IMG/VR virus record: IMGVR_UViG_3300034072_000615
Coordinates: 1-36,158 of that record
Direction: 5' to 3' (one strand)
Length of the DNA stretch: 36,158 nt
From: a virus
Below, one piece after another: positions 1-36,158 of the stretch. Both the position numbers and the translations under genes were made by a program. Position 1 is the stretch's first letter; the number at the start of each line of letters is the position of its first letter. The notes beneath the pieces are model-generated. The model searched no databases. It was given only the letters and a program-made list of their open reading frames with translations, and was not told the DNA's origin.

Positions 1-370
1 GTCTTGTTGCCTTGTATTGTTCAGGTAATGGAATATTTAAACGGAAGTTGTCTTTCCCGCTAAAATATAATTCCACTCGCTCTGTATTAAACTTAGATTT
101 CAAATTATTAATCTTAGCCTTCACCGTAGCGAAAGCATTCTTAGGGTCTTCAGCAATCTGTGTTTCTTCCAGAACAAAATGACCTTCTGGAATTTCCAAA
201 CCTGCTGTAAAATCCTTGAATGCTGTTTTGTGTTTGAAGTTTGCTTGTGCCTCATTCGTAGTATTCGTTGCTACTACACCCCGTTGCTCACACGCAGCCG
301 CCACTTGGTATGCTATTTCATCTGAGTCTAGGATCAGCAAAACTTCATTGTGTTGAAACTGTCTATCCAT
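1..370 (-). CDS. PIN/FEN-type 5'-3' exonuclease, partial (C-terminus beyond left edge)
   Basis: The ATG at 370 opens a frame that stays open to the left edge, so only about the first 123 residues are seen. The N-terminus has a beta strand leading into LDSDEIAYQVAAACE, the acidic metal-binding start typical of phage PIN/FEN 5'-3' exonucleases. Near residues 108-122 is YFSGKDNFRLNIPLPEQYKA, which matches the family's 'SGxxNFR...YK..R' segment (T7 gp6-like flap nucleases). In T7 this enzyme removes RNA primers and recycles host DNA. Its start overlaps the upstream stop by one base (TAATG), and it is the last gene seen in the replication operon. The family call is from motif recall. Confidence 0.75.
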   Translation of the reverse strand, partial: MDRQFQHNEVLLILDSDEIAYQVAAACEQRGVVATNTTNEAQANFKHKTAFKDFTAGLEIPEGHFVLEETQIAEDPKNAFATVKAKINNLKSKFNTERVELYFSGKDNFRLNIPLPEQYKATR

Positions 371-663
371 TAATATTTCACCTCTAACTTAAAATTACCA
401 TTTTCAATTTCTGGATAACCCACATTATTTTCAAACTTGAATCTAATGCCTTGTACACAGAAACCAACATAAGGTGAGTTCTTCCAATAGTCCGTCTGGT
501 TAGGGTTTTTAGGGTGAGTACCGAGTAACTTATAATCTAAGTAGTTCAATAGTACAGTAACTTCATAACCTTCGAAATTCAACCTACGTAACCAGATCTC
601 ATCTACAAAATTAAAAGGTGATCCATGCACTGATGTTAATTCTACAATAAAAACTATTGACAT
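370..663 (-). CDS. Hypothetical phage protein (97 aa)
   Basis: No recognised family. The start is supported by a GGAGAGG ribosome site and by its position directly after the TAG of the 53-aa gene upstream. It ends with a TAATG overlap into the exonuclease gene, so the two are probably translationally coupled. The sequence is rich in aromatic residues with alternating hydrophobic strands, suggesting a small beta-rich soluble protein. No signal peptide or membrane segment is visible. Confidence 0.6.
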   Translation of the reverse strand: MSIVFIVELTSVHGSPFNFVDEIWLRRLNFEGYEVTVLLNYLDYKLLGTHPKNPNQTDYWKNSPYVGFCVQGIRFKFENNVGYPEIENGNFKLEVKY

Positions 664-825
664 CTAAATCCTCTCCAATTTACTAAGAAACCCTTTAGCT
701 GTAAAACTCAATTCAGCAAGAATACGTTTGAGTCGCTTATTCTCTTTCTCTGATTGTTCTAACAATTGTTCTAATTGATGCACTTTGTTCATATAGTGCA
801 GTAGGTCTAATTGTTCTTTACTCAT
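664..825 (-). CDS. Small coiled-coil protein (53 aa)
   Basis: Translation gives MSKEQLDLLHYMNKVHQLEQ followed by LLEQSEKENKRLKRILAELS and a basic tail. Leucines recur in a heptad-like pattern between residues 6 and 40, so it is probably a short coiled coil that dimerises. The ATG at 825 overlaps the TGA of the preceding gene (ATGA), and its own TAG is followed directly by the next ATG. This double junction is the main evidence that so short a frame is real. Function unknown. Confidence 0.6.
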   Translation of the reverse strand: MSKEQLDLLHYMNKVHQLEQLLEQSEKENKRLKRILAELSFTAKGFLSKLERI

Positions 826-1121
826 TTAGCTACCTGCCACTGATAATGATCTGGAAAATGAAGTGATTCAGAACCATCATATTCTTCAATACGAAACAAA
901 GTGCCTTCGTCTAACCATTCTACATGACATTGATGTAGCCCACCCATGTACTCATTAGGCCAATTACGTTTAGCTATTTGTTCTATTTCTTCGTAAGGGA
1001 GTTCATTATGAATTGCTTGAGCAAGTTCTTGGTCTAAAGCCATTTCTGGACAACCCCAAGTAGACCAGCCTGCACCGTAACCACCACTCACTATTACACC
1101 GATTGTCTTTTTATTACTCAT
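822..1121 (-). CDS. Hypothetical phage protein with GGYGAGWSTW N-terminus (99 aa)
   Basis: It opens with MSNKKTIGVIVSGGYGAGWS, a glycine-rich strand-loop, then an acidic, tryptophan-containing body. I recall similar small proteins starting 'IVSGGYGAGWSTW' in other large phages, but no function. A GGAGAAG ribosome site precedes the ATG. It is coupled by ATGA to the 53-aa gene downstream. Probably soluble. Confidence 0.65.
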   Translation of the reverse strand: MSNKKTIGVIVSGGYGAGWSTWGCPEMALDQELAQAIHNELPYEEIEQIAKRNWPNEYMGGLHQCHVEWLDEGTLFRIEEYDGSESLHFPDHYQWQVAK

Positions 1122-1133
1122 CTTCTCCTCCCA

Positions 1134-1466
1134 TTACCAAACGTGTTGAAAGCTATCTAATTTAGTGTCTGGAATTTCTTCTCCGAGAATGTTCCCAATT
1201 AATGTTTGTGCTGCGAAAAACGTACCCCACCAATTAGATTCTAAATCAATTAAATCAGGATATATCGCCACAGGTAACTCAACACCAATATGCAAATCTT
1301 CAATGTCTGCATCAAACCAAGGACTGGCGTAATCCAGACCAAGTTCTTCTAAAGCTGTATGGAAGTCTCCATCGAATTCTTCATCAGCTTTAGCTCTAAC
1401 TGCTTCATGTAAAGCTCCTTGACTTCGTGGAACTAACATTAACTTACTTTCAATATCAATACCCAT
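1134..1466 (-). CDS. Hypothetical acidic protein (110 aa)
   Basis: The start at 1466 is chosen over an upstream in-frame ATG because an AGGAGAG site lies just before it and because the longer reading would run through the terminator hairpin at 1488-1522. The protein is acidic (many D/E between residues 22 and 70) with a hydrophobic C-terminal half (WWGTFFAAQTLIGNIL). No family recognised. It is the first gene after the terminator, so it depends on read-through or an unseen promoter. Confidence 0.6.
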   Translation of the reverse strand: MGIDIESKLMLVPRSQGALHEAVRAKADEEFDGDFHTALEELGLDYASPWFDADIEDLHIGVELPVAIYPDLIDLESNWWGTFFAAQTLIGNILGEEIPDTKLDSFQHVW

Positions 1467-1487
1467 AAATTCTCTCCTCTTACACAT

Positions 1488-1522
1488 AAACAAAAGGCTG
1501 GCGAACATCTCTGCTCCCAGCC
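1488..1522 (-). terminator. Rho-independent terminator (leftward)
   Basis: Read on the minus strand, GGCTGG (1522-1517) pairs with CCAGCC (1501-1496). The stem extends inward through GAGCA/TGTTC with one G-U pair to a GAGA tetraloop, and TTTTGTTT follows. It lies between the DsbA-like gene and the 110-aa gene and would attenuate the replication operon. Confidence 0.7.
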
Positions 1523-1540
1523 CATGTATTAATTTGATTG

Positions 1541-1795
1541 TTACTTCGTTAAGATTTCAAGCTCAGACAGGCTGGTCTGTAAGCTTTCAATCTGTTCTTC
1601 CACCTTTGCTTTGTCATATGCAGCTTTTACAAGAGCATTAAACTCTGCTGGCTTCATATCATATTGTTCTTTACATGCTTCAGCTAATGCTTTTAAGTCT
1701 TCCTTGATTCCATCCTGCTCACGTTTCAGTTGAACAGATTCATTGATACGTTTCAGAACGATTTCACGGGCTTCTTTTGAACTTGGTAATGACAT
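1541..1795 (-). CDS. DsbA-like small helical DNA-binding protein (84 aa)
   Basis: An almost wholly helical, charged protein. The central segment LAEACKEQYDMKPAEFNALV followed by AAYDK and an acidic helix recalls T4 DsbA, the dsDNA-binding accessory factor of late transcription, whose core reads '..AKDELGVDGKMFNRLL..'. The length is close to DsbA's ~89 residues. Seen: heptad-like helices and the 'G/MK..EFN.LV' pattern. Inferred: double-stranded DNA binding. It lies downstream of the SPFH gene, 14 bp away, and just before a terminator. Another small coiled-coil family is possible. Confidence 0.45.
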   Translation of the reverse strand: MSLPSSKEAREIVLKRINESVQLKREQDGIKEDLKALAEACKEQYDMKPAEFNALVKAAYDKAKVEEQIESLQTSLSELEILTK

Positions 1796-1809
1796 TGTTT
1801 ATTCTCCTA

Positions 1810-3030
1810 TTATTTAACTTTTAAATCTACAGCTAAATCTTTAGCCACTTTTGCTTCCATCATTTGCATGAAATTAGAAGCCGCTGCTGACCCAGATGTT
1901 GCGCCGTTAGAACCACCTAACATAATACTAGGAACATCCTGTACTTGACGACGTTGATAAGCATCAGCCCATAAAGCGTTAACTTTCTCAACAGTAGCCA
2001 ATTTCTTATCCAACGCACCATCAGCATTCATAATCAGTTCTTTAGCCTTCGCTTCTGCTTCGGCGCGAGTACGAGTAGCTTGTGCTTGTTGCTGAGCAGT
2101 TTTAACGTCAATCTCTGCTGCTAACAGGGCCTGCTGGTTAACTTCCTTCTGTTTCTCTGCTGCAATAACTGCTACTTCTTTTTCACGAGCAGCGACAATC
2201 AATGCGCGCTCTTTAATTTGAAGTTCCTCATAACGACGAGCAGCTACTTCTTTCTCACCTTTAGCTTCAACTTCTTTCTTTTCCCACAAAGCGCGGTCAG
2301 CGTTGGCACGAGCAGTAATAGAACCCATCTCTGCATCACGTTTAGCATCAATTTGTTTCTGTGTAGCAGCTTCAAAGTCGATATTTGTTACTTGGAAACC
2401 ACTTACTTTCAGACCATATTCACGGAAAGGACTGCCTTGATGAATTGGTTGACCATCTTTGCCAATGACAATCTCAGGTACATTTTTACGTTGTTTTGTG
2501 CCATCAGTCATCACAATTTCACGAGGGGTCACTTTAGTTACAAAACGACCATTCTCCATGATTGCTTCTGCCCATTCAGCGATATTGCTGCGCTTCTCAG
2601 CATATGCTTCTTCCGAAGTCAATAACCCCGCCGTTTGGTTAAGTGCTTGCTTGATCTCTGGTACAAATAACTTAGCTTCCAAACCTTCTGGTGATAAAAA
2701 CTCCCGATGTAATTTTAACATAGAAGCTTCGTCATTAGGAAGCTGAGCACGAACTGTACCGTCAACGGTGCCTTTGCCGCCATCCTGATAACGAACGTTA
2801 ATACCATTCTCTAAATCATTTGAAATAACGTTAGGATATTTGGTTTCCTTAGCGAAAGGAGCCATATACCAACCTTCTTCAAACTTCACAGACATCGTAC
2901 CGTTAGGGTATTGAACCACTGTACGGTAGCCACCGTCATTCACTGAAACAGAACAACTACCGATTGTCAGAACAGCTACAACACCAATTGCCGTTAAACC
3001 GTATTTAATTTGTTGCGCTAAACTACTCAT
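1810..3030 (-). CDS. SPFH/band-7 (prohibitin-like) membrane protein (406 aa)
   Basis: Residues about 9-30 form a hydrophobic anchor (YGLTAIGVVAVLTIGSCSVS). Its IGSC could also serve as a lipobox. A band-7 domain follows (VSVNDGGYRTVVQYPNG, then strands to about residue 225), then a long charged helix of about 110 residues (QKQIDAKRDAEMG through EAEAKAKELI) typical of stomatin/prohibitin coiled coils. Such proteins form ring scaffolds on the inner membrane; in bacteria they modulate FtsH-type proteolysis. The C-terminal 40 residues are Ser/Ala/Gly-rich. It overlaps the upstream 52-aa membrane protein by 8 bp, suggesting a joint membrane function. Phage homologues are known but their role is not. 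Confidence 0.85.
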   Translation of the reverse strand: MSSLAQQIKYGLTAIGVVAVLTIGSCSVSVNDGGYRTVVQYPNGTMSVKFEEGWYMAPFAKETKYPNVISNDLENGINVRYQDGGKGTVDGTVRAQLPNDEASMLKLHREFLSPEGLEAKLFVPEIKQALNQTAGLLTSEEAYAEKRSNIAEWAEAIMENGRFVTKVTPREIVMTDGTKQRKNVPEIVIGKDGQPIHQGSPFREYGLKVSGFQVTNIDFEAATQKQIDAKRDAEMGSITARANADRALWEKKEVEAKGEKEVAARRYEELQIKERALIVAAREKEVAVIAAEKQKEVNQQALLAAEIDVKTAQQQAQATRTRAEAEAKAKELIMNADGALDKKLATVEKVNALWADAYQRRQVQDVPSIMLGGSNGATSGSAAASNFMQMMEAKVAKDLAVDLKVK

Positions 3031-3181
3031 TATTATTCCCCTCTTGTTTGTTATCTAAAATGTCTTCAATTTTGTCGGCGTCTTTCATTGTCGAGTTAAA
3101 TGCTTTCCATACAACAGGGCCGAAATGCCACAACAAGAAAGCACCAACAATACTCAACAAGAATAAAAATACGTGAATCAT
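3023..3181 (-). CDS. Small single-pass membrane protein (52 aa)
   Basis: The start at 3181 is set by an AAAGGAGAG site; a longer in-frame reading would cross the ssb terminator hairpin. Residues 3-24 (HVFLFLLSIVGAFLLWHFGP) are a transmembrane helix. The C-terminal half is acidic and basic (MKDADKIEDILDNKQEGNNN), presumably cytoplasmic. It overlaps the SPFH gene start by 8 bp, so the two proteins may act together. No family recognised. Confidence 0.65.
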   Translation of the reverse strand: MIHVFLFLLSIVGAFLLWHFGPVVWKAFNSTMKDADKIEDILDNKQEGNNNE

Positions 3182-3192
3182 ATTCTCTCCTT

Positions 3193-3220
3193 TAAAACAA
3201 GGGCTGCTGTTACACAGCCC
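3193..3220 (-). terminator. Terminator after ssb (leftward)
   Basis: On the minus strand GGGCTG (3220-3215) pairs with CAGCCC (3206-3201) around an 8-nt loop and is followed by TTGTTTT. It sits 15 bp after the ssb stop codon and would set ssb expression apart from the SPFH unit. Confidence 0.65.
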
Positions 3221-3234
3221 GTACAACATTTACA

Positions 3235-4197
3235 TCAGAACGGGATGTCTGAGTCGAAGTCATCATTGCCGCTAACAGGAACATTCTGAGCGGCTTTCTT
3301 ACCTGAGCCTTGCGATGGCTTAGCTTCACCTCCAGAAGCGCTCGCAGAGCTTCCTGTTGCGTTTGGCGAAGCATTCTCCAGAACAGCTTGCATCTTGCTA
3401 CCTTGGTAGTTTAATGCTTGCTTAATCTTCTTCACTAAATCACCACGTAACCACTTCACATCTTCTTCTGTAACAGTATCAAATGTAATGATACGTGCTT
3501 CATTGGACAGTGGTTTTACTTTTAAAGGAGCTTCATTACCTTCTTCATCTTCAATCAGAGGTACTTCAGAACAACCTTTGTAATTAACGTATGTGTTCTC
3601 ACCAGACGTATTCACAGCAACCTGAGCCATGAATGCTTTACCGGCTAACAACGACACATCCATGTTATCAGGACCACCGTCAATTACAGCCAATGTCTGC
3701 GTAGCTTTTGACAGCTTAGTCAACAGAGATTGAGCATGGAATGTAAATGGTTTATCTTCCAAACGCTTACCACTTTCATCATAGCTGTAACAACCAGCTA
3801 AGTCAACACCTTTTACATCACCTTTGAATGATGGATTTAACAGCAGACGATATGGTTGTTTACCAATAGCACCGCCATAATCTACCACATCATTCAGCAG
3901 GTCAGCTAAGACCGCTACTTGTTGAACAGGTTTACGTGGTGTATGTAGAATATCTTTACCGCCTACGTTCTCCACCCAACTACCTTTACCAAGTGATTCC
4001 ACTTGCTTAGGATCATTAGGATTGTAATCCTTAGTGGACGGTTCACGTTCTTGTGTACCTAAGTCAACAATCAATGACACTCGTGCTGGACGACTACCAC
4101 CTTTAACACCTTTGTTCAGTTCATTCCAATTCACTTTGGGAATGTTAGGATTCATTGGTGTTGCTTGTTGATTACTATTTGCTGGTTTAAAAGCCAT
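3235..4197 (-). CDS. Single-stranded DNA-binding protein (320 aa)
   Basis: The C-terminus ends SGNDDFDSDIPF, the acidic, Phe-terminated tail that SSBs use to recruit partners. It is preceded by a low-complexity Ser/Ala/Gly linker (about residues 276-305). The first 30 residues are polar and unstructured. The body has strands such as RPARVSLIVDLGTQ and FMAQVAVNTSGENTYVNYKG consistent with an OB-fold core. In T7-type replisomes the tail contacts polymerase and primase-helicase, both encoded just upstream here. Length and tail fit large-phage SSBs; a direct fold assignment is inference. The leader contains three hairpins (4248-4302), suggesting autoregulation. Confidence 0.75.
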   Translation of the reverse strand: MAFKPANSNQQATPMNPNIPKVNWNELNKGVKGGSRPARVSLIVDLGTQEREPSTKDYNPNDPKQVESLGKGSWVENVGGKDILHTPRKPVQQVAVLADLLNDVVDYGGAIGKQPYRLLLNPSFKGDVKGVDLAGCYSYDESGKRLEDKPFTFHAQSLLTKLSKATQTLAVIDGGPDNMDVSLLAGKAFMAQVAVNTSGENTYVNYKGCSEVPLIEDEEGNEAPLKVKPLSNEARIITFDTVTEEDVKWLRGDLVKKIKQALNYQGSKMQAVLENASPNATGSSASASGGEAKPSQGSGKKAAQNVPVSGNDDFDSDIPF

Positions 4198-4247
4198 ATT
4201 TAATTTCCTCTTTCATATTAAATTCGAGTATTCGCGTTATGTTTAAT

Positions 4248-4302
4248 GCTTCATATTGAAGCGTGATTCTACTTTCGTAGAATTCGTGTAAGGCTACGTA
4301 GC
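4248..4302. repeat. Three consecutive hairpins in the ssb leader
   Basis: GCTTCATATTGAAGC (4248-4262), ATTCTACTTTCGTAGAAT (4266-4283) and the 10-bp palindrome GCTACGTAGC (4293-4302) lie in a row between the HNH gene and ssb. The last contains the HNH stop codon. None is followed by a U-tract. They could be an mRNA structure for SSB translational control or a boundary left by HNH insertion. Confidence 0.6.
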
Positions 4303-4773
4303 TTTGAAATGGTTGTTGGTAAAATCTCCAGATCTTACTTCAAAAGATTTTCGCATACAGCAAGCTTCGAAAAAATCTTTAGTTATACCTATATAGTGTT
4401 TACCGCAACGCACTCTAAAGTAACCACAGCTTTTGTCAAAAGTTATTCCGGCAATGCCGATGTTTTTATTGTTAGAATAAGGTTTTGTGTTTCGACCATT
4501 CACAGATTTAGTAACTTCCCTGAGATTTGAAATCATGTTGTCTCTAGGGTTTCTATTTATGTGGTCAATCACACAATCAGGTAAAGGCCATCTTTTGTAA
4601 TACAGCGCAAAACACACCCTGTGATACTCATACCTTTTACCACCTAATCCAACCGTCTTACCTTCTTTACAATTACCACCGCATAACTTACCGTCACGAT
4701 ATAAGAAACCTTCGTCTGAGTCGTAGGTAAAAGTGTTTAAAGCTAAGCCTAGTGTATACTCTGTTTCTTTCAC
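4294..4773 (-). CDS. HNH homing endonuclease with AP2-like C-terminus (159 aa)
   Basis: The core runs YEYHRVCFALYYK (H51, R52), then DCVIDHINRNPRDN (D70, H71) and ISNLREVTKSVNGRN. This is the beta-beta-alpha metal finger of HNH nucleases. The C-terminal part (NIGIAGITFDKSCGYFRVRC, then KHYIGITKDFFEA) resembles the AP2 DNA-binding repeat common in free-standing phage homing endonucleases. It would nick or cut a cognate site in a related phage and spread itself. It lies between a 64-aa gene and ssb, and its stop codon is within a palindrome of the ssb leader, consistent with later insertion. Confidence 0.85.
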   Translation of the reverse strand: MKETEYTLGLALNTFTYDSDEGFLYRDGKLCGGNCKEGKTVGLGGKRYEYHRVCFALYYKRWPLPDCVIDHINRNPRDNMISNLREVTKSVNGRNTKPYSNNKNIGIAGITFDKSCGYFRVRCGKHYIGITKDFFEACCMRKSFEVRSGDFTNNHFKAT

Positions 4774-4805
4774 TAAAATACTCTCGTATTTGATAATGTT
4801 CTGCG

Positions 4806-5000
4806 TTAATTCTTACCAGCTACATCGTAGCGACTCAGCAGAGCATAAATCTTACTACGACCACTGATTGTCTTTTCAATATTTTTACGTTTCTTCTGAT
4901 AATCTGGAGCATTCGCAAAGCGATTATTACTCAAATCATCATAAAAATTCTCGATATAGATAAGCTGTTGTGTTAATTCAAATTGTTGTAAATCTTGCAT
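4806..5000 (-). CDS. Hypothetical helical protein (64 aa)
   Basis: A short, charged, probably all-helical protein (QQFELTQQLIYIENFYDDL, then a basic DYQKKRKNIEKTISGRSK stretch). No family recognised. A GGAGAAAAC ribosome site precedes the ATG. It lies 10 bp after the membrane protein gene at 5011-5229 and was probably directly upstream of ssb before the HNH gene entered. Confidence 0.55.
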   Translation of the reverse strand: MQDLQQFELTQQLIYIENFYDDLSNNRFANAPDYQKKRKNIEKTISGRSKIYALLSRYDVAGKN

Positions 5001-5010
5001 TGTTTTCTCC

Positions 5011-5229
5011 TTAATTACCTACTGAAATGTCACGAAGCTGTTCACGTAAAAACCAACCCTTATCTGTCTTCACATAACAACCATCAAAGATTTTATACTT
5101 GGTTTGCATACCCGTCATATCTTCATAGTTGGCACACTTATATTCTTTTACGATCCAACTACCAAACACAATAATCAGCAATACAAACAAAGTCAACACC
5201 AATTCAACATTACCTTTTTGCTTACGCAT
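5011..5229 (-). CDS. Small membrane-anchored protein (72 aa)
   Basis: Residues 9-27 (VELVLTLFVLLIIVFGSWIV) form one transmembrane helix after a basic start (MRKQKGN), predicting the C-terminus outside. The exported part holds two cysteines (YKCANYEDMTGMQTKYKIFD, then GCYVK) that could form a disulfide in the periplasm. I recall similar 'C..YE..TG...KY...GCYVK' small proteins in other phages, but not a function. It has a GGAGAGAAA site. Confidence 0.65.
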   Translation of the reverse strand: MRKQKGNVELVLTLFVLLIIVFGSWIVKEYKCANYEDMTGMQTKYKIFDGCYVKTDKGWFLREQLRDISVGN

Positions 5230-5247
5230 TCCATTTCTCTCCTTTAA

Positions 5248-5457
5248 CTAAGCAATTTCATCATAAACACCAAAGTTGTCATCTTTACCAACTTCGACAC
5301 TAAACCAACCATAACACTCATAACATTCTTCTTCATGTACTTCACCAACGTCGGAATTCGGTACTACAAAATCTTCCACCGGTAAAGGCTCACCTGCTGG
5401 ATGTTTTCCACAGAAAGGGCAAAACAAGATGTCCCCGCGCTTGTATGACTTAATCAT
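5248..5457 (-). CDS. Zinc-ribbon protein (69 aa)
   Basis: CPFCGKHPAG (C13, C16) and ECYECYGW (two more cysteines near residue 45) form a CxxC...CxxC zinc ribbon. The rest is acidic. Such small ribbons occur in many phages and may bind nucleic acid or host proteins. It is the first gene after the promoter at 5487-5514, so it heads the ssb-containing transcript. Confidence 0.7.
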   Translation of the reverse strand: MIKSYKRGDILFCPFCGKHPAGEPLPVEDFVVPNSDVGEVHEEECYECYGWFSVEVGKDDNFGVYDEIA

Positions 5458-5475
5458 CGTTTCTCTCCTTTGTTA

Positions 5476-5514
5476 AACGTGCAGAAATTATAGCACGTTA
5501 TTCTGTTGTGTCAA
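5476..5514 (-). promoter_or_regulatory. Consensus sigma70 promoter with -10 in an inverted-repeat loop
   Basis: On the minus strand TTGACA (5514-5509), 16 bp, TATAAT (5492-5487): both boxes are perfect. AACGTGC (5499-5493) and GCACGTT (5482-5476) flank the -10 as a 7-bp inverted repeat. The -35 lies inside the end of the HNH gene. It drives the zinc-ribbon, 72-aa, 64-aa, HNH and ssb genes. Confidence 0.8.
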
Positions 5515-6136
5515 CATCTTCTTGTGAAGAATTTTTAATTTTGTCGAGCCTTAAAGACATTTCTAACTGTCCAGCAGTAACATCCTCGCACAACTCTTGC
5601 ATGAAGTCAACCAGTTCTGCATTACTTCTACCATTAAATACAGAAGATATTGTAGTTCTTGGTAGCTTGAAACTTTGAGCTATCTCATTAACCCCGTAGC
5701 CAGTCTTCCTCATTACAACAGACCTACATCTTTGCGTATCTGTAAGCTGATTAGTCCTTCCTCTTTTCTTAGCATTGATCCTGCCATTGATAATACCATG
5801 TGCTGTATTCTCTTTTGCCGTCACCCACTCTAAATTCTCTACACAGTTGTTAGACTTGTCGTGATCGATGTGGTTAACAAACTTTTTATTGTCTGGATTA
5901 GGTATAAAATGCTCTGCAACAAGCCTGTGAATGTATCGGCATGAATTTAAACCTCTGCGCCCTTTTACATAAACACAGCAATTCTTATACCCTGCTCCGT
6001 TGTCAAGTATTGTAGCAAATCTACGCATACTTACTACATACACTCTACCTTTATTACTGACAAAGTAATTTTCTAGCGTACCTTCTATGGGAAGGAATAC
6101 TTCATCATTTTCTACTAAATCTTCTGGAACACTCAT
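5498..6136 (-). CDS. NUMOD4-HNH homing endonuclease with C-terminal HTH (212 aa)
   Basis: Residues 12-50 (VFLPIEGTLENYFVSNKGRV) match NUMOD4, the DNA-recognition module of HNH homing enzymes. An HNH core follows: CRYIHRLVAEHF (H70), FVNHIDHDKSNNCVENLEWV (H89, D91, N101) and N110. Residues about 130-185 (LTDTQRCRSVVMRKTGYGVN, EIAQSFKLPRTTISSVFNGR) form a helix-turn-helix like NUMOD1/resolvase-type modules. It is inserted between the DNA polymerase gene (13 bp upstream) and the zinc-ribbon gene, and its 3' end carries the promoter that restores transcription of the genes beyond. Confidence 0.88.
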   Translation of the reverse strand: MSVPEDLVENDEVFLPIEGTLENYFVSNKGRVYVVSMRRFATILDNGAGYKNCCVYVKGRRGLNSCRYIHRLVAEHFIPNPDNKKFVNHIDHDKSNNCVENLEWVTAKENTAHGIINGRINAKKRGRTNQLTDTQRCRSVVMRKTGYGVNEIAQSFKLPRTTISSVFNGRSNAELVDFMQELCEDVTAGQLEMSLRLDKIKNSSQEDVDTTE

Positions 6137-6149
6137 TTACATACTCCTA

Positions 6150-8261
6150 TTAATGAACATCTTTCCAGCTACCTTCAAAACTCATTTTTCCCTCACCGTC
6201 GAGCGGAAGTGGTAGTTTTAGAAATTCCCCAGCCTTTACTATACAATCAACAGACATTGAGCGAACTTCTTCGTTAATACCGTCTTCAACAAGCCAAGAG
6301 TATTCGTCATGCACTAGACTGATTCTAAAGACTTTTTTACCTTTATAGAGGTAGTAAGGTCTGCCTAACTCATCCAACAATAAATCTCCAAGTTTTGCAT
6401 CCATTAAGCAAGCAGCTAAAGACATGGCAACAGCTCCACAAGACTGGCCTGCAAGATTGATCAAAATATTCTTACCCCTTGCACAAAGCATACGGCCATC
6501 CCAAGCAGGGATATACTTCTTTTGCCCTTTGGTGTCAAAATACTTTTCAATATTCTGTTTCAGCTTTCCAAGCCCCTCATTCATGTTCCAGTAGTTATCG
6601 TAAGAAGACTGTGCCTCTACCTTACTCAAGCCAAGACTACTTGCCAGTTTAGCTACACCACCACCATATGCTAAAAGGTAAGCACCAGTTTTGGCTTTAT
6701 TCCTGAACGGTTTAAAGTCAGGGTTATCCTTGAGTGTTTGATCGTTAATATCAAACCTGTCGTGCAAATGAGGAAAGAATGCAAAAGCGTTGAAGCTGTG
6801 CGAGTCACCATTCAACACAAGGTCAGCAAACTTACCGTTATCGTATTTTGTTGTATAACTTGCCACTGTTCTGTTTTCTAGCGCAGCAGCATCTGTTCCA
6901 ATATACCAATAACCTTCTGGTGCATAAAACAAATCGCGCATTTCTTCACCAAGCAAAACGTCTGGAGAAGCTTTAGGGCAGTTAGTTAGGGTTTTATGTT
7001 TAACCCTGAATGTAGGTGTGTACCCACTAATCTCTGCACTCAGTCGTTGATCAAATTCCATACGCCAGTTATTTACCCAACCTGTCACTACACCTAGTCG
7101 ATTCCTATATGATAAAAACTTAACAACCTTTTTAGGTATCTCACCATCAATCTTAGCAAGGTTAGGGCATATCTTACCTTGGTGTGCAATCTTGGGTGTA
7201 GTTTTTACATACTTGCCATTTTCACGAATCGGTTTCCCATCTGGGCCTTTCTTGAAGTTCCAGAAATCATCATGTGGTTTCCATCCAGAATCAAGGAAAT
7301 ACTGCTTTAGCTCCATATTATCATCAATCTCTAAAGGGAGTTTAACTGGCAGAATTTCACCAGCTTTAAGCTCAACCTCAAAACCGTACGCTTTGATTTT
7401 ACCGTCCTCGAAAGTCGCACTATGCCTCTCTAACCACTTTTCAAATGTGGCGCTAAATGTGCCGTCTTTCTTATAAGGTTTAGCAGGGATTCTATAAAAA
7501 GATTCTTCTGCTGCCTTTAATGGGCGAGGTGGTAAATGCGGCTCAACTTCAGCTTTCAGTTTACTCATCTCATCTTCGCACTTGGCGATAAGTGCTTTGG
7601 CTTTTTCCATGTTGAATGGTGCCCCAGTATATGCCTGTGCGCTGTAAAGCCAGTAATCTTTCTGAAGCTGGCGAAATGACTTGTGAACCCACTCATTACC
7701 ATATAACGTTTCTGCTTTCGCCCACAAACGATTAAACACGCCAATAGTAGCATCCACATCGTCGTCACAGTACTGAGCCATTAGTTCGTGCCAGAAAGAG
7801 AATTCAAAACCTTTTTCCTCTTTACCTGTCATAACACCTAGCTCAATCAGTTTGTTCCGGTAATCCATTTTCTCATCTTCTGAACCCCTAGAGAGGTATT
7901 CAAGAGAATGGAATGGACTATCAGGGTTCAGATACTGTGAAAGAACATATGTGTCAACATACTGAACTTTGTGACCACACAACCAGTCAAACCCACCTTT
8001 ACCAACTTTGGGAACCACATCAAAAAGTTTCCACTGAACCCATAAGTCATATCCAAGAATATTATGGCCTACAACTAAAGAGCCTTCTGGAAAACTCTTA
8101 GTCCACTGCTCGATTTGTGATTTAGTATCCTCTTTAGTTTGCCGGAAAGGGTGGATAGCTACTGTTCTCTTTCCATCTAAGGATTTGAAGCGAACATACC
8201 ACGCCTTTGTAGACAACAAATAAAGATTGTCTGCTTCATAGTCAAATACCCACCCTTGCAT
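6150..8261 (-). CDS. Family A (T7-type) DNA polymerase with 3'-5' exonuclease (703 aa)
   Basis: Exonuclease motifs: Exo I D7-x-E9 (VFDYEADN), Exo II VVGHNILGYD (66-72), Exo III Y164-x3-D168 (YCDDDVD). Polymerase motifs: A DAAALENR (D457, E462), B R520-x3-K524-x3-Y528-x3-Y532 (spacing identical to T7 R518/K522/Y526/Y530), C VHDE (651-653). All catalytic residues are kept, and the length matches T7 gp5 (704). It copies the phage genome with proofreading. It lies 9 bp downstream of the primase-helicase and its GGAGGCATA site is strong. Y528 corresponds to T7 Tyr526, so dideoxynucleotide acceptance is predicted. Confidence 0.95.
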   Translation of the reverse strand: MQGWVFDYEADNLYLLSTKAWYVRFKSLDGKRTVAIHPFRQTKEDTKSQIEQWTKSFPEGSLVVGHNILGYDLWVQWKLFDVVPKVGKGGFDWLCGHKVQYVDTYVLSQYLNPDSPFHSLEYLSRGSEDEKMDYRNKLIELGVMTGKEEKGFEFSFWHELMAQYCDDDVDATIGVFNRLWAKAETLYGNEWVHKSFRQLQKDYWLYSAQAYTGAPFNMEKAKALIAKCEDEMSKLKAEVEPHLPPRPLKAAEESFYRIPAKPYKKDGTFSATFEKWLERHSATFEDGKIKAYGFEVELKAGEILPVKLPLEIDDNMELKQYFLDSGWKPHDDFWNFKKGPDGKPIRENGKYVKTTPKIAHQGKICPNLAKIDGEIPKKVVKFLSYRNRLGVVTGWVNNWRMEFDQRLSAEISGYTPTFRVKHKTLTNCPKASPDVLLGEEMRDLFYAPEGYWYIGTDAAALENRTVASYTTKYDNGKFADLVLNGDSHSFNAFAFFPHLHDRFDINDQTLKDNPDFKPFRNKAKTGAYLLAYGGGVAKLASSLGLSKVEAQSSYDNYWNMNEGLGKLKQNIEKYFDTKGQKKYIPAWDGRMLCARGKNILINLAGQSCGAVAMSLAACLMDAKLGDLLLDELGRPYYLYKGKKVFRISLVHDEYSWLVEDGINEEVRSMSVDCIVKAGEFLKLPLPLDGEGKMSFEGSWKDVH

Positions 8262-8270
8262 TATGCCTCC

Positions 8271-10049
8271 TTAAAACTCCACAGTCTGTTTTGCACACCA
8301 GTCTTCATAATCATATAACTTGTGTGTCTTATTATCATAGTAATACTTACCAGCAAACGGACTTGTATGTCCTGTCCAGCGACACTTGGACATTTTCATA
8401 ACTGTTGTGTTACGTTCAAGTTCATCCTCTGCTTCTTTGTTTCTCGTAAAGATAAGATTACAAGCACCACTTTTGAAAATGGTCGAACTTCCACTGAAGT
8501 CTTCTTCATGCAGGTCTGCACCAGCAGAGTTCGCTTTTTGCCCTCCACCAGACTTACGCACATGATTTACGTTTACGAAAGTAACACCGTATGTTTTAAT
8601 CATACCTTTCATCCACCGTAAGAATACTGCTTGGTCTTCATTAGAAAGACCATCCAAAATATCCTGCAACGGATCTAAGATAATCACCTTACAATCACAA
8701 CTGATGATTAAAGATTCAATGCACTGCTTTAAACTGTCTAACCCGCCATCACGATCTTCCATTAGATGAAAACGAGTATTACCAAAATCATCATAAGCCA
8801 GATTGTGTTCTTTTTCAAGATACCAGTCTTGCGACATGAGATCAAGCTTCTCATCCACTGTCTCAATCAGATCAATCTTTCTCTCTATATGTCGAGACAT
8901 CAACTTAATCCAGTATTGCCCAGCATCAGATTCTAAAGAAATAATACCGATCCGGTGTGGGCTGTTAAATAGCCAGTAGTATACCATCTCGTCAACAATG
9001 GTACTTTTTCCTGTGCCGCTGGCTGACCCCAGATTTACAATCCGTCCTAAAGGAATACCGCCAGCCATTAAAGCTTGTAATCTGTGCATGAAAGGCGGTA
9101 GTGGAATCTTTTCTACTGCTGCTTCACTTCTTGCCCGATCTGGCAGGTCTGCGCTGCTTAGAATACCATCTGGTGTATACTGCCTTGCCTTCCAGAAATC
9201 CTTAATGAAGTCTTCTTCTTTGCCATACTTAATGTATTCGTCAGCATCCTTGTAGCGCATTGTCATAACAAAAGCCTTACCTTTAGGCAGAACTTTACAA
9301 ATCTCCTCTGCGGCTGCTTTCCCTGCATCGTCAGAGTCCATACAAACAACAATCTTACTAAACTGACATAACCAAGAGTAATGATTTGCCAGTTGCTTAG
9401 CAGCACCTGACTCTCCAATTGTGGGTGCAACGACTGCTACAGGGTCATACTGTGTTTTACCTTTACGTTTCTGATCATCAACAAACATTTGATAGGCAGC
9501 TAATTGTTTAATCTCTCCGCCAACAATTAAAAGAATACCTGTTGAATCCTTGAACCGGAATTGACCAATTAAATCACAATCCTTACCTGTCACACCGATT
9601 GGTGCTGTAAAGTCTTTTGGAAACTTACGAGTCTTATAGCCAACTAACTTGCCATCTTTTGTTGTTGGAACATATTGCTTAATCGGTTCACCCGTTGTTT
9701 CATCATATTCATAACGAACCCTGAAGTAATGTGTAATTTCATCACGCAGACCTCGATAACCCTTACCTGAAGTCCCTGTGTAACTTTTAATATGCTCTTG
9801 TTCTGCTTCTGTAATTGGCTCTTTGGTACTCACTTCATACTCCTCTTGATCTTCATTACTTTCGATACCTCTACGTTCTTTCTCATCATCTGATAAAATA
9901 GTAAAACCACAGGAAAAACAACTACCACCTTTACCCTGACCATAAAAGTGAAAGTTGTTTCCTGATCTATCATTGCCTTTCTTTCGGCAACCATAACAAG
10001 GGTTTTTACCATTCTTCAGAGATGATTTCCAATCATCCCATGCACTCAA
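8271..10049 (-). CDS. T7 gp4-like primase-helicase, TTG start (592 aa)
   Basis: The zinc ribbon is C18/C21 and C44/C47. The TOPRIM region has LLIVGGEIKQL (172-183) and MDSDDAGK (237-244, D238/D240). A linker leads to a DnaB-type helicase with Walker A GSASGTGKS (341-349), Walker B VIILDP (D459) and NVNHVRK (493-499). It unwinds DNA 5'-3' and may make primers for the polymerase downstream. The start must be TTG at 10049: the codon before is TGA, the stop of the upstream gene overlaps it (TTGA), and no ATG lies ahead of the zinc ribbon. Oddity: T7's catalytic TOPRIM Glu157 aligns to glycine (G177), so priming activity is uncertain. Confidence 0.92.
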   Translation of the reverse strand: MSAWDDWKSSLKNGKNPCYGCRKKGNDRSGNNFHFYGQGKGGSCFSCGFTILSDDEKERRGIESNEDQEEYEVSTKEPITEAEQEHIKSYTGTSGKGYRGLRDEITHYFRVRYEYDETTGEPIKQYVPTTKDGKLVGYKTRKFPKDFTAPIGVTGKDCDLIGQFRFKDSTGILLIVGGEIKQLAAYQMFVDDQKRKGKTQYDPVAVVAPTIGESGAAKQLANHYSWLCQFSKIVVCMDSDDAGKAAAEEICKVLPKGKAFVMTMRYKDADEYIKYGKEEDFIKDFWKARQYTPDGILSSADLPDRARSEAAVEKIPLPPFMHRLQALMAGGIPLGRIVNLGSASGTGKSTIVDEMVYYWLFNSPHRIGIISLESDAGQYWIKLMSRHIERKIDLIETVDEKLDLMSQDWYLEKEHNLAYDDFGNTRFHLMEDRDGGLDSLKQCIESLIISCDCKVIILDPLQDILDGLSNEDQAVFLRWMKGMIKTYGVTFVNVNHVRKSGGGQKANSAGADLHEEDFSGSSTIFKSGACNLIFTRNKEAEDELERNTTVMKMSKCRWTGHTSPFAGKYYYDNKTHKLYDYEDWCAKQTVEF

Positions 10050-10342
10050 TCACAATACTCCTTAACCAATTTACAATATAACCAGAATGCACCCTTCACT
10101 TTCTCAAAGTCATCACTACGAATACCTGATAACTGGAAGTCATATACATTACCAATATTCTCAGATTCTACCATTGAGAAGTAACCTCCGTGGTTATTGC
10201 CATGTCCATAACTAATATGACAGTGCTTAAATTCCTTACCGTCATCATGTTTTAGTTCAACAACAGAACTAGAAAAAGTTACTTCAAATCCAAAATATTC
10301 CAAGATGTCAAGAATCTCTTGACGTTTTTGTTCAATTGTCAT
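10046..10342 (-). CDS. Hypothetical protein (98 aa)
   Basis: The start at 10342 follows a GAAGGGG site; the longer in-frame reading overlaps the upstream gene fully and is rejected. The N-terminal helix (TIEQKRQEILDILEYFGFEV) is followed by His/Gly-rich strands (HISYGHGNNHGGYFSMVE) and a helical end. No family recognised. Its TGA overlaps the TTG start of the primase-helicase, so coupling may set the level of that enzyme. Confidence 0.6.
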   Translation of the reverse strand: MTIEQKRQEILDILEYFGFEVTFSSSVVELKHDDGKEFKHCHISYGHGNNHGGYFSMVESENIGNVYDFQLSGIRSDDFEKVKGAFWLYCKLVKEYCD

Positions 10343-10532
10343 CAATAACCCCTTCAAATATTCCGGTAATACCCCACTTACCATAAGTGTAGACAACACC
10401 ATCAATTGATACATAGTCGTAGCCGTATGCACTGTAGTCTTTCCAGTCCATGTAGTCGTTTGGTGAGTCGTTTGGATCTACAGCCCACGATAAAGCGAGT
10501 TTCCATTCTTTAGTTATGTCTTTGATCTTCAT
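10332..10532 (-). CDS. Hypothetical protein (66 aa)
   Basis: A small acidic, Tyr/Trp-rich protein (DYMDWKDYSAYGYDYVSIDG). No family recognised. AAGGTGGTG precedes the ATG at a usable distance. It overlaps the next gene by 11 bp. Confidence 0.5.
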   Translation of the reverse strand: MKIKDITKEWKLALSWAVDPNDSPNDYMDWKDYSAYGYDYVSIDGVVYTYGKWGITGIFEGVIDDN

Positions 10533-10559
10533 TCTGCACCACCTTGCCGTATTTGCTCT

Positions 10560-10763
10560 TTAGCGGCATCCAGTATGTCCTTTCCATGTCCATTCATCTG
10601 TAGCTAAACGATGATAGATGTAAAACACCTTACCTTTACAGCTTATTTGATAAGTTTTGTAAGCTCCATCATCTACAACAGATATGGCAGCAATCTTATA
10701 CTGCTTATTTAGTTCTGTCAAGAACTTCTGTAATAATTCTGGCAAGCTGTTGAAATCAATCAT
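10560..10763 (-). CDS. Hypothetical protein (67 aa)
   Basis: An N-terminal helix (LPELLQKFLTELNKQYKI) is followed by strands (YKTYQISCKGKVFYIYHRLA). Its start overlaps the upstream membrane-protein gene by 8 bp, which supports translation. No family recognised and no membrane segment. Confidence 0.55.
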   Translation of the reverse strand: MIDFNSLPELLQKFLTELNKQYKIAAISVVDDGAYKTYQISCKGKVFYIYHRLATDEWTWKGHTGCR

Positions 10764-10974
10764 TTGTGTTCTTCTTATCGTACAATGATGCTGCGAAGAT
10801 TAAAGTAAACACACAAGTAATCACTTCAAAAACAGCATACCAGATATAATATCCATGTACTTCAGGAATATCTGGATTAGGGAACGTAAAATCGAACCCC
10901 GATACAGCCATAATAATAGCAACCATCACATTCATAATTAAAAAGAACACTGTGCTATAAGCTAAGTTTTTCAT
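10756..10974 (-). CDS. Two-pass small membrane protein (72 aa)
   Basis: Two hydrophobic helices, residues 6-25 (YSTVFFLIMNVMVAIIMAVS) and 45-65 (YAVFEVITCVFTLIFAASLY), are separated by a proline-rich loop (FPNPDIPEVHG). The ATG overlaps the preceding TGA (ATGA). Probably an inner-membrane protein. Function unknown. Confidence 0.65.
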   Translation of the reverse strand: MKNLAYSTVFFLIMNVMVAIIMAVSGFDFTFPNPDIPEVHGYYIWYAVFEVITCVFTLIFAASLYDKKNTND

Positions 10975-11438
10975 TTCAAGTTCTCCAATTCTTTTTCAAT
11001 ATCAGCCAATTGCTTAGCTAACTGTTCTTTCTGTTCAAGAAGCTTTTGTGATTTCTTCTGGATCTCTTGTGACTTCAGTTGGTCGTATGTGTTCTCTACG
11101 TATTGATAGATGTCTGCTGAACCTGTGATTTGAGATATATCTCCGAAGATAGAAATACCACCATGCTCATTTATATCCAGACTTGAGTTGATTGAACAAT
11201 CTTTAGCCAGAACATAAGTCAACTTATCCAACCAAGCTGTAATAATTTCTTGTTCTGATGGTGGACACAACACATCTTCAACAAGTTCAAAGTTAAAACT
11301 ATCGTGTGCAGCAACAATGTCTTGTAAATACAAGTTAGGATACAACTCTTTTACTACTGTGTAGATGCCACCTTTCTTTACTTCAGCAGTGCTTTCAGCA
11401 ATTCGTCTTACTTTATCGCCAGCTTTAAATTTACACAT
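10971..11438 (-). CDS. KOW/SH3-like N-terminus with C-terminal coiled coil (155 aa)
   Basis: Residues 2-55 (KFKAGDKVRRIAESTAEVKK followed by GGIYTVVKEL) look like a small SH3/KOW barrel. Residues about 115-155 are a heptad-rich helix (KKSQKLLEQKEQLAKQLADI). The middle is unassigned. It is coupled by ATGA to the membrane-protein gene downstream. Possible scaffolding or nucleic-acid role; this is inference. Confidence 0.6.
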   Translation of the reverse strand: MCKFKAGDKVRRIAESTAEVKKGGIYTVVKELYPNLYLQDIVAAHDSFNFELVEDVLCPPSEQEIITAWLDKLTYVLAKDCSINSSLDINEHGGISIFGDISQITGSADIYQYVENTYDQLKSQEIQKKSQKLLEQKEQLAKQLADIEKELENLK

Positions 11439-11440
11439 AA

Positions 11441-11704
11441 TTATTCTCCTTTCTTAAACACATTACCAATCTGAATACAGCAATTCTCGCACACTTTGAT
11501 AGTAGTTGTCAACTGTTTCTTTCCAGTTGCTGACATAACATCTTTATCAATGTCAATACGACGAATGTTATCTTCAGCACCTTCGATATTAATGTATTCC
11601 TTTCCGCAGACATCACAATTCCAAGCTGTGCGTTTTGGGATACACTCATGTCCAACTACTTTACGTGTGCCACGGAAGTCTACAGCGATAATTGTTGCTG
11701 GCAT
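11441..11704 (-). CDS. Zinc-ribbon protein (87 aa)
   Basis: CDVCGKEYIN (C30, C33) and VCENCCIQIG (near residues 72-76) make a CxxC...CxxC site, presumably zinc. The intervening 40 residues are polar. It lies between two small SH3-like genes with 2-4 bp gaps. The function is unknown; small ribbons of this kind are common in phage early regions. Confidence 0.65.
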   Translation of the reverse strand: MPATIIAVDFRGTRKVVGHECIPKRTAWNCDVCGKEYINIEGAEDNIRRIDIDKDVMSATGKKQLTTTIKVCENCCIQIGNVFKKGE

Positions 11705-11707
11705 GTG

Positions 11708-11914
11708 TTATTCCTTCACTTGAATGAAATATTCATAAAATGTAGCGTCATTATACATATAATGCGAAGCTCGGTGGTTATCTCGTGATGTGTAATACTC
11801 CCCTAAAAAGGTAACGTAAAAATCATAAACTTCACCAGCCTTGAAAGCAGGAACATCACCGTATTTCTCTGATTCTCTTTCCATCCAAAAATCTTTAATA
11901 CATTTGAATTTCAT
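11708..11914 (-). CDS. Small SH3-like protein (68 aa)
   Basis: The opening MKFKCIKDFWMERESEKYGD, then VPAFKAGEVYDFYVTFLGEY, has the 'F..G..Y.F' pattern of short phage SH3-like barrels. Rich in Tyr. It is followed 3 bp later by the zinc-ribbon gene. Function unknown. Confidence 0.6.
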   Translation of the reverse strand: MKFKCIKDFWMERESEKYGDVPAFKAGEVYDFYVTFLGEYYTSRDNHRASHYMYNDATFYEYFIQVKE

Positions 11915-11916
11915 TG

Positions 11917-12219
11917 CTATTCTCCATTTAATCTTTCTGCTATACGTTCACGATTAATTCGTAACGCTTCTTGTGTAACAGTATACCCGCCTAAGAATTT
12001 ATTGTCAATACCTTCAATTAAATCTTTACGACCTACTTTCACCATAAAGGTATATCCCGCATCAATCTTACAACCTAAGGCGTCGTAGTAGTGCATTTTA
12101 ACCATCTTTAGAGTGAAAGCTTCAGCGTTGCTGTCAAAAGGTAATTCCCAAGGAATAAAATATAGCACCACAGTTAAAACCACTGCAATAACTATCACCA
12201 ATTTAATGTACCAATCCAT
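11917..12219 (-). CDS. Membrane-anchored protein (100 aa)
   Basis: Residues 4-23 (YIKLVIVIAVVLTVVLYFIP) are a single N-terminal transmembrane helix. The remaining 75 residues are soluble, ending in a basic helix (LRINRERIAERLNGE). The GGGGGTAT site before the ATG is rather G-rich but well placed. Function unknown. Confidence 0.6.
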   Translation of the reverse strand: MDWYIKLVIVIAVVLTVVLYFIPWELPFDSNAEAFTLKMVKMHYYDALGCKIDAGYTFMVKVGRKDLIEGIDNKFLGGYTVTQEALRINRERIAERLNGE

Positions 12220-12227
12220 AATACCCC

Positions 12228-12437
12228 CTATTTAAACAAATATTCCTCAATATCACAAGTGAAGATGTCACAAAGATAACTCTTAATCTCTGTCATCTCG
12301 CTCCACAACTTCTTAGCTCTGTGCTTATCATCAGCTAAGATAGCTCCTGAAAGCTTAGCCACTAATCCAAGCTGTACACGATACATCCCAGACAGGATGA
12401 TTAGTTCTTCCAATGCTTCAGCAGGAGCTTTGTTCAT
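12228..12437 (-). CDS. Hypothetical helical protein (69 aa)
   Basis: The ATG at 12437 overlaps the upstream stop (TAATG) and is preferred to a TTG 42 bp further up. Predicted all-helical (EALEELIILSGMYRVQLGLV), with a Cys-containing acidic end (CDIFTCDIEEYLFK). No family recognised. Confidence 0.55.
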   Translation of the reverse strand: MNKAPAEALEELIILSGMYRVQLGLVAKLSGAILADDKHRAKKLWSEMTEIKSYLCDIFTCDIEEYLFK

Positions 12438-12637
12438 TAAAGTGAGTATCCTGTATGAACTAAGTAAAGAGCTAAACAACTTGCTGAGACAATTAATTCT
12501 AGTAGTTGATTGCGGTCTATTTGATTAGAAGGCTTGGTTTTTGTTTTATTAAACAACCACGTAAACCAGTTATGTGCAGACCATAAACAAAAAACTACAT
12601 TGAACGCAAACCAAATAATTATTAAATCACCCATCAT
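12437..12637 (-). CDS. Small membrane protein (66 aa)
   Basis: Residues 3-20 (GDLIIIWFAFNVVFCLWS) and 46-62 (LLELIVSASCLALYLVHT) are hydrophobic helices separated by a basic loop (NKTKTKPSNQ). The GAGGAG site is close to tandem ATG codons, and the first overlaps the TGA of the 49-aa gene. Function unknown. Confidence 0.6.
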   Translation of the reverse strand: MMGDLIIIWFAFNVVFCLWSAHNWFTWLFNKTKTKPSNQIDRNQLLELIVSASCLALYLVHTGYSL

Positions 12638-12783
12638 TTATTCTCCTCATCTCTAATTTGTTGTTTCATCTTTTGGATAATCGCTAAATCCCCTGACGCA
12701 AAAGGACTATTTTTATCCAACAAACTTTCATATACAGATAAGATGTACCACAGATTTTGTGCATCAACTGTTACTGTTTTCAT
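12634..12783 (-). CDS. Hypothetical helical protein (49 aa)
   Basis: Translation: MKTVTVDAQNLWYILSVYES, then LLDKNSPFASGDLAIIQKMK and a charged tail. ATGA overlaps occur at both ends (12783 with the upstream gene, 12637 with the downstream one), which is the chief evidence for it. No family recognised. Confidence 0.6.
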   Translation of the reverse strand: MKTVTVDAQNLWYILSVYESLLDKNSPFASGDLAIIQKMKQQIRDEENK

Positions 12784-13055
12784 TCCACTTTCTCCTTCTC
12801 TAATTGCTCAATCTGCTCAAGAGTATACACATCTTGGTCGTAAGAATCAATACGTAAAAGATTCTTTTCTCTTTGGAAAAGTACAGTGAGGCCACTCGTA
12901 CACTTTTGAGGGACATCTACAACCCACTGGTCATTCCCTGCAACTGGACTAACATCACCTAAAAATTCCCCTACCGTTACCACCTTACCTAAGTTCTCCG
13001 AACATGCGCTATTCACAACAATAGCTAAACAACCTTTCTCGATTTTGTTATTCAT
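12780..13055 (-). CDS. SH3/KOW-like protein, first gene of the leftward operon (91 aa)
   Basis: GCLAIVVNSACSENLGKVVT then VGEFLGDV fits the small KOW-like barrel often seen in phages ('GD.A.VV....N.GK.V.V'). The C-terminus is acidic and helical (LEQIEQLEKEKVE). A TAGGAGAAA site, immediately after a 12-bp palindrome in the leader, drives it from the promoter at 13089-13117. Confidence 0.6.
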   Translation of the reverse strand: MNNKIEKGCLAIVVNSACSENLGKVVTVGEFLGDVSPVAGNDQWVVDVPQKCTSGLTVLFQREKNLLRIDSYDQDVYTLEQIEQLEKEKVE

Positions 13056-13066
13056 CTAAATTTCTC

Positions 13067-13078
13067 CTAAACGTTTAG
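13067..13078. repeat. 12-bp perfect palindrome CTAAACGTTTAG in the leftward leader
   Basis: It lies a few bases after the expected start of the leftward transcript and ends against the Shine-Dalgarno of the 91-aa gene. It could be an operator or a short hairpin masking the ribosome site. Confidence 0.55.
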
Positions 13079-13088
13079 ACAGACAGCT

Positions 13089-13117
13089 ACTCTACACATA
13101 CACACATCTCATGTCAA
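13089..13117 (-). promoter_or_regulatory. Sigma70 promoter of the leftward replication operon
   Basis: Minus strand TTGACA (13117-13112), 17 bp, TAGAGT (13094-13089). It stands upstream of an unbroken run of minus-strand genes from 13055 to the window edge. Confidence 0.75.
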
Positions 13118-13151
13118 GCAGAATCGTTTACGAATTTATCTAAAATTCTTG

Positions 13152-13190
13152 TTGACATAGGGAATAGATAAGCGTAGGATGTATCACATC
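13152..13190 (+). promoter_or_regulatory. Rightward sigma70 promoter with overlapping inverted repeat
   Basis: TTGACA (13152-13157), 17 bp, TAGGAT (13175-13180). GATGTATCACATC (13178-13190), a 5-3-5 inverted repeat, covers the end of the -10 and the likely start site and may be an operator. It is divergent from the 13089 promoter. Confidence 0.75.
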
Positions 13191-13212
13191 GAAACGAATG
13201 AGGAGAAATGAC

Positions 13213-13410
13213 ATGAACGTAAAATACAAAGCAAACCGTTCTTTTGGTGTAACAGTAGGTGTAACTTCTTTTCGTATTAACGAAGGTGATATTGTACATC
13301 TGACCCAGTTAGATTCTACATACGCTAAAGTTTTGGTAGATTACGGTGCCGGTATGATTGATTGGATGAGTGCTGGTGTATTTCACAAAGTTTTTGATGA
13401 GGTAAAATAA
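13213..13410 (+). CDS. Small SH3-like protein (65 aa)
   Basis: The ATG at 13213 follows AGGAG by 7 nt; an earlier in-frame ATG overlaps that site and is rejected. VKYKANRSFGVTVGVTSFRI, then NEGDIVHLTQLDSTYAKVLV, looks like a small beta barrel. It is the first gene of the rightward unit. The upstream bases GAATGAGGAG recur before the GTG gene at 14943. Confidence 0.6.
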   Translation: MNVKYKANRSFGVTVGVTSFRINEGDIVHLTQLDSTYAKVLVDYGAGMIDWMSAGVFHKVFDEVK

Positions 13411-13411
13411 C

Positions 13412-13690
13412 ATGAAATTGTACGCAATTCGAGTAGTAAAGACAGGTAAGTTTTTAGGTGTTGATTATTCAGCTAACCCTAGTGATGCTGAATTCTGTTG
13501 TAGTGTCAGTTTTATGTTCTACACATCTAATTTTGCATACATTCCTCTGTGGACAACAGACTCCCGTTCACATGCAGAAAAAATTATTGCAAATCGAGAT
13601 GTTGCTTGGTACAATGCTGATTATTCCAGCCCAGAGTACACGGATTCTCTGAAAAACGTAGAACTGGAAGTGGTAGAGATTAACATTTAA
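13412..13690 (+). CDS. Hypothetical protein (92 aa)
   Basis: It begins one base after the previous stop. Aromatic and beta-rich (SVSFMFYTSNFAYIPLWTTD), then an acidic end (VELEVVEINI). The 'MKLYAIRVVKTGKFLG' opening resembles small phage proteins of unknown role. It has no strong Shine-Dalgarno and probably depends on coupling. Confidence 0.55.
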   Translation: MKLYAIRVVKTGKFLGVDYSANPSDAEFCCSVSFMFYTSNFAYIPLWTTDSRSHAEKIIANRDVAWYNADYSSPEYTDSLKNVELEVVEINI

Positions 13691-13701
13691 GGAGAAACAC
13701 C

Positions 13702-14094
13702 ATGCCACCAAAATTTGACATGATTAAGACAGCTAAAAAGAAAACCACTAACCGGCACTCTGGTGATGACATTAAGATTGCTAAGGCTTATCTATCTAAA
13801 GCTAATTCTAGTAAAGATCGTGGAATTGAGTTTAACATCTCTTTTGTTAGCTTCAAGAATATGCTAAGAGCTAAGAAATGTTATTTCACAGGGTTGACAT
13901 TGACAGCGGATACGTTTACAATCGACCGTATTGATAGCAACAAACCTTACGAAGCAGGGAATGTTGCAGCTTGTCATACAACGTTTAATAGCTTAAAGAG
14001 TATGATTGAGAATCCTGTGAATGAGTTAGATTTAGCTAAAGCGTTGAGAGGGTTACAACGTACAGCGAAGCGGATTAAAGCCAATAGTATTTAA
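13702..14094 (+). CDS. HNH-type nuclease domain protein, degenerate (130 aa)
   Basis: The second half has KKCYFTGLTLTADTFTIDRI, then DSNKPYEAGNVAACHTTFNS. The order CxxTG - (T/I)DRID - Y..GNV - N..K is a known HNH variant in which the central H is replaced (IDR instead of IDH). The N-terminal 55 residues are basic and helical, probably DNA-binding. It may be an active recombination-type or homing nuclease, or a decayed one. GGAGAAACACC precedes the ATG. Confidence 0.6.
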   Translation: MPPKFDMIKTAKKKTTNRHSGDDIKIAKAYLSKANSSKDRGIEFNISFVSFKNMLRAKKCYFTGLTLTADTFTIDRIDSNKPYEAGNVAACHTTFNSLKSMIENPVNELDLAKALRGLQRTAKRIKANSI

Positions 14095-14160
14095 ACGCTC
14101 TATAATCAATTCTAAGACGTTTTAACAGCTAAGCTATACGTTGGCTTGGGATAACATAAA
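14094..14160 (+). repeat. Inverted repeat, left copy (partner 14846-14911)
   Basis: AACGCTCTATAATCAATT here against the reverse complement of 14890-14911 gives 20 matches in 22. A second matching block, TTGGGATAA (14146-14154), lies 52 bp on, against 53 bp in the partner. Homologous but diverged elements in opposite orientation bracket two genes. Confidence 0.6.
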
Positions 14161-14179
14161 TAATCGCTCAGAGAGCGTT
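14094..14179 (+). promoter_or_regulatory. Leader with mutually exclusive hairpins before the 139-aa gene
   Basis: AACGCTCT (14094-14101) can pair with AGAGCGTT (14172-14179). A nearer CGCTC (14165-14169) can pair with GAGCG (14173-14177). Both use the same 3' segment, which abuts the TAGGAGG ribosome site at 14181, so pairing choice could gate translation. The left part is also one arm of the inverted repeat shared with 14846-14911. Confidence 0.4.
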
Positions 14180-14193
14180 GTAGGAGGAATAAA

Positions 14194-14613
14194 ATGAGTG
14201 TAGACGCTAAACTGTTTGTATGTGCTGGTAAAGAGGTGGCTTTAGATTTGTTAAGTAATGTATTAACTGTCATTAAAAATGAATCTTTAGGATTTTACGG
14301 TGGTCGTAGTAATGAATATGAACCACATTTTATGGGTAGTATTGCTAGTTTTTACATTGGTTTTAAATACCGTCCCGTAGGTTTAGACACCAGCTTTCAG
14401 ACCCGTCAATTATCTATTCATTTCGGTTGTGACAGCGATTATTCAGACACATACGAAGGTGATAAAGTGATCCTCAGCTTAGGTTGTTGGGGTAGCAGTG
14501 ATGAAATTATGAAAACTTTAGCAAAAGAGCTTGCACAGTTTGGTGATGTGTATTATGATCACAACGATTGTGACGCAGAAGGTTTTGTTAAATTGTACAG
14601 CAAAGGAGAATAA
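14194..14613 (+). CDS. Hypothetical protein (139 aa)
   Basis: A strong TAGGAGG precedes the ATG. Composition is that of a globular alpha/beta protein (DAKLFVCAGKEVALDLLSNV, later LSIHFGCDSDYSD and VILSLGCWGSSDEIMKTLAK). It ends in an acidic, Asp-rich stretch. No family recognised. Paired with the 67-aa gene one base downstream, and the pair is bracketed by inverted repeats. Confidence 0.65.
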   Translation: MSVDAKLFVCAGKEVALDLLSNVLTVIKNESLGFYGGRSNEYEPHFMGSIASFYIGFKYRPVGLDTSFQTRQLSIHFGCDSDYSDTYEGDKVILSLGCWGSSDEIMKTLAKELAQFGDVYYDHNDCDAEGFVKLYSKGE

Positions 14614-14614
14614 A

Positions 14615-14818
14615 ATGAAGTTAACTAAAGAGCAAGGCATTATTTTGACAGGGTTCACAGGCTTGATGATGTGTAAGTTTTCGGATTTCCATAAAGATGT
14701 TGAGAAACGACTAGGTTATCCTGTATTCACACATCAGTTTGCAAGTGAAACATTCTCTGAAGAAATTAAAGAATTATATCGAGATGACTTTGTTGCAATG
14801 ATGTCATGTGAAGATTAA
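14615..14818 (+). CDS. Conserved small phage protein, DUF7736-like (67 aa)
   Basis: MKLTKEQGIILTGFTGLMMC, then KFSDFHKDVEKRLGYPVFTH, matches a widespread phage pattern 'LT..QA.ILTGFTG....FS.FH..VE..LG.PV.TH' that I associate with DUF7736 (from memory). Function unknown. An AAAGGAGAA site lies within the end of the previous gene. Confidence 0.65.
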   Translation: MKLTKEQGIILTGFTGLMMCKFSDFHKDVEKRLGYPVFTHQFASETFSEEIKELYRDDFVAMMSCED

Positions 14819-14845
14819 ACGCAATAGGAATCATTCTAAGCCACG

Positions 14846-14911
14846 ATAATTTATCCCAATACATTCGGATAGGATTAAGGAGAAAGTGGTTTATAATTGA
14901 TTGTAGAGCGT
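14846..14911 (-). repeat. Inverted repeat, right copy (partner 14094-14160)
   Basis: This is the reverse-orientation partner of the element at 14094-14160. The blocks AACGCTCTA and TTGGGATAA, with near-equal spacing, are both present on the minus strand. It lies between the 67-aa gene and the secreted-protein gene. Confidence 0.6.
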
Positions 14912-14942
14912 TATACACGATGTTTGAATGAGGAGAGGGATT

Positions 14943-15143
14943 GTGGTTAGATGTTTTCTAATACTGGTGGCTACATTATCATGTTTCACTGCAAACACAG
15001 CAACAACTAACTGGGAATACAGGAAGGTATTAGATCGTGAAATACGAATGTTATACTATAACCAATGTAGATTGGAAAAAGGTAAAAATTGTCACACAGT
15101 CTCGTTTAATAAAGCCGTTAAACTTGAAATTGTAAACAAATAG
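14943..15143 (+). CDS. Small secreted protein, GTG start (66 aa)
   Basis: AGGAG (14931-14935) is 7 nt before the GTG at 14943, the same geometry as the gene at 13213; an in-frame ATG at 14928 overlaps the site and is rejected. Residues 1-21 (VVRCFLILVATLSCFTANTA) are a signal peptide with likely cleavage after ANTA. The mature part is basic with two cysteines (NQCRLEKGKNC) that may form a disulfide in the periplasm. Role unknown; a superinfection or envelope function is possible. Confidence 0.6.
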   Translation: MVRCFLILVATLSCFTANTATTNWEYRKVLDREIRMLYYNQCRLEKGKNCHTVSFNKAVKLEIVNK

Positions 15144-15162
15144 CCCGCATTAGCGGGCTTTA
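15142..15162 (+). terminator. Weak terminator hairpin (rightward)
   Basis: AGCCCGC (15142-15148), loop ATTA, GCGGGCT (15153-15159), then TTAG. The stem is strong but the U-tract poor. It overlaps the stop codon of the secreted-protein gene. Confidence 0.55.
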
Positions 15163-15179
15163 GCTATTGAGGAAAATTA

Positions 15180-16178
15180 ATGAAATTAGAAATAGGTTTT
15201 ACGAATACTAATAAACAAGGAATTGAATACTCTGTTATTGGAATGTCCGGTAAAGGTAACTACACTGTCAAGTTTACAGACGGAACAATCAGGGAAGATA
15301 TTCCAAAACACAGAATTATCGAAGGAAACGTTAAACTGAAACAGTACAGGTCTTCAGAAGAAGTTTCTGTGAACATGGGAGATAGGTTTGGAAAACTGGT
15401 GGTTGTAGGGTTAGAAAATCCAGTAAGACCTACAATGATGTGCGACTGTGGCAATTTATTCAATCCAGACAGATCTCAACTTTCTCTTGGGATGAAAACA
15501 AGTTGTGGATGTGTACCATCAAGTAAATCATCGAATAAGTTCTGGAAACGATTTACTGATGTTATTCAAAATTGGAATGGTTCTACAGATAACCCTGAAG
15601 TGATGAAACTGCCTGTTATGGAATTCAGAAAAGGAAGCACAGAGATAATTGGAGTATGCGGAGAAACATTAGTTGACAAGGATTTCTATGAATACTGGAT
15701 AGACTACCCTTTTATTGTAGATGAAAACGACTACGTTTCTCTATGTGCAAACAAATATGTATATGCAAAAATTAAAGGGTCTACCCAGAGTCTCAATGAA
15801 AGACGGGGTTATCGTTTACATCATCTAGTATTTGGTTGTACTAATTTTTCAAATTATGTTATAGACCATATAGACGGAAACCCACTGAATAATGTAAGAT
15901 TTAACCTAAGACTGGCAACAACTTGGGAAAATAGTGTTAATTCTGCTAAAACAAAAACCCGTACAGTATCGAAGTACAAAGGAGTGATTTTTGATAAGAG
16001 TAGACCGAAACCAAAGAAAGCGTCATGGAAACCTTGGAAAGCTATAATCAGGGTAGGTAATAGATCATTTGTGAAGTTATGCGAAACAGAAAAAGAAGCT
16101 GCGTTAGCATATAATGAATTAGCACTGAAACATCATGGAGAATTTGCGAGGTTAAATATTGTTGATGGGGGTGAGTAA
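15180..16178 (+). CDS. HNH-AP2 homing endonuclease with N-terminal zinc motif (332 aa)
   Basis: Residues 15-50 resemble an SH3-like module (YSVIGMSGKGNYTVKFTDGT). C88/C90 and C109/C111 (CDC...CGC) form a likely zinc site. The HNH core is YRLHHLVFG (H214/H215), VIDHIDGNPLNNVRFNLRLA (D229, H230) and N251. An AP2 domain fills about 264-327 (SKYKGVIFDKS..WKAIIRVGN..EKEAALAYNELA). It is longer than usual for the family because of the N-terminal modules. It lies after a terminator with its own GAGGAAAA site, as expected for a mobile gene. No host gene is visibly split. Confidence 0.88.
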   Translation: MKLEIGFTNTNKQGIEYSVIGMSGKGNYTVKFTDGTIREDIPKHRIIEGNVKLKQYRSSEEVSVNMGDRFGKLVVVGLENPVRPTMMCDCGNLFNPDRSQLSLGMKTSCGCVPSSKSSNKFWKRFTDVIQNWNGSTDNPEVMKLPVMEFRKGSTEIIGVCGETLVDKDFYEYWIDYPFIVDENDYVSLCANKYVYAKIKGSTQSLNERRGYRLHHLVFGCTNFSNYVIDHIDGNPLNNVRFNLRLATTWENSVNSAKTKTRTVSKYKGVIFDKSRPKPKKASWKPWKAIIRVGNRSFVKLCETEKEAALAYNELALKHHGEFARLNIVDGGE

Positions 16179-16186
16179 TTTCACCC
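16169..16186 (+). terminator. Possible terminator at the end of the HNH-AP2 gene
   Basis: GGGTGA, loop of 6, TCACCC, then TTAAAATTT. The stem is short and overlaps the stop codon, so efficiency is probably modest. Confidence 0.4.
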
Positions 16187-16388
16187 TTAAAATTTAGAAA
16201 TTGAGACGGAATTTAGTGTAAAACTCGACCATTAACATATGCATCGAGAGCTTTTCCATTCCAAACTCGATACGAAAATGGTTGGAAAATCAACGAGTTG
16301 AGCAAAACCTCATTCAATATCTCACACGATCACTAACCCACTCAATTGATTCAGCCAGCACCACGACCAGAAAATACCAGCAAACGCA

Positions 16389-16407
16389 AATGAGAATAAT
16401 TCTCAAT
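16389..16407. promoter_or_regulatory. Fur-box-like palindrome 1
   Basis: AATGAGAATAATTCTCAAT contains a perfect 7-1-7 palindrome (TGAGAAT-A-ATTCTCA). It matches 15 of the 16 fixed positions of the gammaproteobacterial Fur box AATGANAATNATTNTCATT as I recall it. Confidence 0.5.
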
Positions 16408-16433
16408 AGCCCAGGAATGTGTCAATAAATTTT

Positions 16434-16484
16434 ACACACGTTGTAACGAAAGCTGACACACGATGTCGAAATAATTTACACGAT
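16434..16484 (+). repeat. Iteron-like ACACACG(A/T)TGT repeats
   Basis: ACACACGTTGT (16434-16444) and ACACACGATGT (16456-16466) are 22 bp apart, with a shorter ACACGAT at 16478-16484, 20 bp further. The period is about two helical turns, as for protein-bound iterons or operators. Confidence 0.45.
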
Positions 16485-16580
16485 AAATAAATACAGAAAA
16501 GCTATTGACAGAGCTTATCAGCTTGTGCTATTCGCGCATAATGCTATATAAGGGAAAACAGCCTAGAAAATAATTTAAAA

Positions 16581-16614
16581 TAAAGCTTGCTTTCTGTTTT
16601 GGCTGTGATAGATT
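16581..16614 (+). promoter_or_regulatory. Promoter/leader element, copy 1 (AAATAAAGCTTGCTTTCT)
   Basis: TTGCTT (16587-16592) with TAGATT (16609-16614) forms a weak promoter-like pair. The same AAATAAAGCTTG(C/T)TT leader recurs at 18057. CTTGCTT can pair with AAGCAAG just before the first gene of this block. Confidence 0.35.
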
Positions 16615-16653
16615 TATCCCTATCGAAGCGACGGCAAGCAAGGTATAAATAAA

Positions 16654-16842
16654 ATGCAAATACTTAAAAATGAAGTTAACCAGTATCAGTTGTTAATGTA
16701 TGTATCTAATAATTATTTATATAAACCGGTTTACGTGGTTTGCTATGGTTTGCAAGTAAAACAATTTGACTGTAAAGTATTAGCTCAGGTAGAATACCGG
16801 CATTGTAAGAAACATGCTATTGAATGTAATAAGGTAATTTAA
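16654..16842 (+). CDS. Hypothetical small protein (62 aa)
   Basis: First gene of the tiny-gene block. Tyr/Val-rich with three cysteines (YRHCKKHAIECNKVI at the end). AGCAAGGTATAAATAAA precedes the ATG; the leaders of this block share the form (A)AGG..ATAAA-ATG. No family recognised. Confidence 0.5.
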   Translation: MQILKNEVNQYQLLMYVSNNYLYKPVYVVCYGLQVKQFDCKVLAQVEYRHCKKHAIECNKVI

Positions 16843-16843
16843 T

Positions 16844-17056
16844 ATGAAGCCATCAAAAGAAACACGCGATCAACTGCATCCGGTGATCCGGCAATTATTC
16901 CCAGTGTTTTCAGAATTGGCTATCGATGATCAATTCATGGTAAACGGTAACACTTACAAAAAGATCAGTAGTCGGACCGCTAGAATTGTTGCACCGGTGG
17001 AATACTCAAATCGCTGGTTTTACTTCGGACAAAACGACAAGGTACTGAAAGTATGA
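16844..17056 (+). CDS. Hypothetical small protein (70 aa)
   Basis: MKPSKETRDQLHPVIRQLFP is helical and MVNGNTYKKISSRTARIVAP is beta-rich and basic. AAGGTAATTTAAT precedes the ATG and lies in the end of the previous gene. No family recognised. Confidence 0.55.
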   Translation: MKPSKETRDQLHPVIRQLFPVFSELAIDDQFMVNGNTYKKISSRTARIVAPVEYSNRWFYFGQNDKVLKV

Positions 17057-17151
17057 AATTATCAAAACAAGCTATTGACAACCTGATTTACCTTGCTGTA
17101 AGCTTTACGTGTAGTTTAATTGGTGGCTATATGGCCTTGGCTGGATTCTGA
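17053..17151 (+). CDS. Membrane micropeptide (32 aa)
   Basis: MKLSKQAIDNLIYLAVSFTC, then SLIGGYMALAGF: a basic start and one transmembrane helix. The ATG overlaps the previous TGA (ATGA), which is the main support. Function unknown. Confidence 0.45.
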   Translation: MKLSKQAIDNLIYLAVSFTCSLIGGYMALAGF

Positions 17152-17164
17152 GAAGGGAAATAAA

Positions 17165-17431
17165 ATGACATTATACGGTTTTTACTTTGATCTGTATTCT
17201 AAAAGTGGTAAATTATTGCGCGCCGGTACGGTTTACGCTAATACTTTATCTCAAATGAAAATCAATAGTCAGTCAGTATTTTGGGTTATAACTGGTAATA
17301 GTGGCGAACTTGTGAGAATAACAGACGCCGTTTTTCACCAGTCCGAAAAAGGTCGAAAAGATTCGGAAAAATATACTAGTGAATTCGGTGATTTTGTTTT
17401 AAAATACAGATATGTCAAAACAAGGGATTAA
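17165..17431 (+). CDS. Hypothetical protein (88 aa)
   Basis: The start at 17165 follows GAAGGGAAATAAA. The opening MTLYGFYFDLYSKSGKLLRA GTVYANT pattern and alternating strands suggest a small beta protein; the end is charged (DSEKYTSEFGDFVLKYRYVK). An upstream in-frame reading runs through the micropeptide gene and is rejected. No family recognised. Confidence 0.55.
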   Translation: MTLYGFYFDLYSKSGKLLRAGTVYANTLSQMKINSQSVFWVITGNSGELVRITDAVFHQSEKGRKDSEKYTSEFGDFVLKYRYVKTRD

Positions 17432-17432
17432 A

Positions 17433-17597
17433 ATGAGCTTAGATAAATTTGTCACAATGTATCTTGATTGGGTAAATAATTTTCTGACAGTTGAATGTTT
17501 TGCAGAATATTATCAAATTAGTGTTGCCGATGCTCAAAAGATTATTGACATTGGGCGAAGTATTGATAAACTTAAACCTGAATTTGTTTTGTATTAA
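17433..17597 (+). CDS. Small HTH-like protein (54 aa)
   Basis: The start at 17433 follows AAGGGATTAAA, one base after the previous stop. FLTVECFAEYYQISVADAQK then IIDIGRSID has the length and pattern of a helix-turn-helix pair (A..Y.IS...A..II..GR). DNA binding is inferred, not certain. Confidence 0.5.
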   Translation: MSLDKFVTMYLDWVNNFLTVECFAEYYQISVADAQKIIDIGRSIDKLKPEFVLY

Positions 17598-17606
17598 GGA
17601 AATAAA

Positions 17607-17771
17607 ATGAATCGTTTGCAATTAATCGCACAAGCTGTTAAGGTAGTGCAATCTGAAAGCAAAAACAAGTTCAAAGGAATTGAAAGGCAAGTACTATCAA
17701 TCGTTGATAAAGAGTACGTTAATAAACAAAAAGACGTTGACACAATACAAGATTTAGATTTTAATAGCTGA
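17607..17771 (+). CDS. Hypothetical basic helical protein (54 aa)
   Basis: MNRLQLIAQAVKVVQSESKN, then KFKGIERQVLSIVDKEYVNK. TAAGGAAATAAA precedes the ATG, the same leader form as the neighbours. Lys/Gln-rich, no membrane segment. Function unknown. Confidence 0.5.
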   Translation: MNRLQLIAQAVKVVQSESKNKFKGIERQVLSIVDKEYVNKQKDVDTIQDLDFNS

Positions 17772-17798
17772 ATAGTAAACAATAAAGGATGACGCAAT

Positions 17799-18059
17799 AT
17801 GAATACTTTTTACTTTGAAATGACAGATACTTTCGGCGGTGAATTGAATTATTGCTGGCTGAAACGGTTTAAAATTAATGCTAAAAATCTGAAAGGCGCG
17901 TTAATTAAATTGAGCCGTGAAACTGGTTTTAATTTTCGCAACACTGGTTTACACTATAAAGCGAAAGGTGCTTGTATTGCTGCGTATGAGCTTGATTATG
18001 ATCATGCTGAATACGTCACAGAAAATACAGATTGGCTCGAAAAAGCGATTGAATTATAA
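17799..18059 (+). CDS. Conserved phage protein of unknown function (86 aa)
   Basis: YFEMTDTFGGELNYCWLKRF, then KINAKNLKGALIKLSRETGF and a C-terminal acidic part. I recall similar 'F.MTDT.GGE.NY.W..R......T..GA..KL.RE.G' proteins in several phage and plasmid accessory regions, without a role. AAAGGATG precedes the ATG. Confidence 0.65.
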   Translation: MNTFYFEMTDTFGGELNYCWLKRFKINAKNLKGALIKLSRETGFNFRNTGLHYKAKGACIAAYELDYDHAEYVTENTDWLEKAIEL

Positions 18060-18097
18060 AATAAAGCTTGTTTCTTTATATACTACTGGCTTATAAT
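18057..18097 (+). promoter_or_regulatory. Sigma70 promoter and leader element, copy 2
   Basis: TTGTTT (18068-18073), 18 bp, TATAAT (18092-18097). The -35 lies in AAATAAAGCTTGTTTCT, a near copy of the element at 16578. TTGTTT can pair with AAACAA downstream. Confidence 0.6.
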
Positions 18098-18158
18098 TTG
18101 AGTCAGTAGCAATAAGCAAACAACGGCAATTTTGCCAACAACAAAAGAGAATGTGATT

Positions 18159-18542
18159 ATGCAATTATCAGGCGTAGAATATTGGAAAGAAGTTTCAGCA
18201 CTGGCAGAAATGATTGTCAGCGAAGCCGCAGACACTTTTGATCGGGATACTGTTTTAGAAAAAATACGAGATGTTTTATTGCATGAAACAATTGATGGTC
18301 ACCAATGGATTATTTATTACGCCTATAATCTTTCAGTGTTGGAACATTCCGATAACTCAGATTACATGGTCGATAACTTAGGCGCTGAAAGTGCTGGTGA
18401 AGTGCTGAAAGATTCAGGCTTATCTGGTTTGCATTCTGCCTTAGCTTTTTGGGCTTTGTATGCTGACGTTCAGGATCATATTGATTCTGCTTTAGATGAA
18501 TACGAAAGTAATTTAGAATCAGAAGAAGGGGGTCAGGAATGA
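18159..18542 (+). CDS. Conserved acidic phage protein (127 aa)
   Basis: The ATG at 18159 is preferred over an in-frame TTG 27 bp upstream. The protein is acidic and helical (YWKEVSALAEMIVSEAADTF), with DVLLHETIDGHQWIIYYAYN and VLEHSDNSDYM, a pattern I recall in other phages and integrative elements ('ETIDGH.W.IY....VL..S.N'). The C-terminus is strongly acidic. Possibly a DNA mimic; this is a guess from charge. Confidence 0.6.
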   Translation: MQLSGVEYWKEVSALAEMIVSEAADTFDRDTVLEKIRDVLLHETIDGHQWIIYYAYNLSVLEHSDNSDYMVDNLGAESAGEVLKDSGLSGLHSALAFWALYADVQDHIDSALDEYESNLESEEGGQE

Positions 18543-18790
18543 TCCCAGTAATCCAATCAATTGAAGCAACGGCACAATCGGATTTAGACTTAATTCTGGC
18601 TATCAAGGCACTAAGCTTTGAAGAAATTGACCAGATAAAAGATCACTTGATCATCTGTCATAAGACAGGCAATCAATTTGTGGTGAAAGCAACACGGAAA
18701 AGCTTTATAAATATCTTGTCTGAGTTTTTGACAGGTAAATTAAAAAGTTGTTACTCTTTACGGGTAGAACGTTTTCAGTATAAATTCTAA
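18539..18790 (+). CDS. Hypothetical protein (83 aa)
   Basis: The ATG overlaps the previous TGA (ATGA) with AGGGGGTCAGGA just upstream. N-terminal helices (DLDLILAIKALSFEEIDQIK) and a basic C-terminus (KLKSCYSLRVERFQYKF). No family recognised. Confidence 0.55.
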   Translation: MIPVIQSIEATAQSDLDLILAIKALSFEEIDQIKDHLIICHKTGNQFVVKATRKSFINILSEFLTGKLKSCYSLRVERFQYKF

Positions 18791-18804
18791 TAAATAGGTG
18801 AAAT

Positions 18805-19164
18805 ATGAACAAGCAAGCAATCAAAACAGCATTACAAGAACAAGTGGACAGCCTGATCAATTCTGGCAGAATTCCTTGTTTTGAATTTGAACGCATGATC
18901 GACAACGAAAAAGAATGGTTTATTGTTGACTTTGAAGTAACAGATCGGGGCGTTGTGTTCAGCTTCGACCAAGCAAACCTTGCTGTTTCTTTTGATGGCA
19001 ACATCGAACAATTATCGGAAAATTATTTTCTTATTCCGTTTGACAATGCGGAATATCTGGTAAATAATGTTGAAAGTTTAGATGAATACCTGTATGTTAT
19101 TTCAGATAATATCTGTGACGGGTACTTGTATTCGAACGGTATTGCTACAGATGGCGAGGAATAA
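18805..19164 (+). CDS. Acidic hypothetical protein (119 aa)
   Basis: N-terminal helix (KQAIKTALQEQVDSLINSGR), then strands and a strongly acidic second half (NAEYLVNNVESLDEYLYVIS). TAGGTGAAAT precedes the ATG. No family recognised. The high D/E content is shared with the 127-aa protein upstream. Confidence 0.55.
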   Translation: MNKQAIKTALQEQVDSLINSGRIPCFEFERMIDNEKEWFIVDFEVTDRGVVFSFDQANLAVSFDGNIEQLSENYFLIPFDNAEYLVNNVESLDEYLYVISDNICDGYLYSNGIATDGEE

Positions 19165-19170
19165 AACAAG

Positions 19171-19308
19171 ATGTCAAAAAGCTTTAAATTTAACCCAGAC
19201 AACACAAAACAAGATAACAAGCAAACCAAGCTCAAAGCAAAACAGCAAGGCAAAGCAGTAAAACAATTTTGGCGCAATGTAGCAAGCCAACAACACAAGG
19301 AAATTTAA
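19171..19308 (+). CDS. Very basic short protein (45 aa)
   Basis: MSKSFKFNPDNTKQDNKQTK, then LKAKQQGKAVKQFWRNVASQ. Lys/Gln-rich and probably disordered with one helix. It lies 6 bp after the acidic 119-aa gene, with GAGGAATAAAACAAG as leader. Could bind nucleic acid or the acidic neighbours; this is inferred from charge only. Confidence 0.45.
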   Translation: MSKSFKFNPDNTKQDNKQTKLKAKQQGKAVKQFWRNVASQQHKEI

Positions 19309-19311
19309 ATT

Positions 19312-19406
19312 ATGCGTAGAATCACAAAGGCACAATACACTTATTTTTCTACAATCCTGAGACTGTGAAAGACCTGATACAATTAGGTATTAAACAAGTA
19401 TACTAG
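19312..19406 (+). pseudogene. Possible frameshifted small gene
   Basis: The ATG at 19312 after AAGGAAATTTAAATT opens MRRITKAQYTYF and then meets TGA at 19366. Shifting by one base at the TTTTT run gives FYNPETVKDLIQLGIKQVY to TAG at 19404, which reads as a natural continuation. The 0-frame end (STILRL) does not. It is a broken gene, a sequence error, or chance. Confidence 0.35.
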
Positions 19407-19426
19407 ATCCAATATAACACACTCAG

Positions 19427-19455
19427 AAGCCCCTCATAGGGGCTTTGTTATTTGT
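19427..19455 (+). terminator. Rho-independent terminator (rightward)
   Basis: AAGCCCC (19427-19433), loop TCATA, GGGGCTT (19439-19445), then TTGTTATTT. It closes the tiny-gene block. Confidence 0.8.
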
Positions 19456-19713
19456 GTAGGGCTATTCTACAGTATGCACACTAAAAGCGAATAAGCTATA
19501 CTTGTGAGCGTTATTTACTACTAATTACACTCCAATAATATCCCTTAAGTTATCCTCAGGCGAAGGGTGAGCAATCGAAAGATTGTCTAACACGAAGCAT
19601 AGCTTGTTTCTAATCAATAAAATCAATTAGTGGTATGCCTTACCATACTTAGTCAAATACACTAACTATTAGTCTATCTCACCACTGCAATTATACCTGT
19701 CAATATAAACATA

Positions 19714-19732
19714 AATGATAACTATTATCATT
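19714..19732. promoter_or_regulatory. Fur-box-like palindrome 2
   Basis: AATGATAACTATTATCATT: 8-bp perfect arms around CTA. It fits 15 of 16 fixed positions of AATGANAATNATTNTCATT. A weaker relative (AATAATAACTATTCCTATT) is at 19781-19799. Confidence 0.5.
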
Positions 19733-19738
19733 ACTCTC

Positions 19739-19771
19739 CTACTAATTAATTAGTAGATTACAAGTGTAATC
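19739..19771. repeat. Two abutting palindromes
   Basis: CTACTAATTAATTAGTAG (19739-19756) is a perfect 18-bp palindrome. It shares its last G with GATTACA-AG-TGTAATC (19756-19771), a 7-bp-arm inverted repeat. Confidence 0.65.
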
Positions 19772-19842
19772 AATAATCTAAATAATAACTATTCCTATTC
19801 ATTCTGAAATTTTCCTACAATGCAATTGATAATAGAAATACA

Positions 19843-19861
19843 AATGATAATGATTATCAAT
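19843..19861. promoter_or_regulatory. Fur-box-like palindrome 3
   Basis: AATGATAATGATTATCAAT contains TGATAAT-G-ATTATCA, an exact match to the 7-1-7 Fur consensus TGATAATNATTATCA, and 15 of 16 fixed positions of the longer form. Confidence 0.55.
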
Positions 19862-19871
19862 GATATTTGAT

Positions 19872-19885
19872 ATCTTCCGGAAGAT
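19872..19885. repeat. 14-bp perfect palindrome ATCTTCCGGAAGAT
   Basis: It lies 10 bp after Fur-like palindrome 3 and is the only GC-centred palindrome of this region. Confidence 0.6.
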
Positions 19886-19952
19886 TGGTTTGAGGGGTTG
19901 GTTGGGGTGTTAAACAGCTCTACACGATTTTATCAATTCTAAAATACCTTAT

Positions 19953-20156
19953 AGGGTGTATATTTTAGGTATGATATTTTTGTTGTTAAAATTAACAGGA
20001 AGGGACACTGATATTTGCACTAAGATTTTTACAAATAAAGTGTAATTAAATGAAGTATTTATAGTATTTTTACACAGATGTTTCATGTATAGAGTGGAAA
20101 CAGGAAGGATACAGGAAGATGTTACACTAAGAGTGGATATTTTGGTTATGATATTT
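19953..20156 (+). repeat. Direct repeat, 27 bp, two copies (19953-19979; 20130-20156)
   Basis: AGGGTGTATATTTTAGGTAT.. and AGAGTGGATATTTTGGTTAT.., both ending GATATTT, agree at 23 of 27 positions. Between them ACAGGAAGG and ACACTAAGA/GCACTAAGA also recur, suggesting a diverged tandem duplication. Confidence 0.5.
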
Positions 20157-20426
20157 GATTTGGTACTAGGTTAAATAGATGATATTTCATTGCAAATAAA
20201 ACTTGCAATATACTTAAAGTATGGTACACTATAAGGGTAGGAGATGTTCGTATATTGATTTTCTAAGTATAGAGACTCTTACTAAAGACCTTAATTTTTT
20301 TAGTTAGACAAATCATACACTTACAAGCAAAAAATCGTCCATTTTCTAAGTAGATTTAAGTTCCCTTAGAAACCCTCTATTTTGTTCTGATTTTTAGTCT
20401 AATAATAACCCAGAGAAACCTCCATG

Positions 20427-20461
20427 CTCACAACCCTCTGTCGAGGATTGCAGCCTGTGAG
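20427..20461 (+). promoter_or_regulatory. Structured leader of the ATPase gene
   Basis: CTCACA (20427-20432) pairs with TGTGAG (20456-20461). Inside, CCTC-TGTC-GAGG (20435-20446) forms a second hairpin. It is the most GC-rich part of the region and lies about 40 nt before the ribosome site. Confidence 0.4.
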
Positions 20462-20509
20462 GTGCGATTTGTTTTGATTTTGTTTGTGTAACCAAGAGAG
20501 GAGTTTGTG

Positions 20510-21814
20510 TTGAAAGTAAATGTTGTTGATGAGATCATGAGTAGTGGTAAATCCCACTGGATGATGTCTCAGATGAAAGCTTGGAAAGAAGAAGATAAGT
20601 TTGAGCAGTTTGTGTATCTATCTCCTTTGCTGTCTGAGGTTGGTGGTGAGGTGGTAGAAGGCAAGTATGCTGCTGGTAGAATACAAATTGCTTTACCTGA
20701 TATGTGTTTTAGTTACCCCATACCGCTAAGAGGGAGTAAAGCTACTCATATAAAAAGTTTGTTACACCAAGGAAAGAATATTAGTGCTACACATAACCTT
20801 TTTCTTGGTTTAGATAAGACAATAAAAGATACCCTCGGTTTGTATCGTAATGTATTGGTTATTGATGAGTGCTTAGATGCTTATCGTGTTTTTGATGGTA
20901 TCACTAAGAAGTCTTTACATTCTTTCATTAATGATAGAACATTCCTTGTTGATCCAGCTACAAACAAGATGGTGTATAACCACAATGAGCACCCACTCCC
21001 TACCAAGTGGGAATTCCTTACTCTTGCGGAGCTTTGTGATACTGGTTGTGTTTTCTATGTGAACGGTGATGCTGTCATATGGGAGTTTCCATATGAAGTC
21101 CTCTCTGCTTTTGATGAAGTGTGGGTACTTACTTATTTGTTTGAAGGAAGTTTTATGTCTGCTTGGTGTGAAATAAATGGTGTAGAGGTTGTCAAGCAGA
21201 AACCAATTCTAAACCGTTCTACTTCAGAAGTCAAGCAATATATCAAGGAATGTATTGATGTTGTTGAGACACGTTCTATGTTTAAAATAGAGAATTATTC
21301 CTACTCTCAGTCTTGGTGGCAAGATGATGCTGTTGAGGAAGTGGTAGATAAGATTAGGAAATGTTTGGAGTCGTGTATCAAATCAGCGAAAGCTAAGGCT
21401 AATGATATTCTTGTTGCTTGCCCTAAACCTAACTGGGAACACCCTCCTAGGAAAGAGGATGATACTAGAGAAGTTAAACGTAGACCTCTTGTTAAAGGGC
21501 AAGGATTCAGTAAAGCTACATGGCTATATTCTGATGCTAAAGCTACCAATGACTATGCAGACAAGACTTGTCTTGTGTATTTGCTTGGTAAGAACCCCAA
21601 CACGTTTATATATAATTTCTGCACAAGTAAAGGTGTCCATGTCAGTAGGGATTTGTACGCTCTTGCTTCATTCTTACAGTGGGTGTTTAGGGGTAGTGTC
21701 AGGAAGAAAGAAAAAATGCACCTCATTGTGCCATGTAAGCGAATGAGGGATCTATATAAACTTTGGTTAGAAACTGATGATGAAACATTAAAGGAGACAT
21801 TGAATGGAAAATAA
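20510..21814 (+). CDS. Phage SF2-helicase-like ATPase (434 aa)
   Basis: Walker A variant VVDEIMSSGKSHW (about 5-17), then FVYLSPLLSEV, motif Ia-like SATHNLFLGLD (near 92-102), Walker B VLVIDE (115-120) and a C-terminal FLQWVFRGSVRKKEKMHLIV resembling motif VI of SF2 enzymes. This fits a phage family of DEAD-like ATPases ('DE..GSGKS...YITP.L.EV...TTH.LF...IIDE') whose role is unproven but probably in replication. Start: GTG at 20507 and TTG at 20510 are adjacent. AGGAG (20499-20503) is 6 nt from TTG and 3 from GTG, so TTG is preferred. The C-terminal RMRDLYKLWLE is partly repeated at 22388-22450. Confidence 0.75.
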   Translation: MKVNVVDEIMSSGKSHWMMSQMKAWKEEDKFEQFVYLSPLLSEVGGEVVEGKYAAGRIQIALPDMCFSYPIPLRGSKATHIKSLLHQGKNISATHNLFLGLDKTIKDTLGLYRNVLVIDECLDAYRVFDGITKKSLHSFINDRTFLVDPATNKMVYNHNEHPLPTKWEFLTLAELCDTGCVFYVNGDAVIWEFPYEVLSAFDEVWVLTYLFEGSFMSAWCEINGVEVVKQKPILNRSTSEVKQYIKECIDVVETRSMFKIENYSYSQSWWQDDAVEEVVDKIRKCLESCIKSAKAKANDILVACPKPNWEHPPRKEDDTREVKRRPLVKGQGFSKATWLYSDAKATNDYADKTCLVYLLGKNPNTFIYNFCTSKGVHVSRDLYALASFLQWVFRGSVRKKEKMHLIVPCKRMRDLYKLWLETDDETLKETLNGK

Positions 21815-22391
21815 TCATATTGTGTATGCGGCTTTTGACGTTGATGGAAACTGTTTGTATGTTGGGGAAGGAAAACCGGATAGGTATAAACATATCACTT
21901 CTGGGATCAGTCATGTGTATGAAGCCAATCGCTGGCACTTCAGTAATAAGAAAGTTAAGGTCAATATTCTCCATGAAGGGTTATCTAAAGCTGAAGCTGT
22001 TTCTCTGGAGAAGGAAGAAATAGAGCGGTTGAAACCTGTATGGAATAAGAGTGACTGTAACGCAGCATTTCGGTCGGAGATGTATAATTTTGTCACTAAA
22101 GAGATTAAAGAGTTCTGTAAGAGTAGTAAACGATACTGGAATCGCAGAGACCATTGGATAACGATAGCAAGAGATATTTGTCGTATGATGTCTAGTCAAG
22201 GGTATACGACAATTACAAGAGGTCAGAGATGGTGTTCAGTGGACACCCCTGCTGGTATGATGTCTCACTTAGCTGATGATTCTGGGAAGTATTATCATGT
22301 GCTAAAAGCTGTGTTCGACATTTGGGCTGAAGGGAGTATCTATCATTTTAAATTGAAGAACTGGCCTGTATCAGACAAGGGAAGCCTATGA
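21804..22391 (+). CDS. GIY-YIG-type nuclease (195 aa)
   Basis: Residues 7-27, VYAAFDVDGNCLYVGEGKPD then R, match the GIY-(x)n-YIG core with catalytic Arg ('Y..F..DG..LYVG.G..R'). KAEAVSLEKEEIERLKPVWN supplies the usual glutamate helix and Asn. The C-terminal 100 residues (helical, WITIARDICRMMSSQG...) are probably the DNA-binding part. It overlaps the ATPase gene by 11 bp. Together with the ATPase-tail remnant directly after it, this suggests a homing nuclease inserted at the end of the ATPase gene. Confidence 0.7.
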   Translation: MENNHIVYAAFDVDGNCLYVGEGKPDRYKHITSGISHVYEANRWHFSNKKVKVNILHEGLSKAEAVSLEKEEIERLKPVWNKSDCNAAFRSEMYNFVTKEIKEFCKSSKRYWNRRDHWITIARDICRMMSSQGYTTITRGQRWCSVDTPAGMMSHLADDSGKYYHVLKAVFDIWAEGSIYHFKLKNWPVSDKGSL

Positions 22392-22450
22392 AGGTGTTGA
22401 TTCTGTCTGAGCGAATGAGAAATTTATTAATTAAGTGGTTGGAGGTTTAA
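22388..22450 (+). pseudogene. 20-codon remnant resembling the ATPase C-terminus
   Basis: MKVLILSERMRNLLIKWLEV aligns with HLIVPCKRMRDLYKLWLET at the end of the ATPase: RMR, L and WLE are shared, and the DNA shares AGCGAATGAG. The ATG overlaps the nuclease TGA and the frame stops just before the next GTG gene, whose GGAGG it contains. Best explained as the displaced original 3' end of the ATPase gene, possibly still translated. Confidence 0.55.
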
Positions 22451-23050
22451 GTGAATTTTGATGATGAAACAATACAGTGGTTCCTAAGTGAGTTGAGAGA
22501 AATCCCAGAAAAGTACCGTGTTGGTTGGGGTAGAGAACGTACTAAAGCAATTCATATTGACAAATTAAAAGAAATTCTCGAAATACCGAAGGATTCGTGG
22601 AACAATAAAGACAGAAAGTTAGTCTCTAAACTGTGTGATGACGTTTCTTATGTGAAAGAACAATCTTGTTCATATGAACTGAAATGGCCGTTTGTCTGGT
22701 TTACTTTCATTGGGGCTTTTAGAAAAACTAGAAAACCTAATCAAAGAGGGTCTGATTTCTTTAACGATAAATATTCTGGGAAAGGAAACGGAGTTGTGTA
22801 TTTATTGGGTTGCGGAGATTATTATAAGATAGGTTACTCTAAGAACATGCAAAGCAGATTATCCAGCATAAGAACCAGTAATCCTTTTGAGGTAGAATTG
22901 TTAGCTACTTTCGAATGTACAGATGGTAGATACTTAGATTTAGAAAAGCTTCTACATGAAAAATTCAAAGACAGTAAACATAAGCTAGAGTGGTTTAATA
23001 AAGATTTTACTGTGGAAGATTTCTTACAAGCGTGTAAAGACCTTACGTGA
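22451..23050 (+). CDS. T5orf172/GIY-YIG-like nuclease, GTG start (199 aa)
   Basis: Residues 114-195, GVVYLLGCGDYYKIGYSKNM then QSRLSSIRTSNPFEVELLAT, ending LEKLLHEKFKDSKHKLEWFN, match the T5orf172 branch of GIY-YIG nucleases (Y..YKIG.S.N...R). The first 110 residues are charged and helical. GGAGG lies 5 nt before the GTG at 22451. It follows the ATPase-tail remnant, so two nuclease genes adjoin the same target. It ends just before a strong terminator. Confidence 0.8.
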   Translation: MNFDDETIQWFLSELREIPEKYRVGWGRERTKAIHIDKLKEILEIPKDSWNNKDRKLVSKLCDDVSYVKEQSCSYELKWPFVWFTFIGAFRKTRKPNQRGSDFFNDKYSGKGNGVVYLLGCGDYYKIGYSKNMQSRLSSIRTSNPFEVELLATFECTDGRYLDLEKLLHEKFKDSKHKLEWFNKDFTVEDFLQACKDLT

Positions 23051-23057
23051 TTACAAC

Positions 23058-23080
23058 AAAGCCCCTTAACGGGGCTTTTT
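23058..23080. terminator. Bidirectional terminator between convergent operons
   Basis: AAAGCCCC (23058-23065), loop TTAAC, GGGGCTTT (23071-23078) and more T. Rightward it has a good U-tract; leftward TTTGTTG follows the stem. Confidence 0.85.
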
Positions 23081-23125
23081 CATAGCTGCATCAAATGTGC
23101 CTGTTTGTTCTTGTGTTGGTTTCAT
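23066..23125 (-). CDS. Micropeptide (19 aa)
   Basis: MKPTQEQTGTFDAAMKKPR, preceded by a strong GAGGAGAAAG. The last codons and stop lie inside the terminator stem. It is either a real micropeptide or the start of a gene cut short by the terminator element. Confidence 0.35.
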   Translation of the reverse strand: MKPTQEQTGTFDAAMKKPR

Positions 23126-23145
23126 TCTTTCTCCTCACAAATAAA

Positions 23146-23340
23146 TTAAGCTAACATACTCTCACTAATAATGAAAGCGTTATTCCATATCACAGGGGCG
23201 TCCATGTCTTCTTTCACAACATGAACTCTCATCCCAGTGCAAGTGTGACCATCATGAATCATAGTCCCTACTGGAATGATATAATGTTCTGATGGTTTCA
23301 ATGATATATCAAATGTTAGTTTATACGCTCTGTATTTCAT
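23146..23340 (-). CDS. Hypothetical protein (64 aa)
   Basis: The start at 23340 follows AGAGGA; the longer frame lies within the upstream gene and is rejected. Beta-rich (KYRAYKLTFDISLKPSEHYI, later CTGMRVHVVKEDMD). It overlaps the upstream gene by 20 bp. No family recognised. Confidence 0.55.
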   Translation of the reverse strand: MKYRAYKLTFDISLKPSEHYIIPVGTMIHDGHTCTGMRVHVVKEDMDAPVIWNNAFIISESMLA

Positions 23341-23569
23341 TGTCAATAATCCTCTTAATATAATCCAACATCTTCTCTTGTGTCTCCACACCACTCCAGA
23401 AGATTTCATCTGTATTGAAATAACGTTCATACACAATCTCTCTGTCTGGTGCCCACACCATCACCCATTGACTGTATGTGTTCTCACAACGTAACGTCTG
23501 TTCTCTTGGATAGAAACATATTTGATAATCCTTATACCAGTGAGATTCTTGGTGTTTGTTGTTAGCCAC
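23321..23569 (-). CDS. Hypothetical protein, GTG start (82 aa)
   Basis: The GTG at 23569 directly follows the TAA of the upstream gene, with GGAGGGAGAG before it. Trp/Tyr/Glu-rich (YSQWVMVWAPDREIVYERYF), ending in a helix (MLDYIKRIIDNEIQSV). No family recognised. Confidence 0.6.
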   Translation of the reverse strand: MANNKHQESHWYKDYQICFYPREQTLRCENTYSQWVMVWAPDREIVYERYFNTDEIFWSGVETQEKMLDYIKRIIDNEIQSV

Positions 23570-23806
23570 TTAATCTCTCCCTCCAAGCTCTAAGATACGT
23601 TTATTGTAATACCAATCTTGTTCAGTTGCAAATTTATTTCCATTAAAATCTGTGTAATCGTAGTCTTCATATTCTTCTCCTTTGAACTTCTGATATACTA
23701 CTTCACCATAAGGACAATAATCTGGAGCTGATTGTTGAATTCCCACATGAATCTCTGTGTCTTCTGGAAAAGCGTTCAGCCAGTTCTGAAATTCTACTCT
23801 GTTCAT
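23570..23806 (-). CDS. Conserved small phage protein (78 aa)
   Basis: FQNWLNAFPEDTEIHVGIQQ matches a phage pattern '(L)..F..WL..FP.DT.V.V..Q' of unknown function. The second half is very acidic and Tyr-rich (YEDYDYTDF). ATGA overlap with the upstream gene. Possibly a protein-protein adaptor. Confidence 0.6.
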   Translation of the reverse strand: MNRVEFQNWLNAFPEDTEIHVGIQQSAPDYCPYGEVVYQKFKGEEYEDYDYTDFNGNKFATEQDWYYNKRILELGGRD

Positions 23807-23949
23807 TCTTCTTCATCTCCTCTTTCAGAAGCACCACCATCAGGGTATCTTTCCCATAATTCATCATAACGTCTTTGATATTCTTGCGGAGTTAATCTGT
23901 TCAGTGACCAATCAAATTGTAGGTCGTCATATTCTGATTTAAAACTCAT
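23803..23949 (-). CDS. Hypothetical acidic protein (48 aa)
   Basis: MSFKSEYDDLQFDWSLNRLT, then PQEYQRRYDELWERYPDGGA and an acidic tail. ATGA overlaps at both ends (23949 and 23806) support it despite its size. No family recognised. Confidence 0.6.
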   Translation of the reverse strand: MSFKSEYDDLQFDWSLNRLTPQEYQRRYDELWERYPDGGASERGDEEE

Positions 23950-24161
23950 TTATTCACTCCCGCTATCTTACCTTTCCATTTACCTAAGAACCTACTGTAA
24001 TACCAATGTGCTGCTTCAGGAGAGTCAAACTCAACTCTCCAGCCTCCACCATAGCTTTCAAAACGAACACCACGATTACGTAGTTCTGCCATTTTGTCAA
24101 TCCATTCTTTTTCTTCTCTGGATAACTCAGGAAGCAGCTTGTTTAAGAGCCATTTGAACAT
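23946..24161 (-). CDS. Hypothetical protein (71 aa)
   Basis: The ATG at 24161 follows AGAGGAAAGAT; a GTG 15 bp earlier overlaps that site. A charged helix (LPELSREEKEWIDKMAELRN) is followed by FESYGGGWRVEFDSPEAAHW, an alpha/beta fold. It overlaps the upstream gene by 35 bp. No family recognised. Confidence 0.55.
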   Translation of the reverse strand: MFKWLLNKLLPELSREEKEWIDKMAELRNRGVRFESYGGGWRVEFDSPEAAHWYYSRFLGKWKGKIAGVNK

Positions 24162-24372
24162 ATCTTTCCTCTGCACTTATGATTTCTTTAACTCTGGAGT
24201 AATTGTTAAGGTCTGTATGATAAACATCACCATTACTCATTCTAAACTCATAACCCATACTACGTTCATTAGTTGCAGCGGAGTATGCGCTAAAAGTCAT
24301 AGAGCTGATGTGTGCAGTGTTGATTTCAATAGTACCTTCACGTTGAGCTACTTGAATTTTAATGAACATCAT
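24127..24372 (-). CDS. Hypothetical protein (81 aa)
   Basis: FIKIQVAQREGTIEINTAHI and YEFRMSNGDVYHTDLNNYSR suggest a small beta-rich domain followed by a helix (VKEIISAEERYVQMALKQAA). ATGA overlap with the upstream gene; tandem ATG start codons after GAGAGGTGA. No family recognised. Confidence 0.55.
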   Translation of the reverse strand: MMFIKIQVAQREGTIEINTAHISSMTFSAYSAATNERSMGYEFRMSNGDVYHTDLNNYSRVKEIISAEERYVQMALKQAAS

Positions 24373-24683
24373 TCACCTCTCGCTTTAGCCAACACAAATT
24401 CATTCCACTTCACTTGCTCCAATAAGTCATGTGTATTATGACCATATTTAGCTAATGTGTCAATTAAAGCCGCCATACAGTCATTACTTTCTTCTAGTTG
24501 TTGGTATAGCTCTGGAGAACACTTCATCAACTGTACAGAGTATAAAATGTCATCATCAAAATCATCACCTTGTCGTGGTGTAACAAAACAGAAAGCCCCT
24601 TCACCACCTTTACCAATCCCAATACGTTTCTTAGAATATTTTGCAGCAGCATATGGACCATCAATAAATTTTGTATTACTCAT
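24369..24683 (-). CDS. Hypothetical protein (104 aa)
   Basis: The ATG follows GAGGAGAAG. The N-terminus is basic and Gly-rich (AAKYSKKRIGIGKGGEGAFC), the second half helical (ELYQQLEESNDCMAALIDTL). No family recognised. A 74-bp gap upstream contains only short weak hairpins. Confidence 0.55.
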   Translation of the reverse strand: MSNTKFIDGPYAAAKYSKKRIGIGKGGEGAFCFVTPRQGDDFDDDILYSVQLMKCSPELYQQLEESNDCMAALIDTLAKYGHNTHDLLEQVKWNEFVLAKARGE

Positions 24684-24757
24684 CTTCTCTCCTCAAATTT
24701 AACCATCATCATTAAACGGAACCACCTTACCGTTTTTCTGAATAATTCGGTAGATTG

Positions 24758-24973
24758 TTACCGCTTCTTAATCCATAGTACTTTATCACCCCAACCTTTT
24801 GTACTAGCAAACACCACGATAGTTAAAATATTAAATATAGGTATAACTACCGCTAAAACAGTGCACAGAAGATCGGTAATAGTTAACTGACCAACACGTC
24901 TAGCTTCTTGAACACCGATGATTACTACAATTAAAGCGGGGATAACATACCCAAATAAAATAAATAATTCCAT
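24758..24973 (-). CDS. Two-pass membrane protein (71 aa)
   Basis: The ATG at 24973 is 8 nt from AGGAG; a TTG two codons earlier is too close. Helices at about 3-23 (LFILFGYVIPALIVVIIGVQ) and 33-55 (TDLLCTVLAVVIPIFNILTI), with a basic loop and C-terminus. Inner-membrane protein of unknown role. Confidence 0.65.
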   Translation of the reverse strand: MELFILFGYVIPALIVVIIGVQEARRVGQLTITDLLCTVLAVVIPIFNILTIVVFASTKGWGDKVLWIKKR

Positions 24974-24975
24974 AA

Positions 24976-25179
24976 TCAATTCTCCTCTTGTTCAAACACC
25001 GGCACTAAGAATACACCACATTCACCTAATCTGTCAATGTCTTTCTGTGCAGCTTCTTGCGTTTCGTAGTAAGGTGCATAATACTTATCTGTAGCATAAC
25101 ACACCCAGTCTCTATCATCTTCGTCATAGAATATGTCAAAATATGTATCTGTTTTAACCTCGTGTTTTACATACCACAT
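24976..25179 (-). CDS. Hypothetical acidic protein (67 aa)
   Basis: Tyr/Asp-rich (DTYFDIFYDEDDRDWVCYAT), then a helix (ETQEAAQKDIDRLGECGVFL). The first strands and 'A..DI..L' helix resemble small phage proteins of unknown role. GGAGTAAAC precedes the ATG. Confidence 0.55.
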   Translation of the reverse strand: MWYVKHEVKTDTYFDIFYDEDDRDWVCYATDKYYAPYYETQEAAQKDIDRLGECGVFLVPVFEQEEN

Positions 25180-25181
25180 GT

Positions 25182-25382
25182 TTACTCCAATTCAATATCG
25201 TTAGGCCAAGCAATAAGCTCGTCTGTGTTGTAAGCGTATTCATTTGGTGCTTTCTCATCTGTTTTGATGATGTACAACAAACCACCGAGACCTGATTTCA
25301 TTACCTTTAGAACATAACCATTAGATAGGAAATCTTTATCTTTCCATTTCACTCTATCACCTACTTTGAATTTAGGTTTCAT
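25182..25382 (-). CDS. Small SH3-like protein (66 aa)
   Basis: MKPKFKVGDRVKWKDKDFLS, then NGYVLKVMKSGLGGLLYIIK is a clear short barrel pattern (F..GD.V......G.V). ATGA overlap with the 300-aa gene upstream. Role unknown; such domains often bind DNA or RNA. Confidence 0.65.
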   Translation of the reverse strand: MKPKFKVGDRVKWKDKDFLSNGYVLKVMKSGLGGLLYIIKTDEKAPNEYAYNTDELIAWPNDIELE

Positions 25383-26281
25383 TTCACCTCCCCTAATTTC
25401 TTCATTAAAGTATTAATAGCATTAGTTGTATAACGCTTATTATCTTGAGCTTTCTGCATTACAGCCAACCCTTCCACTTTCTTCAGGATAGCTTGTAAAT
25501 CAGCAAAGATTTCAGCAGCAACAAACTTACCAATCACTGTCATATTAAACTTAGCAGCAAGGTAATCATGTAGCTCACTACGAACCACCCTTTCGTAGTC
25601 TTGTGCAGCTTGTAATGATGGAAAATACTTGAAACACTTATCTGCCATATGTTCCCATTTACCGCTTGTGATTACGTAGTCACCTTTAATCTTAGCGTAT
25701 TTATAACCACTGTGTGTACCATTGACAAATGGTAATTCAGCTTCAGCCGCGAACTTCTTCAATGTATCACCAATCACTTCCGATACATTCAGCTTAAAGA
25801 AGCTGTTGTCACTTGTAGAGAAACGACCTTTACCATATGATACAGCAGTTTCTACAAATGGATTACCTGTGTCTTTCAGCTCACCGACAATTGTATATTG
25901 CACTGGAGTAAGGATAGCTTCTTCTTCCAGATACACTTTCTCACCTTCACCAAGCTCTAATAGACGTTCCCGATGTGCAAATTCTTCCTTCAAAGAAGGA
26001 TAAACAATCTTTTCTTCATCGTCATCATAATACTGATTGTGGATCTTATTCACTTCTTGTGCAGAAAGCTCTGTACCATCTTTCAGGATTGTTTTAATCC
26101 ATGTGCGCTGTGGTGCTGTGTATGTGTACAAGGTTTCATCTTTATTGATTGTGATTTGTGTACCATTCAATTGACGATTACCCACCATGTAACCGCCCCA
26201 ACGATGAGGTACTTGAATGATTAGCGTATCGCCAGCCTGCACAGCTTCAAAGTCTTTTAAGTTTTCAATTTTAAATGTCAT
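25379..26281 (-). CDS. Hypothetical protein (300 aa)
   Basis: The largest unidentified protein of this operon. The N-terminal 75 residues are beta-rich (FEAVQAGDTLIIQVPHRWGG, later TQITINKDETLYTYT). An acidic linker (YYDDDEEK) follows, then a mixed domain with HRERLLELGEGEKVYLEEEA, and a helical C-terminus (residues 215-300). No signal peptide or membrane segment. Its ATG shares a base with the stop of the Rz gene upstream (TAATG). No family recognised. Confidence 0.65.
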   Translation of the reverse strand: MTFKIENLKDFEAVQAGDTLIIQVPHRWGGYMVGNRQLNGTQITINKDETLYTYTAPQRTWIKTILKDGTELSAQEVNKIHNQYYDDDEEKIVYPSLKEEFAHRERLLELGEGEKVYLEEEAILTPVQYTIVGELKDTGNPFVETAVSYGKGRFSTSDNSFFKLNVSEVIGDTLKKFAAEAELPFVNGTHSGYKYAKIKGDYVITSGKWEHMADKCFKYFPSLQAAQDYERVVRSELHDYLAAKFNMTVIGKFVAAEIFADLQAILKKVEGLAVMQKAQDNKRYTTNAINTLMKKLGEVK

Positions 26282-26802
26282 TATTTCTCTCCATTAATTA
26301 CACGTTTTACTGAATTATACTCATTAATACAAGTTGTATTGCTCAATCTGAGTGAGTCAGCTTCTTTCGATAGAATTTCATTTGCTTGGACACTCCATCG
26401 GAGCAACTCGGCTCGCACAATGGATGTGGTAGCTTCGGATGCCCGTTCACGGTTAACTCCGGCACTACCATCTTCTCCACCTTCGGACATTGAATCAAGG
26501 GTTTTGAGGAGCAACTCATGTTCAGTAGACAGCTCAGTAAAAGCAACGTCAAGCTTAGCTTGCTCTTGTTTGTGATATTGTTCATTCTTTGTTTTCTCCT
26601 TAATCAGTTGTTGTTGTTTCTCAATCTCTCTGTTCTGTTCTTCAATTGTCGATTTTAAAGCTTCTACATTCGCCTCAGACCACTTCAATTCCCAAGCTGT
26701 ATTCACATGCGAGGATGTGCGCTGATATGTAGCTACGTTCGTTAGAACGAGTAATAGCACAATAGCGATAGCCTTCCAATAAGTTTTCAAAAATAATAAC
26801 AT
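26281..26802 (-). CDS. i-spanin (Rz-like) inner-membrane lysis protein (173 aa)
   Basis: Residues 8-26 (YWKAIAIVLLLVLTNVATYQ) are an N-terminal signal anchor. Then comes a long periplasmic coiled coil (WSEANVEALKSTIEEQNREI to about residue 105) and a C-terminal globular part. This is the type II topology of Rz. A 80-codon lipoprotein frame is nested inside (26343-26585), the diagnostic Rz/Rz1 arrangement. With its partner it fuses inner and outer membranes in the last step of lysis. It is driven by the perfect promoter at 26836-26864, giving lysis genes independent timing. Confidence 0.85.
   Translation of the reverse strand: MLLFLKTYWKAIAIVLLLVLTNVATYQRTSSHVNTAWELKWSEANVEALKSTIEEQNREIEKQQQLIKEKTKNEQYHKQEQAKLDVAFTELSTEHELLLKTLDSMSEGGEDGSAGVNRERASEATTSIVRAELLRWSVQANEILSKEADSLRLSNTTCINEYNSVKRVINGEK
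26343..26585 (-). CDS. o-spanin (Rz1-like) outer-membrane lipoprotein, nested in Rz (80 aa)
   Basis: A separate frame wholly inside the Rz gene. MNNITNKSKLSLTLLLLSCL is a lipoprotein signal; the lipidated residue is C25 (NMSCSSKP) or C19 (LLLSC). The mature part is proline-rich (KPLIQCPKVEKMVVPELTVN, GHPKLPHPLCEPS), as in Rz1, and carries three further cysteines that may form intermolecular disulfides. It is longer than lambda Rz1 (60 aa). The nested position plus lipobox make the call firm. Confidence 0.85.
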   Translation of the reverse strand: MNNITNKSKLSLTLLLLSCLLNMSCSSKPLIQCPKVEKMVVPELTVNGHPKLPHPLCEPSCSDGVSKQMKFYRKKLTHSD

Positions 26803-26822
26803 TAGTTTCTCCTAAATAATTA

Positions 26823-26864
26823 AGCCACGAAGAACATTATATTCAACGTGGCTATGTATGTCAA
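26823..26864 (-). promoter_or_regulatory. Perfect consensus promoter inside a terminator-like hairpin
   Basis: Minus strand TTGACA (26864-26859), 17 bp, TATAAT (26841-26836). AGCCACG (26853-26847) and CGTGGCT (26829-26823) flank the -10, and TAATTATTT follows. The -35 overlaps the stop of the 54-aa gene. It directs the Rz/Rz1 transcript. Confidence 0.85.
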
Positions 26865-27025
26865 GCGTTAAATTCGTCCCATTGATCACGAGTACTGTAG
26901 TAATCAATCACTTTGTATAAAGCTTGCTTCACTTCAAGGTCGTCAGTCAGTTTGTACATCTCAATCAAATCATTACGGACAATTGATTCCACTTGGTCGT
27001 GGTCTAACTCAATTGTTACGTTCAT
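26861..27025 (-). CDS. Hypothetical acidic protein (54 aa)
   Basis: MNVTIELDHDQVESIVRNDL, then IEMYKLTDDLEVKQALYKVI: one strand, then two helices. The pattern 'V.I....V..IV...L.........D......A...VI.YY' is familiar from other phage small proteins. ATGA overlap with the upstream membrane protein gene. Its stop lies in the -35 of the Rz promoter. Confidence 0.65.
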   Translation of the reverse strand: MNVTIELDHDQVESIVRNDLIEMYKLTDDLEVKQALYKVIDYYSTRDQWDEFNA

Positions 27026-27231
27026 TTCTTTCTCCTGTGTTGTCGTTTAATAAATCTTGCAAATCTTCCTGTCAATATCAAGATAGTAATCCACCATGTC
27101 ACTATATTAACTAACAAATACTTCCAATATGCTTTTGGGTTGTCAGCATCCTCACTCCATTCGAAGTCCAGTACGCTGACAAATATAGCGCAACTGAAAT
27201 AAAATATGATGATTGTAATATTAGAAATCAT
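27022..27231 (-). CDS. Two-pass membrane protein (69 aa)
   Basis: Residues 3-20 (SNITIIIFYFSCAIFVSVLD) and 38-57 (YLLVNIVTWWITILILTGRF) are hydrophobic helices, ending in a very basic tail (RFIKRQHRRKK), predicted cytoplasmic. ATGA overlap with the next gene. It neighbours the lysis promoter, so a holin or antiholin role is conceivable but unsupported. Confidence 0.6.
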   Translation of the reverse strand: MISNITIIIFYFSCAIFVSVLDFEWSEDADNPKAYWKYLLVNIVTWWITILILTGRFARFIKRQHRRKK

Positions 27232-27421
27232 ATTGCGAATAATACCCGTTACGTTGACGTTCTTCAGCTAAGATAGCAACATCTTCATCGTCTAAATGTG
27301 GATGTTCAGTTCGGATTAGAGATTCGATCCACTCGAACTCATACAGCTCTTTCCATGCTAAATCACCAACTACATCTGTTGTTAACCAATTGTCGTACCC
27401 TGCAATATCATAATAACCCAT
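27221..27421 (-). CDS. Hypothetical acidic protein (66 aa)
   Basis: Rich in Asp/Glu/Trp/Tyr (GDLAWKELYEFEWIESLIRT). The ATG directly follows the TAG of the 44-aa gene with AGAAGGATAA before it. It overlaps the next gene by 11 bp. No family recognised. Confidence 0.55.
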   Translation of the reverse strand: MGYYDIAGYDNWLTTDVVGDLAWKELYEFEWIESLIRTEHPHLDDEDVAILAEERQRNGYYSQYDF

Positions 27422-27556
27422 CTATTTATCCTTCTCTAAACTTAATAAAGCTAATGCAGCCCCAAGGGCTGCCCACCCCGAGTTATGCTCAAAGCAAAAC
27501 CATGTAAGTCCTAAGCATACCACAGAACAACACACATTGTAAACACTGTTTTTCAT
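27422..27556 (-). CDS. Small membrane protein (44 aa)
   Basis: MKNSVYNVCCSVVCLGLTWF, then CFEHNSGWAALGAALALLSL and EKDK: two short hydrophobic helices around a polar turn. The ATG follows AATAGGATTTAATAT, and the TAG adjoins the next ATG. Function unknown. Confidence 0.55.
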   Translation of the reverse strand: MKNSVYNVCCSVVCLGLTWFCFEHNSGWAALGAALALLSLEKDK

Positions 27557-27559
27557 ATA

Positions 27560-27790
27560 TTAAATCCTATTGAATGCTTTAAGTATATAGTCGCCATCTG
27601 GATAATCAGACCCTGCCCGTGATTCTTTTTCTATGGAATCTAGCACATCTTGTATCAATAAAGTTCCATCAAAACTTCGTTTTGCTTCCTGCACACCCCA
27701 ATGACCAGACCAATTATCCGCAGGATTTGTTTTGCTTCTAACCTCTGCTTGCCAGAAGTAATAAATAGTCTCAAATGTTTCTTGCATCAT
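27560..27790 (-). CDS. Hypothetical protein (76 aa)
   Basis: ATGATG start overlapping the upstream TGA. YYFWQAEVRSKTNPADNWSG, then a C-terminal helix and acidic loop (AGSDYPDGDYILKAFNRI). The Trp-rich first strand-turn is distinctive, but no family is recognised. Confidence 0.55.
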   Translation of the reverse strand: MMQETFETIYYFWQAEVRSKTNPADNWSGHWGVQEAKRSFDGTLLIQDVLDSIEKESRAGSDYPDGDYILKAFNRI

Positions 27791-28098
27791 AATTTATCTC
27801 CATACCAAATACCATTTCTAATTAACGTTTCAGCATCCTTCACAATAAAATCTGGATACTGAGTTACTTTCACATCAAACAGTGACCCAGCTCGCATCCT
27901 ATCGTCCGTTATTAAATGCGATAATAGCTTATGCTTGATGTTCTTGTCAATAACTAATTTGCACAGCTTATCAAACACTTCATCAGATAGAACAGATTCA
28001 TCTCGAATGTAATAGAGATAACTCGCCAACACAATGAAATATATCACACTGGAAGCAGATTCTTTATAAGCTTTACGTGCTTGATTGTCTAGGTTCAT
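27787..28098 (-). CDS. Protein resembling the NAD+-ligase Ia helix motif (103 aa)
   Basis: YLYYIRDESVLSDEVFDKLC KLV is close to the 'YY..D.P.ISD.EYD.L...L' motif that opens NAD+-dependent DNA ligases (domain Ia, NMN binding). Only this helical hairpin is present; there is no adenylation domain or KxDG lysine, so it cannot be a ligase alone. Short phage proteins with this motif are known to me only as unannotated. ATGA overlaps at both ends. Confidence 0.5.
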   Translation of the reverse strand: MNLDNQARKAYKESASSVIYFIVLASYLYYIRDESVLSDEVFDKLCKLVIDKNIKHKLLSHLITDDRMRAGSLFDVKVTQYPDFIVKDAETLIRNGIWYGDKL

Positions 28099-28343
28099 TT
28101 ATTAAGTCTTTCCATATCCACACCATTGATGTAGATATTTAATTCATCCCGAATAGACGTAATATCACGAATTCTTTCTATACCAGTAACCACTATCTTA
28201 CCAGTATACTCCGCCACCATAGGCTCTACTTTGGTTCTAAATTCTTCAAGCAGAGAATTCATAATCTTTTCATGGACAGCCTTACGAAGCTCTGGCTCTA
28301 AACCACGTTGAAGTAGTGTTATAATATCTAAATTTGTTGCCAT
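28095..28343 (-). CDS. Hypothetical protein (82 aa)
   Basis: Helical N-terminus (ITLLQRGLEPELRKAVHEKI), then EPMVAEYTGKIVVTGIERIR and DELNIYINGV strands. ATGA overlap downstream. No family recognised. Confidence 0.55.
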   Translation of the reverse strand: MATNLDIITLLQRGLEPELRKAVHEKIMNSLLEEFRTKVEPMVAEYTGKIVVTGIERIRDITSIRDELNIYINGVDMERLNK

Positions 28344-28582
28344 TATTTAAATTCTCCTCGTATCTGTTCTACTAATTTTAAATAGAAATTATGGTCTTGT
28401 TTGTTTTCTTTATGTGCTTGTTCAATCAAGAACAACACATATTTAGCACCATATTGCCAACCTTTCTTGAATTCATTAAAACGTTCATCAGCTTTTCGCA
28501 TACCTTCTTCTGTCATAGGTACTTGGTATGCTTCTGACCTGCGCCAATCACTATAACATTTAGATTCTGTTTCTCTATTCAT
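28343..28582 (-). CDS. Hypothetical charged helical protein (79 aa)
   Basis: The ATG at 28582 overlaps the preceding TGA (ATGA). A GTG 12 bp earlier touches the AGGAGG and is unlikely. EEGMRKADERFNEFKKGWQY GAKYVLF suggests long helices. No family recognised. Its stop and the next ATG share a base. Confidence 0.55.
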   Translation of the reverse strand: MNRETESKCYSDWRRSEAYQVPMTEEGMRKADERFNEFKKGWQYGAKYVLFLIEQAHKENKQDHNFYLKLVEQIRGEFK

Positions 28583-28803
28583 ATTCTTTGACACCCTCCT
28601 CGGTGAATGTTATATGTTAATTGTTCTTCTTTTGGTAGCTTTGAAAACTCATCCCACATATCCCAAAATTTCTTTCCAGCATATTTCTTTAGATCTCCAT
28701 CTTTCTTTAAAGGCCAAGGGCCACTCCAGCTATGAAACTCAAAGAGTATTCCTTTATACTCGTATACGGCTGGTCCACAGAAAATCATCATTGTTGCACT
28801 CAT
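28579..28803 (-). CDS. Hypothetical protein (74 aa)
   Basis: The start at 28803 follows AGGAGATAATAAG. The N-terminus is beta-rich (MMIFCGPAVYEYKGILFEFH), with a Trp/Pro cluster (SWSGPWPLKKDGDL) and a basic helix (YAGKKFWDMWDEFSKL). The 'GPA.YEY.G..FE.H...GP.PL..DG' pattern is familiar from other phage small proteins of unknown role. Confidence 0.6.
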   Translation of the reverse strand: MSATMMIFCGPAVYEYKGILFEFHSWSGPWPLKKDGDLKKYAGKKFWDMWDEFSKLPKEEQLTYNIHRGGCQRI

Positions 28804-28807
28804 CTTA

Positions 28808-28990
28808 TTATCTCCTATAATTAACCCAATATTCTTTATCAGCAAGCTTAAACATAAATCTATTCAGCGGAATATCGATAGGCGAGTAACCATTAATACT
28901 ATGTTTGCTTTTATCACTTGGGTCATACACATAAACATGTGGACCATACACTCTGTATTCTTTACCATTTAGTTTGTGTTGTTCGAACAT
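28808..28990 (-). CDS. Hypothetical protein (60 aa)
   Basis: A strong GGAGGTGTGAC precedes the ATG. Beta-rich and Tyr-rich (KEYRVYGPHVYVYDPSDKSK). No family recognised. Confidence 0.55.
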   Translation of the reverse strand: MFEQHKLNGKEYRVYGPHVYVYDPSDKSKHSINGYSPIDIPLNRFMFKLADKEYWVNYRR

Positions 28991-29004
28991 GTCACACCTC
29001 CGTA

Positions 29005-29244
29005 TTATTCATCTGGGTTCCAGATCCACAAGGTATTAGTTTTATTTCCTTTAAATTCAGTCCAACCTGATGGAATATCACCAACTCTACCTGCTGCTCT
29101 CGCTTGAGACTTGGATTTAAACAGCTTCAATTCGACTACTAAATCTGTGATGTTATTGGCTTCACTAAAAATAACATCTTCATCACCGAATAAGCAACGT
29201 AAATCTCTTTCTGTCCACTTAGATTTCTTTATTACAACGTTCAC
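29005..29244 (-). CDS. Hypothetical protein, GTG start (79 aa)
   Basis: The GTG at 29244 follows GGGAGGTGTGAT, one base after the upstream stop; a longer ATG frame would lie mostly in the upstream gene. The C-terminal ELKLFKSKSQARAAGRVGDI then PSGWTEFKG is a distinctive 'FKSKSQA...GR.G.IP.GW..FKG' motif, like the S4-type turn seen in small RNA-binding proteins. Function unproven. Confidence 0.6.
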   Translation of the reverse strand: MNVVIKKSKWTERDLRCLFGDEDVIFSEANNITDLVVELKLFKSKSQARAAGRVGDIPSGWTEFKGNKTNTLWIWNPDE

Positions 29245-29245
29245 A

Positions 29246-29455
29246 TCACACCTCCCGAATTTTATACCGACCAGTACCATAATCTTTATCTGCTTGCTGT
29301 TGAGCTAAATCTCGCTTACTCGTTTTGAAGAAAACGTATTCACCCATAGCGTTCCTGATACAATAACGGGAAGGGAACTCAAATTCTGGTGAATGGAAAT
29401 CTTGCAACGTCACAACAACAGTCTCAATCACTTTCTCTTTCTTTTGCTTAGTCAT
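29246..29455 (-). CDS. Hypothetical protein, first gene of the leftward operon (69 aa)
   Basis: Basic start (MTKQKKEKVIETVVVTLQDF), then IRNAMGEYVFFKTSKRDLAQ QQAD, an AP2/double-strand-like strand-helix pattern ('GEYVFFKTSKRDLAQ..AD..YG.G.Y'). It is preceded by AGGAAGGAG and by the promoter at 29485-29513. Confidence 0.6.
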   Translation of the reverse strand: MTKQKKEKVIETVVVTLQDFHSPEFEFPSRYCIRNAMGEYVFFKTSKRDLAQQQADKDYGTGRYKIREV

Positions 29456-29484
29456 TCATTACTCCTTCCTGATAAGATGAAACA

Positions 29485-29513
29485 AGTGTACAGGTGATTC
29501 TATGTGGTGTCAA
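29485..29513 (-). promoter_or_regulatory. Sigma70 promoter of the leftward 23-29 kb operon
   Basis: Minus strand TTGACA (29513-29508), 17 bp, TACACT (29490-29485), 30 bp before the first gene. Confidence 0.75.
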
Positions 29514-29566
29514 CAGGGTATGATTAATTTATTTATCTAATAGCTCAATTTAACACTTGATTTACT

Positions 29567-29596
29567 TTGTTTTCGTGTTATCCTTATAGTAGGATA
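29567..29596 (+). promoter_or_regulatory. Rightward promoter of the virion-like gene
   Basis: TTGTTT (29567-29572), 17 bp, TAGGAT (29590-29595). TATCCT (29579-29584) and AGGATA (29591-29596) form an inverted repeat over the -10. The -10 is identical to that at 13175. Confidence 0.6.
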
Positions 29597-29626
29597 GGTG
29601 TGATTTAAATAACACAAAGGTTCAAT

Positions 29627-30223
29627 ATGATCATAGTAGCCGATATACATACAGATTTATACCAAAACTTAAAAATGAAGGAAATTGCTGAAGCACTAAA
29701 TGCTTTAGGTGGTGCTTCCTTGTATGAAAACTTTATTGACACAACAACCCAATCAGGTTCAACGGCAGACACACCAAAGCAAGTAAAGTATGGCCCAGCG
29801 AAGACATCCCCTAACGGGATACTATCTATTGACGCTACTGGTACACTTACCGTATTGAAAGGTGGTCCATTACTTCTAAAGAGTCGCTTACGTGCAGCTC
29901 GTTCTGGTGCTTCAGGTACATCTAGTCTATTCTTCTGGGTAGAAACTAGCGTGAATGGTGGTTCTACGTGGAGTATTTTAGGTAATTCTATTGATATTCG
30001 CTTAGAAAACGCTAATCAACAAGATGTATTCTTCGACTTCTCATCCCTCACTTTACCGACTGGTATAAAATTACGTTCTATGTTTGCCCGTAGTTCTACA
30101 GGAAGTGATTTTGGAGACTTAGTTCCATCTACACCTAGTGTTGCATTACAAACATATGGTGTACAGACAGCACCAAGTGCTCAGCTCAGTATATACACAT
30201 TCAATGGATATGTATACAGTTAA
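29627..30223 (+). CDS. Virion-like beta-rich protein in a single-gene unit (198 aa)
   Basis: After a short helical start (MKEIAEALNALGGASLYENF) the sequence turns Ser/Thr/Gly-rich and beta-stranded: ILSIDATGTLTVLKGGPLLL, SLFFWVETSVNGGSTWSILG, DVFFDFSSLTLPTGIKLRSM, ending QLSIYTFNGYVYS. This looks like a jelly-roll (C1q/TNF-like) domain of a capsid decoration or fibre-tip protein. No signal peptide or membrane segment. It is transcribed against both flanking operons, with its own promoter and terminator, a moron-like arrangement. The fold is inference. Confidence 0.6.
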   Translation: MIIVADIHTDLYQNLKMKEIAEALNALGGASLYENFIDTTTQSGSTADTPKQVKYGPAKTSPNGILSIDATGTLTVLKGGPLLLKSRLRAARSGASGTSSLFFWVETSVNGGSTWSILGNSIDIRLENANQQDVFFDFSSLTLPTGIKLRSMFARSSTGSDFGDLVPSTPSVALQTYGVQTAPSAQLSIYTFNGYVYS

Positions 30224-30236
30224 ATTACACATAAAA

Positions 30237-30262
30237 CAAAGCCCGCTAAATGCGGGCTTTTT
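30237..30262. terminator. Bidirectional terminator
   Basis: AAAGCCCGC, loop TAAAT, GCGGGCTTTTT. It sits between the virion-like gene and the convergent 62-aa gene, whose last codons enter the stem. Confidence 0.85.
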
Positions 30263-30434
30263 CGTTTGTATTACGCTGATTATATTTTCCAGCATAAACA
30301 TCTTTTATACGCTTCTGTATTTCATCAGGAGAGATGAAGTCGCAGAGGATGACATAGAGTGCATTACGTTCTGATGTAACGTCAGGAACTCGCATGGGTG
30401 GTAAGTCATCTATGTCTGAATAGTGGTAGCTCAT
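30246..30434 (-). CDS. Hypothetical protein (62 aa)
   Basis: Acidic N-terminus (MSYHYSDIDDLPPMRVPDVT), then a helix (DEIQKRIKDVYAGKYNQRNT). The ATG shares a base with the stop of the membrane protein upstream (TAATG). The stop lies in the terminator stem. No family recognised. Confidence 0.55.
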   Translation of the reverse strand: MSYHYSDIDDLPPMRVPDVTSERNALYVILCDFISPDEIQKRIKDVYAGKYNQRNTNEKARI

Positions 30435-30709
30435 TATTTATTCCTTTCACTAATTAAGTCTGCGACATACACCCCACCCAATGCGCCTATAGCGGCACCA
30501 ATTGCTAATACAAACACAGGCCATGTGGAAGATGTAGCTATAGCTGTTCCAATTGCTGTAGAATAAACTGTCAGCTCCAGCACAGCAATCAGATAGCTAA
30601 TAAATGGAATAGCTTTGTAATTACGTAAAGCTATTGTTCTGGACTGCATGGTTTTCAATCCGGTTGATACAGCAAATGCCGCTGTTGTAGCAATTAATGA
30701 GAACATCAT
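30434..30709 (-). CDS. Three-pass membrane protein, possible holin (91 aa)
   Basis: Hydrophobic helices at about 2-17, 33-57 (AIPFISYLIAVLELTVYSTA) and 62-86 (WPVFVLAIGAAIGALGGVYV), with a basic first loop (MQSRTIALRNYK) and charged end (ISERNK). Size and topology fit a class I holin, but similar small phage membrane proteins of other roles exist and it is 4 kb from the spanins. ATGA overlap with the dNMP kinase gene. Confidence 0.6.
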   Translation of the reverse strand: MMFSLIATTAAFAVSTGLKTMQSRTIALRNYKAIPFISYLIAVLELTVYSTAIGTAIATSSTWPVFVLAIGAAIGALGGVYVADLISERNK

Positions 30710-31293
30710 TTCGCTACCCCACTTGTTCCACTAATTCCCACCACATCATCCACAATACTTCCAACCTTATTCAAGAACTGATCCAGTGTTCCGTTATTCT
30801 CTAACAAGAATGTTTTATACAGTGGTGATGTGGGCAGATAGGAACGACTGTCACCCGCAAATGTATAACCTTCACGTTCAATGCGGAATACATACACATC
30901 ATGTCCAGCTTCCAGTAGTGGAACAATCTCTGATTCAAAACCACTGTCGGAGATCACCACTAAGTCAGATGTGATTGACTGAGCTAATTGCTTACCGAAG
31001 AAGTCTTTACCTAATAATGGTTTTACAACATTCTCAGAGCAATGTATCAGCCATTGACGAGGGCTAACTTGTTCGCCACCTACTGAGAAATAGCGAGATG
31101 GTGTTTCCTTGGTTGGTCGGAATGTAGCTAACTGCTTCATTTGAAACTCGGTAATCCCTGCCACCATAGCGGCTACTTTATACAAACCATCTTTGAATCG
31201 TAAGTGTTGTGCTTGGTATTTCTCAGTAACGTAATCTGCTGCACAATCCTTGCCGGATTGCGCTGGAGCATTCATTACAATAATTTTAGCCAT
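30706..31293 (-). CDS. Deoxynucleoside monophosphate kinase (195 aa)
   Basis: P-loop NAPAQSGKD (8-16) followed by CAADYVTEKY. QVSPRQWLIHCSENVVKPLL, then GKDFFGKQLAQSI, matches the T4 gp1/T5 dNMP kinase family ('PR..L...G......LG.DFFG..L'). VVISDSGFESEIVPL is the Walker B strand with the nucleotide-monophosphate site. It phosphorylates dNMPs, which feeds the phage polymerase with recycled host nucleotides. Length is slightly below T4 gp1 (241). Confidence 0.85.
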   Translation of the reverse strand: MAKIIVMNAPAQSGKDCAADYVTEKYQAQHLRFKDGLYKVAAMVAGITEFQMKQLATFRPTKETPSRYFSVGGEQVSPRQWLIHCSENVVKPLLGKDFFGKQLAQSITSDLVVISDSGFESEIVPLLEAGHDVYVFRIEREGYTFAGDSRSYLPTSPLYKTFLLENNGTLDQFLNKVGSIVDDVVGISGTSGVAK

Positions 31294-31303
31294 TTGTTTT
31301 CTC

Positions 31304-32185
31304 CTATTTCTTGATAATTTCTTTTACTTGTGAAGTGTAGTATTCTTTGTAATTCAGTTTTGTTTCTGGGAAAATACCATTTGTTCTATAAATAGAATAA
31401 TCTTCCATTTTCACCTCTGGTACTTCCATATTTCCAACAACAATACAACTGCCTGATTTCTTAGACTCCCCTCGCTTCCAAGAATTCTCACCCAAATACT
31501 TAAACAGGTAACTATAACCATCTTCATTAATAATTTGGGTGCGTACTGTTGGGTCAGTTGAAGCAGAAACAGGTACACCACTCCAAGAGCTTGTTTTCTG
31601 AGCCAACTTAGTGCTTACTTCCCACATAATCCTATATTTACCAACATAGCAATATGTTTCCCCATCTACAGAGAATTTTACAACATCACCTTCTTTCAAA
31701 GTGTTAATTTTAACTTTACTACTGTTTTGCTCAGTTTGTGCTTTTGCTTTCTGATACACTTCACTATTCACTGGGATAAGAATGTGATTATTTCCTTCCT
31801 TACCCCACAAACATTCTTCTTGTACAATACCATTTACTAGTGTAGTATATTTCAACAACGTAGTCAAGGCACTTACTGGAATTTCTACAACAAACTTTCG
31901 TGGATCTTCAATACGAACTACCTTATTGTCTGTTGACCAGCGAGAAACGCTCCCAGCAACAGTAAAACCTTTGACAGGGGAATTATCGAAGTAAAAATCT
32001 TCACTGGAGCTATCGCGTATAGTAGCCCAACCGGTTCCAGTATTTTTCCGTTTTATAAAATTATCTTTTTCTGTACCATCTTTGTTATATTCAGCGTGGG
32101 TCATGTAAGCTAAGCAATATTCAGAGTCATCGCATTTTCGATTCTTATTTATTACAACCCATAATTTTTCATGTAAATGAATCAT
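31304..32185 (-). CDS. Hypothetical protein (293 aa)
   Basis: A long, beta-rich soluble protein (VVINKNRKCDDSEYCLAYMT, later KINTLKEGDVVKFSVDGETY CYVGKYRIMWE). The middle contains a repeat-like 'GD.V.F..DG..Y.Y.G.Y' strand set typical of small SH3-like barrels, so it may be multi-domain. No signal peptide. ATGA overlap with the gene upstream. No family recognised. Confidence 0.6.
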   Translation of the reverse strand: MIHLHEKLWVVINKNRKCDDSEYCLAYMTHAEYNKDGTEKDNFIKRKNTGTGWATIRDSSSEDFYFDNSPVKGFTVAGSVSRWSTDNKVVRIEDPRKFVVEIPVSALTTLLKYTTLVNGIVQEECLWGKEGNNHILIPVNSEVYQKAKAQTEQNSSKVKINTLKEGDVVKFSVDGETYCYVGKYRIMWEVSTKLAQKTSSWSGVPVSASTDPTVRTQIINEDGYSYLFKYLGENSWKRGESKKSGSCIVVGNMEVPEVKMEDYSIYRTNGIFPETKLNYKEYYTSQVKEIIKK

Positions 32186-32463
32186 TCTTTTTCTCCTCTC
32201 ATGTAGTTCATCAAATACTCGTGAATATCGTCATCCACAAAATTAGCCATAGTCATGTAATCATTCACAATAACACCTCGCATACGTTCAATGCCGCTGA
32301 AATGATTAGGCACTAGAAAGTATCGCACATCTTTCTGTTTGTCTACAACCTCGTTAGGTGTGGCTTTGTATGGTGTATCCTCTTTCGATAAAGCAAACTG
32401 TAATGCTTCAACGAAAAATTCCCACTCTCTTTTATTGTTTACAATTACAGCAATATTCTTCAT
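32182..32463 (-). CDS. Hypothetical protein (93 aa)
   Basis: The start at 32463 follows GGAGGAAAGTGC; the longer frame runs through the upstream hairpin and is rejected. MKNIAVIVNNKREWEFFVEA and DVRYFLVPNHFSGIERMRGV, then VIVNDYMTMANFVDDDIHEY, give an alternating strand-helix Rossmann-like pattern ('VIVN..REW.FF......F..I..M.GV.V'). Role unknown. First gene after the promoter at 32513-32541. Confidence 0.6.
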   Translation of the reverse strand: MKNIAVIVNNKREWEFFVEALQFALSKEDTPYKATPNEVVDKQKDVRYFLVPNHFSGIERMRGVIVNDYMTMANFVDDDIHEYLMNYMRGEKE

Positions 32464-32480
32464 GCACTTTCCTCCACATA

Positions 32481-32512
32481 AAATAAAAGCCACTCCGTGT
32501 TAGCGGGTGGTT
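32481..32512 (-). terminator. Terminator after the ClpP-like gene
   Basis: Minus strand CCACCCG (32510-32504), 6-nt loop, CGG-A-GTGG (32497-32490, one bulge), then CTTTTATTTT. The predicted start of the overlapping promoter lies in its 5' arm. Confidence 0.6.
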
Positions 32513-32541
32513 ATATTATCAAACTAATTGTTTATTGTCAA
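32513..32541 (-). promoter_or_regulatory. Sigma70 promoter overlapping the ClpP-gene end and terminator
   Basis: Minus strand TTGACA (32541-32536), 17 bp, TAATAT (32518-32513). It serves the 93-aa, 293-aa and dNMP kinase genes. Confidence 0.7.
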
Positions 32542-33278
32542 TGTAATTTCGGAGGTTCTTCATCCTCGATTTCAATAATCTCAAATGTTTCGCCATTCTC
32601 TGCTACATCAACAATGATATTGCCTTGGATATAATCTATAAGTTGTGATTTAGTGAGCTTCTTCAAGATTGCTTCTGGTAGTTCATCAGCTTCCATTGAG
32701 GCTAAGAAGTCTTGTTCTACCTGCTTCATCATTTCTTGTTGTTTAGCTTGGACTGCTTTATCTCTGGCTTCCAACCGCCCAATAATCTCTTTTTCGTTTA
32801 ACCACAAATCTCCATTCTTTAATAGAACTTCGATTTCGTCTTGAGTCAAGAAACCTTCGTACACATCCTCATATAATGAACGCAACTGGGTCATTTCGTG
32901 TTCAATACTTTGCTTCTGCTGATACAAGGAGCCGAAACTACCGCCTTGTGCGTCGTGAGCCATAAATCCAACATGCTGCTGCACTTCCTGAGCTTCGCAG
33001 GATAGCCAAATGGCACCACCAGCAGAATAAGCCACGGAGGCTAGTACACCTACAGTCAGACCTTTACATTGTCGAACAGCATTGATGATAGCCAAACAAG
33101 TAACAAGACTGCCGCCAAAATTACTGATGATGATACGAACACAATCGTTCTCTCCAACACTAGCCAATAATTCGAATAGTTGGTGATAGTCTTGAGGATC
33201 GCTAACACTTTCGTCTAAGTAATAACGATACTCTGTCGCGACAGGGGTGACGTAAACATAATCTTTTTTCTCACTCAT
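32538..33278 (-). CDS. ClpP-like serine protease (S14 family), 246 aa
   Basis: IIISNFGGSLVTCLAIINAV matches the 'I.S.GG....A..I...I' turn of ClpP. The Ser-His-Asp triad is S85 (ASVAYSAGGAIWL), H108 (GFMAHDAQGG) and D157 (KNGDLWLNEKEIIG). The C-terminal 65 residues are helical and acidic and have no counterpart in cellular ClpP. Phage relatives are usually prohead proteases next to portal genes, or free proteases of unknown target. No capsid gene is nearby, so a host-directed or delayed role is possible. GGAGAGAA precedes the ATG. Confidence 0.85.
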   Translation of the reverse strand: MSEKKDYVYVTPVATEYRYYLDESVSDPQDYHQLFELLASVGENDCVRIIISNFGGSLVTCLAIINAVRQCKGLTVGVLASVAYSAGGAIWLSCEAQEVQQHVGFMAHDAQGGSFGSLYQQKQSIEHEMTQLRSLYEDVYEGFLTQDEIEVLLKNGDLWLNEKEIIGRLEARDKAVQAKQQEMMKQVEQDFLASMEADELPEAILKKLTKSQLIDYIQGNIIVDVAENGETFEIIEIEDEEPPKLH

Positions 33279-33307
33279 AATTCTCTCCTTATGCTTTAGT
33301 CCAATCT

Positions 33308-33913
33308 TTATCTGGAGCGTAGCAGACGCAAAGCGTCTGCTACGCGATGGTTAGTTTGTAAATCAGCAAGCTCAAGCGCTAAAGCGTGTTTTCTGCGTTG
33401 CCAAGCTTTATGTGCAGATAATGGGTCTGTGAAATACCCTAAGCAATCCATTTTATTTGTAAACGGGTTACTGCATCTCGACAAGTACATACCAACTCTT
33501 TTGTAAAAATACACACCGATTGGGTATTCACCTCGTTTATTTTTACCAGAAACCATAAAGCAATTAGTTTTCTTATCCAAAAATACACAAGTATCTTTGT
33601 TGTATATTTTATTTCCAAATACGAGCACATCTTTGTCCAACTGTTTTCCTTCCCAGTCTTGAGTTTCCATCCAAGCTTTAAAGTTAGAGAAATTTAACCA
33701 TTCATCAATAACAGTGCAGTCTGAGTAAGTTGGGTTATTTGCTTTATATTTTGAGCTGTAGCATCTCTTTAGCATCCCTGTCCATACCGTATGATGTGGA
33801 CATGCCCAAACAAGATGGCTTACCTTTTTCCCATTTACATAAGAATATGTTCTCTTTTGCTTCGCATAAGAGGTGTCGTCTACACCTACCCCATAAATAA
33901 GTTGTTTCGCCAT
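33308..33913 (-). CDS. Phage HNH-family homing endonuclease (201 aa)
   Basis: LVWACPHHTVWTGMLKRCYS, then PTYSDCTVIDEWLNFSNFKA WME and LDKDVLVFGNKIYNKDTCVF, is the well-known phage arrangement 'CP.Y..W..ML.RCYS.......PTY..C.V...W..FS.F..W.......LDKD.L..GN..YS...C.F'. An AP2-like segment follows (GVYFYKRVGMYLSRCSNPFT). The last 13 residues (VADALRLLRSR end) are encoded by a perfect 13-bp hairpin, an unusual C-terminus. It is inserted between the PhoH and ClpP-like genes, 1 bp after phoH. Confidence 0.88.
   Translation of the reverse strand: MAKQLIYGVGVDDTSYAKQKRTYSYVNGKKVSHLVWACPHHTVWTGMLKRCYSSKYKANNPTYSDCTVIDEWLNFSNFKAWMETQDWEGKQLDKDVLVFGNKIYNKDTCVFLDKKTNCFMVSGKNKRGEYPIGVYFYKRVGMYLSRCSNPFTNKMDCLGYFTDPLSAHKAWQRRKHALALELADLQTNHRVADALRLLRSR
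33317..33345. repeat. 13-bp-stem perfect hairpin in the 3' end of the HNH gene
   Basis: GCGTAGCAGACGC (33317-33329), loop AAA, GCGTCTGCTACGC (33333-33345). It is GC-rich against AT-rich surroundings and not followed by a U-tract on either strand. Confidence 0.85.
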
Positions 33914-33914
33914 A

Positions 33915-34679
33915 TTACATTAACCCTCTACGCCGGAAAGCAAGGATAGCTTCTCGCGTTGCTTTAGACCGAACAATATCACTTGGTCTATTGAAGTCCA
34001 CAAATGACCAAGGTAAGTTCACATCTTCTTCCTTCATCTTCAAGGCTAAAGACAATCCGTTTTCTTCCTTCAAATCTGTCTGAAGAATATCACCAGCAAA
34101 TACCATTGTTGCGTTTTCGCCTAAACGGGTTACTACTTTGACAAATTCCTTCACTGTAAGGTCTTCCGCTTCGTCGCAAATGATGTAGCAGTTCTTTAAG
34201 CTACGCCCTTTCACAACCTCTAACGGAATAAACTCGATAGCTCCTGATTCAATAGCCAACTCTGTTACATTACGACCAAGCTTCTCATACAAAGTATCAA
34301 GAATAGGCGCAAGCCAGTGCTTTGCTTTCTCTACCAAAGAACCACTGAAATACCCAAGAGATTTTGAACTTGATGTCGCAGGTCGAATCAAATAAATCTT
34401 GTCAATTTCACCTAAATACCACTTCTCTGCGGCTACACAAGTTGGGATGTAACTTTTCGATGATCCCGCGAAGCCAGTAGCTATCACAACAGGAGACTCC
34501 CAGCAGAATCTGATATATTCTGCTTGCAAGTCATTCATAGGTTTAACAGATTGAAACTTCTCTTTGCGTTCTTCTAAGTGTTTTGGGTCAATAGCTCGTT
34601 GACCACCTTCAGCCACTTTCTTAGCTCGTGTAACTTTACGTTCACGCACTTTACGACCACCACCATGCTCTAAAGTCAT
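33915..34679 (-). CDS. PhoH-like ATPase (254 aa)
   Basis: A basic N-terminus (residues 9-22), then VIATGFAGSSKSYIPTCVAA (P-loop 69-76), YLIRPATSSSKSLGYFSGSL, Walker B YIICDEAEDLT (D169, E170) and VFAGDILQTDL (D197, Q200). Order and spacing match the PhoH family, widespread in phages and probably RNA-related ATPases. The P-loop is unusual: GFAGSSKS has Ser where GKT/GKS normally has Gly. AAGGAG precedes the ATG. An HNH gene follows 1 bp later. Confidence 0.85.
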   Translation of the reverse strand: MTLEHGGGRKVRERKVTRAKKVAEGGQRAIDPKHLEERKEKFQSVKPMNDLQAEYIRFCWESPVVIATGFAGSSKSYIPTCVAAEKWYLGEIDKIYLIRPATSSSKSLGYFSGSLVEKAKHWLAPILDTLYEKLGRNVTELAIESGAIEFIPLEVVKGRSLKNCYIICDEAEDLTVKEFVKVVTRLGENATMVFAGDILQTDLKEENGLSLALKMKEEDVNLPWSFVDFNRPSDIVRSKATREAILAFRRRGLM

Positions 34680-34696
34680 CCAATACTCCTTATTAA

Positions 34697-34867
34697 TTAT
34701 TTGAAATAAATTTCATCTCGCAAATCTTTCACACTACCAACAAGCGCATCCCAAAGACTCTCCGGCTCTCTATTCGGAAGTATGACCTTAAATATAGCAA
34801 CAGTAGGTGTCAATAAGCACACTAAAACAAACACACCAACAGTAAAACGTAGATGATTAAGCCACAT
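34697..34867 (-). CDS. Small membrane protein (56 aa)
   Basis: Residues 8-30 (FTVGVFVLVCLLTPTVAIFK) form one transmembrane helix. The rest is PNREPESLWDALVGSVKDLR DEIYFK, a short amphipathic helix. TAGGAGAAA precedes the ATG and it overlaps the upstream gene by 11 bp. Function unknown. Confidence 0.6.
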   Translation of the reverse strand: MWLNHLRFTVGVFVLVCLLTPTVAIFKVILPNREPESLWDALVGSVKDLRDEIYFK

Positions 34868-35051
34868 GATTTTCTCCTAAATATTCGTTAATCCATTTAT
34901 GTAACAACATTAATTTCTCTTTACTGAGAAATACACAGTCACAGTTTGCGTAAATGGAATCAATATGAAAACATACTTCATCACTACCTTCCGAACTTAT
35001 GCGAAGTATGTCATCATATTCCTTTTCACAACAAAGCTCTAATTCTGACAT
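34857..35051 (-). CDS. Hypothetical Cys-rich acidic protein (64 aa)
   Basis: Five cysteines (ELCCEKEYDD, VCFHIDSIYANCDCVF) suggest metal binding but not a standard CxxC pair. The C-terminal half is helical (SKEKLMLLHKWINEYLGE). No family recognised. Confidence 0.55.
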   Translation of the reverse strand: MSELELCCEKEYDDILRISSEGSDEVCFHIDSIYANCDCVFLSKEKLMLLHKWINEYLGENHVA

Positions 35052-35057
35052 ACTGCC

Positions 35058-35258
35058 TCACAAATATTTATACAATATGTCAACTTCATAATCATCCAGA
35101 ATAACAGCTTCTGGTTTATTAGCTAATCGCACTAACGTTTCAAACTTGCGGAAAATTTCCTCACGTTCAAAATCAAATACGCTAGGCTTCACTTGGTTAT
35201 CATCGAGATAACGTTCCATAGCTGTGATTACAGTATCTACGCTGAATTTAAGCTGCAT
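35058..35258 (-). CDS. Hypothetical helical protein (66 aa)
   Basis: MQLKFSVDTVITAMERYLDD, then a helix (FEREEIFRKFETLVRLANKP) and an acidic end. It overlaps the upstream gene by 11 bp, with GGAGAAATATA as ribosome site. No family recognised. Confidence 0.55.
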   Translation of the reverse strand: MQLKFSVDTVITAMERYLDDNQVKPSVFDFEREEIFRKFETLVRLANKPEAVILDDYEVDILYKYL

Positions 35259-35589
35259 TATATTTCTCCCATAGTTCTGTTAATTTGGCTTCCAGTTGCT
35301 TAGGATCAATTTGTGACAGTAAGTTCTCTGTCAAGACACCATCTAATGACAGGATACGTTGTAAGTACTTCTGCTGATAGTTTACAATTTCTTGAATTTC
35401 ATCTTCGTTGAACTCTTTAGTAAACCATGCAACATAAGCATCTCGAATACCGCAAGTAGCAATAGACCATTGCATGAACTCAGTAGCCATCTCTTCAGAG
35501 ATACCTTCACCCATAATCTGCTGTACCATTTTAGGCAGTAAGATGTCTAGCGATGTATCCGCTAACAATTCATAATTGTTTTTTGTCAT
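35248..35589 (-). CDS. Hypothetical helical protein (113 aa)
   Basis: Predicted all-helical and acidic (LDILLPKMVQQIMGEGISEE, FNEDEIQEIVNYQQKYLQRI). The pattern 'F.....E.....FMQW...T.GI..A....F...E..EI..F' is known to me from host-modulating phage proteins without role. GAGGAGAATTTACA precedes the ATG. Confidence 0.55.
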   Translation of the reverse strand: MTKNNYELLADTSLDILLPKMVQQIMGEGISEEMATEFMQWSIATCGIRDAYVAWFTKEFNEDEIQEIVNYQQKYLQRILSLDGVLTENLLSQIDPKQLEAKLTELWEKYNAA

Positions 35590-35601
35590 TGTAAATTCTC
35601 C

Positions 35602-35976
35602 TCAATAAACCAGTTTAATTTCAACATCATGGATGAGTTGATAAAAGTAAATGCGAATATCTGTAGGTGAACCATATTCTAAGCTATACTCGTGATAACC
35701 TACAAATGATTCCGTTCTACCTCGCTCAGCGAAGAACAGTGACGTATCTTCATTATACTCATATTCACCACCTTTCCAACCAAAGAAGGTTTCACTGAGA
35801 AGTTCTCTACATGTTTCAATCATAGAACTAACTTTTACCTCATGATCAGCAACCTCAACTGAAGCACAATCATACATTCCACGATAACTGTGTGGGTTTT
35901 TAAATCCGTGAATTAAAATTTCATCAGGATCTTTACTTTCTAAAAAGTTTAACATATCTCCAATAGTAATTTGCAT
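35602..35976 (-). CDS. Conserved phage protein (124 aa)
   Basis: MQITIGDMLNFLESKDPDEI, later CRELLSETFFGWKGGEYEYN and EDTSLFFAERGRTESFVGYH. 'LLSE.F.GWKGGEY..' with a following Gly/Tyr-rich part is a pattern common to small proteins of many enterobacterial phages; function unknown. GAGGAGAGAA precedes the ATG. First gene after the promoter at 36010-36037. Confidence 0.65.
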   Translation of the reverse strand: MQITIGDMLNFLESKDPDEILIHGFKNPHSYRGMYDCASVEVADHEVKVSSMIETCRELLSETFFGWKGGEYEYNEDTSLFFAERGRTESFVGYHEYSLEYGSPTDIRIYFYQLIHDVEIKLVY

Positions 35977-36009
35977 TATATTCTCTCCTCAATAATTAAT
36001 CATCATTCA

Positions 36010-36037
36010 ATACTACCACTAATTTCTCATTTGTCAA
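36010..36037 (-). promoter_or_regulatory. Sigma70-like promoter
   Basis: Minus strand TTGACA (36037-36032), 16 bp, TAGTAT (36015-36010). It begins in the stop codon of the right-edge gene and serves the 124-aa gene and beyond. Confidence 0.6.
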
Positions 36038-36158
36038 TAGACTGCACCAAAGTTTTCCAAATAGGCTTCTAAATCCTTCAAGATCTCCATTCGACAATCA
36101 TCAGGATTGAAACGCAGAGGTGTTTTATATTTCAACTTTCCTTGATAGTACACCATAC
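36034..36158 (-). CDS. Small protein at the right edge, possibly partial (40 or more aa)
   Basis: From an ATG at 36156: MVYYQGKLKYKTPLRFNPDD, then CRMEILKDLEAYLENFGAVY. The frame is open to the window edge, so the true start may lie outside. No ribosome site is visible. No family recognised. Confidence 0.45.
   Translation of the reverse strand, partial: MVYYQGKLKYKTPLRFNPDDCRMEILKDLEAYLENFGAVY

Follow-up and report, generated by a model that had tools for sequence, protein, structure and literature searches.

Behind the nuclease gene that follows a helicase-like ATPase gene in a viral contig lies a frame of 20 codons that resembles the end of that same ATPase, which raises the question of how a second ATPase end came to stand there. 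The window, by which we mean the whole analysed stretch of 36,158 nucleotides (IMGVR_UViG_3300034072_000615), carries on its plus strand the ATPase gene (20507..21814, with a GTG start codon), a gene for a GIY-YIG nuclease (21804..22391) that overlaps it by 11 nt, the 20-codon frame (22388-22450), and a gene for a MUG113/T5orf172 nuclease of the GIY-YIG superfamily (22451..23050, GTG start, E 9e-14). A preliminary description had proposed that foreign DNA bearing the GIY-YIG gene displaced an older 3' end of the ATPase gene and supplied a replacement C-terminus.

The window ATPase has a complete C-terminus of its own and matches phrog_2467 (E 1.2e-54), of which yonV of SPbeta is a member; we found no literature on yonV. 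The P-loop, the DE box and a motif-VI-like QxxxRxxxR are common to phrog_2467 proteins, which end in the pattern RxGxPI....SxRMRxLLxxWL. The predicted structure (pLDDT 88, pTM 0.87) matched ISWI, DinG and PriA folds in Foldseek, that is, SF2-type helicases, and this search returned no close family other than SF2-like helicases. In the model, the end under study contributes the final strand and helix to the core, and 26 residues taken from it cannot by themselves function as an ATPase. The yonV-like ATPase of Alicyclobacillus phage MMB025 (PV686781, 101637-102851) carries the annotation 'homing endonuclease', which is probably a misannotation.

A comparison that covered about 170 related loci included L014 (contig IMGVR_UViG_3300036770_001423), where the ATPase is whole and its C-terminus reads IRQGKPMKVLILSERMRNLLIKWLEV before the stop codon. 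The last 20 residues of this protein, FIWRGAIRQGKPMKVLILSERMRNLLIKWLEV, are identical to the product of the 20-codon frame. At the DNA level, window positions 22370-23135 and L014 positions 4635-5401 are 97.5% identical over 767 bp, through the MUG113/T5orf172 gene. Because this match starts at 22370, at the IRQGKP codons and thus 5' of the frame, the remnant of the displaced ATPase is longer than the frame, which forms its end part, and comprises 26 codons plus stop (22370..22450, plus strand). It differs from L014 at three positions, each synonymous in the ATPase frame, as would be expected if the tail was, until not long ago, part of a functional gene. When 72,970 fragments were searched with an HMM of ATPase tails from whose training the window had been left out, the frame was also recovered, with E=3.7e-11. 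Judged by these alignments, the resemblance first noticed in the preliminary description is homology. L014 is moreover what that description had predicted, namely a relative lacking this nuclease in which the intact C-terminus is joined directly to the upstream part of the gene, and it is the single relative that provides such empty-site evidence. The arrangement that would have spoken against the proposal, nuclease-free relatives whose ATPase ends like the present one and which carry the frame elsewhere, was not found.

Three other accounts of the frame were rejected. Chance similarity to the ATPase end is ruled out by the L014 match, and a target-site duplication by the fact that the two ends represent distinct alleles, each belonging to its own clade. 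As for a conserved small protein, no case of the tail was seen beyond the scars described here, and in L014 it belongs to the ATPase. The DNA run AGCGAATGAG reported earlier for both ATPase ends is indeed present at 21738-21747 and 22410-22419. A longer common run of 13 nt, TGATGATGAAACA, stands near the window ATPase end (21775-21787) and at the MUG113 start (22459-22471). When pieces of that size were drawn from the window at random in 400 pairs, a common run of at least 10 nt occurred in 0.5% of the pairs and one of at least 13 nt in none. The copies of TGATGATGAAACA stand at unequal distances from the first common run, and this pair may be fortuitous, the vestige of an old recombination event, or a site for a nuclease.

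How much of the locus is foreign can be read from the ATPase itself. The window and L014 proteins share about 29% of their residues along the whole length, and their genes match at the DNA level in short stretches only. In a tree of 52 ATPases, in which well-supported branches were starred, the window protein grouped with L012 and L002 (support 98, starred), and that of L014 with L016, L098, L004 and L023 (support 100, starred). In the nearest relative, L012 (42% identity), the ATPase is followed by a GIY-YIG gene that belongs to the same family and shows an identical 11-nt overlap (ATGGARAATAA). Since L012 already has this pair, the ATPase and GIY-YIG genes were probably joined before they were present in the window phage. 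In L012 there are two tandem GIY-YIG genes behind the ATPase (4774-6055), each of which starts with ATGGARAATAAGTATTATGTGTAT and overlaps the preceding gene by 11 nt.

The alignment of the window, L014 and a third record, L177, extended to about 20142 and resumed at 23078. Homology to both relatives ends at 20142..20143, as placed by the three-way alignment and by blastn edges, and window positions 20143-22369 have no counterpart in either, both flanks being matched. L177 holds a PIF1-like helicase gene and an HTH gene between the same edges, which implies that this locus exchanges helicase-type modules; an ATPase of the present kind was not found anywhere in the 93-kb L177 record. Because the window ATPase is about 29% identical to that of L014 throughout, belongs to another clade and has its GIY-YIG partner already in L012, the change is better described as replacement of a whole block than as the supply of a C-terminus. 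From the alignments, the ATPase and GIY-YIG block (about 20142-22369) appears to have replaced the resident ATPase except for its last 26 codons. The displacement of an old 3' end by foreign nuclease-bearing DNA is thus borne out by the L014 match from 22370 onwards, but the idea that only a C-terminus came in has to be given up. The two joins differ in kind: the left one lies in flanking DNA conserved among these phages, whereas the right one is non-homologous and interrupts the resident ATPase gene in helicase motif VI, which leaves 26 codons ahead of the stop. Composition does not set the block apart (GC 0.38-0.40, compared with 0.376 for the window). A donor, with the window-type ATPase and GIY-YIG gene but free of the scar, was sought, like further scars, by scanning viral contigs with the ATPase and the GIY-YIG protein singly, which returned only the window, and a DNA search of a phage collection with the ATPase block yielded no close relative.

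The GIY-YIG protein matched PF01541 just below the curated cut-off (E 3.8e-4; 21.1 bits against 22.6). It has the catalytic domain with its conserved residues, the Tyr, Tyr/Gly, Arg, Glu and Asn positions being kept across 10 homologues, and its structural model resembled the UvrC GIY-YIG domain (probability 1.00, E 0.036), with low model quality past residue 133. The nuclease is encoded by a gene of its own, outside any intron or intein and beside a conserved ATPase gene whose frame is complete. It is present in some relatives and absent from others, scattered over the gene tree, and missing from the locus in L014 and L177. Because the L014 match starts at 22370, its final six codons and stop (22371-22391) derive from old ATPase DNA, read in a frame shifted by one base. 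We infer that this protein is a free-standing homing endonuclease which would cleave related ATPase genes that do not have it, within their 3' part.

On the other side of the tail, the MUG113 protein is 99% identical to its counterpart in L014, whose gene directly follows the intact ATPase. In both phages the last codons of the tail contain GGAGG (22441..22445 in the window, plus strand), 5 nt before the GTG codon, the likely Shine-Dalgarno sequence of the MUG113 gene. Since this motif sits in the tail, loss of the whole tail would probably silence MUG113, which may be a reason why the tail survived. A terminator-like hairpin, AGCCCCTTAACGGGGCTTTTT, is predicted 3' of the gene (23060..23080, plus strand). 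There follows, on the minus strand, the start of a gene encoding MKPTQEQTGTF... (23078..23135), which is intact in L177 and cut by the ATPase/MUG113 module in the window and L014. As aligned, this segment is the right edge of the variable locus, common to the window and L014.

A second scar was found in the unrelated Vibrio phage VH-8. There, a homologous GIY-YIG gene stands behind an ATPase gene (8524-9816), and directly after the stop codon of the nuclease gene comes a tail encoding HLHLAVGIASKRMYNYFMEWLNE and a stop (10467-10538), which the ATPase-tail HMM recovered with E 6.8e-4. This tail is closest to the ATPase tails of Mithridates and L201, not to that of the adjacent ATPase, to which the Mithridates/L201 ATPases form a sister group. 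Compared with the window, the join is placed about 5-8 codons later, and no nuclease gene stands behind the tail. A DNA search with the tail, which is short, found VH-8 itself and no close DNA relative. GIY-YIG genes of the same family occur behind the ATPase in the window, VH-8, D'Alembert, L012, L016, L098, B9 and ET-ABTNL-9; tails are thus present in two of these eight distinct loci. A scan of 80 further ATPase loci revealed no third scar behind a nuclease gene.

The ATPase 3' end also hosts other nucleases, namely MUG113 in L014, a DUF723+T5orf172 protein in L005, HNH/AP2 in L200 and, at a distance of 90 nt, HNH_5 in L017. VH-8 has three ATPase genes, followed respectively by the GIY-YIG gene, a NUMOD1/endonuclease VII-like gene and a DUF723+T5orf172 gene. 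On the tree, nuclease presence behind the ATPase requires 10 changes, at least 9 of these on starred branches. GIY-YIG homologues are found at other sites as well, after nrdA in Y1-MI and on their own in L190 and L193. Because the types vary, the changes recur and homologues occur elsewhere, this is the pattern of selfish nucleases with a favoured landing place and not that of a fixed operon. Apart from this locus, the window carries an HNH-like gene (33308-33913, minus strand) cleanly behind PhoH (33915-34679) and before a ClpP-like gene (32538-33278). L014 lacks it, its PhoH gene being joined directly to the next gene, so that this is a second nuclease-gene polymorphism between the two phages, here free of any scar. 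Further HNH_3 genes of the window lie at 4294-4773 and 5498-6136 (both minus strand) and at 15180-16178 (plus strand), and the one at 5498-6136, which combines NUMOD4 with HNH_3, directly follows a family A DNA polymerase gene.

We consider an allele replacement resembling intronless homing, with a sloppy right junction and the ATPase and GIY-YIG block as the newcomer, to be the best explanation, with a probability of roughly 0.6. According to this explanation, the ancestor of the window phage was L014-like and had an L014-type ATPase gene followed by MUG113. A block of about 2.2 kb, consisting of a different ATPase and a GIY-YIG gene already paired in other phages, would then have replaced the resident ATPase. 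The GIY-YIG protein would have cut the 3' part of the resident allele, which lacked the nuclease gene, and the break would have been resected leftwards to the shared flank, which it must have reached because no usable similarity exists inside the ATPase gene. The donor ATPase and nuclease genes would subsequently have been copied in, and the right end joined sloppily, without homology, leaving the old tail. The putative cut would have lain near or upstream of motif VI, since the right end still begins there, and it is plausible that the tail marks the cut site. The tail could have been kept as the carrier of the MUG113 ribosome-binding site, or simply because the event is young. That the block is the newcomer agrees with both flanks and the right edge being of the L014/L177 type.

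The single non-homologous join would fit either direction of transfer, and the tail might instead be a passenger, brought in by a MUG113 homing gene that moved from an L014-like phage into one already carrying the ATPase and GIY-YIG genes. The segment with tail, MUG113 and terminator (22370-23135) is indeed the best-conserved DNA between the window and L014, at 97.5%, and gene content changes at 23135. However, MUG113 identity at silent (four-fold) sites is 0.86, within the 0.59-0.97 of other shared genes; as this is ordinary for the two phages, no separate recent arrival of tail and MUG113 is needed. The right edge in the MKPTQEQT gene is also common to L014, as expected for a resident module, and the equivalent scar of VH-8 is not followed by a nuclease gene, so that we regard a passenger tail as unlikely. 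Rather less probable still is a process in two steps, in which the ATPase and GIY-YIG genes were inserted before the resident ATPase and the redundant gene was later mostly deleted, by chance as far as motif VI. SPbeta-like phages do contain tandem ATPases with a decaying upstream copy (L050, L055), but the window tail differs from L014 by synonymous changes only, no other remnant of the gene is left, and the VH-8 tail too directly abuts the nuclease gene. Tandem ATPase copies were observed in several SPbeta-like Bacillus phages (L050, L055, L246 and others), and in L082/L247 only the tail of the upstream copy is left (3399-3470).

It could further be argued that the GIY-YIG protein is not selfish but works together with the ATPase, perhaps in repair or as an anti-host nuclease, and that ordinary recombination between phages exchanged the pair. 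In very different phages the two genes lie side by side and often overlap by 8-11 nt; yet the neighbour swaps between unrelated nuclease types and is missing behind most ATPases, and GIY-YIG homologues stand beside other genes, which makes such a partnership very improbable. An assembly artefact, in which the contig joins two related phages at 22370, deserves hardly any credence: the window is a metagenomic contig and its join non-homologous, but no shared k-mer that would make an assembler cross is visible at the join, and the same arrangement occurs in VH-8, whose deposited record is that of a complete phage genome.

At tRNA genes and other att sites, some integrases rebuild the 3' end of the gene into which they insert; foreign DNA then lies behind that end, and the old end is displaced downstream. 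The window locus is similar in that foreign DNA lies behind an ATPase 3' end with the old end downstream, but it contains no integrase, its two ends are diverged alleles and not a short identical att core, and the whole upstream gene was swapped. Another parallel is offered by the free-standing endonucleases SegF, SegG and MobE of T4, which cut the allele without them, whereupon repair copies the nuclease gene together with its neighbourhood, so that the adjacent gene is carried along by co-conversion; for SegF, the overlap with the preceding gene is likewise 11 bp (PMC2988022). The window also has a free-standing GIY-YIG gene beside a replication-type gene, a SegF-like 11-bp overlap, and a neighbour inherited together with the nuclease gene, the ATPase having been swapped relative to L014 as a unit with it. 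Unlike in intronless homing of T4, the alleles diverge far too much to recombine homologously within the gene, the right side is non-homologous, and a piece of the displaced gene remains. For the window protein, cleavage and its target are predictions. In HEG islands (Barth, Dunham and Seed 2023), nuclease genes of interchangeable classes, T5orf172/MUG113 and DUF723 fusions among them, lie at the boundaries of exchanged core-gene blocks (PMC10448857). Such an island has nuclease genes on both sides of its core-gene cargo and high DNA identity between phages. In the window, however, the block amounts to one ATPase gene with no close DNA relative, nuclease genes stand only 3' of it, and the join is base-exact through a surviving tail, of which the passages of that account considered here describe no example (PMC10448857).

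The kind of process is already known (PMC2988022; PMC10448857), but the two scars are new; a limited search of open-access papers found no earlier report of such remnants. New are the base-exact scar of a swap between alleles whose proteins are about 29% identical, the fact that such a scar recurred independently, and an ATPase 3' end that hosts several nuclease types. It is known that free-standing nuclease genes, when they home, exchange the genes beside them among close relatives, and the surviving tail extends this to alleles of almost no DNA similarity, with the join known to the base, and names the motif VI codons of a helicase-like ATPase as the candidate cut region. A tentative and, in our judgement, somewhat doubtful generalisation is that the motif VI region is a homing target common to several unrelated nuclease families, and that the ATPase and GIY-YIG cassette replaces even unalignable alleles by one homologous and one illegitimate event, regularly leaving 18-26 codons of the loser's tail. 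Altogether, because scars arose independently in two phages and unrelated nucleases of several types occur behind the same ATPase, our results suggest that selfish nucleases persistently target this little-studied ATPase family, to which yonV of SPbeta belongs.
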